Assembly: GCA_003999685.1 (NCBI GenBank)
Contig: CP021223.1
Span: forward strand, 310,001 to 374,000
Direction of reading: 5' to 3'
DNA length: 64,000 nucleotides
Origin: Taiwanofungus camphoratus
Lineage: Eukaryota; Basidiomycota; Agaricomycetes; Polyporales; Taiwanofungaceae
Below are positions 1-64,000 of the stretch, piece by piece (position 1 is the stretch's first letter; each line of letters begins with the position of its first letter). Under the pieces are notes generated by a model. That model did not search any database, had not been told where the DNA came from, and saw only the letters and a program-made list of their open reading frames with translations. A program made the translations under genes and the position numbers.

Positions 1-1108
1 TTATACCTCCGAATTGCGAACACGAAATGCTCATGGAGTGGTGTCTTCATCGTTTGACATGATTTGTCCGGCAACGAGCCGTTCGGAGCACTCATCGGCG
101 AGTAGAGCTGACATTGCACCTCGTGTACTTCACGCCGGAGATGAAGCTTCGGGAACGGCAGGACATAATGGAAGGGCGAAGGACAGAGCCAATGTTCTGT
201 GCTAGCTGGAACTCGTTGGAAACAGCTGGCGTGAGGATACTGCGTACTTTGCTGATATCATCTTGAAGCATTCAATGCCTTCAAGGATGACAAAGTTCGC
301 ACCACAATTCAGAGAAAAACATTGGATGAATGCCGCGACAGAAGTGGCACGATAAAATGAATGAACCCAAGACGAGAAGGCCGTCGTGACAGGAGTATTG
401 CTTTGGCCTTAGCTTGAGCTTGAACGATAGCGGACGAGTCTTATGTGTAGATGCGACACGTTTGTCGATTTGAGCGGTCTAAATCGTGTCTTCGAGCCGC
501 AGTGCGCGCCTGTCACCGGTTCACTCATGCTCGTAAGTTCCAGGCCACGGACAAGTCGGAACGTTGCTATTAGTGAAACAATCATTGACAGAAGAGTCAT
601 ATGTCCGGATGCACGGCATGACGTCGATCAGCAGTATCAAATTGGGGTCATCAGAGGGAACAATGGAGCGGACTGAACGTACAGCCGAGTAACCCTCGCC
701 GAAACAGGATTACAAGAGCGACTCAAACAGAGGTCTGACACCGTCGACGACGGTGTCCAGGAGAGTGAATTCACCACCTATGATGTGTGGGCACGTTGTT
801 GAACACGAACTCGCGATCACGATCTGGCGACAGGCACGGCGCGATCGCCATCATCGTGGAAATTGTGTGGGAACTTCGGGAAAATGACATGGTTCCTCCA
901 TAAAGGGAGCTACACATTCCATTTTGGGGATATTTGCACGTGCCTTCGACTTGTTATCCATTTGTCAACCTCAGTGAAAATCTTAGAAAAGACCTAGAGC
1001 ACACTCAGGCCTTCCTTGGCACACGCCTTGACCATTCCTTTGTTTCATTCAACTTAGTGTCCCTTGCTCGCTAGCGACAATCTTCTAATCGTGCTTTTTA
1101 TAATATTC
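1..1108. other. Left-edge stretch without a recognised gene
   Basis: Only short open frames of about 60-77 codons lie here and none resembles a known family or joins into a spliced gene that I can support. The last 100 bases are probably the promoter and leader of the glutaredoxin-like gene that starts at 1109. Confidence 0.4.
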
Positions 1109-2096
1109 ATGGTCCACCGTCGTTCGCAATCCGTCAGGTATCCCAACATGCACAGCCCATCACTAGCCTCCCCTCCTTTGACCCCCTCGCTCAGCTTTGC
1201 TGCCCTTGGATCCCAACTGGCCTCGCGGAAACCCAAAAGCTACTGGTATCGCACGACGTTCCTTGCCCTCTTTGTCCTCGTCGTCGTCTCTGTCTACGTC
1301 CTGCTCATCACCCAGCCGTCGCTCTCGCCCATATCCATCTTCGAGGCTGACGGCGCCCGCGCGGGCCACCCGTCCCCGCGGCTCTCGCCAGACGCATTCC
1401 GCCTTGCGGCCCTCAGGCATAAGTGGCCAGGTCTCCCGCCGGACAATAATGCGTCGCGCCCGCAGGTCACGCTGGACGCAGCGCAGGAGCTCGCGGCCGT
1501 GTCGAGCTTCCTCGCGAGCCTGCCACAGAATGTCATCCCTTCCTCTGTCGACCCGTCGCAGCCGATCGACCCCCAGCTCGTGCTCGACTTCGACACGCGC
1601 AGTCCGCACGCCCCAGAGGAGGTCGAGACGGTTGTGCGCGACGTGTGGGCGCGGAATCCGGTCATGCTCTATTCCAAGGTCCGTCCTGCTCGCTGCTGCG
1701 TGCCTTGTCGGCTGACAGACGGTGTCTCGCCCCATCGCAAAATAGTTCTACTCTCCTATTTCACGAGAATTGAAACAAATCCTCGCCGACATGTACTTAC
1801 GCCCGTCTCCCACGATTATAGAAGTTGACCAACGACGTCAGTGTTTCTATTCGGCTGCTTGTGCGCTGATGATGCTGACCATCACGTCTCTGGCAGCCGA
1901 CGAATCCGTCCTCGCACCTTTACTGTTCCGTCTCACCTCCACGTCCGAATTGCCAATTCTCCTCATCGGCGGCCGCACGGTTGGTTCAATACAGGAGATC
2001 CGCTACCTGAAAGAAAAGGGCGAGCTCCAACGTATGATCAGCAATGCTGGCGCCGAAATCAACGCTGCGAGGAGAAAGAAGCAGAAGAAGCTCTAG
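1109..2096 (+). CDS. Membrane-anchored glutaredoxin-like protein without active-site cysteines
   Basis: Three exons (1109-1678, 1746-1836, 1897-2096) give 286 residues. A single hydrophobic segment lies near residues 47-68 (around TFLALFVLVVVSVYVLL), followed by a lumenal stem and a C-terminal glutaredoxin fold, the layout of yeast Grx6/Grx7 in the ER and Golgi. The fold is recognised from VMLYSK, the cis-proline segment SELPILLIGGRTVGS and the terminal helix. Odd: across the first intron the active site reads YSKFYSPIS, so the CPYC/CPYS motif is SPIS and no cysteine is left. This suggests a pseudo-glutaredoxin with a structural or binding role (inference). The second intron is 60 nt and in frame, so retention would not end the reading frame. 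A second ATG at 1148 could be the true start. The divergent paralogue at 4495-5286 keeps its cysteine. Confidence 0.75.
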
Positions 2097-2684
2097 TGGT
2101 CCGGAAGGACCAAGGCTCGACATTATGCTTACTCCCAGTGAGCCCATAGCGGCTATCGCTGTGGACTATCTACAGGTGGTATTGCGGGATGTATCACTAT
2201 CTACACGTACACTAGACACCGGTACATTACTCACATAGAGGATGGCCTCTATCGCACGCCGTTTGCGGGCGAACGCGGACCTTACATACACACAAGTACA
2301 TGGCTCGAGTTGCAGCTCGAACTTTTGCATGCTTACTGACTGATGAGCGACCACACTGAGAACTTGACTTCAAGTAACGTTCCCGAGACGCAGTGTGTAT
2401 TTGCGAACGCGGCCTTCACCCTTCTCGTAAATTTATCTGTGCGCTAGCTGCAGCGTCAACAAACTGCTTTGAGCGCTGATTGCGCACAGAGCTAAGGGAC
2501 GGTGCGCTGAAAAGGGCAGTTATATACCTCCTTGACGGCCTCGATATGACAGAATCCTGCTTGACATTCGAGTCTCCCTGTCAGGCGCACCTGCTCGAGC
2601 GCTTGTTGAGGCTGTGCAGCTATTTGACTGATCGCAGTCACCTCCGACCGAGAACGTCGTCGCCTTGTCGATCGTAATCGAGAC
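2097..2684 (+). other. Intergenic, glutaredoxin-like to HAD phosphatase
   Basis: The 3' flank of the first gene and the upstream region of the next, which is on the same strand. No ORF, RNA gene or repeat that I can support. Confidence 0.4.
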
Positions 2685-3737
2685 ATGGTCGACCGAAGAG
2701 CTCAGATCGAATATGTCCTCTTTGACATGGATGGTAGGTTTCGGGTCAACGCGTTCTCGCTACCGTCGAGACCTGAGCCGGTGTGATAGGCCTGCTCATC
2801 GATTCGGAGAGAGTGTACACAGAAGTGACCAGTGCGTCTGCTCGTCGCGTCTTTCTCCGTAGTATAGTCGACTCAAATCGAGATGTTCAGATGACATCCT
2901 CGCAAAGTATGGAAAAGAGATGACTTGGGATATAAAGGCCGGTCTTATGGGAAAGCGTACGGTCGCGGCCTTCCCATCGTCCTCACGTCTCTAAACAGAA
3001 CATCGTATACTTACGACTCCAGCCGAGCGCGAAGCCGCCGCGCATCTTCTCTCCTTCTTCCCTGATCTTCCTCTGGACTTCACCATCGACACCTACCTCT
3101 CTCTCCGGCGGACAGGCCAGGACGCCAGGTGGCCCACCGTGCAGCCGCTCCCAGGCGCCGTCAGGCTCGTGCAGCACCTCCGCCGGCACGGCGTGCCCAT
3201 CGCGGTCGCGACGGGCTCGCAGCGCCGCAACTACGCGCAGAAGAGCGCGCACCTCGTGGACACGCTGTTCGGCGCGTTCGAGGGGCGCGTCGTGTGCGCG
3301 GACGACGGGCTTATCCGCCCCGGCCGCGGGAAGCCGCACCCGGACATCTTCTTGGTGACGGCGGAGAAGTGCTGCGGGCGCACGGTCGGCCTCGGCGAGC
3401 AGGAGGAGAGCACGGTCACCGAGGAGGAGCGGAGGGAGAGGGCGAAGGGCCTCGTCTTCGAGGACGCTATTCCGGGCGTACAGGCGGGGAAGAGGGCGGG
3501 TATGAACGGTGCGTGGTCATTTTATTATATGAAACTAGGGCGGCGTGCGACCGCTGGGCAGAAGCGTTGATTTTTCATGTCCTTTCAGTTGTGTGGGTCC
3601 CAGACGCCAACCTCCTTGCCTTGGGGGACTCCGGTCCTACTTTGGAACTGGACCAACCGGATCAAACCTTGAAATCTCTCGAAGATTTTGTGCCTGAAGA
3701 ATGGGGTTTGCCACCTTATGACGACGATACATCTTAG
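2685..3737 (+). CDS. HAD-superfamily phosphatase, pseudouridine-5'-phosphatase (HDHD1)-like
   Basis: Five exons (2685-2733, 2790-2831, 2891-2956, 3023-3508, 3589-3737) give 263 residues, usual for this family. The HAD motifs are in order: motif I FDMDG followed by LLIDSE, with the first intron inside the final Gly codon; motif II as VATGSQ; the lysine motif as GKPHPD; and motif IV as VFEDAIPGVQAGKRAGM. The cap-domain start (ILAKYG, GLMGK) fits HDHD1/GS1-like phosphatases, which dephosphorylate pseudouridine 5'-monophosphate or related sugar phosphates in the cytosol. The substrate is inferred from family resemblance. It lies between the two glutaredoxin genes with no evident functional link. 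The GC-rich fourth exon has no visible damage. Confidence 0.85.
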
Positions 3738-4494
3738 TCTCAGAGCATTTTTTGACGGTTTGTTGCATCGATTCACGGGTACATCCAACAGACCCAACAG
3801 CCTTTCATAGAAGGCGACCATTGTATATCCCCCAACTATGACGGCGGAAGTCCAGAACGACTAGTCATAGCGCATATAGAGAATGATTTTTCAATCTCCC
3901 AATTACAATAATATTGAAGGCCGGTTTCATACGCATCCTTGGTGTTGGCTAGGGCAACATTCAGCTACAGTGCGGACGACGCGGGTTCTGCACCGCCAGA
4001 GAGTCGCTATCCCTTGTCCACCTCATGCCGCCATAGATTGCAAGCCTCCAGAGAGCTAAGAGGGCACCAATTAATTATGCGGTAAAGTGTTGCGTGGGAC
4101 GGGATAAATTACAAGTCGAGCCGAATCATCGGTGAACTCCACATACAGCAAAGTCGAGGACAATTCGAAGACGAAGAAATGGGCGGTGCAACTCGGTGAC
4201 TTCATATCAACGAATCAACTTTATGTAGTGTTTAGTACTTCATCATCCCGAGAGCACTTACTGGCATTTATAGATTTAACATTGACCTTGATTTACTGAC
4301 TCAGGGTTGGAGTTATCGCATCACGTTCAAGCAGATGGCGTCTGTGATTATTTATCTTTGCGCTGAAGTTCTGAACAATAGCTCAGCAAGGTACAAAATG
4401 GTGACTAGCAAGCACACACAAGATAATGTCGATGATATCTAAAGTACATGTCCACTCACAACACATACCCATCGCGAGCCCTGCACACGATGTG
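3738..4494. other. Convergent intergenic region
   Basis: Lies between the 3' ends of the HAD gene (plus) and the glutaredoxin gene (minus). It is AT-richer than the flanking genes. No supported gene or repeat seen. Confidence 0.4.
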
Positions 4495-5286
4495 TCAAAC
4501 TCCAAACACTTGTAGGCCATTTCCCTCAAGCAATGCTTTCAGCTTATGCTCGTCGTGCAACTGGTGTACGTCGTCAGACCCGCCCAGAGATTCACCCTGA
4601 ACACGAAGACTGTTAGTTGAGATGAACTGTTCTCCAATTTCCAAGCACGTACAAGTAGCAGTACGTTAGGCACAGTGCGTCTGTCTGTCAATCTTAGGAG
4701 GATTTGCTGGATGAGCGGTCCGTCTGATCTCGTGTTCAATTCAACAATGGTCGGTGGCGGGTAAATGTCATAGGACTTCAGAAGAGACTTGGCACGCTGG
4801 GAGAAGCTGAGAAGCCGCCTTCGTAAGAGTAGACCCTGCAATATTCATTGTGCGTGGTACGCACGGACAAAATGTCTTGCTGAACACGACCAGCGGATGG
4901 TCCGCCTTCAGGGTCTTCAAGTGGCTATCCCAGTCAACATCACCATCGGGAGCATACACGCTGAAATCGACGCCCTTATCCGGGTCCACCTTGATTCGCC
5001 CCAGCCCGTCAACCTTGATGTACCCATCGTCCTCATTCAGCCGCCTGTCAGCATGCGCAGTGACGAAGTGCAGTAGACCGTCAATCTCCCGTATCCTCTT
5101 TTCTTTGAGCTTTGCCAGTCCGACCTGTCCGGCCCGCGAGGACGACGGGGAGAAGCCAAGACCTTTGAGAGACTCCGGGAGCGACCAGAATGAAGATGGG
5201 GTGTAGTGGCTTACATAGAAAATGGATATTGCGGAGAAGATGAGGACAGTCCATATGATGCGACGACGACGGTATGGCGACGCCAT
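4495..5286 (-). CDS. Membrane-anchored monothiol glutaredoxin (Grx6/7-like)
   Basis: Three exons (5286-4865, 4806-4653, 4596-4495) give 225 residues. An N-terminal hydrophobic anchor follows an Arg-rich start (about residues 11-27, IIWTVLIFSAISIFYV), so the C-terminal domain should face the secretory lumen. The glutaredoxin fold begins at HPLVVFSKTF. Across the first intron the active site is CPFS, a monothiol-type motif, followed by QRAKSLLKSY, the cis-Pro segment TVPNVLLL and GESLGGSDDV, which binds glutathione in the family. Yeast Grx6/7 act in ER/Golgi redox control; the same role is inferred here. The exon 2/3 intron is 56 nt. The start is 295 bp from the divergent COG2 start, so the two may share a promoter region. 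Confidence 0.88.
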
Positions 5287-5581
5287 GTTGTACGACTGAG
5301 GAAGACTGCTCGGTTGTATGTCAGAGGGCGTTGTTCGTGAGGACTGAAAGGACGATGACCAGAAAGACTATTTGGATGTGGAGATCATCGTGCCTAGAGG
5401 TGTCTGAACTGACATGGCAGTGCGATGGTATTTCAGGACGTGCCGTACGCGCCTATAGGTTACGGGCGCCTGCGCGGGAATTCAGTCTTCTTGCCAACTC
5501 ATGTACGCTGACCTCTTTACTTCATGACTTGCTCTTTCCCTCGTCTACTAACTTGCTCGCGTTTATAGTGATTTCCGTGTA
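5287..5581. promoter_or_regulatory. Shared divergent promoter region, glutaredoxin / COG2
   Basis: A 295-bp gap between two start codons pointing away from each other. It must hold both promoters unless one leader starts inside. No canonical TATA box is obvious on either side; pyrimidine-rich stretches precede the COG2 start. Confidence 0.45.
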
Positions 5582-8500
5582 ATGGCGTCAGCTAAAAGCC
5601 CCGAGGCTGGCAGCTCTCGGGACCCCTTTGAACTCGAACGGCTGGCTGAAGAGCTGGAAACCCGTGAGCTCAGCTCCTCTTCAAGAAAAGGCACCGGGAC
5701 CATCGAGGAGTTGTCTACCGCAGAGCGCGATCTACCTCTCTACGTCCCACTGTCACACGAGAATCCTTATCTTTCTTCTGAGACCTTCAACGTCGAGGAG
5801 TTTCTACTCTCGCGCTCGTATACGTCTCTCCCTGACTTGCGCTCGGAACTCAGGGATTACCTTGCGACCTTGAAGGAGGAACTCGTCAAGCTCATCAACG
5901 ACGATTATGAGGCCTTTATAAGTCTCAGCACGGATCTAAGAGACGAAGGTGCGAGACTCGAGCGGTTGAAATCACCTCTAGGCGATCTCAAAGCGCAAGT
6001 AATTGTACGTTGCAATCTTGGCAGTAGGATACAATGTGGTAATATATTATCTATTTTTGGGCTCAGGAAGCAAGGCAGACATTGCAAGATATACAGGATG
6101 CTATCCAGCTCAGACTAGGTAAACGTTCCGCACTGAGAGAAGAAAAGGTGCGCTGTTTTACAGGTCTTTCGCGGTATGCATGTCTCGCAGAGTCTGAGAG
6201 CACACTCTGCACGAAGGCGGAGTGCATCCTTCCAAATCTAGTTGTTGTAAGATATTAGAAGACCTCTTTTCTGCGGATCGGTTCCGACTTGAGTGAAAAG
6301 GTCAGAACTAACGTCTCACGTCAGGCTTTTCTTCATCTGCTTCTCAAGATTTCCGAGTCCGTCACACGCCTTGAGTCTTTACTTTTGATTGCATCGCCAC
6401 CTGAAGAGGCCAAGAGCTCTGATCTCAATGGGCTGAAGCTCTCAACTCCGTCGGAGGACAATACCTTGGAAGAGAGGTGAGAGCAGCGCCATAGCTTCGA
6501 CGGAAATCATATGAAAGTAGCGGACAGAACGCGAGGCAACCGTGCCAAACACCTAGCTCGTGTCGCATCAGAATATACGCAACTTCTCTACCACGTCTCA
6601 AGAGCTCAGGCCGAAGGTAGCGCCTTTGTAGACGAGTTACAATGGGTTTGTGAGCTGTATCATTGTTCTTTAGCACCCTTCTTCGCTCATGTGAAACCCC
6701 ATCATACTTCCTGTGGGTAGCGCATCGATCGTATCAAGTCCACCCTCTCTTCTGATCTGGATCACCTATTCACTACTACGGTGATAGCCTTGACGTCCGG
6801 CAAGGAACACACAAAGGACAGTAAAGTGACAGACATTGAGAAATCCAAATGGCTAGCCGATGTTACAGAGTGTCTCAGGACATATGACATTCTCGGACTC
6901 TGGCGTGATGCGGAGGACGTCCTTAGAAGGGAAGTCGTCCGCGAGTTTGTGAAGAAGGCAGGTCACGCGCAGACTTTCCTCAGTAGACTCCCATCTCATA
7001 TATCGGTAGACAATCCACCCTGGCGCCCTAGCAGCACCTCACTCTCCCATACTACCCCACACACCGTTTGCTCCAGGATCACGATCGCCCGCTCCGCCCT
7101 TGACAACCTCTAATCCTCCACGCACGCCGTACACGCCATTCACTGCATTCGCCTCGAAGCAGAATCCGTTCGAGTTCAGCCTCCAGGTTGGCGCGGCCCC
7201 GGCGGGGTCGGCACACCTCCTCGACGATCGGGACGACCCACTTGCCGCGCTGTACAACATTCTTCTGCGCTTCGTGGACCGCGATATGAAGCGGATTATG
7301 GAGATCGCCGAGAACGTGTGCGTGAAGTCTGGCACCAGGTCGACAAAGACAGCGGCGCCGTTGTTGGGTGTTGTGCCTGCTACGGAATCGGGAGACGCCG
7401 AGCGCGGTTTCGAGATCATGTCCAATGTAGTCTGGGCGGAGGTTGGGAGGGCGATCATGGACGAGCTGGGAAAAGTAGTGTTCGCCGCTGGCAAACCGGA
7501 TGAATTCCGCAAGGTACATAATCTAAATTTATTCTCAGGAAGTCCTTCTCCATGATATTGATATTTTACCTAGCACTATGAGACAACACAAGCATTCATC
7601 CGCTCGCTTGAATTCCTTGCTCCTTCAGTCCACAGTATTGAAGTTATGCGAGCACATCCGGTATACTCTGCTTTCGAGCGACGATGGCAGCTCCCAGTAT
7701 ATTTCCAGTTACGATGGAAGGAGATTATCACCAAGCTCGAGGAAGCATTGGCAGTTACTCGTCTCGAGCGGACAGATAGTAAAGGTAGCAATAACATTAA
7801 CATATGGCATGGCCCTGCTTAGACCTGCCGCTTACGACAGGTATTGAACCTTTCGTTACTGCCCAAGCAGCGGCCATCTGGGAGGCTATCAGCAGCTGTT
7901 GGAGTGCTGAAGTGTATATACCAGAACTCAGCCATCGCTTCTGGCGACTCACACTACAAGTCGGTCTTTTACTCCTTGGCCATCCTCGTTGCTGAACGTT
8001 AAACCTCCCAGCTGCTCAGCAGATACAGAACATGGATTGAGAGCAGCCTCCCTCCCCTAGAGCCACCACCAAAGGTAGCTGCAGCTGTAGCTACGGAGAA
8101 GTTGAGCGCCGTACGTACAATTTTTGATGAGACGAATAGACACTCATCATACACACAGGCATCAGGGTCCGGAACGCCGACCTCGCTTTCGTCGCGCGCA
8201 TCAACGCCAAATCCACTGATGGAGGGGGCTTCTGCGGAAGCCAATGCAGCCGATGAAGCGCTCTTGCAACAGTTCGCAACAGCCATCACTGACATCAAGG
8301 CGATGGAATTTCAGACACTGAGACTTTGGCGCGAGGAGTTGAGCATGATGCTTCCCGAAACAAGTGTTTCAGTCGAAGACGGTGATGTAGATCCCAATGG
8401 TGGGCTACGTCCTATCAGGCTGGGCTTTGGGACTGACAAATTCTTTTCAGGCGCATTGAACCACATCTTATCAACACTTACATCGCTCATTTCGCCGCTT

Positions 8501-9139
8501 ACCAGTCAGGTTATCTTGATATTATCCAGGCGTGCTTGCGACGCTCTTCTGTCTATGCGATCAATACCCTCGCAATTCAGAGCAATGTCATCAAACAAGC
8601 GTATGCCAACAGAACCCAGCTATTTTGTATCACTAGTTTTTCGTCCCCTCAGGGCCTTCTTCGCCATCGGCTCTGCAGAAGGGCCAGGAATGGCTTTGAA
8701 AGACGAATATTTGCAGCCTTACGCTCAAGAAGTATTCGAAATCGTGACACAAAGGTAGCGCAATGGTTAGAATTCATGCACTGATAAGGACTAATTGATT
8801 TTATATGTAAAGATACATCTACTTCTTGTCAGCCATGAAGAAGACTGAAGAGTCTTTGCGGAGGCTGAAGAAAGGCAAGAAATCCACGTTTTCACTCTTT
8901 AGCGGATCCAATTCCGTCAAAGACGATGATGGACGGGCGGACGAAGAAAAAATTCGTACACAAATGATATTAGATGTTGAAGCATTTGGAAGAGACGCTG
9001 AGTCACTCGGGGTCCCTGTACGACAAAACGAAGTGTTCAAATCATTGGAGGACATGGCTCGTGCCAGTTTGGTAGATGGTACGTGCTGCATCCCATCTCT
9101 TGTTGACCGAAGCTCACCTGTAAGTGACTAGATATTTGA
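5582..9139 (+). CDS. COG2: Conserved oligomeric Golgi complex subunit 2
   Basis: A multi-exon gene. The first exon (5582-5998) encodes the COG2 N-terminal domain: FNVEEFLLSRSYTSLPDLR followed by LVKLINDDYEAFISLSTDLR, the signature of COG2 proteins. The next exon reads EARQTLQDIQDAIQLRLGKR and continues the predicted coiled coil that assembles the COG lobe. Later exons carry the long helical C-terminal region; the final large exon includes AMKKTEESLRRLKKGKK and a short last exon ends at 9139. COG tethers retrograde vesicles at the Golgi. Internal exon borders between about 6.1 and 8.8 kb were only partly worked out. The stop lies 66 bp from the convergent VPS8 stop, so the 3' UTRs probably overlap. 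Confidence 0.88.
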
Positions 9140-9205
9140 CTAATGTTATTTAAATCTGGCATATCCTTCCAAATCCATGATTACATCTGTGGAGGCATAA
9201 GTGCG

Positions 9206-12200
9206 TTAATATATGTTGTTGGTATTAGTGTGGAAGTGAGACGGTAAACATCTACTATGGTATATGGCACCTGTCCGTGATACAATAATGGGTACCCTGC
9301 TTTCCAACCCCGGCTCTCCGCTTGTCGCAGATTTTTGTGCATCAAGGAACGACTCTCCACAGGACCTACAAACTCCTTGTGATGCCGCCCAACCTCGAGT
9401 TTGTTCATGTGCTAATTCTCCAATTGTCGCGAAAAGATCACGGTCTACCAGATGTTTTGTGATCATCAGCATATCGCTATCCGACCGATACGACTCCAGC
9501 ATGCCAGTGAAGATTGCTCTGAATTCAGCATAAAGAGCAGGTTTCGAGAAGGGGCTCTTCGAAGCTGAGTCTAGCAGCCGTTTAAACAATCGTGGTAACG
9601 AAACAGCCCTCAAGGAACTTATTGACATTAACGAGCTGAAACTACCTTGGACTAGCGAACGCAAGGCGGATACAGTCTGCTTTTGTTTCTTGATGGGTGT
9701 GTCGTCAGTAGAATAGTCGTGAGAAGGATCAAGCGCTTCAGCGGAACAACAGCCAGCAACACGCTGAACGGTATCGATTTGACAGCTGAGAAGCTGGAAC
9801 CAAATATCCTCCAATGGCACATCGGCAGAGGGAGTAAGCTGTGAGTGTTCAAGACAGATGGAATTTGCAATATGTCCCATGGATTCTAAAGCGTCGACTG
9901 AACTCATGAGTATATGTCCATCGGTCTCTGACCCTATTAACGCATCGGCGATCCGCGCGGAAATTGTGCTCTCATATTCAGCGGTCTTCGAGAGCGCGGC
10001 ACGGGGACCTTCATCACGATTTATGGCCCAAATCACGGCATCAAAAACTTCATGCTCCTCGCATGTTTGTATCACGTCAGAAATCTTCAAGAAATCGGAA
10101 GGGAGGTAACAAAGCGCAGCAATGACTCCGGAAGGATCGAGGCGACAGTGAAGCAGAATGTATGTGTTGCGCAAGGATGACGGAACGTGACATGGGGGCT
10201 CGCTCTTCCAAGGTGGGTTGATTCCTTCTTCAGTTGGTTGTGGCGGTCCAAGGAGATAGCGCAGGTAAGCAAAGCGATCATCAGCCTGTTCTAAGGCATC
10301 GATCGCGCGTTCGTGAAGAGCCGGTACATGCCTTTCTAACAGAGCAGCAGTGCTAACCACATTAGTACTCAGGAGCGTGGGCAATGACTCTGTGACAGCG
10401 ACGACAAGTTCTCGTGGTAAAACGCCCTTGTTAGATCGTTCTGCAATGTCAAGAACACCATCGACGGAGGGAATGACTGAAGATCGTGATAGGTCGGGGT
10501 CGTTCAAATAAGTCAGAAATAGAGGTGTCCATCGCCGATCTTGCTGATACCACGATCGCAAAATCCTGTAAAAACCAGCTTTCTCGAACAGGCTTGCTAT
10601 TCGCTCGCTTTCGTGCGGGGTGTATACAGATAGAAGATATTCTGCAGCAAGTTGACGATCCTCACGAGTATCGTGATCTGGATCCACAGCAAGACCGATC
10701 AGGATGCCATGCAACGCGCTTGGAGGGATCTGAATGAAAATGAATTGATGGTACTTTGCAACATTCCGAGCGATGAATATATTCACGAAAGTAACCTCCG
10801 CGCGAGAAAGACCTGGGGATGATAATATTTCCAGTAGAATCTTGACAATAACAAGCCGGCTTATTCTTCGCGTTTCATCGTTGAAATAAGAATCCTCGAA
10901 AGCTGAGTCAAGAGTGTGCAGAAACGCTTCTGGATCAAATCGCAGGAGAAGACGAGTATAAGGATATGTAGGCTCAACGCCATTTTCCTCATCAGATGTC
11001 AAGATGAGTTTGCCTCCTTCTCCCAGTGGCCATACACTCGATCGTCCAAAGAAAAGAAAACTGTAAACGTCATTCCTAGCCTGGAGCGCTTCATCCTCAG
11101 GCAGTGGCTCTTCGGACGGAAACGAAAGCCCCGAAAGAATATCTCCTAGGTAGGGGTAGACCTTGTATGCATTCAAGACAACTGGCTCAATTGCCTCGTC
11201 GTTCATATACGGAGTTGTTAGTGAACCCTCTCGTCGCGCCTTCCGGTATTGTTGTACTTTCCGAATCAGGCCAAGCAGTTCAGCTATTGGTGAGACGTAG
11301 TCCTTCATAGCACGAGTAAATACGTAGATGAGTGCGTCATACAGCTGGTGCTTCTGACACAATGTGACTGCCTGGTTGACATCCAGACAGTCAGGATCAA
11401 TGTGCCATATGATTCTCTCGGCTGCATCTGGACGATTATCCTCATCGTGAAGAGCAATGAGTCGCTGCGTGATTCGTGGCGGGACGTGGCGTATGCTGCT
11501 GTCAAGTACAAACGGCTCCAACTTTGAGAGGAAGATACGTGAGATCCCGTTGTCATCATAATATTGAAACAGGTCCTCGAAAAGGAAGTCGTAGTCGTCC
11601 AACGCAATGCATGCCCGCGCGCAGACTTTCACCAAACCCTCAAAGAGAGACGTGCGATCGACGCCACGACCATCCGATGTTATGTGGGTGCCATCGATCA
11701 TACGATCCTCAGAAAACGCATACCGCGCGGAAGCAACCATCAGTTCATGCATCTTTTCTCCAACGACCTCTTGGAGTTTTTCCGGGGTGTCAGGAAGACC
11801 GTTTCGGTTTCCCGGGGCCTCCCCGATGAAGTACGAGCGGGTGAGTTCAATGGCACTCAGGAAATCGCCATTCTGGACAGATGAAAGAATCCGATCTGCC
11901 CAAGTAAGGAGTGTGCCGACTTGAAGCTCGTGCTGCCCCTGCATCTATAGGTCAATTAGAAAATCTCTTCCGCAAACAGCAAACTTACAAGAAGAAATAT
12001 CTTCCCCTTGTACACTCGCACGCTATGTGCCACCTCCATGACGGCATCAGGATAGGATAGGGACCCATTCATGGTATGGCCCAATATTGGAGAGACCAGA
12101 GACCAGACGTCGTAAGGCACATGCTCTACAAGTTTCGATGAACGGACGTCATAAACTTCTAGACTGTCGTAAGTTAGGACAATGATTTGCTAAAATACCC

Positions 12201-14209
12201 TTCAAAGTGTCAGATTCCGAACCGTATCATCAAAAGGACGAGAGCAAACGCACTCACATTGACATTCAACCATTGCAGCGCCAGAATGTCACCTCCGGCA
12301 GTCCACTTGCTGGTCTCTTCGAAGACGACTCTGCCGACCTCAACATCACTTAATTTCCCTGTCCTAGAATTGGGAGCTTGTTGAACCACCTTAGACTCTG
12401 ATACTCGAATGAGATATATCGTGTTGCTCCATGAATAGACTAGCATGGGAATGGTCGAGCTTCGGCTATTCGAATCATGGGACTGATTGCCCTTCTTCCT
12501 GTATGACCCTGCTTCTGCAGTATCACCAGGAACAACGCTTGGAAACCAAGCTAGCGCACCCTTGAATTTTGACTTAGATCCGATATCATCATCCATCTCA
12601 CGATGCCGTCTATACCAGGTTTTCGGAGACGGTTTCAGCCCAACGATGACAAGTTTTATGGGCGTCAGAAGGGCGACAAGATTGTACTGGTCCGTCGGAT
12701 GTGATGTAGTGCCAAGAGGGAGAGGCCCCATAGCCAATATTGTACTAGTTTTGCGGGGCTTGCGCCGGCGGAATGCATGACGGACGGGTGCAGAACCGAA
12801 GGGTGAAGGTGATACGAGGTCCTCCTCCGGATACTTACCAAGTACGCGAAGGATGTCAGACGCCTCTATGAAGAATACTTTGCCAAGGCTGTGGTAGAAT
12901 GCCAGACCGCAGTCATCACCAGAAACAATTGCAGTATGCCTACCCGCAACGAAACCGACGCTAACAATTCTGGAGCCCAAAAGGTGCCCTTCTTGCCGTC
13001 CAGAAGCAATCGCGGCCAGAGAAACAGGGGGAACGAAACGTACAGGGTTCTTCGGTGTGTTCAAATCGAAGAGCTGTATATGACCTGAGGCGTGTCCACA
13101 AGCAACAAAAGATTGATCAAATGACAATGCCAGTGCGGTGACAGATCCGACCGCTTTATCTGCATCGAATTAGTCAGGCAGACAAGTCAGAATCGCCAGC
13201 CTCCAACATACCTGGGGAGTTGTTGCCACAGACGCATCTCAAGTTCTGCTTGAAATCGAAAACGAGTACTTTGCCTGCGTCGGTACCAACGCAAATAAGT
13301 CCATTTGCAGCGAGAACGGTCGGTGACCCCACATTTTCAGTCCCTAACAGCGTAGACGCCTTCTGTGGTTGTTGAACGTATATATAGTCCCCAATGGTAC
13401 GCAGTTGGGTCCATTTGAAAACCTCTCGCACTTGATATGACTGACCATTGGCGCTATCTGCTCGGCCCAAACTTGCAGATAGGTTCGTCAAGGATGAGAT
13501 CCTAGACAACGCAGAGAAGTGCGAATGCGCAGCAGACGCGCCCTCATTGGCGTGAGAATACGTAGTGCCTACGCTTCCCGATGAAGGCACGCGGGAGGCC
13601 TGAGGTGTGGAAGAACGAAGCCGCGATATGGTTGGATGCAGATATGTGCGTGACAGCCTCGGTGGCGTGCTTGTCCCGTTAGTGGATACCATCTGTGGAG
13701 GAGACAAAGTTCCAAGGGGAGAAATAGGCGGCGATGAAGGTAGGTAATCTGGCGACCCTTCAGCATGCTATACACCATACGTAAGTAGCAGCACCACGAG
13801 GAGAGAACATGAGACTCACCCCTCTCCCATTTCCACTCGACGCCAGAAGCTGCTCGCCCGCTTCTACTTCATGTAGTAGTGATTTCTCCACCTCCCGCTC
13901 GTCAAGTTCATCCTCTTCATGGTCTGGGCCTAACACGTCCCGAAGTTGTTCACGGTAGCCACCAGCGGGGCCCGCATCGATGCCGTTGTATAAAAAGCCT
14001 TCTTCCTCTTCGCCCTTGTCCTCATCTTGGTCCTCGTCTTGGTCATGACCATCTGAACCGTTCTCTGAGTCGCTCATAAGCTCCTCAAAACGGGTAGAAT
14101 AGTCTCCGCTATGGTCGCCTTGACTATCCTCGCCTTCGGTGTCAGAGATATCGAAAGATGAACGCGACCCTAGGCGAGCCTCGTCCTCAGCCCGTTCTGT
14201 CCCATTCAT
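9206..14209 (-). CDS. VPS8: CORVET vacuolar tethering subunit Vps8
   Basis: Five exons (14209-13820, 13767-13212, 13159-12258, 12189-11989, 11944-9206) join in frame to 1595 residues. The N-terminus is acidic and disordered (many DED runs). Next comes a beta-propeller, seen in FVACGHASGHIQLFDLNTP and GDDCGLAFYH, then a long helical solenoid typical of the HOPS/CORVET class. The C-terminus has a degenerate RING-like cysteine cluster (CRSCGESF near the end, later HSRCLP). Vps8 binds Rab5-family GTPase on early endosomes and tethers membranes for fusion. The start at 14209 is the first ATG in the open frame; it faces the CTI6-like gene 333 bp away. Confidence 0.92.
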
Positions 14210-14542
14210 CAACAAAACGCCAGGGTGAGCCAAGCAACAGGAATGTAGTAGCCGTTATCCAGCGCAGCCACAAGGACCAACGTAATGATCGAACATACGA
14301 TATTTCTCATATACTTATATTTTCAATATGCGACATATAAATCCTCCTGAGCACTAAATATGGCTTTTGGAATAGAGTTCACCGGTCATAACAAATCTTA
14401 AATAACTCATCAGTAATGTGACCGTACCAAGGGGTCGTAAGTCCGTCCTCAAATATTCCTATCGCCTTGCGCTTCGAGCGGATTGTTCTCTCAGGGTTGT
14501 GTCTTCAGTGCTCGTCGCCCCAACCTTGAGCTGGCATTAATT
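14210..14542. promoter_or_regulatory. Divergent promoter region, VPS8 / CTI6-like
   Basis: A 333-bp gap between two diverging start codons. AT-rich runs occur around 14290-14410. No defined operator or TATA element that I can defend. Confidence 0.4.
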
Positions 14543-16726
14543 ATGGCCAACGTTGCGACCATGGGTCCTCCACCCTCTCCGAAAGAGCCTCGACGCTCAG
14601 GGAGACGTACAGCACCCTCAGCATCCACGAGCAAATCCCCGGCAGGATCGCCAGCATCTGATTCAGGCCCTAAGCCTAAGGAGACGTCGCACCGTCCATC
14701 TCTGTCTTCATCCTCAAGCTCCAGCAAAAGCAAACGCAACAAACAAGAAGAGAACGATGAACCACTCGAAGAGATACACAAGAACGGGACCGACGGCAGT
14801 GGCAATTCGCGCTCGAAACGCAAGCCGAAAGAGAAGGAGAAGGGTGTGTCAGTAGTAGAGATATTGGGAAGTGAAGAAGTGTTGCAATCTGATGCATTGG
14901 GAGGCGATGCAGCGGGAGAGCCTGAAGAGGAAGACGAGGAGGCAGGTATTACTCGGTGTATATGCGGGGGCACTGGTACGTTCTTTCGCGTTTGCTGGAC
15001 TTCATGCGCGTGTTCAACATCCTTCCAACTGAAGATGAAGAGTCAGGTGGAGAATTCATGGCCATGTGTGAGCTGTGCAAGACCTGGCAGCACGGTCAGT
15101 GCATGGGATACTCCGACATCCACCACATTCCTCAGCACTACTACTGTGAGCAGTGTCGACCAGATCTTTACACTGAGCTTCTCAAGTGCGTACGTCTCAT
15201 ATGCTCTGATTGCCCGGTTTCATAAGACGGCCTGCATGGATCACATAGAAAACATGCCAAAAGAACCCGTCAGTCGTCAACCACTTCTCACCATACTATC
15301 ACTGCTGCCGGGAATGCCTCCCGTTCGTCCCGCTCCCGTTCACCAGCACATCAGCCGAAGCCGACGAAACGACGGAATACCATGAATAGCAGGGACGCTG
15401 CGTACGAAGAGAGCTTCCAAGCACTTATTGAAGCGACTGCTGCTGAGGCTGCTGCTCACGAGGCTGCTTCAACTACGCCTACTAACGGAACCAATGGTGA
15501 CACGAATGGGCGTGTGGAAGCTGAGCAAGAAGCGGAAGTCGCCCCGAATAGTCGAAAGAAACGGAAACGCTCTGACGACGACGCGTGAGCCGCATATCTT
15601 CTCTATTATGCCGCCTCTAACATGCGCTTCCTTTGTTCAAGCGTGGCCACGAAACGAACAAGATCTGCGTCTACCGCATCCGATCGACCAATTGTGGCCA
15701 ACCCTCGCGATGCCACGCCATTGAACGGCAACGTCAAACCGACCCCTGCTCCGCCATCAACGACGAAGAGCACCATGGCTCGCAACAGACGAACGGCAGT
15801 CCGCAAGTCTCAGGTGCAGGAGTTAACGTTGGTCGAAGGAGATGAAGGTCGGTGCCGTGCCGTCGCCTATGGCTGATCCTGTGACGTAACTCACGTGATC
15901 AATAATGTTACAGCTGGTAGCACTGCGTCCGGTCGTAGACAGGCTAGCAATAGTCGCTCAAAAGGTGATCATTTTATACTTTTTTCGAGGTAGTCCTTAT
16001 CCAACCATTTCTTTAGCAAACACGGGGAACGATCACGGCTCTCGACGGGCACAGGCTAGCACTGCGAGTGGTCACGGAACGACTGCGAACTCGCATGCCT
16101 CTGCCTCCGCTGCTTCGCGCGCCTATCACAACTCACATGCGTATGCCGTGTCGCAACAGCCACTTTTCACTTCATGGAATCTGCCAGACTACCTTGCGCA
16201 TCTTGAACCGATGTTGCCCACCGAAGTTCCTCGACCCCTCGAAGTGCGCGGATCCGGAATCGATTCATGTGGACGAGAGTCTTTGGAGCTTACGACGGAA
16301 AGAGGAGTAAAAGTGAAGTGGCCTAGTAAGCGGATGAGTGTCGGAGATATGAATAAGCGCGTGAGGGCGCTCGTAGAATGGGTGGGGAGGGAGCAAGCCA
16401 GCGCGATGGAGAGAAGCAGACGGAAGGAAGCAGTGGAAAAGGCTCTAAGAGACGCGCAAGAGTTGGGATCAGAGGCTATCATGGGAGAGGAGGGTAACAC
16501 TTCTGGCGATGTTGGGACTATGACGTTGGATGGCACGTCTACCACTGAGTCGCCCGTGCAAGAGAAGAGATCTGTTCTCAACGGCTTCTCTGCGGTCTCT
16601 TCAAATCCAGGACCATCGACGATGAAGCTGATGGAGGAACTGATGGAGGAGCTCATCAATTTCCAAGAGAGATTTGGACCAGGAGCCAAGACGAAAGACC
16701 GAGAACGGAGGGTCGGCATCTCATGA
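14543..16726 (+). CDS. PHD-finger protein of the Rpd3 histone deacetylase complex (CTI6-like)
   Basis: Exon 1 runs 14543-14975, followed by an exon from 15035. A Ser/Lys-rich basic N-terminus is followed by an acidic patch and a PHD finger split by an intron: ITRCICGGT, then MAMCELCKTWQHGQCMGY and YYCEQCRPDLY, giving the C4-H-C3 ligands. Another intron follows LLK; the downstream exon keeps the basic segment KHAKRTRQSST. The C-terminal region (QQPLFTSWNLPDYLAHLEP, later MSVGDMNKRVRALVEWVGR) resembles the conserved tail of Cti6. In yeast Cti6 reads H3K4 methylation for Rpd3L; that role is inferred. The exon layout in the middle (15.6-16.0 kb) is approximate. The start is the first ATG; a second at 14561 is possible. 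Confidence 0.75.
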
Positions 16727-17103
16727 CACCTTTGCGGCAGAGCGTTTTCGGATTTGAATGTAGTTTCCTGCTGCTATGCTGCTGATAGCTGTATTTCTTT
16801 TTCCTTTCTCATCTCCTGCCCTCCCTCATCTGGTCATTGCTTTCTTGTACTATTTTATACATCACCTATTGTATATTAGCTAGTTCGCTGTCAAAATCGT
16901 ATACCCTGTCCTGCCTTGCGTGGACACTCAGTGACCAAATTGTCACTGGCCTGAGGTCACTGGCGTTACAGTTGACGGTGCAAAGATCGATTGAGTCACT
17001 TTCTCCTGCGGCGTCCCCGACCACGATTTTTATCTGCATACTTCCTTAAGCCGTCTATAAACCATTGCGAGTCGAATAAAAAACCTCTAACAGAGTCTGA
17101 CCA
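16727..17103 (+). other. Intergenic, CTI6-like to ILV1
   Basis: Holds the T-rich 3' flank of the PHD gene and the ILV1 promoter. No further gene seen. Confidence 0.4.
17055..17060 (+). promoter_or_regulatory. TATA-like element upstream of ILV1
   Basis: TATAAA lies about 45 bp upstream of the ILV1 start codon, a plausible core promoter position. Only the match and distance support it. Confidence 0.35.
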
Positions 17104-19035
17104 ATGTCGGCTTCAGCAACTCTCGAGTACTCATCTCATGCCCCAGAGCCGATCCCTTACCCTCGTCTATCAGAGCATCATCTTTTACCATCCAAAACTC
17201 CGGACTACCTTAGACTCATTCTCACTTCGCAAGTCTACGAGATTCTCAAGGAGACGCCTCTAGTACTCTGCCCTAGCTTAAGTGCGCGGTTCGGAAACCA
17301 GATATGGCTAAAGCGCGAAGACCTGCAGGAAGTCTTCAGCTTCAAAATCCGGGGCGCGTATAACTTCATGGCTAGTCTGACCGAAGAGGAGCGTTGGAAG
17401 GGCGTCATCACATGTAGCGCGGGTTAGTGTGCGTAGTCGTCTGAATCTTCGATTCAGGCCAATGATCTTCAAATCTCTAGACTGATACCCTTTTGCAGGC
17501 AATCATGCCCAGGGTGTCGCCCTTTCGGGTTCAAAGCTAGGAATCCCCTGTACTATTGTCATGCCCAAAGGCACGCCTTCGATCAAGGTCAAGAATGTTT
17601 CACGGCTCGGCGCCAAAGTAGTGCTTTTTGGTCAAGACTTCGATGAGGCTAAGGCTGAATGTGCACGTCTAGCAAAAACCCATGGCCTCATATTTGTTCC
17701 GCCATATGATGATCCGCTTGTGATTGCAGGTCAAGGTACCATCGGCATGGAGATTCTCAAGCAAATGCCAGATGCGGAGAGCCTCGACGGCATATTTGCG
17801 GCCGTCGGCGGGGGCGGCCTAGTCGCCGGAATCTGTGAGTACGTCAAGAGGATTGCCTCTCCACAAACAAGTGTAGTCGGCGTAGAGACTGTCGATGGGG
17901 ATGCGATGGCGCGAAGCATCGAGAAGGGCGAGAGAGTTACGTTGGATGAAGTGGGACCGTTTAGCGATGGAACGGCCGTAAAAGTCGTCGGCGCCGAGCC
18001 GTTCAGAATCTGTCATCGACTATTAGATGGTATCGTCAAAGTCGACAACGATGAATTATGTGCAGCCATCAAGGATGTCTTTGAAGGTGCCTCTTACTTA
18101 TATGAGAGCGCAGTGCAAATCCTGACTTGACTGGTTCCAGAAACGCGGTCAATTACTGAGCCGGCGGGTGCTCTTGCCCTAGCAGGATTGAAACGTTACA
18201 TCATTGATAAGCAATTGATCGGTGCACAAAAGAGGTTTGTTGCAGTCATAAGCGGCGCAAACATGAACTTTGATCGTCTTCGATTTGTCTCGGAACGTGC
18301 TGAACTTGGTGAGGGCCGCGAAGCCCTTTTGAGTGTTGAGATTCCTGAGAGGCCTGGAAGGTATGTCGCTCGTTGAAGTTTTGAATCCGTCTCTCAATTT
18401 CTCTTTTACCACCGCAGTTTCATACAGCTTCATAACGTGATTCACCCGCGTGCCACCACCGAGTTCATCTATCGATATAATAACTCCCAACGAGCCCAGA
18501 TATATCTTTCTTTTATACTTGAGTCTGTGTCACGGAAGAAGGAAGTAGCAGAAGTTCTGGCGGCTCTTGAGCGGCAGGACATGAAGGGCTTTGACATCAG
18601 TGACGACGAATTGGCAAAAACTCACGCGCGTTACATGATTGGCGGGTGTCAATATGTTCCCAATGAACGAGTGTTCAGATTCGGTGTGACATCTTCGCAA
18701 TCAATTTGTCAACATATGTGTGCTGAGTCTTGACTGGTATAGAGTTCCCTGAACGGCCCGGAGCACTTCGGAAATTCTTGCTAGGATTGCATTCGGGCTG
18801 GAATATTTCACTGTTTCATTACCGTAATCACGGTGCAGGTATGTTACTTCAGCACATAATTCTCGCTACGAATTGTTGTTCAATGCGATTTTTGACAGAC
18901 CTTGGCAAAGTACTAGCCGGCATCCAAGTACCCCAAAGTGATACTGCTGACTTCGATGCATTCCTCAATAATCTAGGATATCCCTACGTGGAGGAAACGG
19001 ACAATGAGGTGTATAAGCGCTATCTCAGAGGCTGA
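17104..19035 (+). CDS. ILV1: Threonine dehydratase (threonine deaminase), biosynthetic
   Basis: PLP-dependent enzyme that converts threonine to 2-oxobutanoate, the first step of isoleucine synthesis, in mitochondria. Visible: [20 protein letters not shown] with the PLP lysine in SFKIRGAYN; the substrate loop [10 protein letters not shown], split by an intron after the Gly codon begins; the glycine-rich phosphate loop [11 protein letters not shown]; and [10 protein letters not shown]. Two ACT-like regulatory modules follow, each with a PERPG motif ([11 protein letters not shown] and [12 protein letters not shown]), as in isoleucine-feedback-controlled enzymes. Several short introns interrupt the C-terminal half. 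The start at 17104 gives a short N-terminus with no strong presequence, so targeting is unsure. Confidence 0.93.
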
Positions 19036-19798
19036 TCGTGAGTCGCCTTGCGGTTGGATATCTTATACACTAGTCTTGAATTTGTGAGTGTTACCCGCTT
19101 GCAATTTATGTTGCAGTCTTCTATTTGAATAGCGTGTATCTGCCGCTAGCAAAGAGTTGCAATTCTATGTAAAAGTGTCATCAATGTTTGATGCACAATA
19201 CCGTAAGATTCATGCTCCAGAGTCCAGCCACATCTGTTGGTAGCAAGCGCTGGCATCTGCGTGCATGGCATACCGAGCGTGCAACGCCAAGTACAGCCTA
19301 GAGGATGCATACCCTATGAAGATGTCCGGAGACAAACACAGCGAGCATGTCAGTGGTCTCGATTCTTATTTCCTTATATTAAGGTGAACAATGATGGAGA
19401 ACAAAAGTCAACCAAATCATTAGGACTTGTCGTACTGTATACCCCTGTTCACCACACCGTGTCTTAGCACTAGTTTGTTTGTTGCGGTAAATGCTGATTT
19501 CATCATCATCGCCCTTGTTCATCTGATACTTCCGGATGCAGTAGGGAACTTCCATGACAAGTCAAGGTGCGATGCATATCGTTTTACATGGTTATGTCTA
19601 TGCTGTAGGCGCTCGAGAAAGGCGATGAAGACATTAGCTAGGGTTTAAATTGTGACAATTCGTTGGCCGTACGGTGGATAGAATACGACGCGTCCGAATT
19701 TGCTCTGTAGCCTGCGATGAGAAGGTCATCTCCAGTATGACGTTCGTATTAGTTTCGATTACTTACTAAAGCCTTGCTTGAGACGCAGGCTCTTCCTC
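19036..19798. other. Intergenic, ILV1 to NDUFB3-like
   Basis: Region of 763 bp between convergent genes. Small open frames show no family resemblance. Likely two 3' UTRs and spacer. Confidence 0.4.
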
Positions 19799-19993
19799 TC
19801 AATGCGAATCAGGCTTCGCCTGAATGAACATGTTATCCACAATCACGTAGGTGGTAAATGCCACCACAGCAACGCCAAAGCCAGGGAACATCTTGCCAAA
19901 CATCGCGCGTTTCGAGAAGATTGGATGTTTCCTCCAGGCTTCCCTCCTCGCCCAAGGATCACGGAAAAGTTGAGGAGTGGGAGGGTTTGTCAT
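19799..19993 (-). CDS. NADH:ubiquinone oxidoreductase subunit, NDUFB3 (B12)-like
   Basis: A 64-residue protein from a single coding exon. The conserved B12-family block is FRDPWARREAWRKHP, matching RDPWGRNEAWR of animal NDUFB3. A single membrane helix follows (about residues 36-54, FPGFGVAVVAFTTYVIVD). NDUFB3 is an accessory subunit of the complex I membrane arm in the mitochondrial inner membrane. Directly before the ATG is a candidate intron acceptor (TTTTACTAG), with a possible GT donor about 47 nt further upstream, so a 5' UTR intron is likely. It faces TOP1, 264 bp away. Confidence 0.75.
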   Translation of the reverse strand: MTNPPTPQLFRDPWARREAWRKHPIFSKRAMFGKMFPGFGVAVVAFTTYVIVDNMFIQAKPDSH

Positions 19994-20257
19994 CTAGTAA
20001 AAAGGTGTCAGAGGCGAGCAAAGGACCGGAAGGAAACGAACCTGAGATAGCAGTCCTTAGGTGGCCCTACTAGATATGGTTGATAGCATGAATATGGCGC
20101 GTAGTGCCACAATAGCCGTTTAGGGCAGGCCTTGTGACACTTAAACTTATGGGGCCAAACGGAATCAAACTACTTATCTACTCGTTGCATTTTGTCTCTC
20201 CTACCTGTGCCCCTGTAAACTTATTTGACGCTGCGTGTAAAACTCCGAACACCTTTT
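19994..20257. promoter_or_regulatory. Divergent promoter region, NDUFB3-like / TOP1
   Basis: A 264-bp interval between two diverging starts, part of which is probably the 5' UTR intron of the small gene. No specific element identified. Confidence 0.35.
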
Positions 20258-23200
20258 ATGCCAATGTCCGCCGACGTTGCTATGTTTTCCGACGATGACA
20301 AGCCTCTCGGTTTGAGGGCGGGACCGAGTACTCAGAATGGCCACGTCGCGCAAAATGGTAACGGACGGCGAGTTGAAGAGTCGTCGATGAGCGAGGACGA
20401 CGACTTACCGCTCGTACGTTGTTTCCTTCTATGTACGAAATGTTTGATCTTTGAACACATGCTGTGTCACATGTGCCATAGTCTCAGGTCTCACGTACGA
20501 AATCCGAGCCAATGACTCCAGATGTGCGCCAATTGAAGCGCAAGAAACGCCAGTCTAACGAGTCCTCTAGTGATGAGGATACTCCCCTAGCTTCGACCCC
20601 TGCTAAACGCGCCGCTTCTGGTGCTGTCCGCATGAATGGTGCTCTCGAGGCTACGACGACCAAAGTTTCTACTTCTAACGGCCGTACCAAGGCGGCGAAA
20701 AAGGAAGCAGACGCAGATGGGGGATACAACGACAGCGGCGATGATGTACCTCTCACGAAGGGAAAGCGCGCAACGAATGGTAAAGGGACGCGTAAACCGC
20801 CAAGGAAAAAGGTCAAGAAGGAAGAAAGCCCTGGTAGTGATTCTGACGATGACAAACCAATTGCGAAGAAGGCGCCTGCTAGAGAGAAGCGCAAGGTCAA
20901 AGATGAGAGTGATGCTGATGATGAGAGTCTCTTAGATGACGACAAGTCCTTAAAGAAACCACCCGCAAAGAAGGCGGCTACGAGGAAGATGCGGGCGGAG
21001 AAGTCAGGGTCTGAAGCTCCCGCGCGCCAGAAGAAGACAGTTAAGGAAAAGAGCGAGGAGACTGAAGCGAGTCCAAAGAAGGGGAGGAAGAAGGAGGAAG
21101 AGGAAGAGGAAGTTTTTCGTTGGTGGGAGCAAGGTCAGGATCCGAACGGCGATGGTACTCAGAAGTGGCAAACCCTGGAGCACAACGGGGTTTACTTCCC
21201 TCCGCCATATGAACCGCTGCCAGCCAATGTCAAGATGAAGTATAACGGTACATGACTTTTCTGCAGAATACGGCCTCCATTTGCTGAGCTTGTCGTGTGT
21301 CTGAATTATATCAGGCAAACCAGTTGATCTCTCCCCCGCAGCCGAGGAGGTCGCCGGCTTTTATGGAGCACTTCTGGAGACCGACCATGCGAAAGACAAG
21401 ACATTCAATAAGAATTTCTTTGACGATTTCTTGAAAGTACTAAAGAAGAATCCTCCGGTTCGTACCTTTAAATTCTATTCGTTTCGATAATTGACGACAG
21501 CTGTTGTACAGCGTAATGGTACCAAGATCACCGACTTCTTACTTTGCGACTTCCGCCCAATGTACGAGTACTTCGAGTCTGAGAAGGCAAAGAAGAAAGC
21601 TATGACCGCTGCTGAAAAGAAGGCTGCCAAGGCGGCAAAGGATGAGCTTGAGGCACCGTATACACATTGCGTACTTGACGGTCGTAAAGAGAAAGTAGGC
21701 AACTTCCGGGTTGAACCGCCTGGACTATTCAGAGGTCGTGGCGATCACCCGAAGAAGGGTGCATTGAAGGTAGATCTTTATGCCCTCTGGTTAAGAGATG
21801 GGTCCTCACGTACGCGGGCCGTTCCAGCTCCGTGTGAGACCTGAAGACATTATCATCAATATCGGTCAAGGCGTGCCTACTCCAATGCCTAATGTTCCGG
21901 GAAAATGGAAAGAGGTTATTCACGACAACACCGTTACTTGGCTGGCTAATTGGACAGAGAATATCAATGGTAACCACAAATACGTCTTCCTCGCTGCAGG
22001 CAGTTCGCTCAAAGGTCAGAGCGATATGATGAAATTTGAGAAGGCCAGGGAATTGAAGGTTTGACCGCTGCGCCCACTGTTCAACGCGCAGTTCACATCG
22101 AATTTTCAAACAGAGTCATGTGGATCGCATTCGACAAGACTACACCGCTGGTCTGAAGGATAAACTGATGCTTGATCGACAGAGAGCGACGGCGATGTAC
22201 TTCATCGATCGTTTGGCTCTTCGTGCCGGTAACGAAAAAGGTGATGATGAAGCGGACACCGTTGGTTGTTGTTCTCTTCGATGCGAGCATGTCACATTGC
22301 AGCCTCCGAATCAGCTCGTCTTTGACTTCCTCGGTAAAGATTCTATTCGTTACTATAATCAGGTTACCGTCGACGAGCAAGTCTACAAGAACGTCCGGAT
22401 CTTCAAAGAGAATAAGAACGATGATGACCAGCTATTTGATCGCGTCAATGTGAGTCCCACTTAGCTCGTGCCCGGATGGCAGCTCATATGCCGTCTTAGA
22501 CCTCGGCTTTAAACAAGCATCTAGCATCTTACATGAAAGGCTTGACTGCGAAAGTCTTCCGTACGTACAATGCCTCGATAACCTTCCAGCAGCAGTTGGA
22601 CCAGGGTACGCCCGAGAAGGGGACGGTACAAGAGAAGCTGAACTCGTACAACCATGCCAATCGTATGGTTGCTATTTTGTGTAACCATCAAAGGGCTGTG
22701 CCAAAAACGCATGAACAATCCATGGGCAGAATGCGGGAGAAGGTACGTCTGGTATCTACCCATCGTCTTTACGATTCATCTAAATGGGGACCTCGCTAGC
22801 TGCGCGCTTTCAAATATGAGCGTATGAAGCTTCGGCATGCTCTGTTCACCATTGATCCCAAGTACAAGAGGAAGCCGAAGTACGCAGAAGACGAATCTGA
22901 CTTAGATGATGATACGATCGCAGAGCATGAGGAATGGATGAAGGCGAAAGAGATCGAGAAGGTGGAGAAGAAGTTCCAGAAAGACAATGAGAAGCTTAAT
23001 GATGAAGGCAAGGAGCCACAGGAGGAGTCTGTCTTGAAGGCGAAACTGGATGAAATAGAACAGGACTTTAAGAGGCTGAAGAAAGAACGCGGGACCAAGA
23101 AGTCGACTCTAAAGAGGGAAAGACCGGCGGAGAAGATTGAAGAAGCGATTGACAAACTAGACGAGAAGATTAAGACATTCAAACTGCAGATGGAAGATAG

Positions 23201-23539
23201 GGAAGCGGGCAAAGAGGTTGCATTGGGCACGAGGTTAGTCTGCATCAGTTCCACAGCGTTTGGTTGCTTACTGGACGATATGAATATAGTAAGATAAACT
23301 ATCTAGATCCAAGGTATTTCCACCGCTCGTCTGGGGTAGCCGACTTCGACTGACCATCCATGTTTGTGCAGGATCACCGCTGCGTGGTGCAAGACCCATG
23401 ACGTACCAATAGAAAAGATCTTCTCGAAGACTCTTCTGACGAAGTGTATGTTCCGCGCCTTGCATACTTGCTGTCATAATGCTGACGATTGTCTCCAGTT
23501 CCATGGGCAATGGAGGTTGAGTCCGACTGGAAATTCTGA
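20258..23539 (+). CDS. TOP1: DNA topoisomerase I (type IB)
   Basis: A Lys/Glu/Asp-rich disordered N-terminus (20.3-21.1 kb) precedes the conserved core [35 protein letters not shown] and [10 protein letters not shown]. The catalytic region has [20 protein letters not shown] (first catalytic Arg), KVFRTYNAS (second Arg), [18 protein letters not shown], a charged coiled linker and the C-terminal SKINYLDPR with the nucleophilic Tyr. The protein ends [17 protein letters not shown]...[13 protein letters not shown] at 23539. It relaxes supercoils in the nucleus by a 3'-phosphotyrosine intermediate. Splice sites that restore the family sequence include the acceptor before RNGTKITDF and the 24-nt exon 23290-23313 that encodes the Tyr motif. 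All expected catalytic residues are present. Confidence 0.95.
23290..23313 (+). other. TOP1: 24-nt microexon of TOP1 with the active-site tyrosine
   Basis: Bounded by TATAG before and GTATTT after. It joins AG of the previous exon to T of this one to give Ser, then KINYLDP, and ends in a split Arg codon completed by the next exon. Without it the enzyme has no nucleophile, and skipping keeps the frame (24 nt). Confidence 0.85.
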
Positions 23540-23958
23540 ACATTCATCATACATTATTCGACGCATTTCGCATCATCAGCAGTCAACATTTCTTTATTAT
23601 TCAGATCTTGACCATGGACTTCTAGTTCCACTTATACATCTCCCGGGTCGCTATTGCATGGTTGTGTCGCATGTAGTCCGTTGTATTTGTTGTCCTTGTT
23701 CGTTCGTGTCGTCATCTAGAGCCACAAGGTTGCGATACGCGGTGAATTTTAACGTGTACGGTGTATGAGATGATGCATAAGACTTTAAATTAAGTGCACG
23801 CCGTCAGAGAGGTAGACCAAGATCAGTGATCTAACACGCGACACGATTTTCACGTGCAGGCATAACTGCTGTACACGGTGACACCAATATAAGCTTGGTC
23901 CGGGCATGCCTGGTCGTCTGTCTCTGACAAGCTTGTTACGTGCTAGTCTTCGCAACCC
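23540..23958 (+). other. Intergenic, TOP1 to CDP-DAG synthase
   Basis: 419 bp holding the TOP1 3' UTR and the upstream region of the next gene on the same strand. Nothing else supported. Confidence 0.4.
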
Positions 23959-26182
23959 ATGAACCCCTCCAAAAGTCAAACTACTCGCCCCTCATGGGTA
24001 TCCAAAACGACTTTCGAAGCGTTGGGAGTCGAATCAGGAGAGGAGAGCGAGGAAGAAGTGGTTGAGGAAACTGCCCCACTCTCATCACCCCCGGAAAGGT
24101 AAGACTTGCGCCTACATTGCAGCTTCCGTATATTCACGCCGGAATTTTAAGTTCCTCTGAATCGCCAGTGCGACCGTCTAAGACCGCCTTGAAGAAAGCG
24201 AAGGATGCAGCTCGCCTAGAGCGGCGGCAGCAACGCAAAGCAGAACGCGCAACACTGAAAACACAGCCCCGAAATCAGCAGGATACTGCGCATCCTGAAC
24301 CTGAAGACGCCTCTCTCAACTCTTCAGGGATTCTCTCAGACTCTCTCTCGATTATTGAAATAAACGAAGATGATCCGGATGCCTCGTCCACTCAACTATC
24401 TGTAGCTGCGAACGATGCAGATATTCCAAATGGTCAGAAGCTTGTGAACGGAGGTGTGGAATCAAATTTGGATATCACCGCTCCATCACAAGATCACCTT
24501 GCATCAGAGGTCGAACCGCCAGTAGTATCTCCTCCTGTGATCAACGGACGACCAACATTGTCTGACAATACCGTGGTCGATGCACCCAAGTTTTCTGCGA
24601 AAGACACCACCGCGATATCTAGCCGGGACGTAGAAGGTGCTTTGGAGAAGCATGCTGGCGTACAAGATGTCGAGCAGGTGAAGAAGCGACAGAACATCCT
24701 CACGCGGACGCTGTGGACATTCATAATGATTGGTGGATTTTTAAGTGCGCTGAGTCTCGCGCCTATGTTCTGCACTGTCTTTTAGGCTGACTATTCTGCG
24801 TCATTCTACATGTCACCGTTGTTACCAGCATTACTGCTTATGGGTCATGCGTACATGATCATGCTCGTTATGCTCTGCCAAACTCTGGTGTATCGCGAAG
24901 TCACCGCGCTGTTTTCATTGAAAAGAAAAGATTCTGACGAGGAAGGATCAAGAGGAAAGGATCCTTGGAGCAAAACTCTGAATTGGTACTTCTTCGCAAT
25001 CACAAACTACTTCCTCTATGGTGAAAGTATTATCTACTACTTCAAGGTATGCTAGTTCCACGTTCATGTTTGCAGCGAGAATGAAACATTATTGTAGCAT
25101 GTAGTCTTCGCAGATGCTCATTTGACACTGTTCGCAACAAATCATCGCATGATAAGTTTCACATTGTACACTATCGGTTTCATGGGTTTCGTGTTGTCCT
25201 TGAAACGAGGATATCTGAAGACACAATTCGGCCTGTTCTGCTGGGTGCACATGACGCTCTTGTTCATTGTGGTCTCTAGGTGCGTTCCTAGACCAATAAT
25301 ATTTCATATTCTGATTGTGATGTTGACCAGCCACTTCATTGTGAACAATATCCTGGAAGGCATGGTCTGGTTTTGGGTTCCTGCGTTTCTTGTTATTTGC
25401 AACGACGTCTTCGCCTATATTTGGGGTATCACTCTTGGGCGGACCCCGTTGATCAAGCTCTCCCCCAAGAAGACCGTTGAAGGTTTTGTTGGTGCATTCG
25501 TGAGCACCGTGATTTTTGGAGTCCTCTGGGGCACATACTTCATGCGTTTTGAGTACATGATATGTCCTGTGCAAGACCTAGGTGTGAGCGCGTGGAGTGG
25601 GACACTTCATTGCACCCCAAACCCCGTCTTCGTATGGAGAGAATGGGCAATCCCGGTGCCATTGAGAGTTTTCTTAAGCACTCTGGTACGTGCGCTTTAT
25701 AGTTTTATCCTCTAGCTCTTCTTGCTCAAAGGTTTATAACGGCACATTGAGCAGCTGGGGCATCAGGTGACAAGTATTCCGTATGCGACGTATCAGATCC
25801 ACTTGTTCTTTATGTCGTGCTTCGCATCCTTGGTGGCGCCCTTCGGAGGGTTTTTCGCTTCCGGATTCAAGCGAGCATTCAATATCAAGGACTTCGGCCA
25901 CAGTATCCCTGGGCACGGCGGGATGACTGACCGTATGGACTGCCAGTGCGTACACCTTGTGGCGCTTGATACCCTCATGGTTAGACTGATGCTGGCCCTC
26001 GTAGGTTTCTGATGGGAGTGTACACATATGTGTACTACAGCAGCCTTATTCGCCAGCACCATGTAAGCGTTGGTTCGCTGCTCCAGATGATCGTGAGCGG
26101 TCTGACGCCCAGTGAGCAACTGGAGCTGATGGCCGATTTGAAGAGATATATGGAGGGGCAGGGTATCGCTGTGAACATCTGA
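23959..26182 (+). CDS. CDS1: Phosphatidate cytidylyltransferase (CDP-diacylglycerol synthase)
   Basis: Makes CDP-diacylglycerol from phosphatidate and CTP in the ER, the branch point to phosphatidylinositol, phosphatidylserine and cardiolipin. The N-terminal 200 or so residues are acidic, Ser-rich and disordered. Multiple membrane helices follow (for example [19 protein letters not shown] and [17 protein letters not shown]). Family residues include [20 protein letters not shown] and [13 protein letters not shown]. The CDS signature near the C-terminus is [19 protein letters not shown] followed by MTDRMD. At least six short introns interrupt the gene. The end at 26182 follows GQGIAVNI. No defects seen. 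Confidence 0.93.
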
Positions 26183-26824
26183 AGTTTCACCCGAGGGTTT
26201 GGGATAATGAGACATTGTCTTTGGTTCGGGTTGCCGTCCTCGGAGCGGGACATGCCTGAAGGCTATGACTGCCGAATGTCAACGTACATTATTTTTGCTA
26301 ATGCGTAGGACGATCAATAATGCATTGCGTATTTACGGAACACGCTTATTATTTTTCGCGTGCTGGTTTACAGAAATGAGGTTTTCACTTAAGGGCATAG
26401 AGTTTGAAGCTGGAAAAGGTTGACACAGTTGACCCACCAACCCCGTGGTCCTTAGTCAACGTATAAGTGCAGCAACCGCAACACCACCTGTATCCTCTTC
26501 TGCTACCTTCACAATTACAGGTAATGAAAGGCAGGATTAGCTCCGTAAACTATTGGTTCACAACAGCGTCATTGCAACCAGAGCAAAGTCAGACAATGAC
26601 TACCCTTACAATTCCTTGTCACAATTATGGCACTGTAACAAAGACAGCACAACATTATGTCAAATGTCGTACGACGAGAGCAGACAAATTATTTGGCATA
26701 TGGTTCATTATCCGAATCATAGCATCGCATAGATAGTACAAGCATGGAGTACCAGACAAAAGTGCATTCGGTTACGACAGTTAACAAAAAGGAAGAGCGG
26801 TCCGCGCAGGCTGAACGTATGTAC
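26183..26824. other. Convergent intergenic region, CDS1 / RPS23
   Basis: 642 bp between two 3' ends. AT-rich with no supported ORF. Likely 3' UTRs. Confidence 0.4.
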
Positions 26825-27585
26825 TTATGATCGGGGCTTTTCCTATTGGGCAAGGTCTCAGCGTCAGAACATCAGATCATTGGAAAAAAGGTACAAACCT
26901 TCTTCTCCTTCCATAGTGCAAGGAGACCAACTCCGGAAACCTTAACGACCTTGAAACGGACACCGGGGATATCACCCTTAGCCTTACCACGGCGACCGAA
27001 ACCAGAGATGAGAACCTCGTCGTTCTCGTCAACAAAGTTGAGACAGCCATCGTTCTGTACAAAAGCGGGTCAGTATTACTATGTGCGCCACCATCAAATG
27101 GACTCAGTCTAGAACATCCAGGCACCCCCAGTGCGCACCAGGCCGTGCCAAAATTTGGGACATCAGATAACTTGAACGTACCGGGACGAACGCAGTGACC
27201 TTCTTGCCGTTCTTGATCAATTGGACACGGACACACTTCCGGATAGCCGAGTTGGGCTGCTTGGCCTCAACACCGACTTTCTCGAGGACGATGCCCTTCG
27301 CGTGCGAGGACCCTCCTGTGGGGGAAGTCTTGTAGACGTTCCCAAGAGCACGCTTTTTGTAGGCTTTGTCCGCCTATGTCGATTCCAATTGAAATGAACA
27401 GGAAAAAAACGATTAGACGAGTCTGGTGTTGTAGATAAGTGTTCTGAGCACTCACCCAGCGGTTCTCGCGGCGGTCGTTGCGCAGCTTACGCGCGGCTTG
27501 CAATCCGCGGGGTTTGTTGGCTAACAGACATCACCAGGATCAGTTTAAACAGCCATTAACGCGAAAGAGACAACATACAGCCCAT
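26825..27585 (-). CDS. RPS23: 40S ribosomal protein S23 (uS12)
   Basis: About 145 residues, the usual size. Joined exons read [20 protein letters not shown], then [37 protein letters not shown] with the PNSA loop of the decoding centre, and [20 protein letters not shown]. The last exon is 18 nt (26842-26825) and restores the canonical end EKPRS. The first coding exon appears to be only 7 nt (27585-27579, ATGGGCT), using the strong donor GTATGT and giving MGSNKPRG; this is the only GT-AG choice I found that yields a good start. uS12 helps set translational fidelity in the small subunit. It diverges from the hydrolase gene across about 820 bp. Confidence 0.92.
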
Positions 27586-28407
27586 TCTTGAGGATGTGTG
27601 TCGACGATAGGAGGAGAGCGACCTTAGTGCGGAGATCGAAACCTGAGATCAAAAACTGTAACGTACCTCTTCAATTCACATCACGTGCCTTGGACGCGGT
27701 TCTTCGACCATGGCGTGTAGTGCCCGCTATCATGACCTTATCGCTTGCATCTTTTGTGGTCGAGTGTCTGCTTCAAAAAAAGACCATTAATTAACTTTCT
27801 CATTCATGTATAAACGTACTTAATGATATGTTTAGCCTCTTTAGGACAAGGATAGCGCATTTCCCCAAATTGCAACAGTCTGGCGATGAATGAACTGACA
27901 AAAGTCGAATGGCCTTGATTTACTTCCGTAGCCCACCATGTGGCCCGAATTACCGTACCTGTGTTGTCTCATCCTGCCATTTTACAGGGCATGTGCGCAC
28001 TCTACTCACGCTGTCTCCATCGTATTCTCGAAACGGCCTACCAAGGTCTCGCTAGAATGATCCCACCAGCAAACCGTTAAATGATCACGTTATGTACCTC
28101 TCTGTGGTCTTGGTATGACTATAAATTTGGATTCAATAGATGCTTTCACTGCCAGCGATTCTTGGTGGTGAAAACTCACTTACTACAGTTGCCTAATTGG
28201 GCTGAACTCAAAAGGTCTGACGTCCTCAGGACGAGGGACGAAGTACTTCCCGAGTCATGTGCAATGCTGTTCGACTCCCACAATGTCGTCGTTTACACGG
28301 GTATCCGCTCGGTCGTCCGCAGACCGATGTCATCGCCGGCTATATAATTGGCTGTTCTCGTAGCCCAGCGGTCGTTCCTTTCCTTTGTTCAAACGCCGTG
28401 TCAAGTT
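27586..28407. other. Divergent intergenic region, RPS23 / alpha-beta hydrolase
   Basis: 822 bp between two start codons. The right part holds a TATA-like box at 28341. Small open frames around 28.1 kb show no family resemblance. Confidence 0.4.
28341..28347 (+). promoter_or_regulatory. TATA box upstream of the MetX-like hydrolase
   Basis: TATATAA lies about 61 bp before the ATG at 28408, a good fit to a core promoter TATA element with a short leader. Confidence 0.45.
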
Positions 28408-30181
28408 ATGTCTGAGGGCTCCACTATCCAGTCCTATCACCACGGCCGCTTTCGTGTCGCTGGTGGTGTTCTTCCGAATGCTGTCACCGCATTTCGCACA
28501 TATGGTGATCCGAGGAATCCATGTATAGTCTTTCCCACATGCTATGGTGGAAGACTTGACAGTGAGTCTCGCTCAGTCGTTGGCAGCGTTACTGTGGTTA
28601 CGGAAATTGAATGCAGACACGGGTTTGTTAGGCCAGGATTATATGATAGGCGAAGACAAGGTACACGGTCTTTACCTGAGAACGGTGTGGAATTATCTCA
28701 ACGGCCGACTGCTGGAAGGCTCTAGATCCTACAAAGTACTATATAGTGACTTTGGCTTTATTCTCGAATGGAGAAGTATGATTCGTATTCGTTATATTAT
28801 TCTCAGCATGCATTAAGTTCTCCGTGTTCCTCCTCAGTCTTCTTCTCCGTCCAATACGGTAAGTGACGATCGTACATCGTGGATGTCACAAATAATTAAG
28901 CATTTCGATTATCGGTGATACATTAGCCTGCGCCTTACAACGGGCCCTATTTTCCTCACGTTTCTTATGAAGACAATATGTATGTGATTGATTTGTCTGC
29001 CCTTGATGCGAAGGCCGAATATTGACTCCATTCAGTCGCGCTCAATATGCCGTACTAACGAGGAAACTCGGAGTGCAAAAAGTATCCTGCGTCATTGGAT
29101 TTTCCATGGGTGGCCAACAGGTATGTTTTGATTGCCTCCCAGGCGTTCAGTATACAATAATCGAGATATGCTACATAGGCCTACTACTGGTCGGCGATGT
29201 ATCCGGATTATATTGAGAAGTAGGTATATGTCCAAATCAAAGGGTTCACTTTTACCCACTCAAGCAATCCACAGGTTTATCGCAATCTGTGGTTCTGCTC
29301 GTACAAGTCCCCATAACCAATGGTCTCTCAGTTTGACCTTTTTCATGATTATATTCACATATCTTGCTGCTAGCTTCCTTGAGGGTCCTAAGGCTGCTCT
29401 CGTAGCCTCCAAAGACTTTGAAAGTGGACATTACGTAACGAATCCTCAGTTCGGGATACGAGCATTCGGTCGAGTTTATAGTGCGTGGGCATATGGGCAG
29501 ACGGTGGGCGTGTCATTTTAATTCTTCAAAGTTGACGTCTCGCATCTCGTCCTCTGTCATCTACATTTCGGAGGATCAGAGTTGCAAAACACCTTCGTTG
29601 ATATTCGTTGCTAATCAAAGAGGTTTACAGTGGTTCCGTCACCACGGATACCTACATGACGGGAAGTACTCTTCCCTTGATGACTTTCTGCGGTCTGAAT
29701 GGGAAGGAAGTTATCTCTCGTGGGACGCTAACGATCTCCTCACACTGCTACGCACGTGGCAGACGGGCGACATAGCTACTATCGGACGCAAAAATAGCGG
29801 CGAAAATCTTGGAGCATGCCTTGCGGGCATCAAGCCGAAAGGGCTCATCATGCCTTGCAAGACAGACCTATACTTCCCAGTAAGTGCGACGTGACTTATC
29901 CTGTCTTAAGCCATCCTGCAAGATAGCCTTTCTATGCTTATTCATACATGTCAATATCACATCTAGCCTGAAGACAGTGAAAACGAGGTCTCGTTCATGA
30001 CCAATGGCTCAAAACTTGTTATCATCGACTCTGTGTGGGGACACATGGGCGAGTTCTATTTTTATATTTATCGCGATGGGGTCCTGATTAAGAGTTCCAT
30101 AACATAGCTGGCGGTGGAACCAATAGCGAAGATGACGCCTTTATCAAAGCTGAAGTCCGGAAGTTTTTAGCGGAAAATTGA
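28408..30181 (+). CDS. Alpha/beta hydrolase of the homoserine O-acetyltransferase (MetX) family
   Basis: About ten exons join to a MetX-type alpha/beta hydrolase. Seen in order: ITRFRTYGDP-like start (AVTAFRTYGDPRNPCIVFPT), KALDPTKYYIVTLALFSNGE, SSSPSNT, PAPYNGPYFPHVSYEDN, then IRAQYAVLTRKLGV and the nucleophile elbow GFSMGGQQ. Later come GLIMPCKTDLYFP with the catalytic Asp and VIIDSVWGHMAGGGTN with the His. The family acetylates homoserine, but many fungal members of this type have unknown substrates, so I do not assign the reaction. The last intron (30049-30107) appears to begin with GC rather than GT; only this choice keeps HMAGGGTN in frame. Several of the short exons are under 60 nt. 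Confidence 0.82.
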
Positions 30182-30561
30182 AGATATAAACGATACATGA
30201 CAAGGGATGATTTGACGATGCTAAGACCTGTACAAAAAATTGAATTTATGTTGAAGCTGCACATCTCGATGCTGGAATTTCCTCTTCGGAATGGGACTGT
30301 TGCGTGGAACAAATGCGAGAGCATGACTGAAAGACGTGTCTGAAGACGGTGCCATTCATCATCAGTGCACTGGGAGTGATCTCACTTTGTGTACTCCATC
30401 CCGCGAAACATGACGTTGACTCATCAGCTACATCGAGACTGTCAAATGATAAATTCCAGATACACAACTCGAATAACAGAGAATTATAATACAGAGGTAG
30501 TGTCTACATTTACACAAATACAGAATCCCTATCACAACCTTCTTGAAATTCGCCCATGAGC
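30182..30561. other. Convergent intergenic region, hydrolase / PalC
   Basis: 380 bp between two 3' ends. No gene seen. Confidence 0.4.
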
Positions 30562-32238
30562 TCAAAAGTAAGATCCAGCGCCCGCATACGACCCTCCTGA
30601 ACGGGGACTCGCAGTATCGGGCATGATTGCCGGTGTGCTGACATCTTCCCGGACATTAAGCTCTAATCCTTCTGCCTGCTTTCGTACATATTCAATCGAT
30701 CCAGGGCCAAAGGCTGGAGTAGGCTTTGAAAACGGCTTCATGACTACTGCCAATCGCCCGGCGGGTATCGATGCTTGCAAATCAGACTGCGGAGGAACAG
30801 GCTGGAAGGCGACCTACCGTACTGTTCGTCAGCCGTGCACCTCATATTCATTCAGTTCACTCACGGTGTCATTGATTTTCTGGTATCCCTTCAGGAACAC
30901 TGTCACGCTCTCGAGTTCCTCTACGATTTTATCCCGTCTGCGCTCACGCATCTCCTTCTCTCTGTCAGTCCCCATTACACCTATTCCGCTTTTGAGATCC
31001 TCTAGATCCTTCTTTGCCCATGCTAAAAACCCAACAGCTACCCCGCCCTTGCTTGTCCCTCCGTTCTCGCCTGCGTCTACACCAAGCCACTTCCGGGCGA
31101 GCGCTGTATGGAAGGCCGCCTCCTCTGAGAAATATCGACGCAGCTCAGGGGCCACCTCTTCGCCGCTTTCGTCCTTCTGCTTGTCGCGATCTTTATCCTT
31201 ACCCAGTGACAGCTTGATTTTTGACTTGGAAGTTCCGGAGCGGTAATCGGCTGTGGTTTTGGCAAGCGAGCGGGCCGAGGAGTAGAGCGTAGCGCACTCC
31301 AGGTGCAGCTTTGCAATCAGGACCGGGGAAGGGTGTGACTTGGGTAGCGGAGGGCCGGGCGTGAGTGCACTATCAGCAGCTGCCTTTGACAGTAGCTTGC
31401 GGATGGCGAGCGTCTGGGCATCTGCCAGCGCCATTCTAATGATACGGATGAACATGAATTTGACCCAACGAAAATTGAAGACATACTTGCTCAGGCCGAT
31501 CACGACTTCTCTGCTTAGGTCGGGTGGTCGTGGGCAAGTGAGCCCTGCTGCTGTTGCTCGATCCCTTTCACGCTCCCATTCTGATAGGCATTCTTTACCA
31601 ATGAACTCAAAGACACCTGCTGCTTTGCACATCAGCGTCACCGCGAAGCCCAAGCGCTCGTCCTTAGCTTTCCGCTCGATTTCCGATGTCGCGCGTTGTT
31701 TCTCGTATTCACCAAGAGAATGCACGATGGTACGAGAAAGGTTGGACAGGGCAAAAGCATATGTCAACAATGTGAAGACTAGCTCGGTTGAAAGCGTGGG
31801 GATAGATAAGCGGGGTGAGCTGTGGAACAAGGATGAAGACAGAGTTGTACGCCAACTGAAAACTACGCCGTTATTTTATTGACAGCACCGAAACTCAATG
31901 GTGCAAGACAAACTAGGTTCAGTTTTGAGTACGACCTCTCCGTGTTCCATGCAGTTGAGAATGCCATACAGCTGAGGCAAGTAGTCGTCCAGAACCTGGC
32001 ACCACTTTTAAGAGACGGATCTCTAAGTGATCTGACCGTCGCCACTCACTTTGACTAGCTTAAGGTAGTCCTTTCCTCCATCGTCCGCACGCTTGCTTTC
32101 TTTCAGTGCAGCCCGTAGATTAGCCCGCGCCTCGGTTACTTCCGCGATCTCAGTGGTATACGATGCTGTCCGGTCATCACAGAAACCTGCGAAGAATATA
32201 GCCCCCGTCGTCGGCAGCTCGTAAAAATAGGTGGACAT
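30562..32238 (-). CDS. palC: BRO1-domain pH-response regulator PalC (Rim23)
   Basis: Exon 1 (32238-32050) starts STYFYELPTTGAIFFAGF and ends at LKLVK. After an intron VLDDYLPQLYGILNCMEHGE continues, then FSWRTTLSSSLFHSSPRLS, the helical BRO1 core (TYAFALSNLSRTIVHSLGEY, KAAGVFEFIG), a Lys/Asp-rich insert (KDKDRDKQKD) and a final exon with a proline-rich end. The overall build, a BRO1 domain with little beyond it, fits PalC/Rim23, which links the plasma-membrane pH sensor to ESCRT-III in alkaline-pH signalling. Assignment rests on recalled resemblance of the start and BRO1 core; a BROX/Rim20-type relative is the alternative. It diverges from an F-box gene. Confidence 0.75.
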
Positions 32239-32524
32239 AGCTGTCCCCGGCCAAGAGTTTATTCAAAGACATTTTCCGTTCATTACGCGATATTTAACGC
32301 TTATCTGTCAAAATGTGTTTATTTAACTCCAAAGCATCACCAGGACTGAATGTGCAGAACCTCGGCGATGACATGTCAACTGCAGTGTGTTATCAGGATG
32401 GCGATTCCCCGAGAACCATGCCCCGCTGTCCACTGTTCCCATTGCATACTAGACAACACACAAGTTGAAGGGACGGACAGAGACGCCTCCCAGCACGTAA
32501 GCCCTCTTATCCAAGGACTCGCAC
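32239..32524. promoter_or_regulatory. Divergent promoter region, PalC / F-box gene
   Basis: 286 bp between two diverging starts; contains AT-rich stretches near 32270-32330. I see no PacC site (GCCARG) that I would defend without a scan. Confidence 0.35.
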
Positions 32525-33958
32525 ATGTCGTTCCCTGTGCCGCAAGACGCGGTGGTGGGTGCTACAAGACATGTTGATCCCCCGAATGCAAATAGCATCT
32601 GCGACTTGCCTTACGATGTTCTGTTCGAACTCTTCACCTATCTATGTGTCATAGACATTGCCTACTTGCTCAGTACATGCAGGGCACTGCATAGGTACAC
32701 CCGAGAGACCTCGATCTGGCAGCGTCTTTCGGCCCGTTATGGCCTACGGAATTTGTCCCACTTTGGCGGCCTCTCGTTCTATACGGTCTACACTCAGCTT
32801 CTGCATCCGTATGGCCCTGTAATCGGCCTTTGGGCCAGTGACCATCCCTACAGGGGAAACGTCATTGAATTCCGCCTCATCCCCGGCGATGAGAGTGAAC
32901 AAGGTGGGATCGTAGGAGAGGTCTGGCGGTTCCCAGAAGCACGACTTGGTAACGCGACGCCGCATCCACCAGAGTATGTCCGTGTGCTTAAGATTGGGTT
33001 TGATTCACCAAGGCCATCGGCTGGGAGACGGTGGCCAGATGGGCCCAAGACGGCCTCCGTGTTCTGCAGTCCGCAACTGCCTTCAGAACTTGACGAGGCT
33101 ACGGCAGACCAGTGGCATGCGGCGGCGCTTGAGGTCGTGCCTCCTTCGGGTCAGGCATACTTCCTTCAAGGATACCGCCGAACATTTGCACATCCCGACT
33201 TTCCCATGCATAGGGCAAGTTGGTATGATGAAACCCGTGGTCTACCTCGTCTCAGACCCTCTTCTCCCATTGTGGTCGACCAGCGGGAACTCGTTCGCAT
33301 CTACCCCGCCGTCCGTCTACCTATCATCTTCACTGCATCTACACCCAACGTGAAGCCGTCCGCTATCTCCGTTCACTGCCTCAGCGACACATGCGCGAAA
33401 TACTTCCAGCCGCTTGTGCCCTTCGACGACCTCGCGCCCGCTCCCCCGCGCTACTACCCGCTGAGGCGAGACGTCCAAAAGGGCGTTGACCCTGCGTCCG
33501 AGCACTGGCATCTGCGTACGCTTGCCGGGCTCTGGTTAGGCTCCTACGCGCAGCACGGGACAGAATGTCTCTATGTTGCATGGCACGAGGACGACAAGGA
33601 GCTCCGTGCGTGGAAGATTACGGGCGACATCAATGTGCCCCGCGGAGCGTGCACCTGGATTGTTAGGGCGCACTCCGACACCGCGTATCCTGCTTTACTT
33701 GCGACATGGTTCGGCATGAACCCCACAACGGACCGAGTATTCGAGGGCACAGGGACCATCAGTGACCGTGGTTTCCTGTATGTACTGTTTCTGTCAGTAT
33801 CAACCTCGTGCCTGTCATTGACATCTTGTCTTTTGTGAAGTACGGAGACTCATGTCGATCTAGTCGTTGGTATCACCGGAGCAGATGAGATCAAGATCTG
33901 GTGGGACCAAGTCAACGACTTAAGGACTTACGTGCGCTATACGGGAAGGAACGAATGA
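32525..33958 (+). CDS. F-box protein, FBXO31-like
   Basis: Two exons (32525-33777, 33841-33958) give 456 residues. The N-terminal F-box is clear: ICDLPYDVLFELFTYLCVID, then LLSTCRALHRYTRETSIWQR. The rest is a beta-rich domain with GPVIGLWASDHPYRGNVIEF early and GLWLGSYAQHGTECLYVAW later, a repeated GLW motif like that in the FBXO31-type domain that recognises substrates for SCF ubiquitin ligase. The F-box would bind Skp1. The target is unknown. The intron is 63 nt and the reading frame is intact. Confidence 0.8.
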
Positions 33959-34512
33959 TGAATGCGAAGTGGACTATTTAAGTGTATCTGATGTGATGAC
34001 GGATCAGACTTAGTACCTCTAGCAAACATGCAAAGTGCTAGAACGTTCATTCATTCAGTGCAGCATCAGCGATCTGTCCAATACGCCATCAACTGCGACA
34101 TTTGAAAATCTACTAGCCACTACCAGTAGCAGTGAGTAGAAGTAGAAATACTAATACTGTACCTGGTAGCGTTATCGTTATCTGACAGTAGAGGAATTCA
34201 ACTGTATTCGCGGACAGTCAACTACCCGACATGACACAATGCAAGATGGGAGACAGCTGGTAGATGTACAACAGTTCCTTTACAAAATAGTTCCACATGT
34301 AAGCAACCAAGATCGACTAAAAATGGAAGACGGCGAGCCCCTTATCATGTCGCATAAATTAAGTAAATTGTGGAATGACAATGGGAAGGCATTGTAAACG
34401 AGCGTCATAAGACAACAGCGATTGGTATATGTTGAGATGGATTCAAGTCAGGAAAGTGTTTGAGAAAAAGGATCAGGAGTAACGATAGTTCATTCTCAGT
34501 CCAGAAACCAGA
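33959..34512. other. Convergent intergenic region
   Basis: 554 bp between the F-box gene and the membrane protein gene. AT-rich with no supported gene. Confidence 0.4.
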
Positions 34513-37500
34513 TCATCGCCTACCCAACCCGAACCCGAACACGGTTGAGCTTTGCCCTGCGCTTGGGCTTGCAGAAGCACTTGCTCCCGATCCCGGGTCA
34601 GGGGGATCGGTGCGCGGGCCTATAGAAGTGGTGGGACTAACGAAAGGAGTACTGGGTCCTGATCCCACGCTTGATATTCCCATCAGTTTCTGCACGATAT
34701 ACGGCCGAACGACCTGCGAGCCCTCGCGAGCATGGATCGGCGCGGTCGGCGACGGCGGTGCCGAAGACGAGCCGGCTCCTGGAAGGGGCGGATGTGGTGG
34801 GCGGTGCGAGCCACTCATGCGTGCAGCGCTCGTGCGGCGAGATTCGCTCATGTGAGACGATGAGGAATGTGCAGAGTGTCGGAAATGTATGTCAGAGACG
34901 GTGAGTGGGATCGAGTCGGTCGGAGAGGGAAGCGCACCGGACGAAAGGAGTCCAGGATCAGATGCACTGGAAGGTAACGTAACCGGTGGAACAAGAGAAA
35001 CAGGTTGGAGGGAGATATCTGGAGTAAGCGACGGTCGACTAGCAGTGGGCCCGCCACCAATCGTCACGGATAGGCCAAGGGACATGCGACGTTCGGGTGG
35101 ATTGTGTATACTACGCTCGCTCCCAGTGTTTTGCCGCGACCTCGTCGAGCTCCGGGTGGATTTCGAGTTCGACCGCGAGTTAGATAGCGACTGACGAATA
35201 GAGCGTGCGCGGCTGCCAGAGTAAGACGTTGATGCCGACGCGGACGAGGAAAGATCGAGGAAAGAACGAAGAGTTGACGGTCTTGACAATCGGACCTCCG
35301 TTTCCACAACATCGTCTGCCCTCCCTGCCTCTCCGCTACGGCCGAGAGCCTGTCTAAGAGATTGTGGGAGCGATAGTGCTCCCGCACTTAGATGTCTCTC
35401 AGCACGGCGCTCTGGCCGTCCCTGCTGACGCGCAAATCCTACCCTGAGCGGTGCAGAATTCTCCTCTGCTTCAATTTCGAAACTCGGAGTAATGATGTGT
35501 GACAAAAGTATACCCTGACTGCTCTCGCGTCCGTGCATCTCACGAGGCCCTCGGGGCCGAGAGGTGCGAGGGGACACGGGAGATACAGGAGAAGGTGTCA
35601 AGGGGGACGACGGCCACCGGGAGGGAACAGACTGTGAGGGAAACGACGTCGACGCGAAGTACCCTTGAGATATTGGAGACAAGTCGGGCAGTTCGATAGA
35701 GAAGCTCCCATCAGAATTTTGGGCAGCATGCCTCCGCCGTGATCTCCTGTTGTCCATTGTTCCTCCCCTTGGTTTCTTCTCATTGTAGTTGTCGCCATGA
35801 GCATCATCGTCGCCTACGTTTTCTCCGCTAATGTCGAGGACGTTCTCCTCGTGAATGCCGTGAACGCTTTCATGTTCGAGCTCTTGTACCTTTTCTGGTT
35901 CCGTTTGACCAGCAAAATCGACTTTTTCTGTGCCTGGTGAACAAAACCCGCGCCAGTTAATATGACATTGACTAAAGCGTGGATTGACCATCATGCTGCG
36001 TTTTTTGTGCGCCAAACGGCGGCGCCAACAGATGATGAAGATGATCAGGGCGAGAAGAGCAATGAATGCCAGGCTGACACCAATGGCAATGGCAGCAATC
36101 GTCCCACGAGGGATACTCGAAGACGATGTAGCACCAACTGGCGTGGCACTTTAGTCCAGAGAGCATGTATATCAAACGTGATTGGATCAAGGACCATTAT
36201 TTTCAATAGCGTCAACGGGATGTAAAAAATAGGATGATTCAGATGAGGACACGCACACGTCGACACTCTCCTCCGTCGTTACATTCACACCCCCCACCAA
36301 CACGACTAACAACATCCCAGCACCTGCACTCCCGTCAGAACCGGCGTTGACAATCTCGAGAGTGTGAGTAACGTTAGGATCAAGTCCCGCAGCGAAGAAA
36401 AGTAGCGTGGGCGATGTCGAGGTAAAGCTTGCACGTGCGGAGAATGGCTCAGGTGCAGAATCATCAAGTGTAATATTGTAGTTTCCCGAAGAAGGGGCCG
36501 TCAGCCCTGCGATAGTGACCGCTGTGCCTGTGCTCGAGAGGGTCAGCAACGAGAAACCGATGTCGACACAACAAAGAAAATCGGAAGGAGGACGACCGGC
36601 AGACAGTCATGAATGGTGGTATTATATTATGGAGGTGTCAAAACGCGGCGAATGTTACGAAAGCGTACAGCCAAGAAGCGGCTGTCGATGAGACATTAGA
36701 CATGAGACGTGAGAAGCCCGCCAATAAGCGACCATAAGCGCGCTATTGAACCGAACACGAGTAACATGTAGAATAGCAGGCAGGATACAGAACAATATGA
36801 TGTTACACAATAAAGCGACGTGCAGACAGGGCACATCAGGGACTTGAAGAGACGACAAACAAGTTCCAAGGATAACGGATGCGCAGCAGCACAACCAACG
36901 AACGAAATTGAGGCAGAGCAAGCGCGAGAAGCTGAACTCACCATTAAACATGACATGCGCACTATCGCCGACATTTGTGCTCGTGTGAAATGCCGCGCTC
37001 GGAAGGCTGGGAAGAAGATCTAGCGCGTACGACCACTGCCCGCGGTATGCAATCAAGTTGTCTGGTACCGTTGAACTGGTCAGAGTCTCTGTAACCGAAG
37101 GCATGGGAGAAGTGGGCGTGGGGATGGCGACCGTTGGTGAGGGCCTGTTTGAGTGGAGGTGTCAATTTGTTCAGTGGGATTAAACAGAATGAAGCCCAGA
37201 CGAGAAAATTGTCCGAAGAATATGGTGCAACCTGAAATTGAGAAACATTCCACAAGAATGAAACTTATTGTCGTAGCGAATATCAATATAGCGCAGTGGA
37301 TAAAAAGGGACGAAAAGCGGAGCACAGGAGGTAAAGTCATCATGGGGATCCGCTCATAAGACAGCATCAGCTGGAAAGATATACAGACAGAAAGTAACTG
37401 GGAGAAGTGCTCCAAATAGGAGACAAGAATAAGATAAAAAGGGAAGAGAATATTGCTAAAAGACTAAGCGTCACGTAGCATCTCGTACAAGGTTGCGCAA

Positions 37501-38677
37501 ACAATGGAGGCAGCATGGCAGGAACAGTGGAAATACTAGCAGTGGGATCGAAGGGCTTGCAACAAGATTTCGAAGCGCACAGTAGTACGAATGAACCGCT
37601 GTGCAAACTCATGACAAGGACAGCTGACTACAAACAACAAGAAGGACCTAGGACTCACTCCGCACCTCCATTGAGCCATACAACCGCGCGATCGAACGCG
37701 AGCACAGAATCTGTACCAGAACTGTTGCCGTTCTTTGACATACCAGAATTATGTGCAGTCAGAACAATCTCATGCGCGGTGTCTGTCAAATTCGAGAATG
37801 CGGCAAGCACGTCACCTGACGCGGATTCGACGGATGCTGGAGAAGAGAGAGAAGAAACGTAGTCTGTGGTAGGATCACCATCCAGAGAAACCGAGTAGCT
37901 TAAAGAACTAGTCGCAGAGGCTCCGGAGGTAAGAGTTCCATAGATTGTTACCGCAGTTCCTAAAGCAGAGCAGTTTTCAGCATTCGTCAAAAAATGACAG
38001 GATACGAAAGGGTGGTCAAGCGAATCTCCGTGATGCAGAAAGTAGCATGACGACGGCGGCGAGACGTCCATCACTCCCCACAAATACGGCGTAGGAAAGT
38101 TAGTAACAAGCACTTATGGTACTGATGATCTGAGAATGATAATGTAACTGCGTGATCTGCAATCGTGAATATGAGTGATTGGAGTGTGAAACAACCACGC
38201 TATGATGTGCGACATCAGACAGCGCTCGATGGCGCAGTCATGTGCCATCAATCTGTGGCCTTACCCCAAACAGCTCTGTTACGAGCACATACCGACGTGC
38301 CAATGCCCACCTCCTCATTAGACCTTACTTTATGGAATGAAGGCAAGAACAAAGTATAGAAGGCATGCTTAAGCACGAGCACGCATCGGGGGCACGAAAT
38401 GAGAATTACGAAGAGACAGGAATCGAGACATACCGTTCCACCTGATAGCAAAAGCTGCACTATCGCACGCAGTGAGATGCAAGCTCGTTCCATTCCCGAC
38501 GTTGCTCACGCTCGAGCCAGAGGCGGAGGAATAGGGATCAGCAGCAAAACCCGAATAAGTGTAATAAGGGTTCCAGCCCGCAAGGAGATCGGGTACTCCA
38601 AAGGTGTCAGCGAAGGGTGCATAAGAAACGGTTGGGGAAGTATCGTCGATGGTGATGGGGAAAACAGTACCTGCCAT
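34513..38677 (-). CDS. Single-pass membrane protein with duplicated ectodomain and long Ser-rich tail
   Basis: Five exons (38677-38434, 37959-37659, 37144-36942, 36527-36257, 36148-34513) join in frame to 884 residues. The ectodomain has two modules of beta-sandwich type, ITIDDTSPTVSYAPF...NGTAVTIYG and LIAYRGQWSYALD...NGTAVTIAG, both cut by a phase-1 intron inside the Gly codon of NGTAVTI. A Pro/Thr/Ser linker joins them. One membrane helix (IAAIAIGVSLAFIALLALII) is followed by RRRLAHKKR and about 500 low-complexity Ser/Pro-rich cytosolic residues. No signal peptide is seen at the chosen ATG (38677); an upstream exon cannot be ruled out. Agaricomycetes have many such proteins; function unknown, possibly surface sensing. 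Three introns are 414-514 nt, much longer than the local norm. Confidence 0.75.
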
Positions 38678-41111
38678 GCATATATAATTCGAGGCTGAGA
38701 TCAGCAGATCAAGAAGTTGTCGGTAAGTTCCAAGAAGATTCGACAATAGGGAGCTCGCTGAAGAGCTCCTTAAATGTGGTCTCAATATTAAGGTAGTCGA
38801 CAGTGGAATGAAAGAGAGACCGGCGCTCTTCCAGCGCGATTGATGAAGACCGTCAGACCCCGGCGAGGAAGAAATGCCTCGAGGAGGACGTGAATAGCGC
38901 CGTGCACGTGAGCGATCCTTTGGCGATTAATATTGGTCGGCAGACCGGTGACTGTAAGAGAAACTGGAATCACGCAAGACAACCAGTTCTAGTATGAAGG
39001 ACAAATTTTATGGCTCGCAGGCTGGAATGATGCGCTCTATATGGGTTCACTATATAATGAAACTAGGCAAGATATGGCGGCGCTCCGCCGCCGGGCCTGC
39101 TGCCACACGCAGAGACAAGCAGAGACGCCGAACGAATGATGGCTGTGCGCAAGCTGTGCAGGCGTATAGTGTAGCCTCAACCTTGACGACAGATACTTAT
39201 CCAAGCTCAGAGCCGTCTGAGCTCCGTCCGGATCAATTGATGGTCTAGGCGCTTGCTATGCAGGACGTCAGGTACCTGAAACGATGAACTGACTCTATCT
39301 TGATATCACCACCGTGTGCACAAGCCTTGCTTGCATGGGGTACCGTCAGGTGCTAATGTGGATAGGATTTTGACTGTCTCGCCGCTAGTGCTCCCATCGA
39401 CGGAACAACGGCAGAGTTTTGGAAGATGTCATATTTATCTGGAGCAAAATCTCAGGCACGAGAAATACTCTTCTCTGGTCCTTAGCAGCGGTAGACATGT
39501 TAGAGGGATGCGAAATTTACCTTTTTAGATTTACGGGAACTGAACAGGACACTAGACGGAACCGGGTTAGGGTCCATTCCAATTTTGCACTGCTTGTTCT
39601 CGCTTCGCATTTGTGGTCGCAGCATACCACCAATTGATTTGACCGTGACTTAATGGACAGATACCTGGACCAAAAAGGGAGATAGCATGTCTCAGGGCAG
39701 CAAAATGACAAAATGACGCTACAGGTGATATAGGTTGGTATACACTGAAGATGTGGGCTCATAAATGAGATGTGACAGTTTACTTGCCATAGAGAGGACA
39801 CCATCACCGACACCCGAGGACGGAATCTACGTCCCAAGATCGGTCGATAAGATTGCTGACGGCCAGACACTACTGCAAAGAGTCCCTCAAAACGTTCCTC
39901 AAGATAAGGTAGAAACCACATCACAATCTATCAGAACAACGATGCCGTTCCACCGGCCGTGAGGCGGCGAGGGGACACACCAGAGATCATTCATCTCAGC
40001 ATGTACCACCGTAAGGCAGTGTCTCCATACCCTGGACACCAAGCAATGCGTATCCTTCTCACTTCTCCAGCTGTATCAAAATCAAAATCATGGAATGAGT
40101 ATATAAACGTCGTAGGCTCTCCGTCCGGTCACTCACGGGCAGAACCGTCGCTGTTGTTAATTACGACAGGGGAGACGGGTTGACGCGCCTGTTTACCTGT
40201 CTGTTAGACCTCAAAGATAGGCCAATGTTTTTGGTTTGCATCAAATCCAATATACCCTAAAAGGACATGGCCTCATTGAGTTGACGTTGTTGTCGAGCAG
40301 TTTGTGGAATAGCATGCGCAAGTCAACCGCCGCCTTCACCAATTCCTGGAGCTCAAATGACGGGCATCATTGATGAGCATACGCGGTATCCATGGGCGAA
40401 GGAGTCAGCCTCATTGCTATTTATGCACTCGCAGTCACGCCAGCTTAACATTGCAAATGCACCCCCATCACGAGCAAAGAATGAACAACACGAACCAGAT
40501 GGCTTCGAGAGACAAATCCAGCTGAACATTCCTGAGACCAAGCAGAGGTTTTAGTGCTTGAAGTGAGTAACGTACTATAGAGATGTTTAGTCGGAGCTAT
40601 TGAGAAGCTTGGAGAGTACGCATTCGACGACAGTCGCCACAAAACTTGTATCCGATCACAGTTCGAACGACCTACAAGGATAAGTATACTCTAAGCTATG
40701 AACGATTATATGCCAGTAGCAGTACTCGCTGAGGCAAGGCGAGGATCGTGTGCTGAGTGAGCATGAAGTCTTCATTTTGACTGTCAAGTGATGGCAGACG
40801 AAAGTTCCCTTTTCCGTACCTGCCCGATCCGATCTTCTGAAAGTCTATTGGTTAAATCAAGGCTTGAGTCGGAACACTCGCACTCCCAAATCACCAAGAC
40901 CTGGGGCGCTTTAAGGTATATGGTTTCGAGTTTATATTGGCATGCTTCATCAAGGAATGTTTGGGTACTGATGGGTCCGTGCGATAGAGTGCGTAGTTCT
41001 GACACCAGGTGGCATAGAGCCTCCGACAATGCCATACTGTGAGATTTCTAATATATGGACAGAGAACACTGTACTACGCCTCTGATCACTTACGTGGAAA
41101 GAGAATAACGC
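38678..41111. other. Gene-poor stretch
   Basis: About 2.4 kb with only short unrelated open frames. The best (41035-40784, minus, 83 codons) has a gene-like composition but no recognised family and no splice partners. I can support no intact gene, RNA or repeat here. Confidence 0.45.
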
Positions 41112-41876
41112 TCAACATACACCAGATAACAATCTATACCGTGTTCTTTTCAACCGCTGAATCCGCTGCTCCCTGAACTCCTTGCTCAAAATTTCATCCT
41201 CCTTCCCCACCCTCATTGACAAAGAGATCGGGAGCTGTAATAGGCATGTGATCCATCCACAGACGAAGCATTTATCTGCGATAGTTTCCAGAGCTCCACA
41301 CTCTGCCAGTCATGACCCACTGCCCAGTTGCGACATAATCATCCCAACAACCACCTTCATTAAAGCCGTATAGCTAGGATGACGCACAACCGAACAAGGC
41401 ACATCAGTGATTAGCTGGTGATTTTCGCGTATCGACAGTTGGAACGTAAAAAATCGGCCTAGATATCGATAGCATGCGTAGCGTAGCTGCCCGCAGTTGC
41501 TAGTGCACATCCCAGGTAGAACATGAGTGTGATACGGACGCGTGATGTGGCAATGGCGGAGTTCAATGCTAGAAGGGAGATAACATGTTCGGAGACTGCA
41601 GAGGGGTATTGGCGGGCAACAACAACGGCTATCTCGCGCAGGGTAAGCGTCCAGAAGTCTGTCTTAGCATGACTCTAGTCGAATGAGTACTCCCAATATT
41701 TTACTCACTTTGCGTACAATGGGTAGCCTTGTCACCATATCCTCAACGCCAAATTTTCGCCTCTCATCATGCTTAGGAGAGGGGTTGGGAGCTGTAAAGG
41801 TGACATGGGTTGCCAAAGTTTCGGTGAGAATGAAGGGGACTTTGATCAAACTAGCGAATGTGGATGTGCAGATCAT
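41112..41876 (-). pseudogene. Broken isoprenylcysteine carboxyl methyltransferase (ICMT) copy
   Basis: Reads from an ATG at 41876 through LIKVPFILTETLATHVTFTA, then (after an apparent intron) IAVVVARQYP, RYACYRYLGRFFTFQLSIRE, VVRHPSYTA, and the end VGKEDEILSKEF...RYRLLSG. This is the order and content of fungal Ste14-type enzymes, which methylate the C-terminal prenylcysteine of Ras and pheromone proteins in the ER. Two defects are visible in one read-through: a one-base frame change near 41490, before the RYACYR block, and a TGA at 41310-41312 where the family has Trp in GSGSW. Sequence after the TGA is still ICMT-like and in the same frame. It is most likely a recent duplicate losing function. 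Sequencing error could explain one defect but hardly both. Confidence 0.75.
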
Positions 41877-42604
41877 GTTAAAGCAACTCTCGGGTAAGGC
41901 TTAGAGAAACGTTGAACTTTATCTGCAGGCCACGAGGACCTATCTAGACTGTGTTGGCTTACATGCATCAGGAAAAATCTTGGTGGCTCCCCACGCTACG
42001 GCAACTACAACCAAACCTGTAGCACTATATAGTATAGATTGGGGATGTAGCACATCCAGCTACATATTAGTTACGTGCACTTTTCCTGATGTGTTGCTGG
42101 CCTTTACATAAAGATTGTCAGTCGTGAGGAATGTGACTCTTCCGGATAGCCATCCACCACGCCAGGGAAAATATTTTGAGGAGTGTGTGCTAGTGGTCTC
42201 TTACTCAATATTGCCGAAAACTCTGAAAGGAATAGTAAATATCGAGCTTCACGGTCATGCGTGTCGCGGTCAGGTGATGAGAATATCTCTTCCCCCTTTC
42301 GGAGATGCCCAAGCAAACTGGTCACTCCATTCAATGGCATTGACTAGTCGACTGCCAGTGATTCTCCTTGCGACTTGTAGCTAACTGTCTGCGACTCGGT
42401 TGTCTACTGTTGTCAACAGCATCATTCAATATCTTGGGAAACATCCTGCGTAAGGATCGGACAACTCTGCTGACATCATTTGAATCTGTTTGGTGCCGGT
42501 CCCCGACTTGCAAGAAGCTTTCAATGTCAAGAACTTGAAGCACAAATTGTATCCTCGGGTTGGCCTCCTTTTTTCTGACTTCCCGCTTACACATTTGTGG
42601 GGTG
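41877..42604. other. Intergenic with a small inverted repeat
   Basis: No gene supported. It contains the pair of inverted 11-bp arms listed separately. Confidence 0.4.
41966..42091. repeat. 126-bp segment with 11-bp inverted ends
   Basis: CATCAGGAAAA at 41966-41976 and its exact complement TTTTCCTGATG at 42081-42091 bracket about 104 bp. Could be a tiny MITE-like element or chance; no clear target-site duplication. Confidence 0.3.
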
Positions 42605-44969
42605 ATGAACTCATCCGCACCTGAATCTCCCGCCGTACTTGCGCCGCCAGGCACATCTACTTACCTCCCAACGCTTTTGGCTTGTATTCGCAGCGTACAC
42701 CCGACGCTTCCGCTTGATCCCGTCGTTTTGCAATCTATTCTTCTTTGCCTAGTAACTCATGTCCCAGGATCTTCACCACTAACTCGATGTGACGCCATAG
42801 GAGACAATGAACGAAGGGAAGGGATCGGCGGACAAGGTGCTTGCGCAAACTTGATTCTACGTACGCGGGAGGAAGATATAGGCTTGCTTGTACATCTGGT
42901 CGGCTTGGTGAGTCAACACTCCATGCTGGAATGTAGGTGTGAACATCGCCTGTGTGAAAGCGACTGCTTTGTTTACTCGTTTGCACCCCAAGAGCTCCTA
43001 TGCGCTCTTTGTGTCCTCTGAATATCATACATAGTCGTGCAAATCTCTCACTAAATGACCCCCTACAGATGCTCACGACCGTCTTCGGTCTATCAACGCA
43101 CAAACATAAGATTTCTCCAGAGCAGCTGGATGAGAATATCCGGTCGCGATCGACACCCAAACTACGAACAGCCAGAGCAGCTACAGCAACGGACCCTGAC
43201 GTCTTCCTCCGTTCTCTTTTCTTCCGTCGTCCGACCGCTTTGAAGACAACTGCCGCTGCGCGAGGCAACAGAAGAGGATCTTTACACAGTCACCAACGCT
43301 CATCATCGCACACCCCGAGGCCTTCTCCGCTACGAGTCGCACAATCGATCGAGCGCGACGAGGAACGGACAGATGAGAATAGTGCGGAATACTTCGATGG
43401 TGCTTCTCTCGCGTCATCACGTCGCCCGCTCCTCGGTACCTTTACCCCTGGGTCGACAGTGCGCTCCCACCGCCTGCAAGCGGAGCGTCTGCGATCGGAT
43501 CCGCTGCCCCTTATTTCTGCATTCATTCCTCTTGAAGAAGCACCTACGTCCTCTCCCCCGAAGGGCGAGAGGAACATTCCAGATGCTATGACTGGTACAG
43601 ACGCGGGGGCCGAGGATAGTCATCTGCTCTCGGGCACGCTGCCGAAGGCAATAGTCGTGTCGGGCTTGGAACACGCTGGTGCTCCGGCCCAACGGGCGCT
43701 GCTCGAGGTTCTGGCAGAGAGGCGACTCGTGCTGGAAGGCGATAACGATGCAGAGGAGGGCCAGAGCGGGGAACGCAGGGAGGGTGGTACGTGGAATCTC
43801 CCTGAGGACTTCATTATCATCTACGTATGCAAGTCGGATCCGTGGGAGCGCCCTAATGTCTTGCGGGGTCTGGTAAGTACCTCTTCGTCCATGCCACACT
43901 TCTCGGTTGGTCCTAATTCAATGTACAATCGCTCTAATACGGTTTGACCGGTCCCATATAGGTTGATAAGTTCGCGATGAGCGCGGATATTGCTCTCTCA
44001 TCCTCTACCCGGCAGGCTTACGTAGCATACCGTACTACTCATGCGTCCACTCCGCACGGCTCGCCTTTCCCCACCCCACACGGACTCCCACCCTCAAAAC
44101 CCTCCAGCCCTGCTTCTACTCCACCAAGTACGCTTCGTTCACCGCCGTTCCGCTCGTCCCCACTCCTCCCCCAATCCCCTCCTGCTCCGCCGCTCGTCCC
44201 ACCATCCGAACTCTCCCTCCTCCGCGCACTTGCAAGCCCAGCACCGTCCCCAAACGTGGATGCATATACCACCATCCACCCGTCGCTCAGTAGGTACTTG
44301 CGCGACCTCTTTGCAGCCGCGCGGCATCATCCTGCGCTAGATGGGACGCTGCTAACGCGACGCGCGCACGGAGAAGCGGAGGCGCTCGCCCGCGCATACC
44401 GCGTGCTTGTGGGAGATTCCATGGGCACGGAGATGCTAGGTCGCTCAGATCTGGAGGATGGGCCGGAGGGCGGAGAAAGCTGGTCAGGCGAGGGTGAAGA
44501 GGGCAGTATGGAGTGGGAGAAGGCGGGGATGAGGATGGGACTGGGATGGAGTGAACTGGATCACGAAGGTGACACTGTAGCTGGAGATGTAGAGATGCGA
44601 AAGGACCTGGATGGCGGTGCATCGGACAGGATTGGTGACGGGGCCGGTGCAGTCAGAGTGAATATTAACCTGGAGGGACTCGGGAACCTGGGTGCCACCC
44701 AACCAGTGGACATGTGTTCGCAAGTGCAGCTGCAGCCTCGAGCAGAAGTGTGGGACGTCTCGGAAGTGGACATCGCAAGGGTGTTTCCACGTGTCGTCTC
44801 GCACCGTCTGAGGGCCAGAGACGGTCCCGATCACGAAATCCTAGGAAGTGTGATGTGGCCGGCGGTTGATGTTTTGCCCTCTCGTTCAGAAACTGTACAC
44901 GGCAGCGAGGAACGGTGGGAGCGGAAGACAGTGAAGGAGGTCCTGGTTGGAATCCTTGCCGATGTGTAA
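42605..44969 (+). CDS. MoxR/ChlI-like AAA+ relative (conserved fungal protein)
   Basis: Three exons (42605-42907, 43069-43872, 43962-44969) give 704 residues. The N-terminal part (YLPTLLACIRSVHPTLPLDP; ILRTREEDIGLLVHLVGL) is followed by a disordered segment. Then comes KAIVVSGLEHAGAPAQRALL with EVLAERRLVLEG, which lines up with the Walker-B and presensor region of MoxR/Mg-chelatase I proteins. LPEDFIIIYVCKSDPWERPN followed by LVDKFAMS matches their sensor-1 and LDRF region. I see no Walker A GxxxxGK in frame, and the Walker-B acidic pair is altered (SGLEHA), so ATPase activity is doubtful. The C-terminal part has a Pro/Ser-rich insert and the helical stretch HPSLSRYLRDLFAAARHHP. Function in fungi unknown. 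Confidence 0.65.
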
Positions 44970-45619
44970 TCTCGACAGGCTTTATAGTGCGAACATCCGG
45001 GATGCCTTCACAATTAGAAGTGTCTCGCATTCTCCTTCGCACCAGATCCGCTGAGGCTACTTGATGCTCGCATGCCAAAGAAACGTTGTCCGACATATGA
45101 TACAATCAAGGTATGCTGTAATTTTGGATTCAATAGATTCCCTTGACAAGCTCTACAGACTTATCTGTCTTCCATGACTCTCCAAGCCAGGGACAGGTTG
45201 GACAAGTTTTCTCGAGCAAGCCGTTAGTCTAACCAACGAGAACGCGGGTACTGCCCACCACATCGAGGCGCGGCAGACGAGAAAATCTCTTGGTTGCGCG
45301 TGCGTCATTGGAATGGTTGATCATCCCCCTTTCAGTTGGGACAGTCTTGCGAGCAGAGGAGACGGGCTGGAAGTGTCACGATGCACCCCACTACTGTATA
45401 TGTAGCATCATGGCTTTCGCTCGCTTCGGATTGAAACTTCACACCTTCTATTCTTTGATGTACCCTGTATAACATTCATCTATTTAATGGAGGTGGCAAC
45501 GGAACAAGCCAGCAAAGCTTGCGAGAAGGTCAAGGCAAGAACATTTTGACTGGCATTAATTATTTCATGTTGGTAGTGAAGATCCGCGACATTTACTACA
45601 CAAATCAGTACATCTTCGA
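44970..45619. other. Convergent intergenic region
   Basis: 650 bp between the AAA+-like gene and RPR2. No feature supported. Confidence 0.4.
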
Positions 45620-46506
45620 TTAAAATAACCCCGCAATATCCTCTTCTAGCCTCTCGTTTCCCCGGAATATAACGTGACCCTTCCGTTGAAACAGTGGAGG
45701 AATTCGCGGAACAGGTGGCTTCTTTCGCCTTCCCCTCTGTCTTTGCATCCTGCCTTTACCCCCAGAGCGCTTATGATCTGGCATCGTCGTATCTGTAGGG
45801 TCCGTTTTTATCGTCTCTGTCGCTTCGACGAGTGATAGCTGCCCGTCCGTGCTCTGCGTTTTCTGGCTCGCATCCTGAGTTCCGGAAGTGGACGCAGAAG
45901 GCTCTGGCGGTGCATCTGGGTCAACAATCGGCGGCGCAGGAATCTTCCGCGTAGTTTTGCAGGCCATGCAAATATAAGACACGGAATGGCCGTGCGACAG
46001 GGATGCTGACATTCATTGGCGGTATGATATCAATTTGCAGGCATGGATGGATGGCGGAGAATGCTGCTTACGCTTGATCCGTACGGAAGCCGTGGCACCT
46101 GGAATCAGGATGGTATTGCATCCCTTGCAGAGGGTCCGTTTGATGGTTGGGTCCCTGAAGCCGGATATAAGGCCAAGCAATCAGTCAGGGTTAAGCAGAC
46201 AAACATCTTCACAGTTGTCTTCTGCCCAATGATCTTCATCGACTTCACATAGCTCCTAGACAGCTCAGCAGCCGTCGCAGGATGTCTCTCCTTGTGCCGC
46301 CTCGAGCGTTTCTCTGCTCTATTGGTTTGACCTTTGGGAGATGGTGCATGACTAGTGGTAGCGATCGGCTCTGGGTGTGGATGTGACGCGACGGAGTTCA
46401 AGTAGGCGCTTGCTTGGTAGAGGAAGTTGAGACGTTGGATGATATCCCGGTTGGCTACGTTGTTAAGGCTGACTGCCGGCCCTTGATCCTTGTTTTTCTT
46501 TGCCAT
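45620..46506 (-). CDS. RPR2: RNase P/MRP subunit Rpr2 (Rpp21-type zinc ribbon)
   Basis: Three exons (46506-46205, 46154-46072, 46005-45620) join in frame to 256 residues. The start AKKNKDQGPAVSLNNVANRD and RLNFLYQASAYLNSVA match the helical N-terminus of Rpr2/Rpp21. The zinc ribbon is formed across introns: RTLCKGCNTILIPG gives the first CxxC and VSYICMACKTTRK the second. The C-terminus adds a Lys/Arg-rich stretch (GRMQRQRGRRKK) likely to touch RNA. It acts in the nuclear RNase P that trims tRNA 5' leaders. Snm1 of RNase MRP is a related alternative. It faces the HAC1-like gene over 420 bp. Confidence 0.85.
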
Positions 46507-46927
46507 GGTGTGGTACTAGTCGGAAGATAGCCCCCGTTATGGTAAGTAAGATCAAACATATGTAGGTGTTTACAGCATCCATTTTTCTGTCCCTCCGATG
46601 TCCAAATGCCACTGAACTTCACTCTTCAACCGAAAACAATGCTTTCAAGTCGCCTTCACTCTGGAAAATACATAGCTATCATGGTGCATGCAATCTATCC
46701 AGAGTCCAGAACTACTTTAGTACCTGCATTGTAGGGTCAAACATGAGCAAACAAGCAAGTGTTACGTGGCAGAGGACGCATGCTCTGCCTTCCTCACGAC
46801 ATCCACGTACGTCCTGCGCTCTGACCGCAGTAGGTTCCTCTCATACAAGACCAGCCCCTCTTTTTCCCTTTCTCCACGTATATCTCAAGTACTCTTCTAC
46901 GTACTCGCTTAACAAACCAGAACCAGC
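46507..46927. promoter_or_regulatory. Divergent promoter / leader region, RPR2 / HAC1-like
   Basis: 421 bp between two diverging starts. On the plus side it contains an upstream ORF beginning at 46743. I did not identify a UPR element with confidence. Confidence 0.4.
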
Positions 46928-46931
46928 ATGA
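46743..46931 (+). promoter_or_regulatory. Upstream ORF overlapping the HAC1-like start
   Basis: An ATG at 46743 opens a 62-codon frame that stops with TGA at 46929-46931. The main ATG is at 46928-46930, so stop and start overlap as ATGA. If it is in the mRNA it would block or couple main-ORF translation. In Aspergillus hacA a uORF is known to restrain translation, which supports relevance, but the transcript start here is unknown. Confidence 0.45.
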
Positions 46932-48162
46932 AGCGAGCAGCCGACACCGAACTCGCCCTTCCCTCGCCGCCCGCCGAGTCCTCCCAATCACCCGCGTCCT
47001 CTTCAGCAGAGTTACACCCCGCTGGGCCTGCGCGCAAGCGCGCTCGTTCCGGCACTTCGCCTGAGGAACGCAGGGAAGCACGGGCACACCGCAACCGTAT
47101 CGCCGCGCAGAATTCCCGCGACCGCCGCAAGGCACAATTCGCATATCTTGAGCATCGGGTAGCCGAACTCGAGGATGAGAATAGACAGTTACGGGCAGGC
47201 ATGGGCCTTGTCGGCCTCCGACATGTGGAGGATGACAGGGCAGATGAGCAGAGTCAGAGAGATAGGGCGAGGGACAGGGAAAATGAGGAGCTGAGGGAGA
47301 GGATTAAGACTCTTGAGACCGGTTGGGACGCTGTTGTCAAGGCTCTCACCGCGTCTGGTCTTCCCTTGAATATTCCCTCTGTAACACCACCATCAACGAA
47401 ACCCATAGTCTCCCCATCTTCGGAATCATCTACTTCACCGCCCTCACAGCCTTCGACCACAGCCTTCCCCGTTCTTGTACCTCCATCACCAGTTTTCCCT
47501 ATTTCTCCTGCACCGTCTGACGCCTCGTCCTCGAGCTCAAACACACCTCTCTTCCCCCTTGACTTCGATGACTTCGTGCCCACTCGCCATCTAGCACGGA
47601 TGGCGAACACTGATGCCCCTCCTTTATCATCGGTGCCCCTGCAGCGGGTGGGTCCCTGTCCTCGGAGTCGAATCTCCTTCAACTCCAGCTCGAGCTCGAC
47701 AACTCTTGTCCAACACCCTATCAACCGCCGTCAACCATCGCAACTGGCCAAGAGCCGCCTCCTTCAGCCATGGACGACGTGGCCATGGAGGACTTCCTCC
47801 GCGAGATCCTCGCGCCCTCTCCCACCGTCCCGTCGGCGCCCCTGCCGACTGGCCCTGTACCTTCTACCGTCAGCGAGCACGCGTCCACCCGGTCGCGGTC
47901 CCCGTCACAGTTTGGGACCATCCCAACCCCCGACCAACAAACCGTGCCGCCCGCGGCCTCGGCGCCACTGATGGCACCGACCATCGACTGGGACAGCGAG
48001 GCGGAGATGCAGAGATTGCTGGACATGCTCCCTGGTGTCCGGCCGGACGCGGGCGCGGATGATGCAGTGGACTTTCCGTCCGCTCTGGATCTGGAGCTGG
48101 ACGGGTGGGACTTGGGTGGTGCAGTTGGCGCGCCGTCTGGTCTCGAGGTCGGCGTGTTATAG
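46928..48162 (+). CDS. HAC1: Hac1/Xbp1-type bZIP unfolded-protein-response factor
   Basis: The bZIP basic region reads RAHRNRIAAQNSRDRRKAQF, then AYLEHRVAELEDENRQLRAG as the leucine zipper. This basic region is typical of fungal Hac1/HacA/Hxl1, the nuclear UPR activator of ER chaperone genes. The unspliced frame runs to 47971 and ends in an Arg/Pro-rich tail of poor quality. A second frame open from at least 47659 to 48162 is acidic with AMDDVAMEDFLREILAP and TIDWDSEAEMQRLLDML, like an activation domain. Removing a piece whose length is 2 modulo 3 starting after 47641 joins them. Ire1-type excision of 17 nt (to 47658) would give 405 residues, or 47 nt (to 47688) would give 395. The exact 3' cut is not certain. 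Confidence 0.85.
47635..47649 (+). promoter_or_regulatory. HAC1: Candidate Ire1 5' cleavage hairpin
   Basis: GCCC, loop CTGCAGC, GGGT: a 4-bp stem (last pair G-T) closing a 7-nt loop with the CNG/CAG pattern that Ire1 cuts after the third loop base (after 47641). It lies exactly where the coding quality of frame 1 ends. A weaker partner is CTG with a 3-bp stem TCC/GGA (47653-47666). Confidence 0.65.
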
Positions 48163-48823
48163 TGCACGCTGCAACTACCCCCTTTCATCCATGCCCTGTA
48201 CAAAAGCGTCGGTTCCTAATCTCCTTGGGTCTTTCGTCTATTTAATCGGACCAGTCCTGGCTAGATGTCTTTTATATTGTCTCGTATAATTTCCTCTTCT
48301 TTCTACTTACTCTCCGGCCCTACATCTTTCCATTCTTACCTCCCATACCTAGCCCATTTTTGGCTTCATTCGGTGCATCCCGCTAGTAACCCCTTCCTTT
48401 TTCGTATTTTGATGCTGTCTCCCCTATGCTTCCGGCACTGTTCTCCCCTTCGAGGTTGATGAATGGCGCCTGTGGTACTGGGTGAGCGCTCGTTTGCGTA
48501 TTGGAGGTGTGCAGCTGTGTGTACTGTAATGTAGTTACATCGTTGGACACGGTACGTTAGAGGAATAGAAATGGCATGAGTTGCGATTGACTTGTGTTTG
48601 ATGACGACACCAGGATACCCAACTGCTATCAAAAGATGACTGCGTAGTGAGAAACTTGATCGAAATATACCTGTACGCATGATCCATCTAATGAAGAAGT
48701 AAGAGGTAGTATGTAGAACATTACCAACAGCGAAAAACATGCAAGCTTCAATATGACCGAGGGTCTTGGAGGCCAACCTAATAAAATACAACCAAAAGCA
48801 CGAATGCACAATGCTATCATAGA
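48163..48823. other. Convergent intergenic region
   Basis: 661 bp of T-rich sequence after the HAC1-like stop, probably its long 3' UTR, and the 3' flank of the membrane gene. No gene supported. Confidence 0.4.
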
Positions 48824-51272
48824 TCACTCGTCTCCAGTCACCTTCACTGGAGCGTAGATCGCATCCTCGGCCTTTGATAAGCCATGCTCCTTCACAATGC
48901 TGATCTCGAACATCCCAGCAGTTCGCAAGTTTTCCATAGTAGGTTCCTCCACCTGAGCGATGAGATCCTGAAGAGCAGGATGGTCGCGTACCAGCCATAT
49001 AAATTGGAGGAGACCTAGCGCTTGAAGCGCTCCGTGTTCACTCACGCCGCGAGTTAGTACGATTGAGAGCACGAACATCACTACAGACACGCTCAGTCCA
49101 ATAGCAACCTACATTCAGTCAGAGAAAATGAGCGTGATCATCGATGTATGGATCAACCGTGAGACAATACTTGCCGGAACAATATTCAACTGTCAAGGCA
49201 GATATGCGTCAGAACAAGCACAAAGCAAAACTTAGGTAGCCGCATAAGCGGACTATAGCACTTACGTTCAAACGAGACACTAGCTGTCCAGCAGAGGCTT
49301 GGCCCGAAATAAGCGTAATATAGTTATTCAACGGATCATCAGGCTCTGTCTCTTCGGTGCTCGCTGGTACATTTGAGGCTGTAAGAATGATCATCAGTCC
49401 GGGTGGTCTGGTACTATGACGCGCCCAGTACTCGCCTGCCCAAACAAGTGTAGAAGTCACATTGGCTATGAGAATGACGTCGATAGCAGTATCCATTATT
49501 CTTATTTACGGTTGGCCTACCGAGAGCATTTTCAAGATCATGCAAAGCTATATTTGTATTGTTGGCTGACTGAGGGTTCATACCCAATCTTTCCAAAAGG
49601 TAGCTGTATAAACAATGGAGGTAAGGCCCGATGCAATCAGCGAAGTCATGCGATACCCAACTCTGTGACGTCTGTGCCATCCGAGAATACAATTCCTTCT
49701 GTTGGCGTATCCGTCACGCCAACAGCCAATGTTCCATCTCGTGCAGAACCGATAATATCACCCCACTGATCAAGATGACTTGCCTCAGACATGAACAGTG
49801 TGCCATGTCGGCATGCGTACCGCATCAACCTGTCCATCCTCAATCGCGGAGGACACTCGCGACGCGGTTTGATTTGGGGCAATTATTGGTGTCCAAATCC
49901 CCCAATTTGATGAATTTTTGACAGCACTCGGCCCCGTAGAGACACTAAACCTGGTCTGGGCGTCGACGATGGCGGTCTGAGGTACCCAGGATAGGGTGCA
50001 TCCTACAAGCTGCAAATCGTAGACGGTGGTTTCGGCTTCCGGATCATACACTGAAATAGTGCATCAGTCGAGGGCATACGTTATCAAAGGGCTCGCAGAC
50101 TTGGAGGCTGTACAGGCGTATTACTTCCAAAGCTCCCGGAAGTGTCAGTCACATTAGTAGTGAGAACAAAGATTATATTGCGACCCTGGGAACATTGGTA
50201 AGCTCGGTATACGGATGAAGAAAGACGACTCACAAGGAATTGAGTAGAGCCGTCGTTAAGAAGACTGTAGTCTACTGCCTGTATCGCATTATTCCCTTTG
50301 GCAAGTATTGCATCAGAACCGGCGATATGTAAGCATAGAGTGAAACTCACATAATATTAGGTTTATGTCAAATGAAAAGTCGTAGTCGTCGTACGCCGCC
50401 GTCACGGTCCATTGCGATGTGAGATTCGTAGCATTCGTAGTCGAAATAATCCCCACAGCAGTAGCGTTCGGTAGAAATCCACATGTCGCATTGGCAGCCC
50501 AAGCGCCAACCGAGACGTTGCCAACACCGTCGTTCTCTGCCAGAATGTCATACAGAGAGGCTCCACTTAGCCCTAAGGTCGCCGAGGGACCTACACGCCC
50601 CAGATACGGCAGCAGAGTTGAACTATCGGCCCAAATGTCATATGGATTGACGAGTCTGGAAAACACAACAAAGCTCTGAAACAATTCATTCGATTTTGGA
50701 AGCCTTCTTACGATGAATAATTGATAAGGGGCATGCCCACAGTCGTGGTAACCGTGATACTATTTGATTGGTTGAATGTTTCCATGGAGAAAAAAGACGG
50801 CGTGCTGATATGGAGCACGGATATACAGACCAGATATAGAGTGACTTCGGCGATGCCGACAGCACAGGCAGCAAGGTATGTCTGCCGCCAGAGACTCAGG
50901 AAGGCAGAACCAAGCCCATTCCATGCATTCGATATGTCGTGAGCCGCCGTGAGGGTTTGATGGTTCCGCAACATACTCCTCATAGCAAGCCGTTGGGTCA
51001 GAACGACCATGACTGCGGTGTAGAGCTGTTCCAAGCTCGTCAGCGTATTGACGACACGATCAAGAGAAGATACACACTATCACAAATATCTGTAGAACAG
51101 CCACGACCAGTGTGGATGTCCTACCGCTGCGAGACAAGGAAACAACTACAGCATGCTCTGCATGACGAGACCACACAATCAGTAGTGCCACGTGTAAGGC
51201 AACGAGGAGAGCGTGTAGAACAATGCATGAGACATTCAGAAGTCTTGAATACGACCACTGAGCTAGCCGCAT
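48824..51272 (-). CDS. Large multi-pass membrane protein of unknown function
   Basis: Starts with MRLAQWSYSRLLNVSCIVLH and a first membrane helix, then (after an intron) LYTAVMVVLTQRLAMRS, a loop with AHDISNAWNGLGSAFLSLWR and another helix. A long extracytosolic region with many N-glycosylation sequons follows (for example NVSVGAWAANATCGFLPNAT). A C-terminal set of helices (VILIANVTSTLVWAGEYW and a GALQALGLLQFIW segment) ends at 48824 with APVKVTGDE. Many short introns break it and I did not settle every border. I recall similar proteins in Agaricomycetes, where they are numerous and uncharacterised. I do not assign a function. Confidence 0.65.
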
Positions 51273-52719
51273 GGCTCTGAGGTAGAGCAAACCAGAGAGT
51301 GGATAGGTTCAAAGAGCACGACTCGGCCTTTATGCAAGTTGCCCATTAAATATGTACTCATTGACCCTGATGATTGTGGTCAACGAATCGCTTGTTCGAA
51401 TCATGGATCTCGGACCCCGTTGTTGTGTTCGGCTTCCTAGATCTTGTAAAGCGCCGGCCTCTTTGTTGCGATCATGTTTGATTACCCTCTATGCAGATCA
51501 CTTCCAGATTTTTGATCTAATTCGTTGCATATAGCAAAGGCAAGCTCAACGACTTTAAGAAGATCTGATATTTAGCTGGCAATGAGAAGTACAGGAGTGG
51601 GTTTGGCACGACGCGCTCTGACTCTTGACATTGATCCATCGCCACATTTCGATGAGCGGCACGTACAACAAAGTTTGATGTGTCTGTTTACGGTGATACA
51701 CATTGATTACTTATTCTCAAGCACACTATTTGAGGTTGCACCCACCTACAACGCATGAACATATGCAAACGACGCATGTTCTTAGGGCGAGACAGTGACG
51801 CAAGGGAAGGCAATCGAGAAGTCCCTAGGTGGTGGGCCGATGCCTCAAATGATGCCCAGCCTACTTGCCACCGTAGCGACGGCGGCTGCGCGCCCATTCG
51901 GGAGTCGAGCGGCGTTGGCGCATGAAGACACCCGCACCTGATTATAAGAATGCAAAGCGACGTTCCAGCACCAAGTTCACATGCCGTCAGGAAACGCGGG
52001 AGTGATTCGGGGAAGGCGATGTAGCCAGCATGTCCTGGAGGCGCCAGTGAACCCAGCAGTCAGTCAGAGCTGTGTACGCCCCAATACACGAGTCCAAGGG
52101 CCAGAAGCCTGTACTTACTCAGCTTGCTTCGAGCGCCCAGCGCCCATATTGACCCGCGCCCCTCGCAACCACCCACGCTCCCATGAAACGATTCCTGCTG
52201 GGCGTTACAGGGCGGCTTCAACACCAAGCCCGCAAGCATCATACACACGTAGACTTATTCTTTCCTCTAGGTAGACTCCTAGGTACTACTTCCCAGAATC
52301 CTGAAGCCTAAAATCTCCAGACTCAAGATAGGCAGACCAGTCCGGCTCCACGACTTGAACCCAGAATTCGGACCTGGACATCTACTTGCTTAAGAGACGA
52401 TTCAGACGAATAGCATCAAGAGAAACGTTCCAGAACTGAGGAGAGCGTCATGGTAATGAAAGCAATCTGACAAGTAGCGCCCGGATCATGCACTCCCAGA
52501 CAAAATAAAGTCACAGCTCACAAGAGTTGGGGGATACAATTTGGTTCGGACGTATTTAAAGTACACTCGTGAAGTTGTTAATGTCCCCATACATGACTGA
52601 TCGTTATTGTCTGCACGTCTAAAATACACCAGATTATTTAAGCAATAACTCTATGTTCACATACGCACTTGATCATAGATCCCTCACAAAAGACATCATG
52701 ACCTCCGATCGTGCAAGCC
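51273..52719. other. Intergenic, 1.4 kb
   Basis: No convincing ORF or spliced gene. A tRNA-like T-arm string near 52355 lacks the rest of a tRNA. Otherwise nothing seen. Confidence 0.4.
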
Positions 52720-53558
52720 CTACAGCGGGCCCACCATCTTTTTCAGCCCCTCAAGCACTGTCTTCGCCTGCTCTTCCGTGGTCTCTTCCATACCCACGAC
52801 GACGACGCCCTCCTCATCATCGGGGTTCTCGAGCGTCTGCAGCTGGCTGTCCACCATGTTCGCCTTCATATAGTGCCCCTGCCTCCGCTGCACGCGCTCA
52901 AGCAGCAGGCTGCGCTCGCCCTTTATGTACACGAAGTACGTAGGGAGCGCGGCGGGGCGCGCAGGCTGCTCGGCGTGCAGCGGCTCAGGGAGGGACGGGC
53001 GCAGGTTCCCGCGGAGGATCCCGCGGTAGTACTTGCGCAGCGCGGAGCAGGTGACAAGCACTCCCGCACGTTGGCGCGGTGCGTCTTCTTGCCCGTGCCC
53101 GGGGCGTGTGCCGGAAGCTGACCCGTTCGTGGCGGCTGCAAGGCCCGAGTCGGACGTGGTCGTCGTGGTGGGCGCGCGGGCGGCCGCGTCGGCAGAGTGG
53201 AGCTTCGTGGGCGCGATGGATGCAGGGTCGGGGAACGCGCGGCCGTCTTTGAGCTGCTCCGCGACGAGGCGCTCGGCGGTGGTGCGCAGGAGCGCGAGCC
53301 ACGGCTCGCGATCTGCGTCCGCGAGGGGCTGCCCGGCGGACATCTTCTCGATGTTGGCGGGCGGGTGCAGCTCGTCGCCCTCGATGTAGGGCAGGCGGAG
53401 CGTTGCGCTGAGCGACTTGGCGAGCGTAGTCTTGCCTGTGCCCGCGACGCCCTGCAGGGTGTGAGGTGCGTTAGAAGACGGATGGTGTGGTATGTAGATA
53501 GACGCACCATAATTACAATGAGGATAGGTTTAGGCTCGTCTGAGCTCGACTTTGGCAT
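52720..53558 (-). CDS. Gluconokinase
   Basis: Two exons (53558-53508, 53451-52720) give 260 residues. It phosphorylates gluconate to 6-phosphogluconate with ATP, feeding the pentose phosphate pathway in the cytosol. Visible: PILIVIM then the P-loop GVAGTGKTTLAKSLS (split by the intron), YIEGDELHPPANIEKM with the family GDxxHP, GQPLADADREPWL, VTCSALRKYYRG, and the C-terminal GHYMKANMVDSQLQTLENP. It is longer than the roughly 170-200 residues usual, owing to an Ala/Thr/Gly-rich insert at about residues 85-140 that contains a run of five Thr and GLAAATNGSASGTRPG. The catalytic core is intact around it. Confidence 0.9.
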
Positions 53559-54484
53559 GATTTACAGCACAATACGAGCAGTGGACGCTTCGGGATAGGA
53601 TGTTCAGCAGGCAGTGCTGGCTATAAATTCATGTGTGGATGACGGGCCGGAGAGTGGTCGGAGGTGTCGGGTCTTGCGACGACGTGACAGTGAACGGTGC
53701 CTGGACGCGCCCCGGGAACGCGAGTGACGATGAGCTCGAGATGAAAGTCGACGAGCACGACAAAGGGCTGTAGTGCCACATGATCGCAGCGACGTCCTCC
53801 GCGTTGGCAGCGGCAGTGACAGCGACAGATGATCTCATCGTGCCGATCCCGATCCCACTTGCCCGATACAGGCCTGATCTATGATCCTCCTCTCTGCACT
53901 GCCAGTCCACAGTAGCAGCCCACTTACAACCGTAAACGCTGCAAGGAGACAAGACGGCAATGATGGTGATCATTACAAGATTTGTAAAATAACAAGCCTA
54001 TGGTACCGAAGTCGACGATGACAATGACAATGACAGCCCGGAGCAGAGTAGTGAAATGCTCGACCTCCTGACATCCATGATTCCGCACGACAAATTCAGA
54101 GACGAGACCAAATGAAGGGGGGTTGGTGACAAAAGATGGCAAGATCAGGGGGGTCACATAAAGCAATGAAGTAGATGAACTATGTACGATACTTGAATGT
54201 GTATTTTACTTCAACAAGTGCGGTTCTAGATGCGCAAGATTCGAACCGGAAAGTAATGATGGTCGGAGCGTAATGTATGGATACATGCAAGGCAATCGAT
54301 GCGAAAACGGGGGACGAAGAAAACGAGTGCGTGCGGGAAGCCGGGTATGCCAGGGGAGCAATTTTTCAGGTTGTGAGTGATGTTGAGATCCAAAGAATGA
54401 GAGTCGCAGACTCTGAGAGTTATGTTGTTTGCATGAGACAAGCCAGAAGATCGACGAGATGAAATTGGTCGAGGCCGCAACCCA
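53559..54484. other. Intergenic, gluconokinase to DUF6593-type gene
   Basis: 926 bp. Holds the gluconokinase promoter on the left and the 3' flank of the next gene on the right. No gene or RNA that I can support. Confidence 0.4.
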
Positions 54485-57366
54485 TCAGCCGTGGGACCCC
54501 CGTGTCCGCCCCCGGGCGGGGGTAGGCACCCTGACAGAGAAATCAATCGCGTCGTACGCAGGCGGCGGCAGCTCGTACACGCTCTCCCCGTCGCCCGCCA
54601 CCTCGCGATGCGTCCCCCCATGCGCAAACGCGCGCACAGGCACGCCTCCCGCGTCCACATGCACCATCCCAGATCCAGGGCCCGGCGCCACCGTCTGCGC
54701 GGCGTTCGGCGGCGGAGGCAACGGCGGCCCAGGGCCGAGCGCGAGCGACCCGATCCCGCCCGCGAGCTGCTCCTCCTCCAGCGCATACGCGAGCTCCGTG
54801 TGCTGCGAGGACGGCCCCGCGTCCGGCTGGCGCTGCCGCGCCGCCTCCATCGCGAGCTTCGGCGGCAGCGGCGCGGCGTGCTGCGGCGGGGGCGGCGGGG
54901 GCGGGATGGAGCGCACGGACGCGCGCAGGCTCGTCCTGCTAGTCGATGAGCGCGGCTCGGCGCCCGTCGGCTGGTCGGGATTCGAGAGGACGCGCTGGAG
55001 CGGCGGCTTCGGCAGCTCGCGCCAAGGCGAGAGCGCGGGCGACGAGGGCGCGGCGTACAGCCCCGAGCTCGTGGGAGACGCGTACGCACTGGCAGATGCA
55101 GATGTGCTCGCGAACGGGTGGCTCAAGCCTGACGTGGAGGTGGACGCGCGGGACAAGGTAGCATGCGGGCTTCGGGCGCGCGCAAGGTCCGCAGTAGCCG
55201 CGGTATACGAGGACGTGCTAGGGGTGGCGTAGAGGTCGGAGAATTGCGCAGCATACGACACCGCCGCCGAGTACGATGCCGCGGTCGAGCTGGACGGGGG
55301 GGAATACACGGACTCGTCGTAGGATGGCGTCGGCTCGGGGTTCATGACTTGTAGGCGGCGCTGGGGCTGAGGAAGCGCTGGGACGGGTGGTGCGCCGGGG
55401 GAGCGCCCTGCTGGACTGGGCGTCGTACCGGGTGTAGATGGGGGAGGTGCGTGCTCGCTCGATCCCGAGCCCGATCCCGAGCCGGACCAAGTCGTTTGTG
55501 CGTCCCAAGGCGAGACCGTGCTTGTACCAGAGAAGGGTGTCTCTGGAGTAGGCGGGTCGTCTGCAGTTGCGTTCGAGGCCTCCTGTCGAACGTTTCCGCT
55601 CTCCCGTCTGCTCACACTTCTGCTCCCGCCCGCCTGTGCATGGTCGCCCGGGTCGGGCTCTGGCGGTAAAGGTGTCGAGTGAATGATCGCGAGCCACCTC
55701 TGCACAGCGCGGTTCGACGAACCCGGGATGCGAACAGTCGCGGGGCGGTCGAGCCACTCCTGCGTGGTCGTCGTAAGTAATAGGGCGGTCGCGACCAGAT
55801 AGTCGAGTAGAAGGAACGGGACACCGGCGTGGTTTTGTTGCGAGCGCGCGAGCTCGGCATCGATGAGAGTCTCAAAAATGCGTAGGCGGGGAGGAGCGCT
55901 GAGCACGGCGGCGTCAAGGACGGCGATAGGCCCCTTGATGCCGGTAGTAGTGCACTGCATGAACGAGCGGAGGGGCTGCATGAGACGGGGGCTTAACAGT
56001 AGGCAGGAGCGGGTCAAGTAGGCCACTCACATAGTAGGAATTGCCAGGCACAAGCTTCCACTTGAGGGTGTGGGGGTAATGGGGAAGGTTGAATTTACGG
56101 CTCCTAGGAATTGAGACGATCAGTTAAGGTGAACACGAAAAAAGAAGGAAATAATAGGGGCAATCCACGATGTTCGGGCACAACAACATCCATGCATGGC
56201 TCTCAAGTAAGTATGAGTGAAAGAACTGTTGCTCTCGCAAACTCCACTAAGCCATGATGAGGTCTGAACGTTACGTTCTCTCGATGCAGTGACCAGTATT
56301 GCAAACAGCGTTAGATCGCAGCCACGCCAACAGTCCAATAGGCCCACATATCATTGACTGTGAAGTGTCTGTGCCTAGCTATGCATTCTCTTCGTCGCGG
56401 ACATCGCCAGGACGACGGGCAGCTTCTCAGTGGAATTCTTCCAACGACTCAATGATCTGGGCCCACCACAACTAGACACATTTTCACATAGAAGGGGAAC
56501 AGAAACCGTAAAGCACAGAGCTTTAGCTGGCTGAACAGCTCAAGCAGAGCTTCGGCGCACAATACGGCTGCCGTCCGAGAATCTCGCTAGCACACGAGAC
56601 GCCCGCAGAGTCCGGAACCTGCATATTGCCCTTTTGGTCAAATGGCATTCCTAACGGATCAGGCAGCCACGCCTGCAGCTCAATGCGCGACAGATTCGAC
56701 GTTCAAAATGCCATCGGGCGTTCGCAGTCTTCCCTTGAGTGTCCGAAGCGCGAACACCGCCGATGCCCCAATAAGAGTGATAAGCACGTACGCAAGATTG
56801 CCAAGTGCGCCCAGCTTGAGGAAGTCGTCCGCATCCCGCCAGCTGCCGCTACCCATCTGGATGCTCTTGCCGGAGCGGCCCTTGCCCTTGCCGGAGACGA
56901 CGTTGGGGGGCCACTGGATGGTCGCGGCCTTGCCGGCCTCGCGAAGGCGGGAGTCGAGGCGGTAGATGCTGGTCATGTCGGCAACAGTCTCAATGATGTA
57001 GAGAGGCTCCTTGGAGGAGTTGTCCTTGATGACGGTGTCGAGGAAGGAGGGCCCGCTGAGCTTGAGGGTGAGGATGGGGGGCGGACCGGGGGGAGGCTGG
57101 GGCGCGCGGGGGCCGGAGCTGGACATGCTCTGAGTGCGGGAAGGGGAGGGCATCTCGCTGCGTTCGCGGTCGCGGTCTTTGTCGTTTCCAGCGATGTCGA
57201 GGAGGCGGAGGACAGGGGCGGGGAGGGAGAAGGAGGAGGGCCTGCCACAGCTGGAGGAGGCGGTGGGGGAGGTGACTGCAGAGCCGGTTGTGTGTGGACG
57301 GGGAGGAGGGCGATCAGAGGACGAAGGAGAGTCGAGGGGAAAGGGCGTTATGTATCCCCTGGCCAT
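54485..57366 (-). CDS. DUF6593-type Agaricomycete protein with long disordered tail
   Basis: Three exons (57366-56792, 56103-56031, 55954-54485) join in frame to 705 residues. The folded part spans the introns: PPILTLKLSGPSFLDTVI, ADMTSIYRLD, AATIQWPPNVV, SGSWRDADDFLK in exon 1; SRKFNLPHYPHTLKWKLVPG in exon 2; then CTTTGIKGPIAVLDAAVL and LDYLVATALLLTTTTQEWLD. This order matches the DUF6593-type domain recalled from mushroom proteins; no function is known. The remaining 350 or so residues are Ser/Pro/Ala-rich, with a poly-Pro run. The first intron is 688 nt, and exon 1 stays open 36 codons past the donor through a hydrophobic segment, so an unspliced form would end in a possible membrane helix. 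An antisense open frame over exon 3 is taken as a GC-composition shadow. Confidence 0.75.
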
Positions 57367-57985
57367 CGCAATTCGAGTTCTGGCAAGAAGAGCCCGAATC
57401 GAGCAACGCGAGACGCCGTATTCATTTCATGAGACTATCGCTTACATAACATGACCGCCCGCACCGCATGCGGTATAGCGTCTCACTGCAGCCGTCCGCC
57501 TGCGTCTCACAGAGCGCCCTCGTCGGAGTCAACGGTGCTTTACATGACGAATTAGTAGCACACGTATGGTTGTCTACAAGCACATCCGCCCATCCCTGGC
57601 TGCCAGCGCTGTGACCGTGAGTCCTGCTCGACAAGCATATGGGCGTGCCGTCCTTCCTTGGCTAGACGTTGTACAAGCGAAGTCTTCGAGCGTCGGAGGA
57701 TGCCGCCCGGGGCCGCTCCGAGGCACCAGCGTTATCGTGACATCTGAACATCCGAGCAGCGGATCAGGCATCCTCCGGACTGCTAATCGCCGAATCTCCG
57801 GCCGCCCGTAAGCCGCATGCCGGGGCCACCCCATGTGGCCATACGTGAAGCGGTGTGACGCTCACCGGCGACGCGTCTCTATTTCCTTCTTTCTCCCGTC
57901 CGACTACCATCTCCGCCGCGCCATTTGCCCTGCACCGCAGCCGCAGCTGACTCACGCATTCCATCACCACTAGCGCTGCTAAGAA
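57367..57985. promoter_or_regulatory. Divergent intergenic region, DUF6593-type gene / CHZ1
   Basis: 619 bp between two diverging starts. CpG-rich, with no TATA seen. Confidence 0.35.
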
Positions 57986-58494
57986 ATGTCTACTGACGCG
58001 ACGTCTCCGTACGTGTTCCCGCATCCTCGCCGTACCCCGTCCTGATCCGCTGCTACGCGTGTAGCTCTGCCACAAAGCAGAACGCGAACGCGAACTCAGG
58101 CGTGCCCTCCCCCGACAAGGGCAAGGGCAAGAGCAAGTTTGTCGAGGAGGTCGCAGTGGACGACGACGACGACGATGAAGACGACGAAGAGGAAGAGGAA
58201 GAGGAAGAAGACATGGACGAGGTGCGCGCTCAGTCCACTCCAGCCCATTTCTCCTCTTCTCATCTACACCATCTGCGACTCGACGCGTCGTGACGCGTGT
58301 CTGGCCCGCAGGACGACGACCTTGGCGACATCGACCCCTCTGCGATCCTCCCTGCGCGCCGCACGCGTGGCGTACGCGTCGACTACACCTCCGCGGCCGC
58401 CCTCGCGAAGGCCGGCCTCAAGCCCGAGGGTGCCGACGAGGACGAGGACGAGCAGTCGTTCGAGGTGCGGGACGAGGACATGCACGACGACTAG
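57986..58494 (+). CDS. CHZ1: Histone H2A.Z-specific chaperone Chz1
   Basis: Three exons; the first is 23 nt (57986-58008), ending in a split Pro codon. The second encodes SPDKGKGKSKFVEEVAV followed by an acidic run of Asp and Glu. The third (to 58494) gives DIDPSAILPARRTRGVRVDY and a short acidic end DEDMHDD. The ILPxRRTRGxxVDY block is the CHZ motif that binds H2A.Z-H2B for delivery to the SWR1 remodeller in the nucleus. At about 120 residues it is typical for the family. The acidic run is encoded by GAC/GAA repeats and may vary in length between strains. Confidence 0.9.
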
Positions 58495-59766
58495 CGCGCG
58501 CACCGCCAAGCAACATCGCGAGCGCCCACGGTGTATTGTGTACCTGGGTATTACGTTGATCATTGACTGCTGATCTGTCGAGCCCCCGCATGTCCATATC
58601 AGGTGGCGAAGGCGAAAAGTAACGGTGTATTTCTTTGTCCTGTGTGTGTGTCTATATCTACAACGTGTTGTTGTCATCTTTAATGTTAAGTAACGTTGTG
58701 CGCTGCTTTTTGGCGTGTGCGTCTGCAGGCGACCATGTGTGGTAGAGTTGTCGTGCGTGCTTGAACTCCGAGGCCAGTGAATTGCGGGATTCTGAGGTTA
58801 GGCCACCGCCACCAATCGGGTCGCATAGCTGAATGTCCTCTGGAAATTTCAAGTTGCTCGCGCGGTCGCGAGGGAGTGTCGCGAGGGGCACGCGTCGCGA
58901 CACGTAAGAGTACCTGTGGGCGCTGGGCGCTTCGCGCTCGCGCCGCTCAGTCTCCAAGTCATTCTTGCCAATTGCCTTTTTCTGCCTCGTCCGCGGCCGG
59001 CCAGCACCGGTGAAGTTTGAACTACTACTTCGCCTTCCAGCTTCTGCATCTTCGCACTCGTGTTTCAGGCCTGGCGATGTTATTGCGAAGTCTTGCGTGC
59101 TGGCCAGCGCTCGGCGGCTCAGGCACCGGACTTGTTCATGTCTTTGCGACTTTAAACAAGTTGCGTGTTGGGCCTTTCGAGAGATGAACCTAGCTCATTC
59201 CGGGAGCCTGGAATACTTGGCGGTGGCGCGTACACACCTCGAGGCAGACCGGAGTCTGTTAGTTTCTAGCCTTCAACGTGCACACGACGGCGATGTGCGG
59301 CCAGCTCGAATCCCACATATGGCGGTCTTGACGCCTACACATGTCAGCTTCGCCAGTCTGCTGAACAACCGGTCTGCAAGGTTCGCTGTAAGCTGACGGG
59401 ACAGCTCGGGCAGATTAGGTCTCGCATGTGTGAGTAATGATGATGCAACGGTGCTGTATATCTTTATTCCACTCGCTGTATTCATTAGCGGTGCATGCCG
59501 TGATTTTAGTGTACTCCGAGTCGAGCCACGGGACCAAGGCTGAACTGCTGAGCTGTGTCATTTCCCTGAGCTACACCTGAAGAGAGGTACAGAGGTGAGA
59601 AGCAGCGCGAGGTGTTGGCATTCTTGTCCTCCAATACTGGGTCTAACTTTCTGCTTCTGGGCTTAATCCTTGGAATGATATGAATGTCGTCCTTGCAATT
59701 GGGTTGCATATCTAGTGAATGAGTATATGAATCATGACTGATCTCATTTAGTCTTTGTTTGTCACG
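58495..59766. other. Intergenic, normal composition
   Basis: About 1.3 kb downstream of CHZ1 with ordinary CpG content and no gene that I can support. Confidence 0.4.
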
Positions 59767-60938
59767 GAGTGAGGAAAGGTCATAACATAGCCTAAGTACT
59801 TCACCTTCTCTGTGATGTCAATGTTCAGGACATGATGATGTAGTACCATGGCCCCTTGTCATTCTGTTTGCATGCTTCACTGATTCCAGCAGCCAATTGT
59901 CAGAACTTGCTATCTCATCTTGACTGGCTGCCCAGAAATGAGGCTAGACTACCAGCATTATCCCATCCATCATCCTCTTCACTTGATGGGATGACCCAAC
60001 TTCATTGCCTTTATGAAATTAGCTGTCTGGGGACCCACAGTAGGTGTAGGTAGTCTTTCTTTGTTTCAAGCTACAAATGCCAGATGTGCATCAATAAAAG
60101 TGCTCTCATAGTCATTTCTCAAAGTGAGGCTTGACCTTTTTGCCATCTATTGCTGTCCTTTTGGTCTTCAGCAAGATAGCATCCTGTAATGTATGTGCAG
60201 AACAGCTGTTCAGGCTGGGCAAGAGTCTTTGTTTGTGGGATTCTGAGTCTATGATGCATGGTCAGATGATGCTAGCTTCATCCAGAACAGCACCTCTTCT
60301 ATCATCTGTTCAATGCCCCATGCTTGATCAACAAAGACATCAGTGAATAGAATAAAGTATCTGCTGTTTCAACCTTCTATATACAACTGTAAAGTTGGTG
60401 CCATTCTTACTGGCCCCCTATGCAGCAGCAGCATCAAGTGCATTGACATCACTTTGTCACAGTTTTCTCTAAATTTTCTGCTATTTTATAGATTTTATTG
60501 AAGGGTTTAGAGACTTAACCATTATCTGCATATTTAGGAGGGTTATCATACTAATTAGAGCGCACATGACTTAGATCTAGTCATTTTACATTGGCCTTTA
60601 CATAATAGGTTACAATGTACCAAGTATACAATGCCAAGGCCAGTATAGTCACTACAAACAAGCTATAGAAACAAGAGGACAAGTTGATATACAGACAGAG
60701 GACAACCCAATCAACAAGAGTAGATTACATGGTCATATCTGATATATTGTTTCACAGCCAGAGTGAGCAATATTTCAGCATTTAGTAAATAACTGACACA
60801 CTGCTGCTTGCTCAGCATTTTAAACTGCCAATATATGGACCAAAGACAGTATTGTTGTGAAGCTTGCATTGATAGGCCTGTAGCAGAATATACACCCACA
60901 GAAATACAGGATACTTCCTCTCTCACTTTGGGCAGCAC
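59767..60938 (-). mobile_element. CpG-depleted fossil element, tentatively Ty1/copia LTR type
   Basis: This 1.17-kb block has one CpG (60561-60562) where about 50 would be expected from its base content, while both flanks have many. It is rich in TpG and CpA, as left by methylation and deamination of a silenced repeat. On the minus strand short pieces recall Copia integrase (YFILFTD near 60330). It is an old, heavily broken fragment with many breaks; no terminal repeats were found. The family call is weak. Confidence 0.4.
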
Positions 60939-61273
60939 CGCAGCAAGACAAATTTGTAAGGAGTATGCTTATAAGTACATGAAGTATGTCAAGCTTAGAC
61001 TCATCACTCGGGGCTCTAAGCTGGTCATGATTTTGGAGAATGAGGGTCTTCGATGATGAGAGCGGCTTTCTATCGGGAGAAGCACAGACCGACTTTATCT
61101 TCAAAGTATAGTCCATATGTAAAAATTAATCAGTGAAATGCGCAACATTCGCAGGCAAGCTGAAGATGTTGACCAAAAGTATCGGCAAATTCCGATCAGT
61201 AGCGCGACGCGTAACAGAGACGCGTCAGTCGCAGGTATCATATTCACCTTCAGTCCACTCCTCATTCATCGTC
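60939..61273. other. Spacer and PRE9 promoter
   Basis: 335 bp over which CpG content returns to normal. Holds the upstream region of PRE9; no element identified. Confidence 0.4.
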
Positions 61274-62515
61274 ATGGTATGTCCGCCTTGTCTCTAGTGA
61301 TTTGAGACGCTAACCGATCTGAAATAGGCCAGACGTTATGACAGTGCGTCATACCCTCTTGTGCTCTGGTGGTTTAACTGACACAGCGCTCGTCTGTAGG
61401 TCGCACAACGATCTTCTCGCCAGAAGGTGAGTATCTAGTTAGGTCTTATTGAACTGTGCTAATCATTGGTATTTGTGACAGGGCGACTATATCAAAGTAT
61501 GTCGACCCTTCTGCTGCTGGACTAAATTATTTTCGTTGATCATTGCAACTATCTTTCAGTCGAATATGCTATGGAGGCGATCTCACACGCCGGCACTGTC
61601 CTTGGAGTATTAGCAAAGGATGGTGTCGTACTCGCAGCGGAGAAGAAGGTGACTGGCAAACTACTCGACTTGAGCGGCGCAAAGGAAGGCGGCTATGGTG
61701 GAAGTGGGGAGAAGATATTTTTACTGAATTCGTGCGTCAAATTTGATTATCCTCGTTATCCGTGCTCTAAACTCCAAGTGCGACAGAAATGTGATAGCAG
61801 GCGTTGCAGGCATTACAGCAGATGCGAACTCGCTTGTCAACTATGCGCGGCAGGCTGCGCAGAAACATTTATTCTCGTACAATGAGGACATCCCAGTAGA
61901 ATTTCTCGCGCAGCGGCTATGCGATCTCAAACAAGGATATACACAATACGGAGGTACGCATGTTTCCCTCACATTTTCTGTGTACTCACCCTAGTCTTGG
62001 GGTCTCAATCAAGGTCTGCGCCCCTTCGGCGTCTCGCTTCTTTATGCCGGATACGATCCACATTATGAATTCCAACTTTACCACTCGGACCCGTCGGGAA
62101 ACTATTCGGGTTGGAAAGCGACATGTATTGGTGCAAACAATGGTACCGCCCAAAGCTTGCTGAAACAAGAGTACAAGGAGGACATGGGCGTCGACGAGGC
62201 AGTCGGCCTCGTTCTTCGAGTAATGAGCAAGACAATGGATAGCACAACGCTAGGCAGCGAGAAATGTACGCATTCTAGTCTCTTCAGTCTTGTGACGACT
62301 CTGTTGTTCCGCACCGTCCAATCACCCCTTGATTGTATAAAGTATCGTTTCGGTGGGCTGACACTGTTATATCTACAGTGGAGTTTGCAACGCTTACAGT
62401 CGATCCTGTGACGAAGCAACCAAAGGCGAAGATTTACAAACCTGCAGAGATCGACGCGATGCTGCAGAAGCAGGGGCTTGGGAAGAAGGACGAAGATGCT
62501 GAGATGGCGACATAA
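61274..62515 (+). CDS. PRE9: 20S proteasome alpha subunit PRE9 (PSMA4)
   Basis: The start codon is alone at the end of exon 1 (61274-61276), followed by exons of 16 nt (61328-61343), 27 nt (61400-61426) and 15 nt (61482-61496). Together they spell [19 protein letters not shown], the alpha-subunit N-terminal signature. The next exon from 61560 reads [20 protein letters not shown]; later ones give [60 protein letters not shown] and the end [39 protein letters not shown]-type starts mark the PSMA4/Pre9 branch of the outer ring, which gates the proteasome. No damage seen. An acidic-basic tail follows the fold. Confidence 0.93.
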
Positions 62516-62796
62516 TACATGACATTTTCTGTGGACTTGTTACCTAGTTGTATACGATACAAAGCTGCTGCTTTCTCGTTTGGTGTCTTTCCGCTGAACC
62601 AGTCGAGTTGAGGCAATTACTACGGATGACCTGGCTGGAACATGTCTGCTGGATACCGTGTTCCTCTGCGCGTCTATTTTTAGTCCGTGCGTGTCAGTCT
62701 GGGTTCTCACCATTTCAGTACAAGTACCTCTCCATAGCACCATTGCCGCAGCCATCCCATCTGACTGCCCCCACCAGCTACGACCCTCGATTCAGG
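62516..62796 (+). other. Spacer between PRE9 and copper transporter
   Basis: 281 bp with the PRE9 3' UTR and the next promoter. Nothing else seen. Confidence 0.35.
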
Positions 62797-63496
62797 ATGG
62801 ACCACAGTATGCACAGTATGATGGACCATAGCAGTCATAATACGATGGCCCACAGCACCTCGATGCCCATGCGCTGTTCCATGAACATGCTCTGGAACAC
62901 GCAGATCGAGAACACCTGCATCGTCTTTCGCTCCTGGCATATTTCCTCGAACACCCACTTCGTACTCTCGTGCATTGCCATTGCTGCGCTCGGCGTACTG
63001 TACGAGTGGCTCCGTGTAGCCCAGCGGAACGTAGACTTGCGCATCGCACGGAGGCTGATTGCGGAGGGAAAAGGAAAAGCGCGGACCACCAGGAGTGGAA
63101 GAAATACTCCCGAAAGCGATTCTGAGGGCGCGGGGCTTTTGACAGGTGTACCGGTCCTGAAGGCGAGGCTTGGGTAAGCATGTTCTTCAAGCTTGAGAGG
63201 TGTTGAGCTTAGTCTTGTATAGGACACCTCTTCCCCTTGTTGCCCGTCTCACCCGGGCCATACTATATGGGTTTTCTGTCTTTCTGTCCTTTTTCCTAAT
63301 GCTTGTTTTCATGACGTACAACGTACGTATCCACTTTCTCTCACTTCATTATAGCATGTCTTGATTTTGCCCTGTTCAGGCATACTTGATTCTTGCCGTT
63401 GTCCTTGGTGCCGCCATAGGCCACTTCATCTTTGGAGCTACCATGGACCTTGAGGCGGTGGGCTTAGTGGATGGCAAGGGCATGGCTTGTCATTGA
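62797..63496 (+). CDS. CTR-family copper transporter
   Basis: Three exons (62797-63173, 63223-63322, 63380-63496) give 197 residues. A Met/His-rich N-terminus (DHSMHSMMDHSSHNTMAHS) that can bind Cu(I) precedes three membrane helices: SSNTHFVLSCIAIAALGVLY; ILYGFSVFLSFFLMLVFMTY, carrying the MxxxM selectivity motif (MLVFM); and LILAVVLGAAIGHFIFG, carrying the GxxxG packing motif (GAAIG). The order and spacing match Ctr transporters that import Cu(I) as trimers at the plasma membrane or export it from vacuoles (Ctr2 type). A cytosolic loop rich in Arg/Gly lies between helices 1 and 2, and the protein ends MACH. Plasma-membrane versus vacuolar location cannot be read from sequence. Confidence 0.9.
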
Positions 63497-63877
63497 ACCT
63501 GACAGTTTAACATGCGCGATTGTATGACTGGGGGTGTTCTGAATGTTGTTGTCCATCGACTATGATCTTCGATCTTGTGCAATCTATATCGCTGTGAATT
63601 CTCAATCTCTATTTAGAATCCACTGTAACACTACAGTCATTACTGAGTACCATGCACCCGGTAGGATCGAGTCAGGATATCAATCGTGAAGTGTCAAGCT
63701 AAAGCCAGGCACAACTTTGACTGTGGCACATAGACAGGAATGCTACATTCTGCAGTAGAGGCAGGTGTGCACGTTGTGAATGGGATTGCAATACAAGGTC
63801 AGACAGAGAGATCAAAAGCTACTAACACATGACACAATTTTTCGTGGAGGATGCGAGCCGATATAATCCCAAAACTC
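63497..63877. other. Convergent intergenic region
   Basis: 381 bp between the copper transporter and the gene at the right edge. AT-rich with nothing supported. Confidence 0.4.
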
Positions 63878-64000
63878 TCATCGCCTGATACCACGCGCTG
63901 CAGGGACGCCGCGACCACGACGAGCTGTAAGATAACAAGGCATTAGTGTCGACAAAATTGAACAAAATTAGAGACAAGCTAACCGTTGGCTGTGGATCGA
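63878..64000 (-). CDS. C-terminal end of a gene cut by the window edge, RG-rich tail
   Basis: Two exon pieces (64000-63984 and 63924-63878, joined by a GT-AG intron with GTTAGC donor and CTTACAG acceptor) give RSTANARRGRGVPAARGIRR and a stop at 63878. The Arg/Gly tail recalls Sm or Lsm proteins and other RNA-binding proteins, but too little is present to name it. Confidence 0.4.

Follow-up and report, generated by a model that had tools for sequence, protein, structure and literature searches.

A putative HAC1/XBP1-type bZIP gene of Taiwanofungus camphoratus with a predicted Ire1-type unconventional intron

What joins the two coding frames of a bZIP gene in Taiwanofungus camphoratus, whose frame switch falls within a strongly folded stretch of RNA? 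The locus lies in a 64,000-nucleotide stretch, the whole of the DNA that was analysed (hereafter, the window), and the original prediction, made from the letters alone, placed there an unconventional intron of the Ire1 type, within a HAC1-like gene. We consider an Ire1-type unconventional intron of some kind in this gene probable, and it is the best reading of the locus: the evidence for a change of frame is good, and the surrounding RNA is unusually structured. The kind of intron originally proposed is supported; its borders are probably wrong, since the loop CTGCAGC taken as the 5' site fits better as the 3' site. As to the exact borders, we lean towards positions 47595–47641 of a HAC1/XBP1-type bZIP gene, that is, an intron of 47 nt.

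A bZIP gene with two coding frames

The unspliced open reading frame begins with the ATG at 46928 and encodes 347 aa (46928–47971, + strand). Its residues 45–90 (about 47060–47197, + strand) form a bZIP domain, recognized above cut-off by both Pfam bZIP_2 (E=1.2e-11) and Pfam bZIP_1 (E=1.8e-11) and located upstream of the predicted intron. The top matches in a PDB sequence search with the gene product were general bZIPs only (best E=0.0011). We take the basic region, NRIAAQNSRDRRKA, to resemble that of XBP1. Searches of viral_contigs and genome_contigs gave no relatives. An Rfam search of the 64-kb window gave no match at the gathering score; two matches by E-value inside the gene were on the opposite strand and below gathering, and were taken as chance. 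The divergent neighbour at 46105–46515 (- strand) has a weak match to Rpr2/Rpp21/SNM1, an RNase P subunit family (E=0.00031, below the curated cut-off), and is a possible synteny marker. Further eukaryotic genes in the window are COG2 (8003–8758, + strand), Vps8 (9206–13169, - strand), topoisomerase I (20482–21255, + strand, and from there presumably to about 23500, as judged by eye from its translation) and a cytidylyltransferase-family protein (25098–25715, + strand).

Part of this GC-rich gene stretch is open in all three frames, so openness of a reading frame is by itself little proof. The two frames were compared with a codon model whose training set was ten long ORFs from the window, about 3800 codons in all; Pfam gave no match for two of these ORFs and a borderline match only for one. 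The bZIP frame was the best in all eight 90-nt bins of 46928–47647, and the second frame, open at 47614–48159 (+ strand), was the best in four of the six bins from 47648, the final bin extending beyond the stop codon. The model placed the switch point at 47612–47660 (95% interval), which bears out the earlier claim that the bZIP frame loses coding quality near the CTGCAGC loop and that a second frame opens close by. The predicted intron at 47595–47641 (+ strand) overlaps this interval. Its removal would join the two coding frames and yield a product of 395 aa with a new C-terminus; the joined reading has a codon score of 21.3 vs -6.6 for the first frame alone. Predicted exon 1 (46928–47594, + strand) runs from the ATG to the predicted 5' cut and carries the bZIP, as delimited by the open frame, Pfam and the codon bins, and predicted exon 2 (47642–48162, + strand; stop codon 48160–48162) is drawn from the open frame and the codon bins. 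The 172-aa tail of the spliced reading contains 25 D/E vs 5 K/R, in agreement with the acidic, activation-like second frame that had been described. The out-of-frame tail of the unspliced reading, 109 aa from residue 239 on, has no D/E and 22 K/R.

A folded RNA domain around the frame switch

The 115 nt at 47558–47672 fold with -49.9 kcal/mol vs -34.6 in shuffled sequences (z -4.60, none of 200 as stable; z -4.31 against a further 200 shuffles). A wider segment of 321 nt around the domain gave z -3.39, none of 100 shuffles being as stable. When 3196 windows of 115 nt were scanned (both strands, 40-nt steps, 30 shuffles each), the window at 47561 (+ strand) ranked fourth with z -4.64, and the adjoining windows had z -3.97 (at 47521) and 0.29 (at 47601); these ranks and scores are to be read with the fact that the domain limits, the scan window length and the clamp strands were picked after the fold was known. 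A control with synonymous codons was weaker (z -2.3; 41 of 3000 redrawn variants as stable). The three segments with slightly lower z are 38681–38795 (+ strand, -4.82), 35321–35435 (+ strand, -4.70) and 26561–26675 (- strand, -4.69). For the first and the last of them, the surrounding sequence had no Rfam hit up to E=1, and a wider fold of the first had z -2.37.

The predicted fold consists of an outer clamp, an inner clamp and three hairpins within the inner clamp. The outer exon clamp (47559–47671, + strand) comprises the helices 47559–47568/47662–47671 and 47570–47572/47658–47660, and the inner one (47578–47653, + strand) is the helix 47578–47583/47648–47653 (GCCCAC/GTGGGT). A two-helix exon clamp with 19 bp in total was equalled in 6 of 3000 shuffles, its strands having been chosen after the fold; the longest single clamp helix, of 10 bp, is unremarkable (reached in 184 of 3000 shuffles). 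Once 47595–47641 is removed, the inner clamp is predicted to grow to 10 bp (47578–47587/47644–47653) around the junction.

The first hairpin (47584–47606, + strand), the predicted 5' splice site, has an 8-bp stem, TCGCCATC/GATGGCGA, and a 7-nt loop TAG|CACG with the cut after 47594. Its dG of -11.6 is the lowest among 271 hairpins of this class on the + strand (7-nt loop, third loop base G); one such hairpin on the - strand, at 11380, surpasses it (-17.0). In the ensemble, G47594 and C47595 at the cut bond are both unpaired with probability 0.97, and a U-G pair can shrink the loop to 5 nt (probability 0.91). The eight pairs compare well with the stems of about five Watson-Crick pairs described for known Ire1 sites (PMC3149027). 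The loop departs from CNG|(C/A)NGN, the cleavage specificity measured for S. cerevisiae Ire1 (PMC8104961), in that G-1 and C+1 fit while C-3 and G+3 are absent. This weighs against the proposed site, as does a Candida glabrata HAC1 intron that lacks the consensus and was reported to be unspliced (PMC6116095). Either Ire1 is less strict here or one border lies elsewhere, and the 5' site is possibly a variant of known Ire1 sites. Because of this off-consensus loop, we describe the element as working like an Ire1-type intron rather than as a certified member of the class with these exact borders.

The third hairpin, CCC[CTG|CAGC]GGG with two wobbles that extend the stem (47636–47648, + strand), is the predicted 3' splice site, cut after 47641. 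It contains the 7-nt loop CTGCAGC on a GC-rich stem that had been pointed out before, at 47639–47645, on an unbroken stem of five pairs, of which three are G-C and two are wobbles (-3.7 kcal/mol). The loop CTG|CAGC fits CNG|(C/A)NGN, and the hairpin is the most stable of the 27 with a consensus loop on both strands of the window. At its cut bond G47641 and C47642 are unpaired with probabilities of 0.87 and 0.94; the exact closure 47638–47646 has a probability of only 0.19, and 47639–47646 one of 0.43. With three G-C pairs plus two wobbles, the stem falls below the roughly five Watson-Crick pairs of known sites. To keep the two exact 7-nt loops open in the 47595–47641 model takes 2.6 kcal/mol. 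Between them, the minimum-free-energy structure contains an intron-internal hairpin (47608–47635, + strand), predicted as an 8-bp stem CACTGATG/CATCGGTG with a 12-nt loop. The consensus heptamer CTGATGC is mostly buried in the stem of this hairpin, which might act as a switch.

Neither splice-site hairpin is rare singly, and it is their combination that carries the signal. The core CNGCNG occurs 332 times on both strands of the window (shuffle mean 292). Hairpins with a 7-nt loop whose third base is G number 529 over both strands, and in 27 of them the loop follows the consensus. A consensus-loop hairpin as stable as the CTGCAGC one appeared in 135 of 200 shuffled windows and a hairpin as stable as 47584–47606 in 94 of 200. 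A pair as good as the two together (15–120 nt apart, 2 modulo 3, at least one consensus loop) appeared on the + strand of 4 of 200 shuffled windows. The window has a second right-phase pair on the + strand, 53276/53365 (89 nt apart, one consensus loop), with an energy sum of -14.0 vs -15.3, which is probably due to chance. A frame switch sits under the pair 47594/47641.

Alternative explanations of the frame switch

An excision joining the two frames must be 2 modulo 3 in length, as was correctly stated at the outset, and several other introns comply. The original prediction read CTGCAGC as the start of the excision, with the first cut after 47641 and the second either 17 nt downstream, after 47658, or 47 nt downstream, after 47688. 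CTGCAGC is indeed a perfect consensus loop, both lengths are 2 modulo 3 and the codon scores (20.8 for 17 nt, 19.5 for 47 nt) are near the best. The 3' sites, however, fail on structure. For the 17-nt version, C47655 faces C47663, so that no 7-nt loop closes, and G47658 sits in an outer-clamp helix (unpaired probability 0.00); holding both loops open gives -39.3 vs -49.9 kcal/mol, a cost of 10.6. No 7-nt-loop hairpin was obtained for a cut after 47688, the right-phase 7-nt-loop hairpins found downstream in a scan to 48130 have energies of 0 to -0.1, and the loops CTG|TCCT and CAG|CTCG violate the consensus. We regard a 5' role of CTGCAGC as unlikely, and think it more likely that this loop holds the 3' splice site of the 47-nt intron that starts at 47595.

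A spliceosomal intron is a slightly less probable way of joining the frames. The earlier statement that no GT-AG intron could do so was too strong: 17 GT-AG pairs of 38–120 nt formally join them, the best being GTGGGT...CAG at 47648–47688 (41 nt), in a scan that was run without the donor rule, which was judged too strict for this genome. In none of these 17 does a YTNAY motif occur together with a YAG acceptor. The candidates comprise this 41-nt intron, the 56-nt GTGCCC...CAG at 47633–47688 and, among longer pairs, a 365-nt GTGGGT...CAG at 47648–48012; the last passes the donor, branch and acceptor rule, as does a 353-nt GC-AG pair. All three have GT-AG ends and the right phase, and the 365-nt pair has a CTGAT branch motif, but it removes most of the second frame, and the two short candidates have no branch motif. 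Calibration of introns by codon score yielded 1 and 2 candidates, and gaps in the topoisomerase I gene of the window were used in its place: four of the six had joining GT-AG pairs. In one of these four, as here, none of the joining introns had YTNAY, which speaks for a spliceosomal intron. The 41-nt candidate is nevertheless shorter than four of the five topoisomerase I intron candidates (39, 55, 58, 67 and 76 nt) and has the lowest codon score (18.6) of five intron models. A spliceosomal intron would also leave the folded domain unexplained.

It is similarly improbable that a sequencing or assembly indel at 47612–47660 breaks one continuous frame, or that ribosomal frameshifting bridges it. 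The region has C and G runs, and a plain shift by 2 nt, placed at 47620, has a codon score of 22.1, at least as high as any intron model, yet the structured domain on the switch and the consensus loop would be left without explanation. The codon scores hardly tell the 47595–47641 intron from the other intron models. Last, a 29-nt Ire1 intron at 47613–47641 has borders that both match CNG|(C/A)NGN (CTG|ATGC and CTG|CAGC), a length of 2 modulo 3 and a codon score of 21.1, but we think it improbable too, as its 5' border lies within the middle hairpin instead of in a loop (G47612 unpaired 0.01; A47609 and C47617 unable to pair), keeping that border open gives -40.6 vs -49.9 (a cost of 9.3 kcal/mol), and a matching pair of heptamers is easy to find because 46900–48200 contains 20 consensus heptamers. 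The 17-nt, downstream 47-nt and 29-nt introns were thus set aside on structure.

Comparison with known HAC1/XBP1 introns and a proposed mechanism

The predicted 47-nt intron at 47595–47641 can be compared with several characterized systems. HXL1 of Cryptococcus neoformans, a basidiomycete HAC1/XBP1-like gene with a 56-nt unconventional intron, is reported to have the same layout of a bZIP followed by a frame-changing intron of 2 modulo 3 with predicted stem-loops at its borders, but it differs in an additional 55-nt conventional intron and in having CAG at both borders, where TAG and CTG are predicted here (PMC3154848). The same source names HXL1-like bZIPs for Coprinopsis and Laccaria (PMC3154848). 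The Ire1-removed intron of cib1 in Ustilago maydis is reported as 65 nt, a size range similar to the 47 nt here (PMC8071499, PMC6918084), and an intron of 47 nt comes closer in length to both of these basidiomycete introns than one of 17 nt does.

The 3' hairpin of human XBP1, given as UGCACCUCUGCAGCAGGUGCA, has a loop CUGCAGC identical to CTGCAGC here, and the 5' site of S. cerevisiae HAC1 also has AG|C (PMC6037481). The RNAs of both XBP1 and HAC1 are reported to rearrange in a way that promotes ligation, and the predicted extension of the clamp to 10 bp after splicing resembles this (PMC6037481). Splicing of human XBP1 likewise shifts the frame, with an intron of 26 nt vs 47 nt here (PMC4438243). 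In hacA/hac1 of Aspergillus, CTGCAG is described as repeated at both intron ends, whereas the gene here has one CTGCAG; the intron in Aspergillus and Trichoderma is given as 20 nt rather than 47, and its removal in A. flavus shortens the protein, while here the protein would lengthen (PMC11508391). Intron–5' UTR pairing of the S. cerevisiae type, which goes with a long HAC1 intron and translational attenuation, was not found: with the 200 nt before the ATG taken as the 5' UTR, the pairing was equalled by 137 of 300 shuffled introns. The 5' loop of human XBP1 keeps the consensus, unlike TAG|CACG. Among the literature matches listed (titles and abstract starts), none localizes such an Ire1 intron in any Agaricomycete. 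A genome paper on the white-rot genus Pycnoporus reports no clear Hac1/XBP1 orthologue, though Ire1 and tRNA ligase are present (PMC4101180).

For this locus we infer Ire1 cleavage, ligation, dependence on stress and an activating role of the tail. Under ER stress, Ire1 would cut the loop of hairpin 47584–47606 after G47594 and the CTGCAGC loop after G47641. The exon ends would be held by the helix 47578–47583/47648–47653 together with the outer helices, and an RNA ligase would join the exons. Ligation would link the bZIP to the acidic tail in a 395-aa protein, and the unspliced mRNA would give the 347-aa protein with its basic tail.

A tentative and rather doubtful extension is that the two sites are asymmetric, with an off-consensus TAG|CACG on a very stable 5' hairpin and the 3' XBP1 loop on a weak stem. 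If so, the 5' site would be read mainly by structure and the 3' site by sequence, the specificity of Ire1 would be unlike either yeast type, and the exons would zip together after cleavage. A structure-led definition of the intron, with exact borders that are predicted, may be a way to find such HAC1-like genes, and the off-consensus 5' loop, if right, would bear on the choice of substrates by Ire1.
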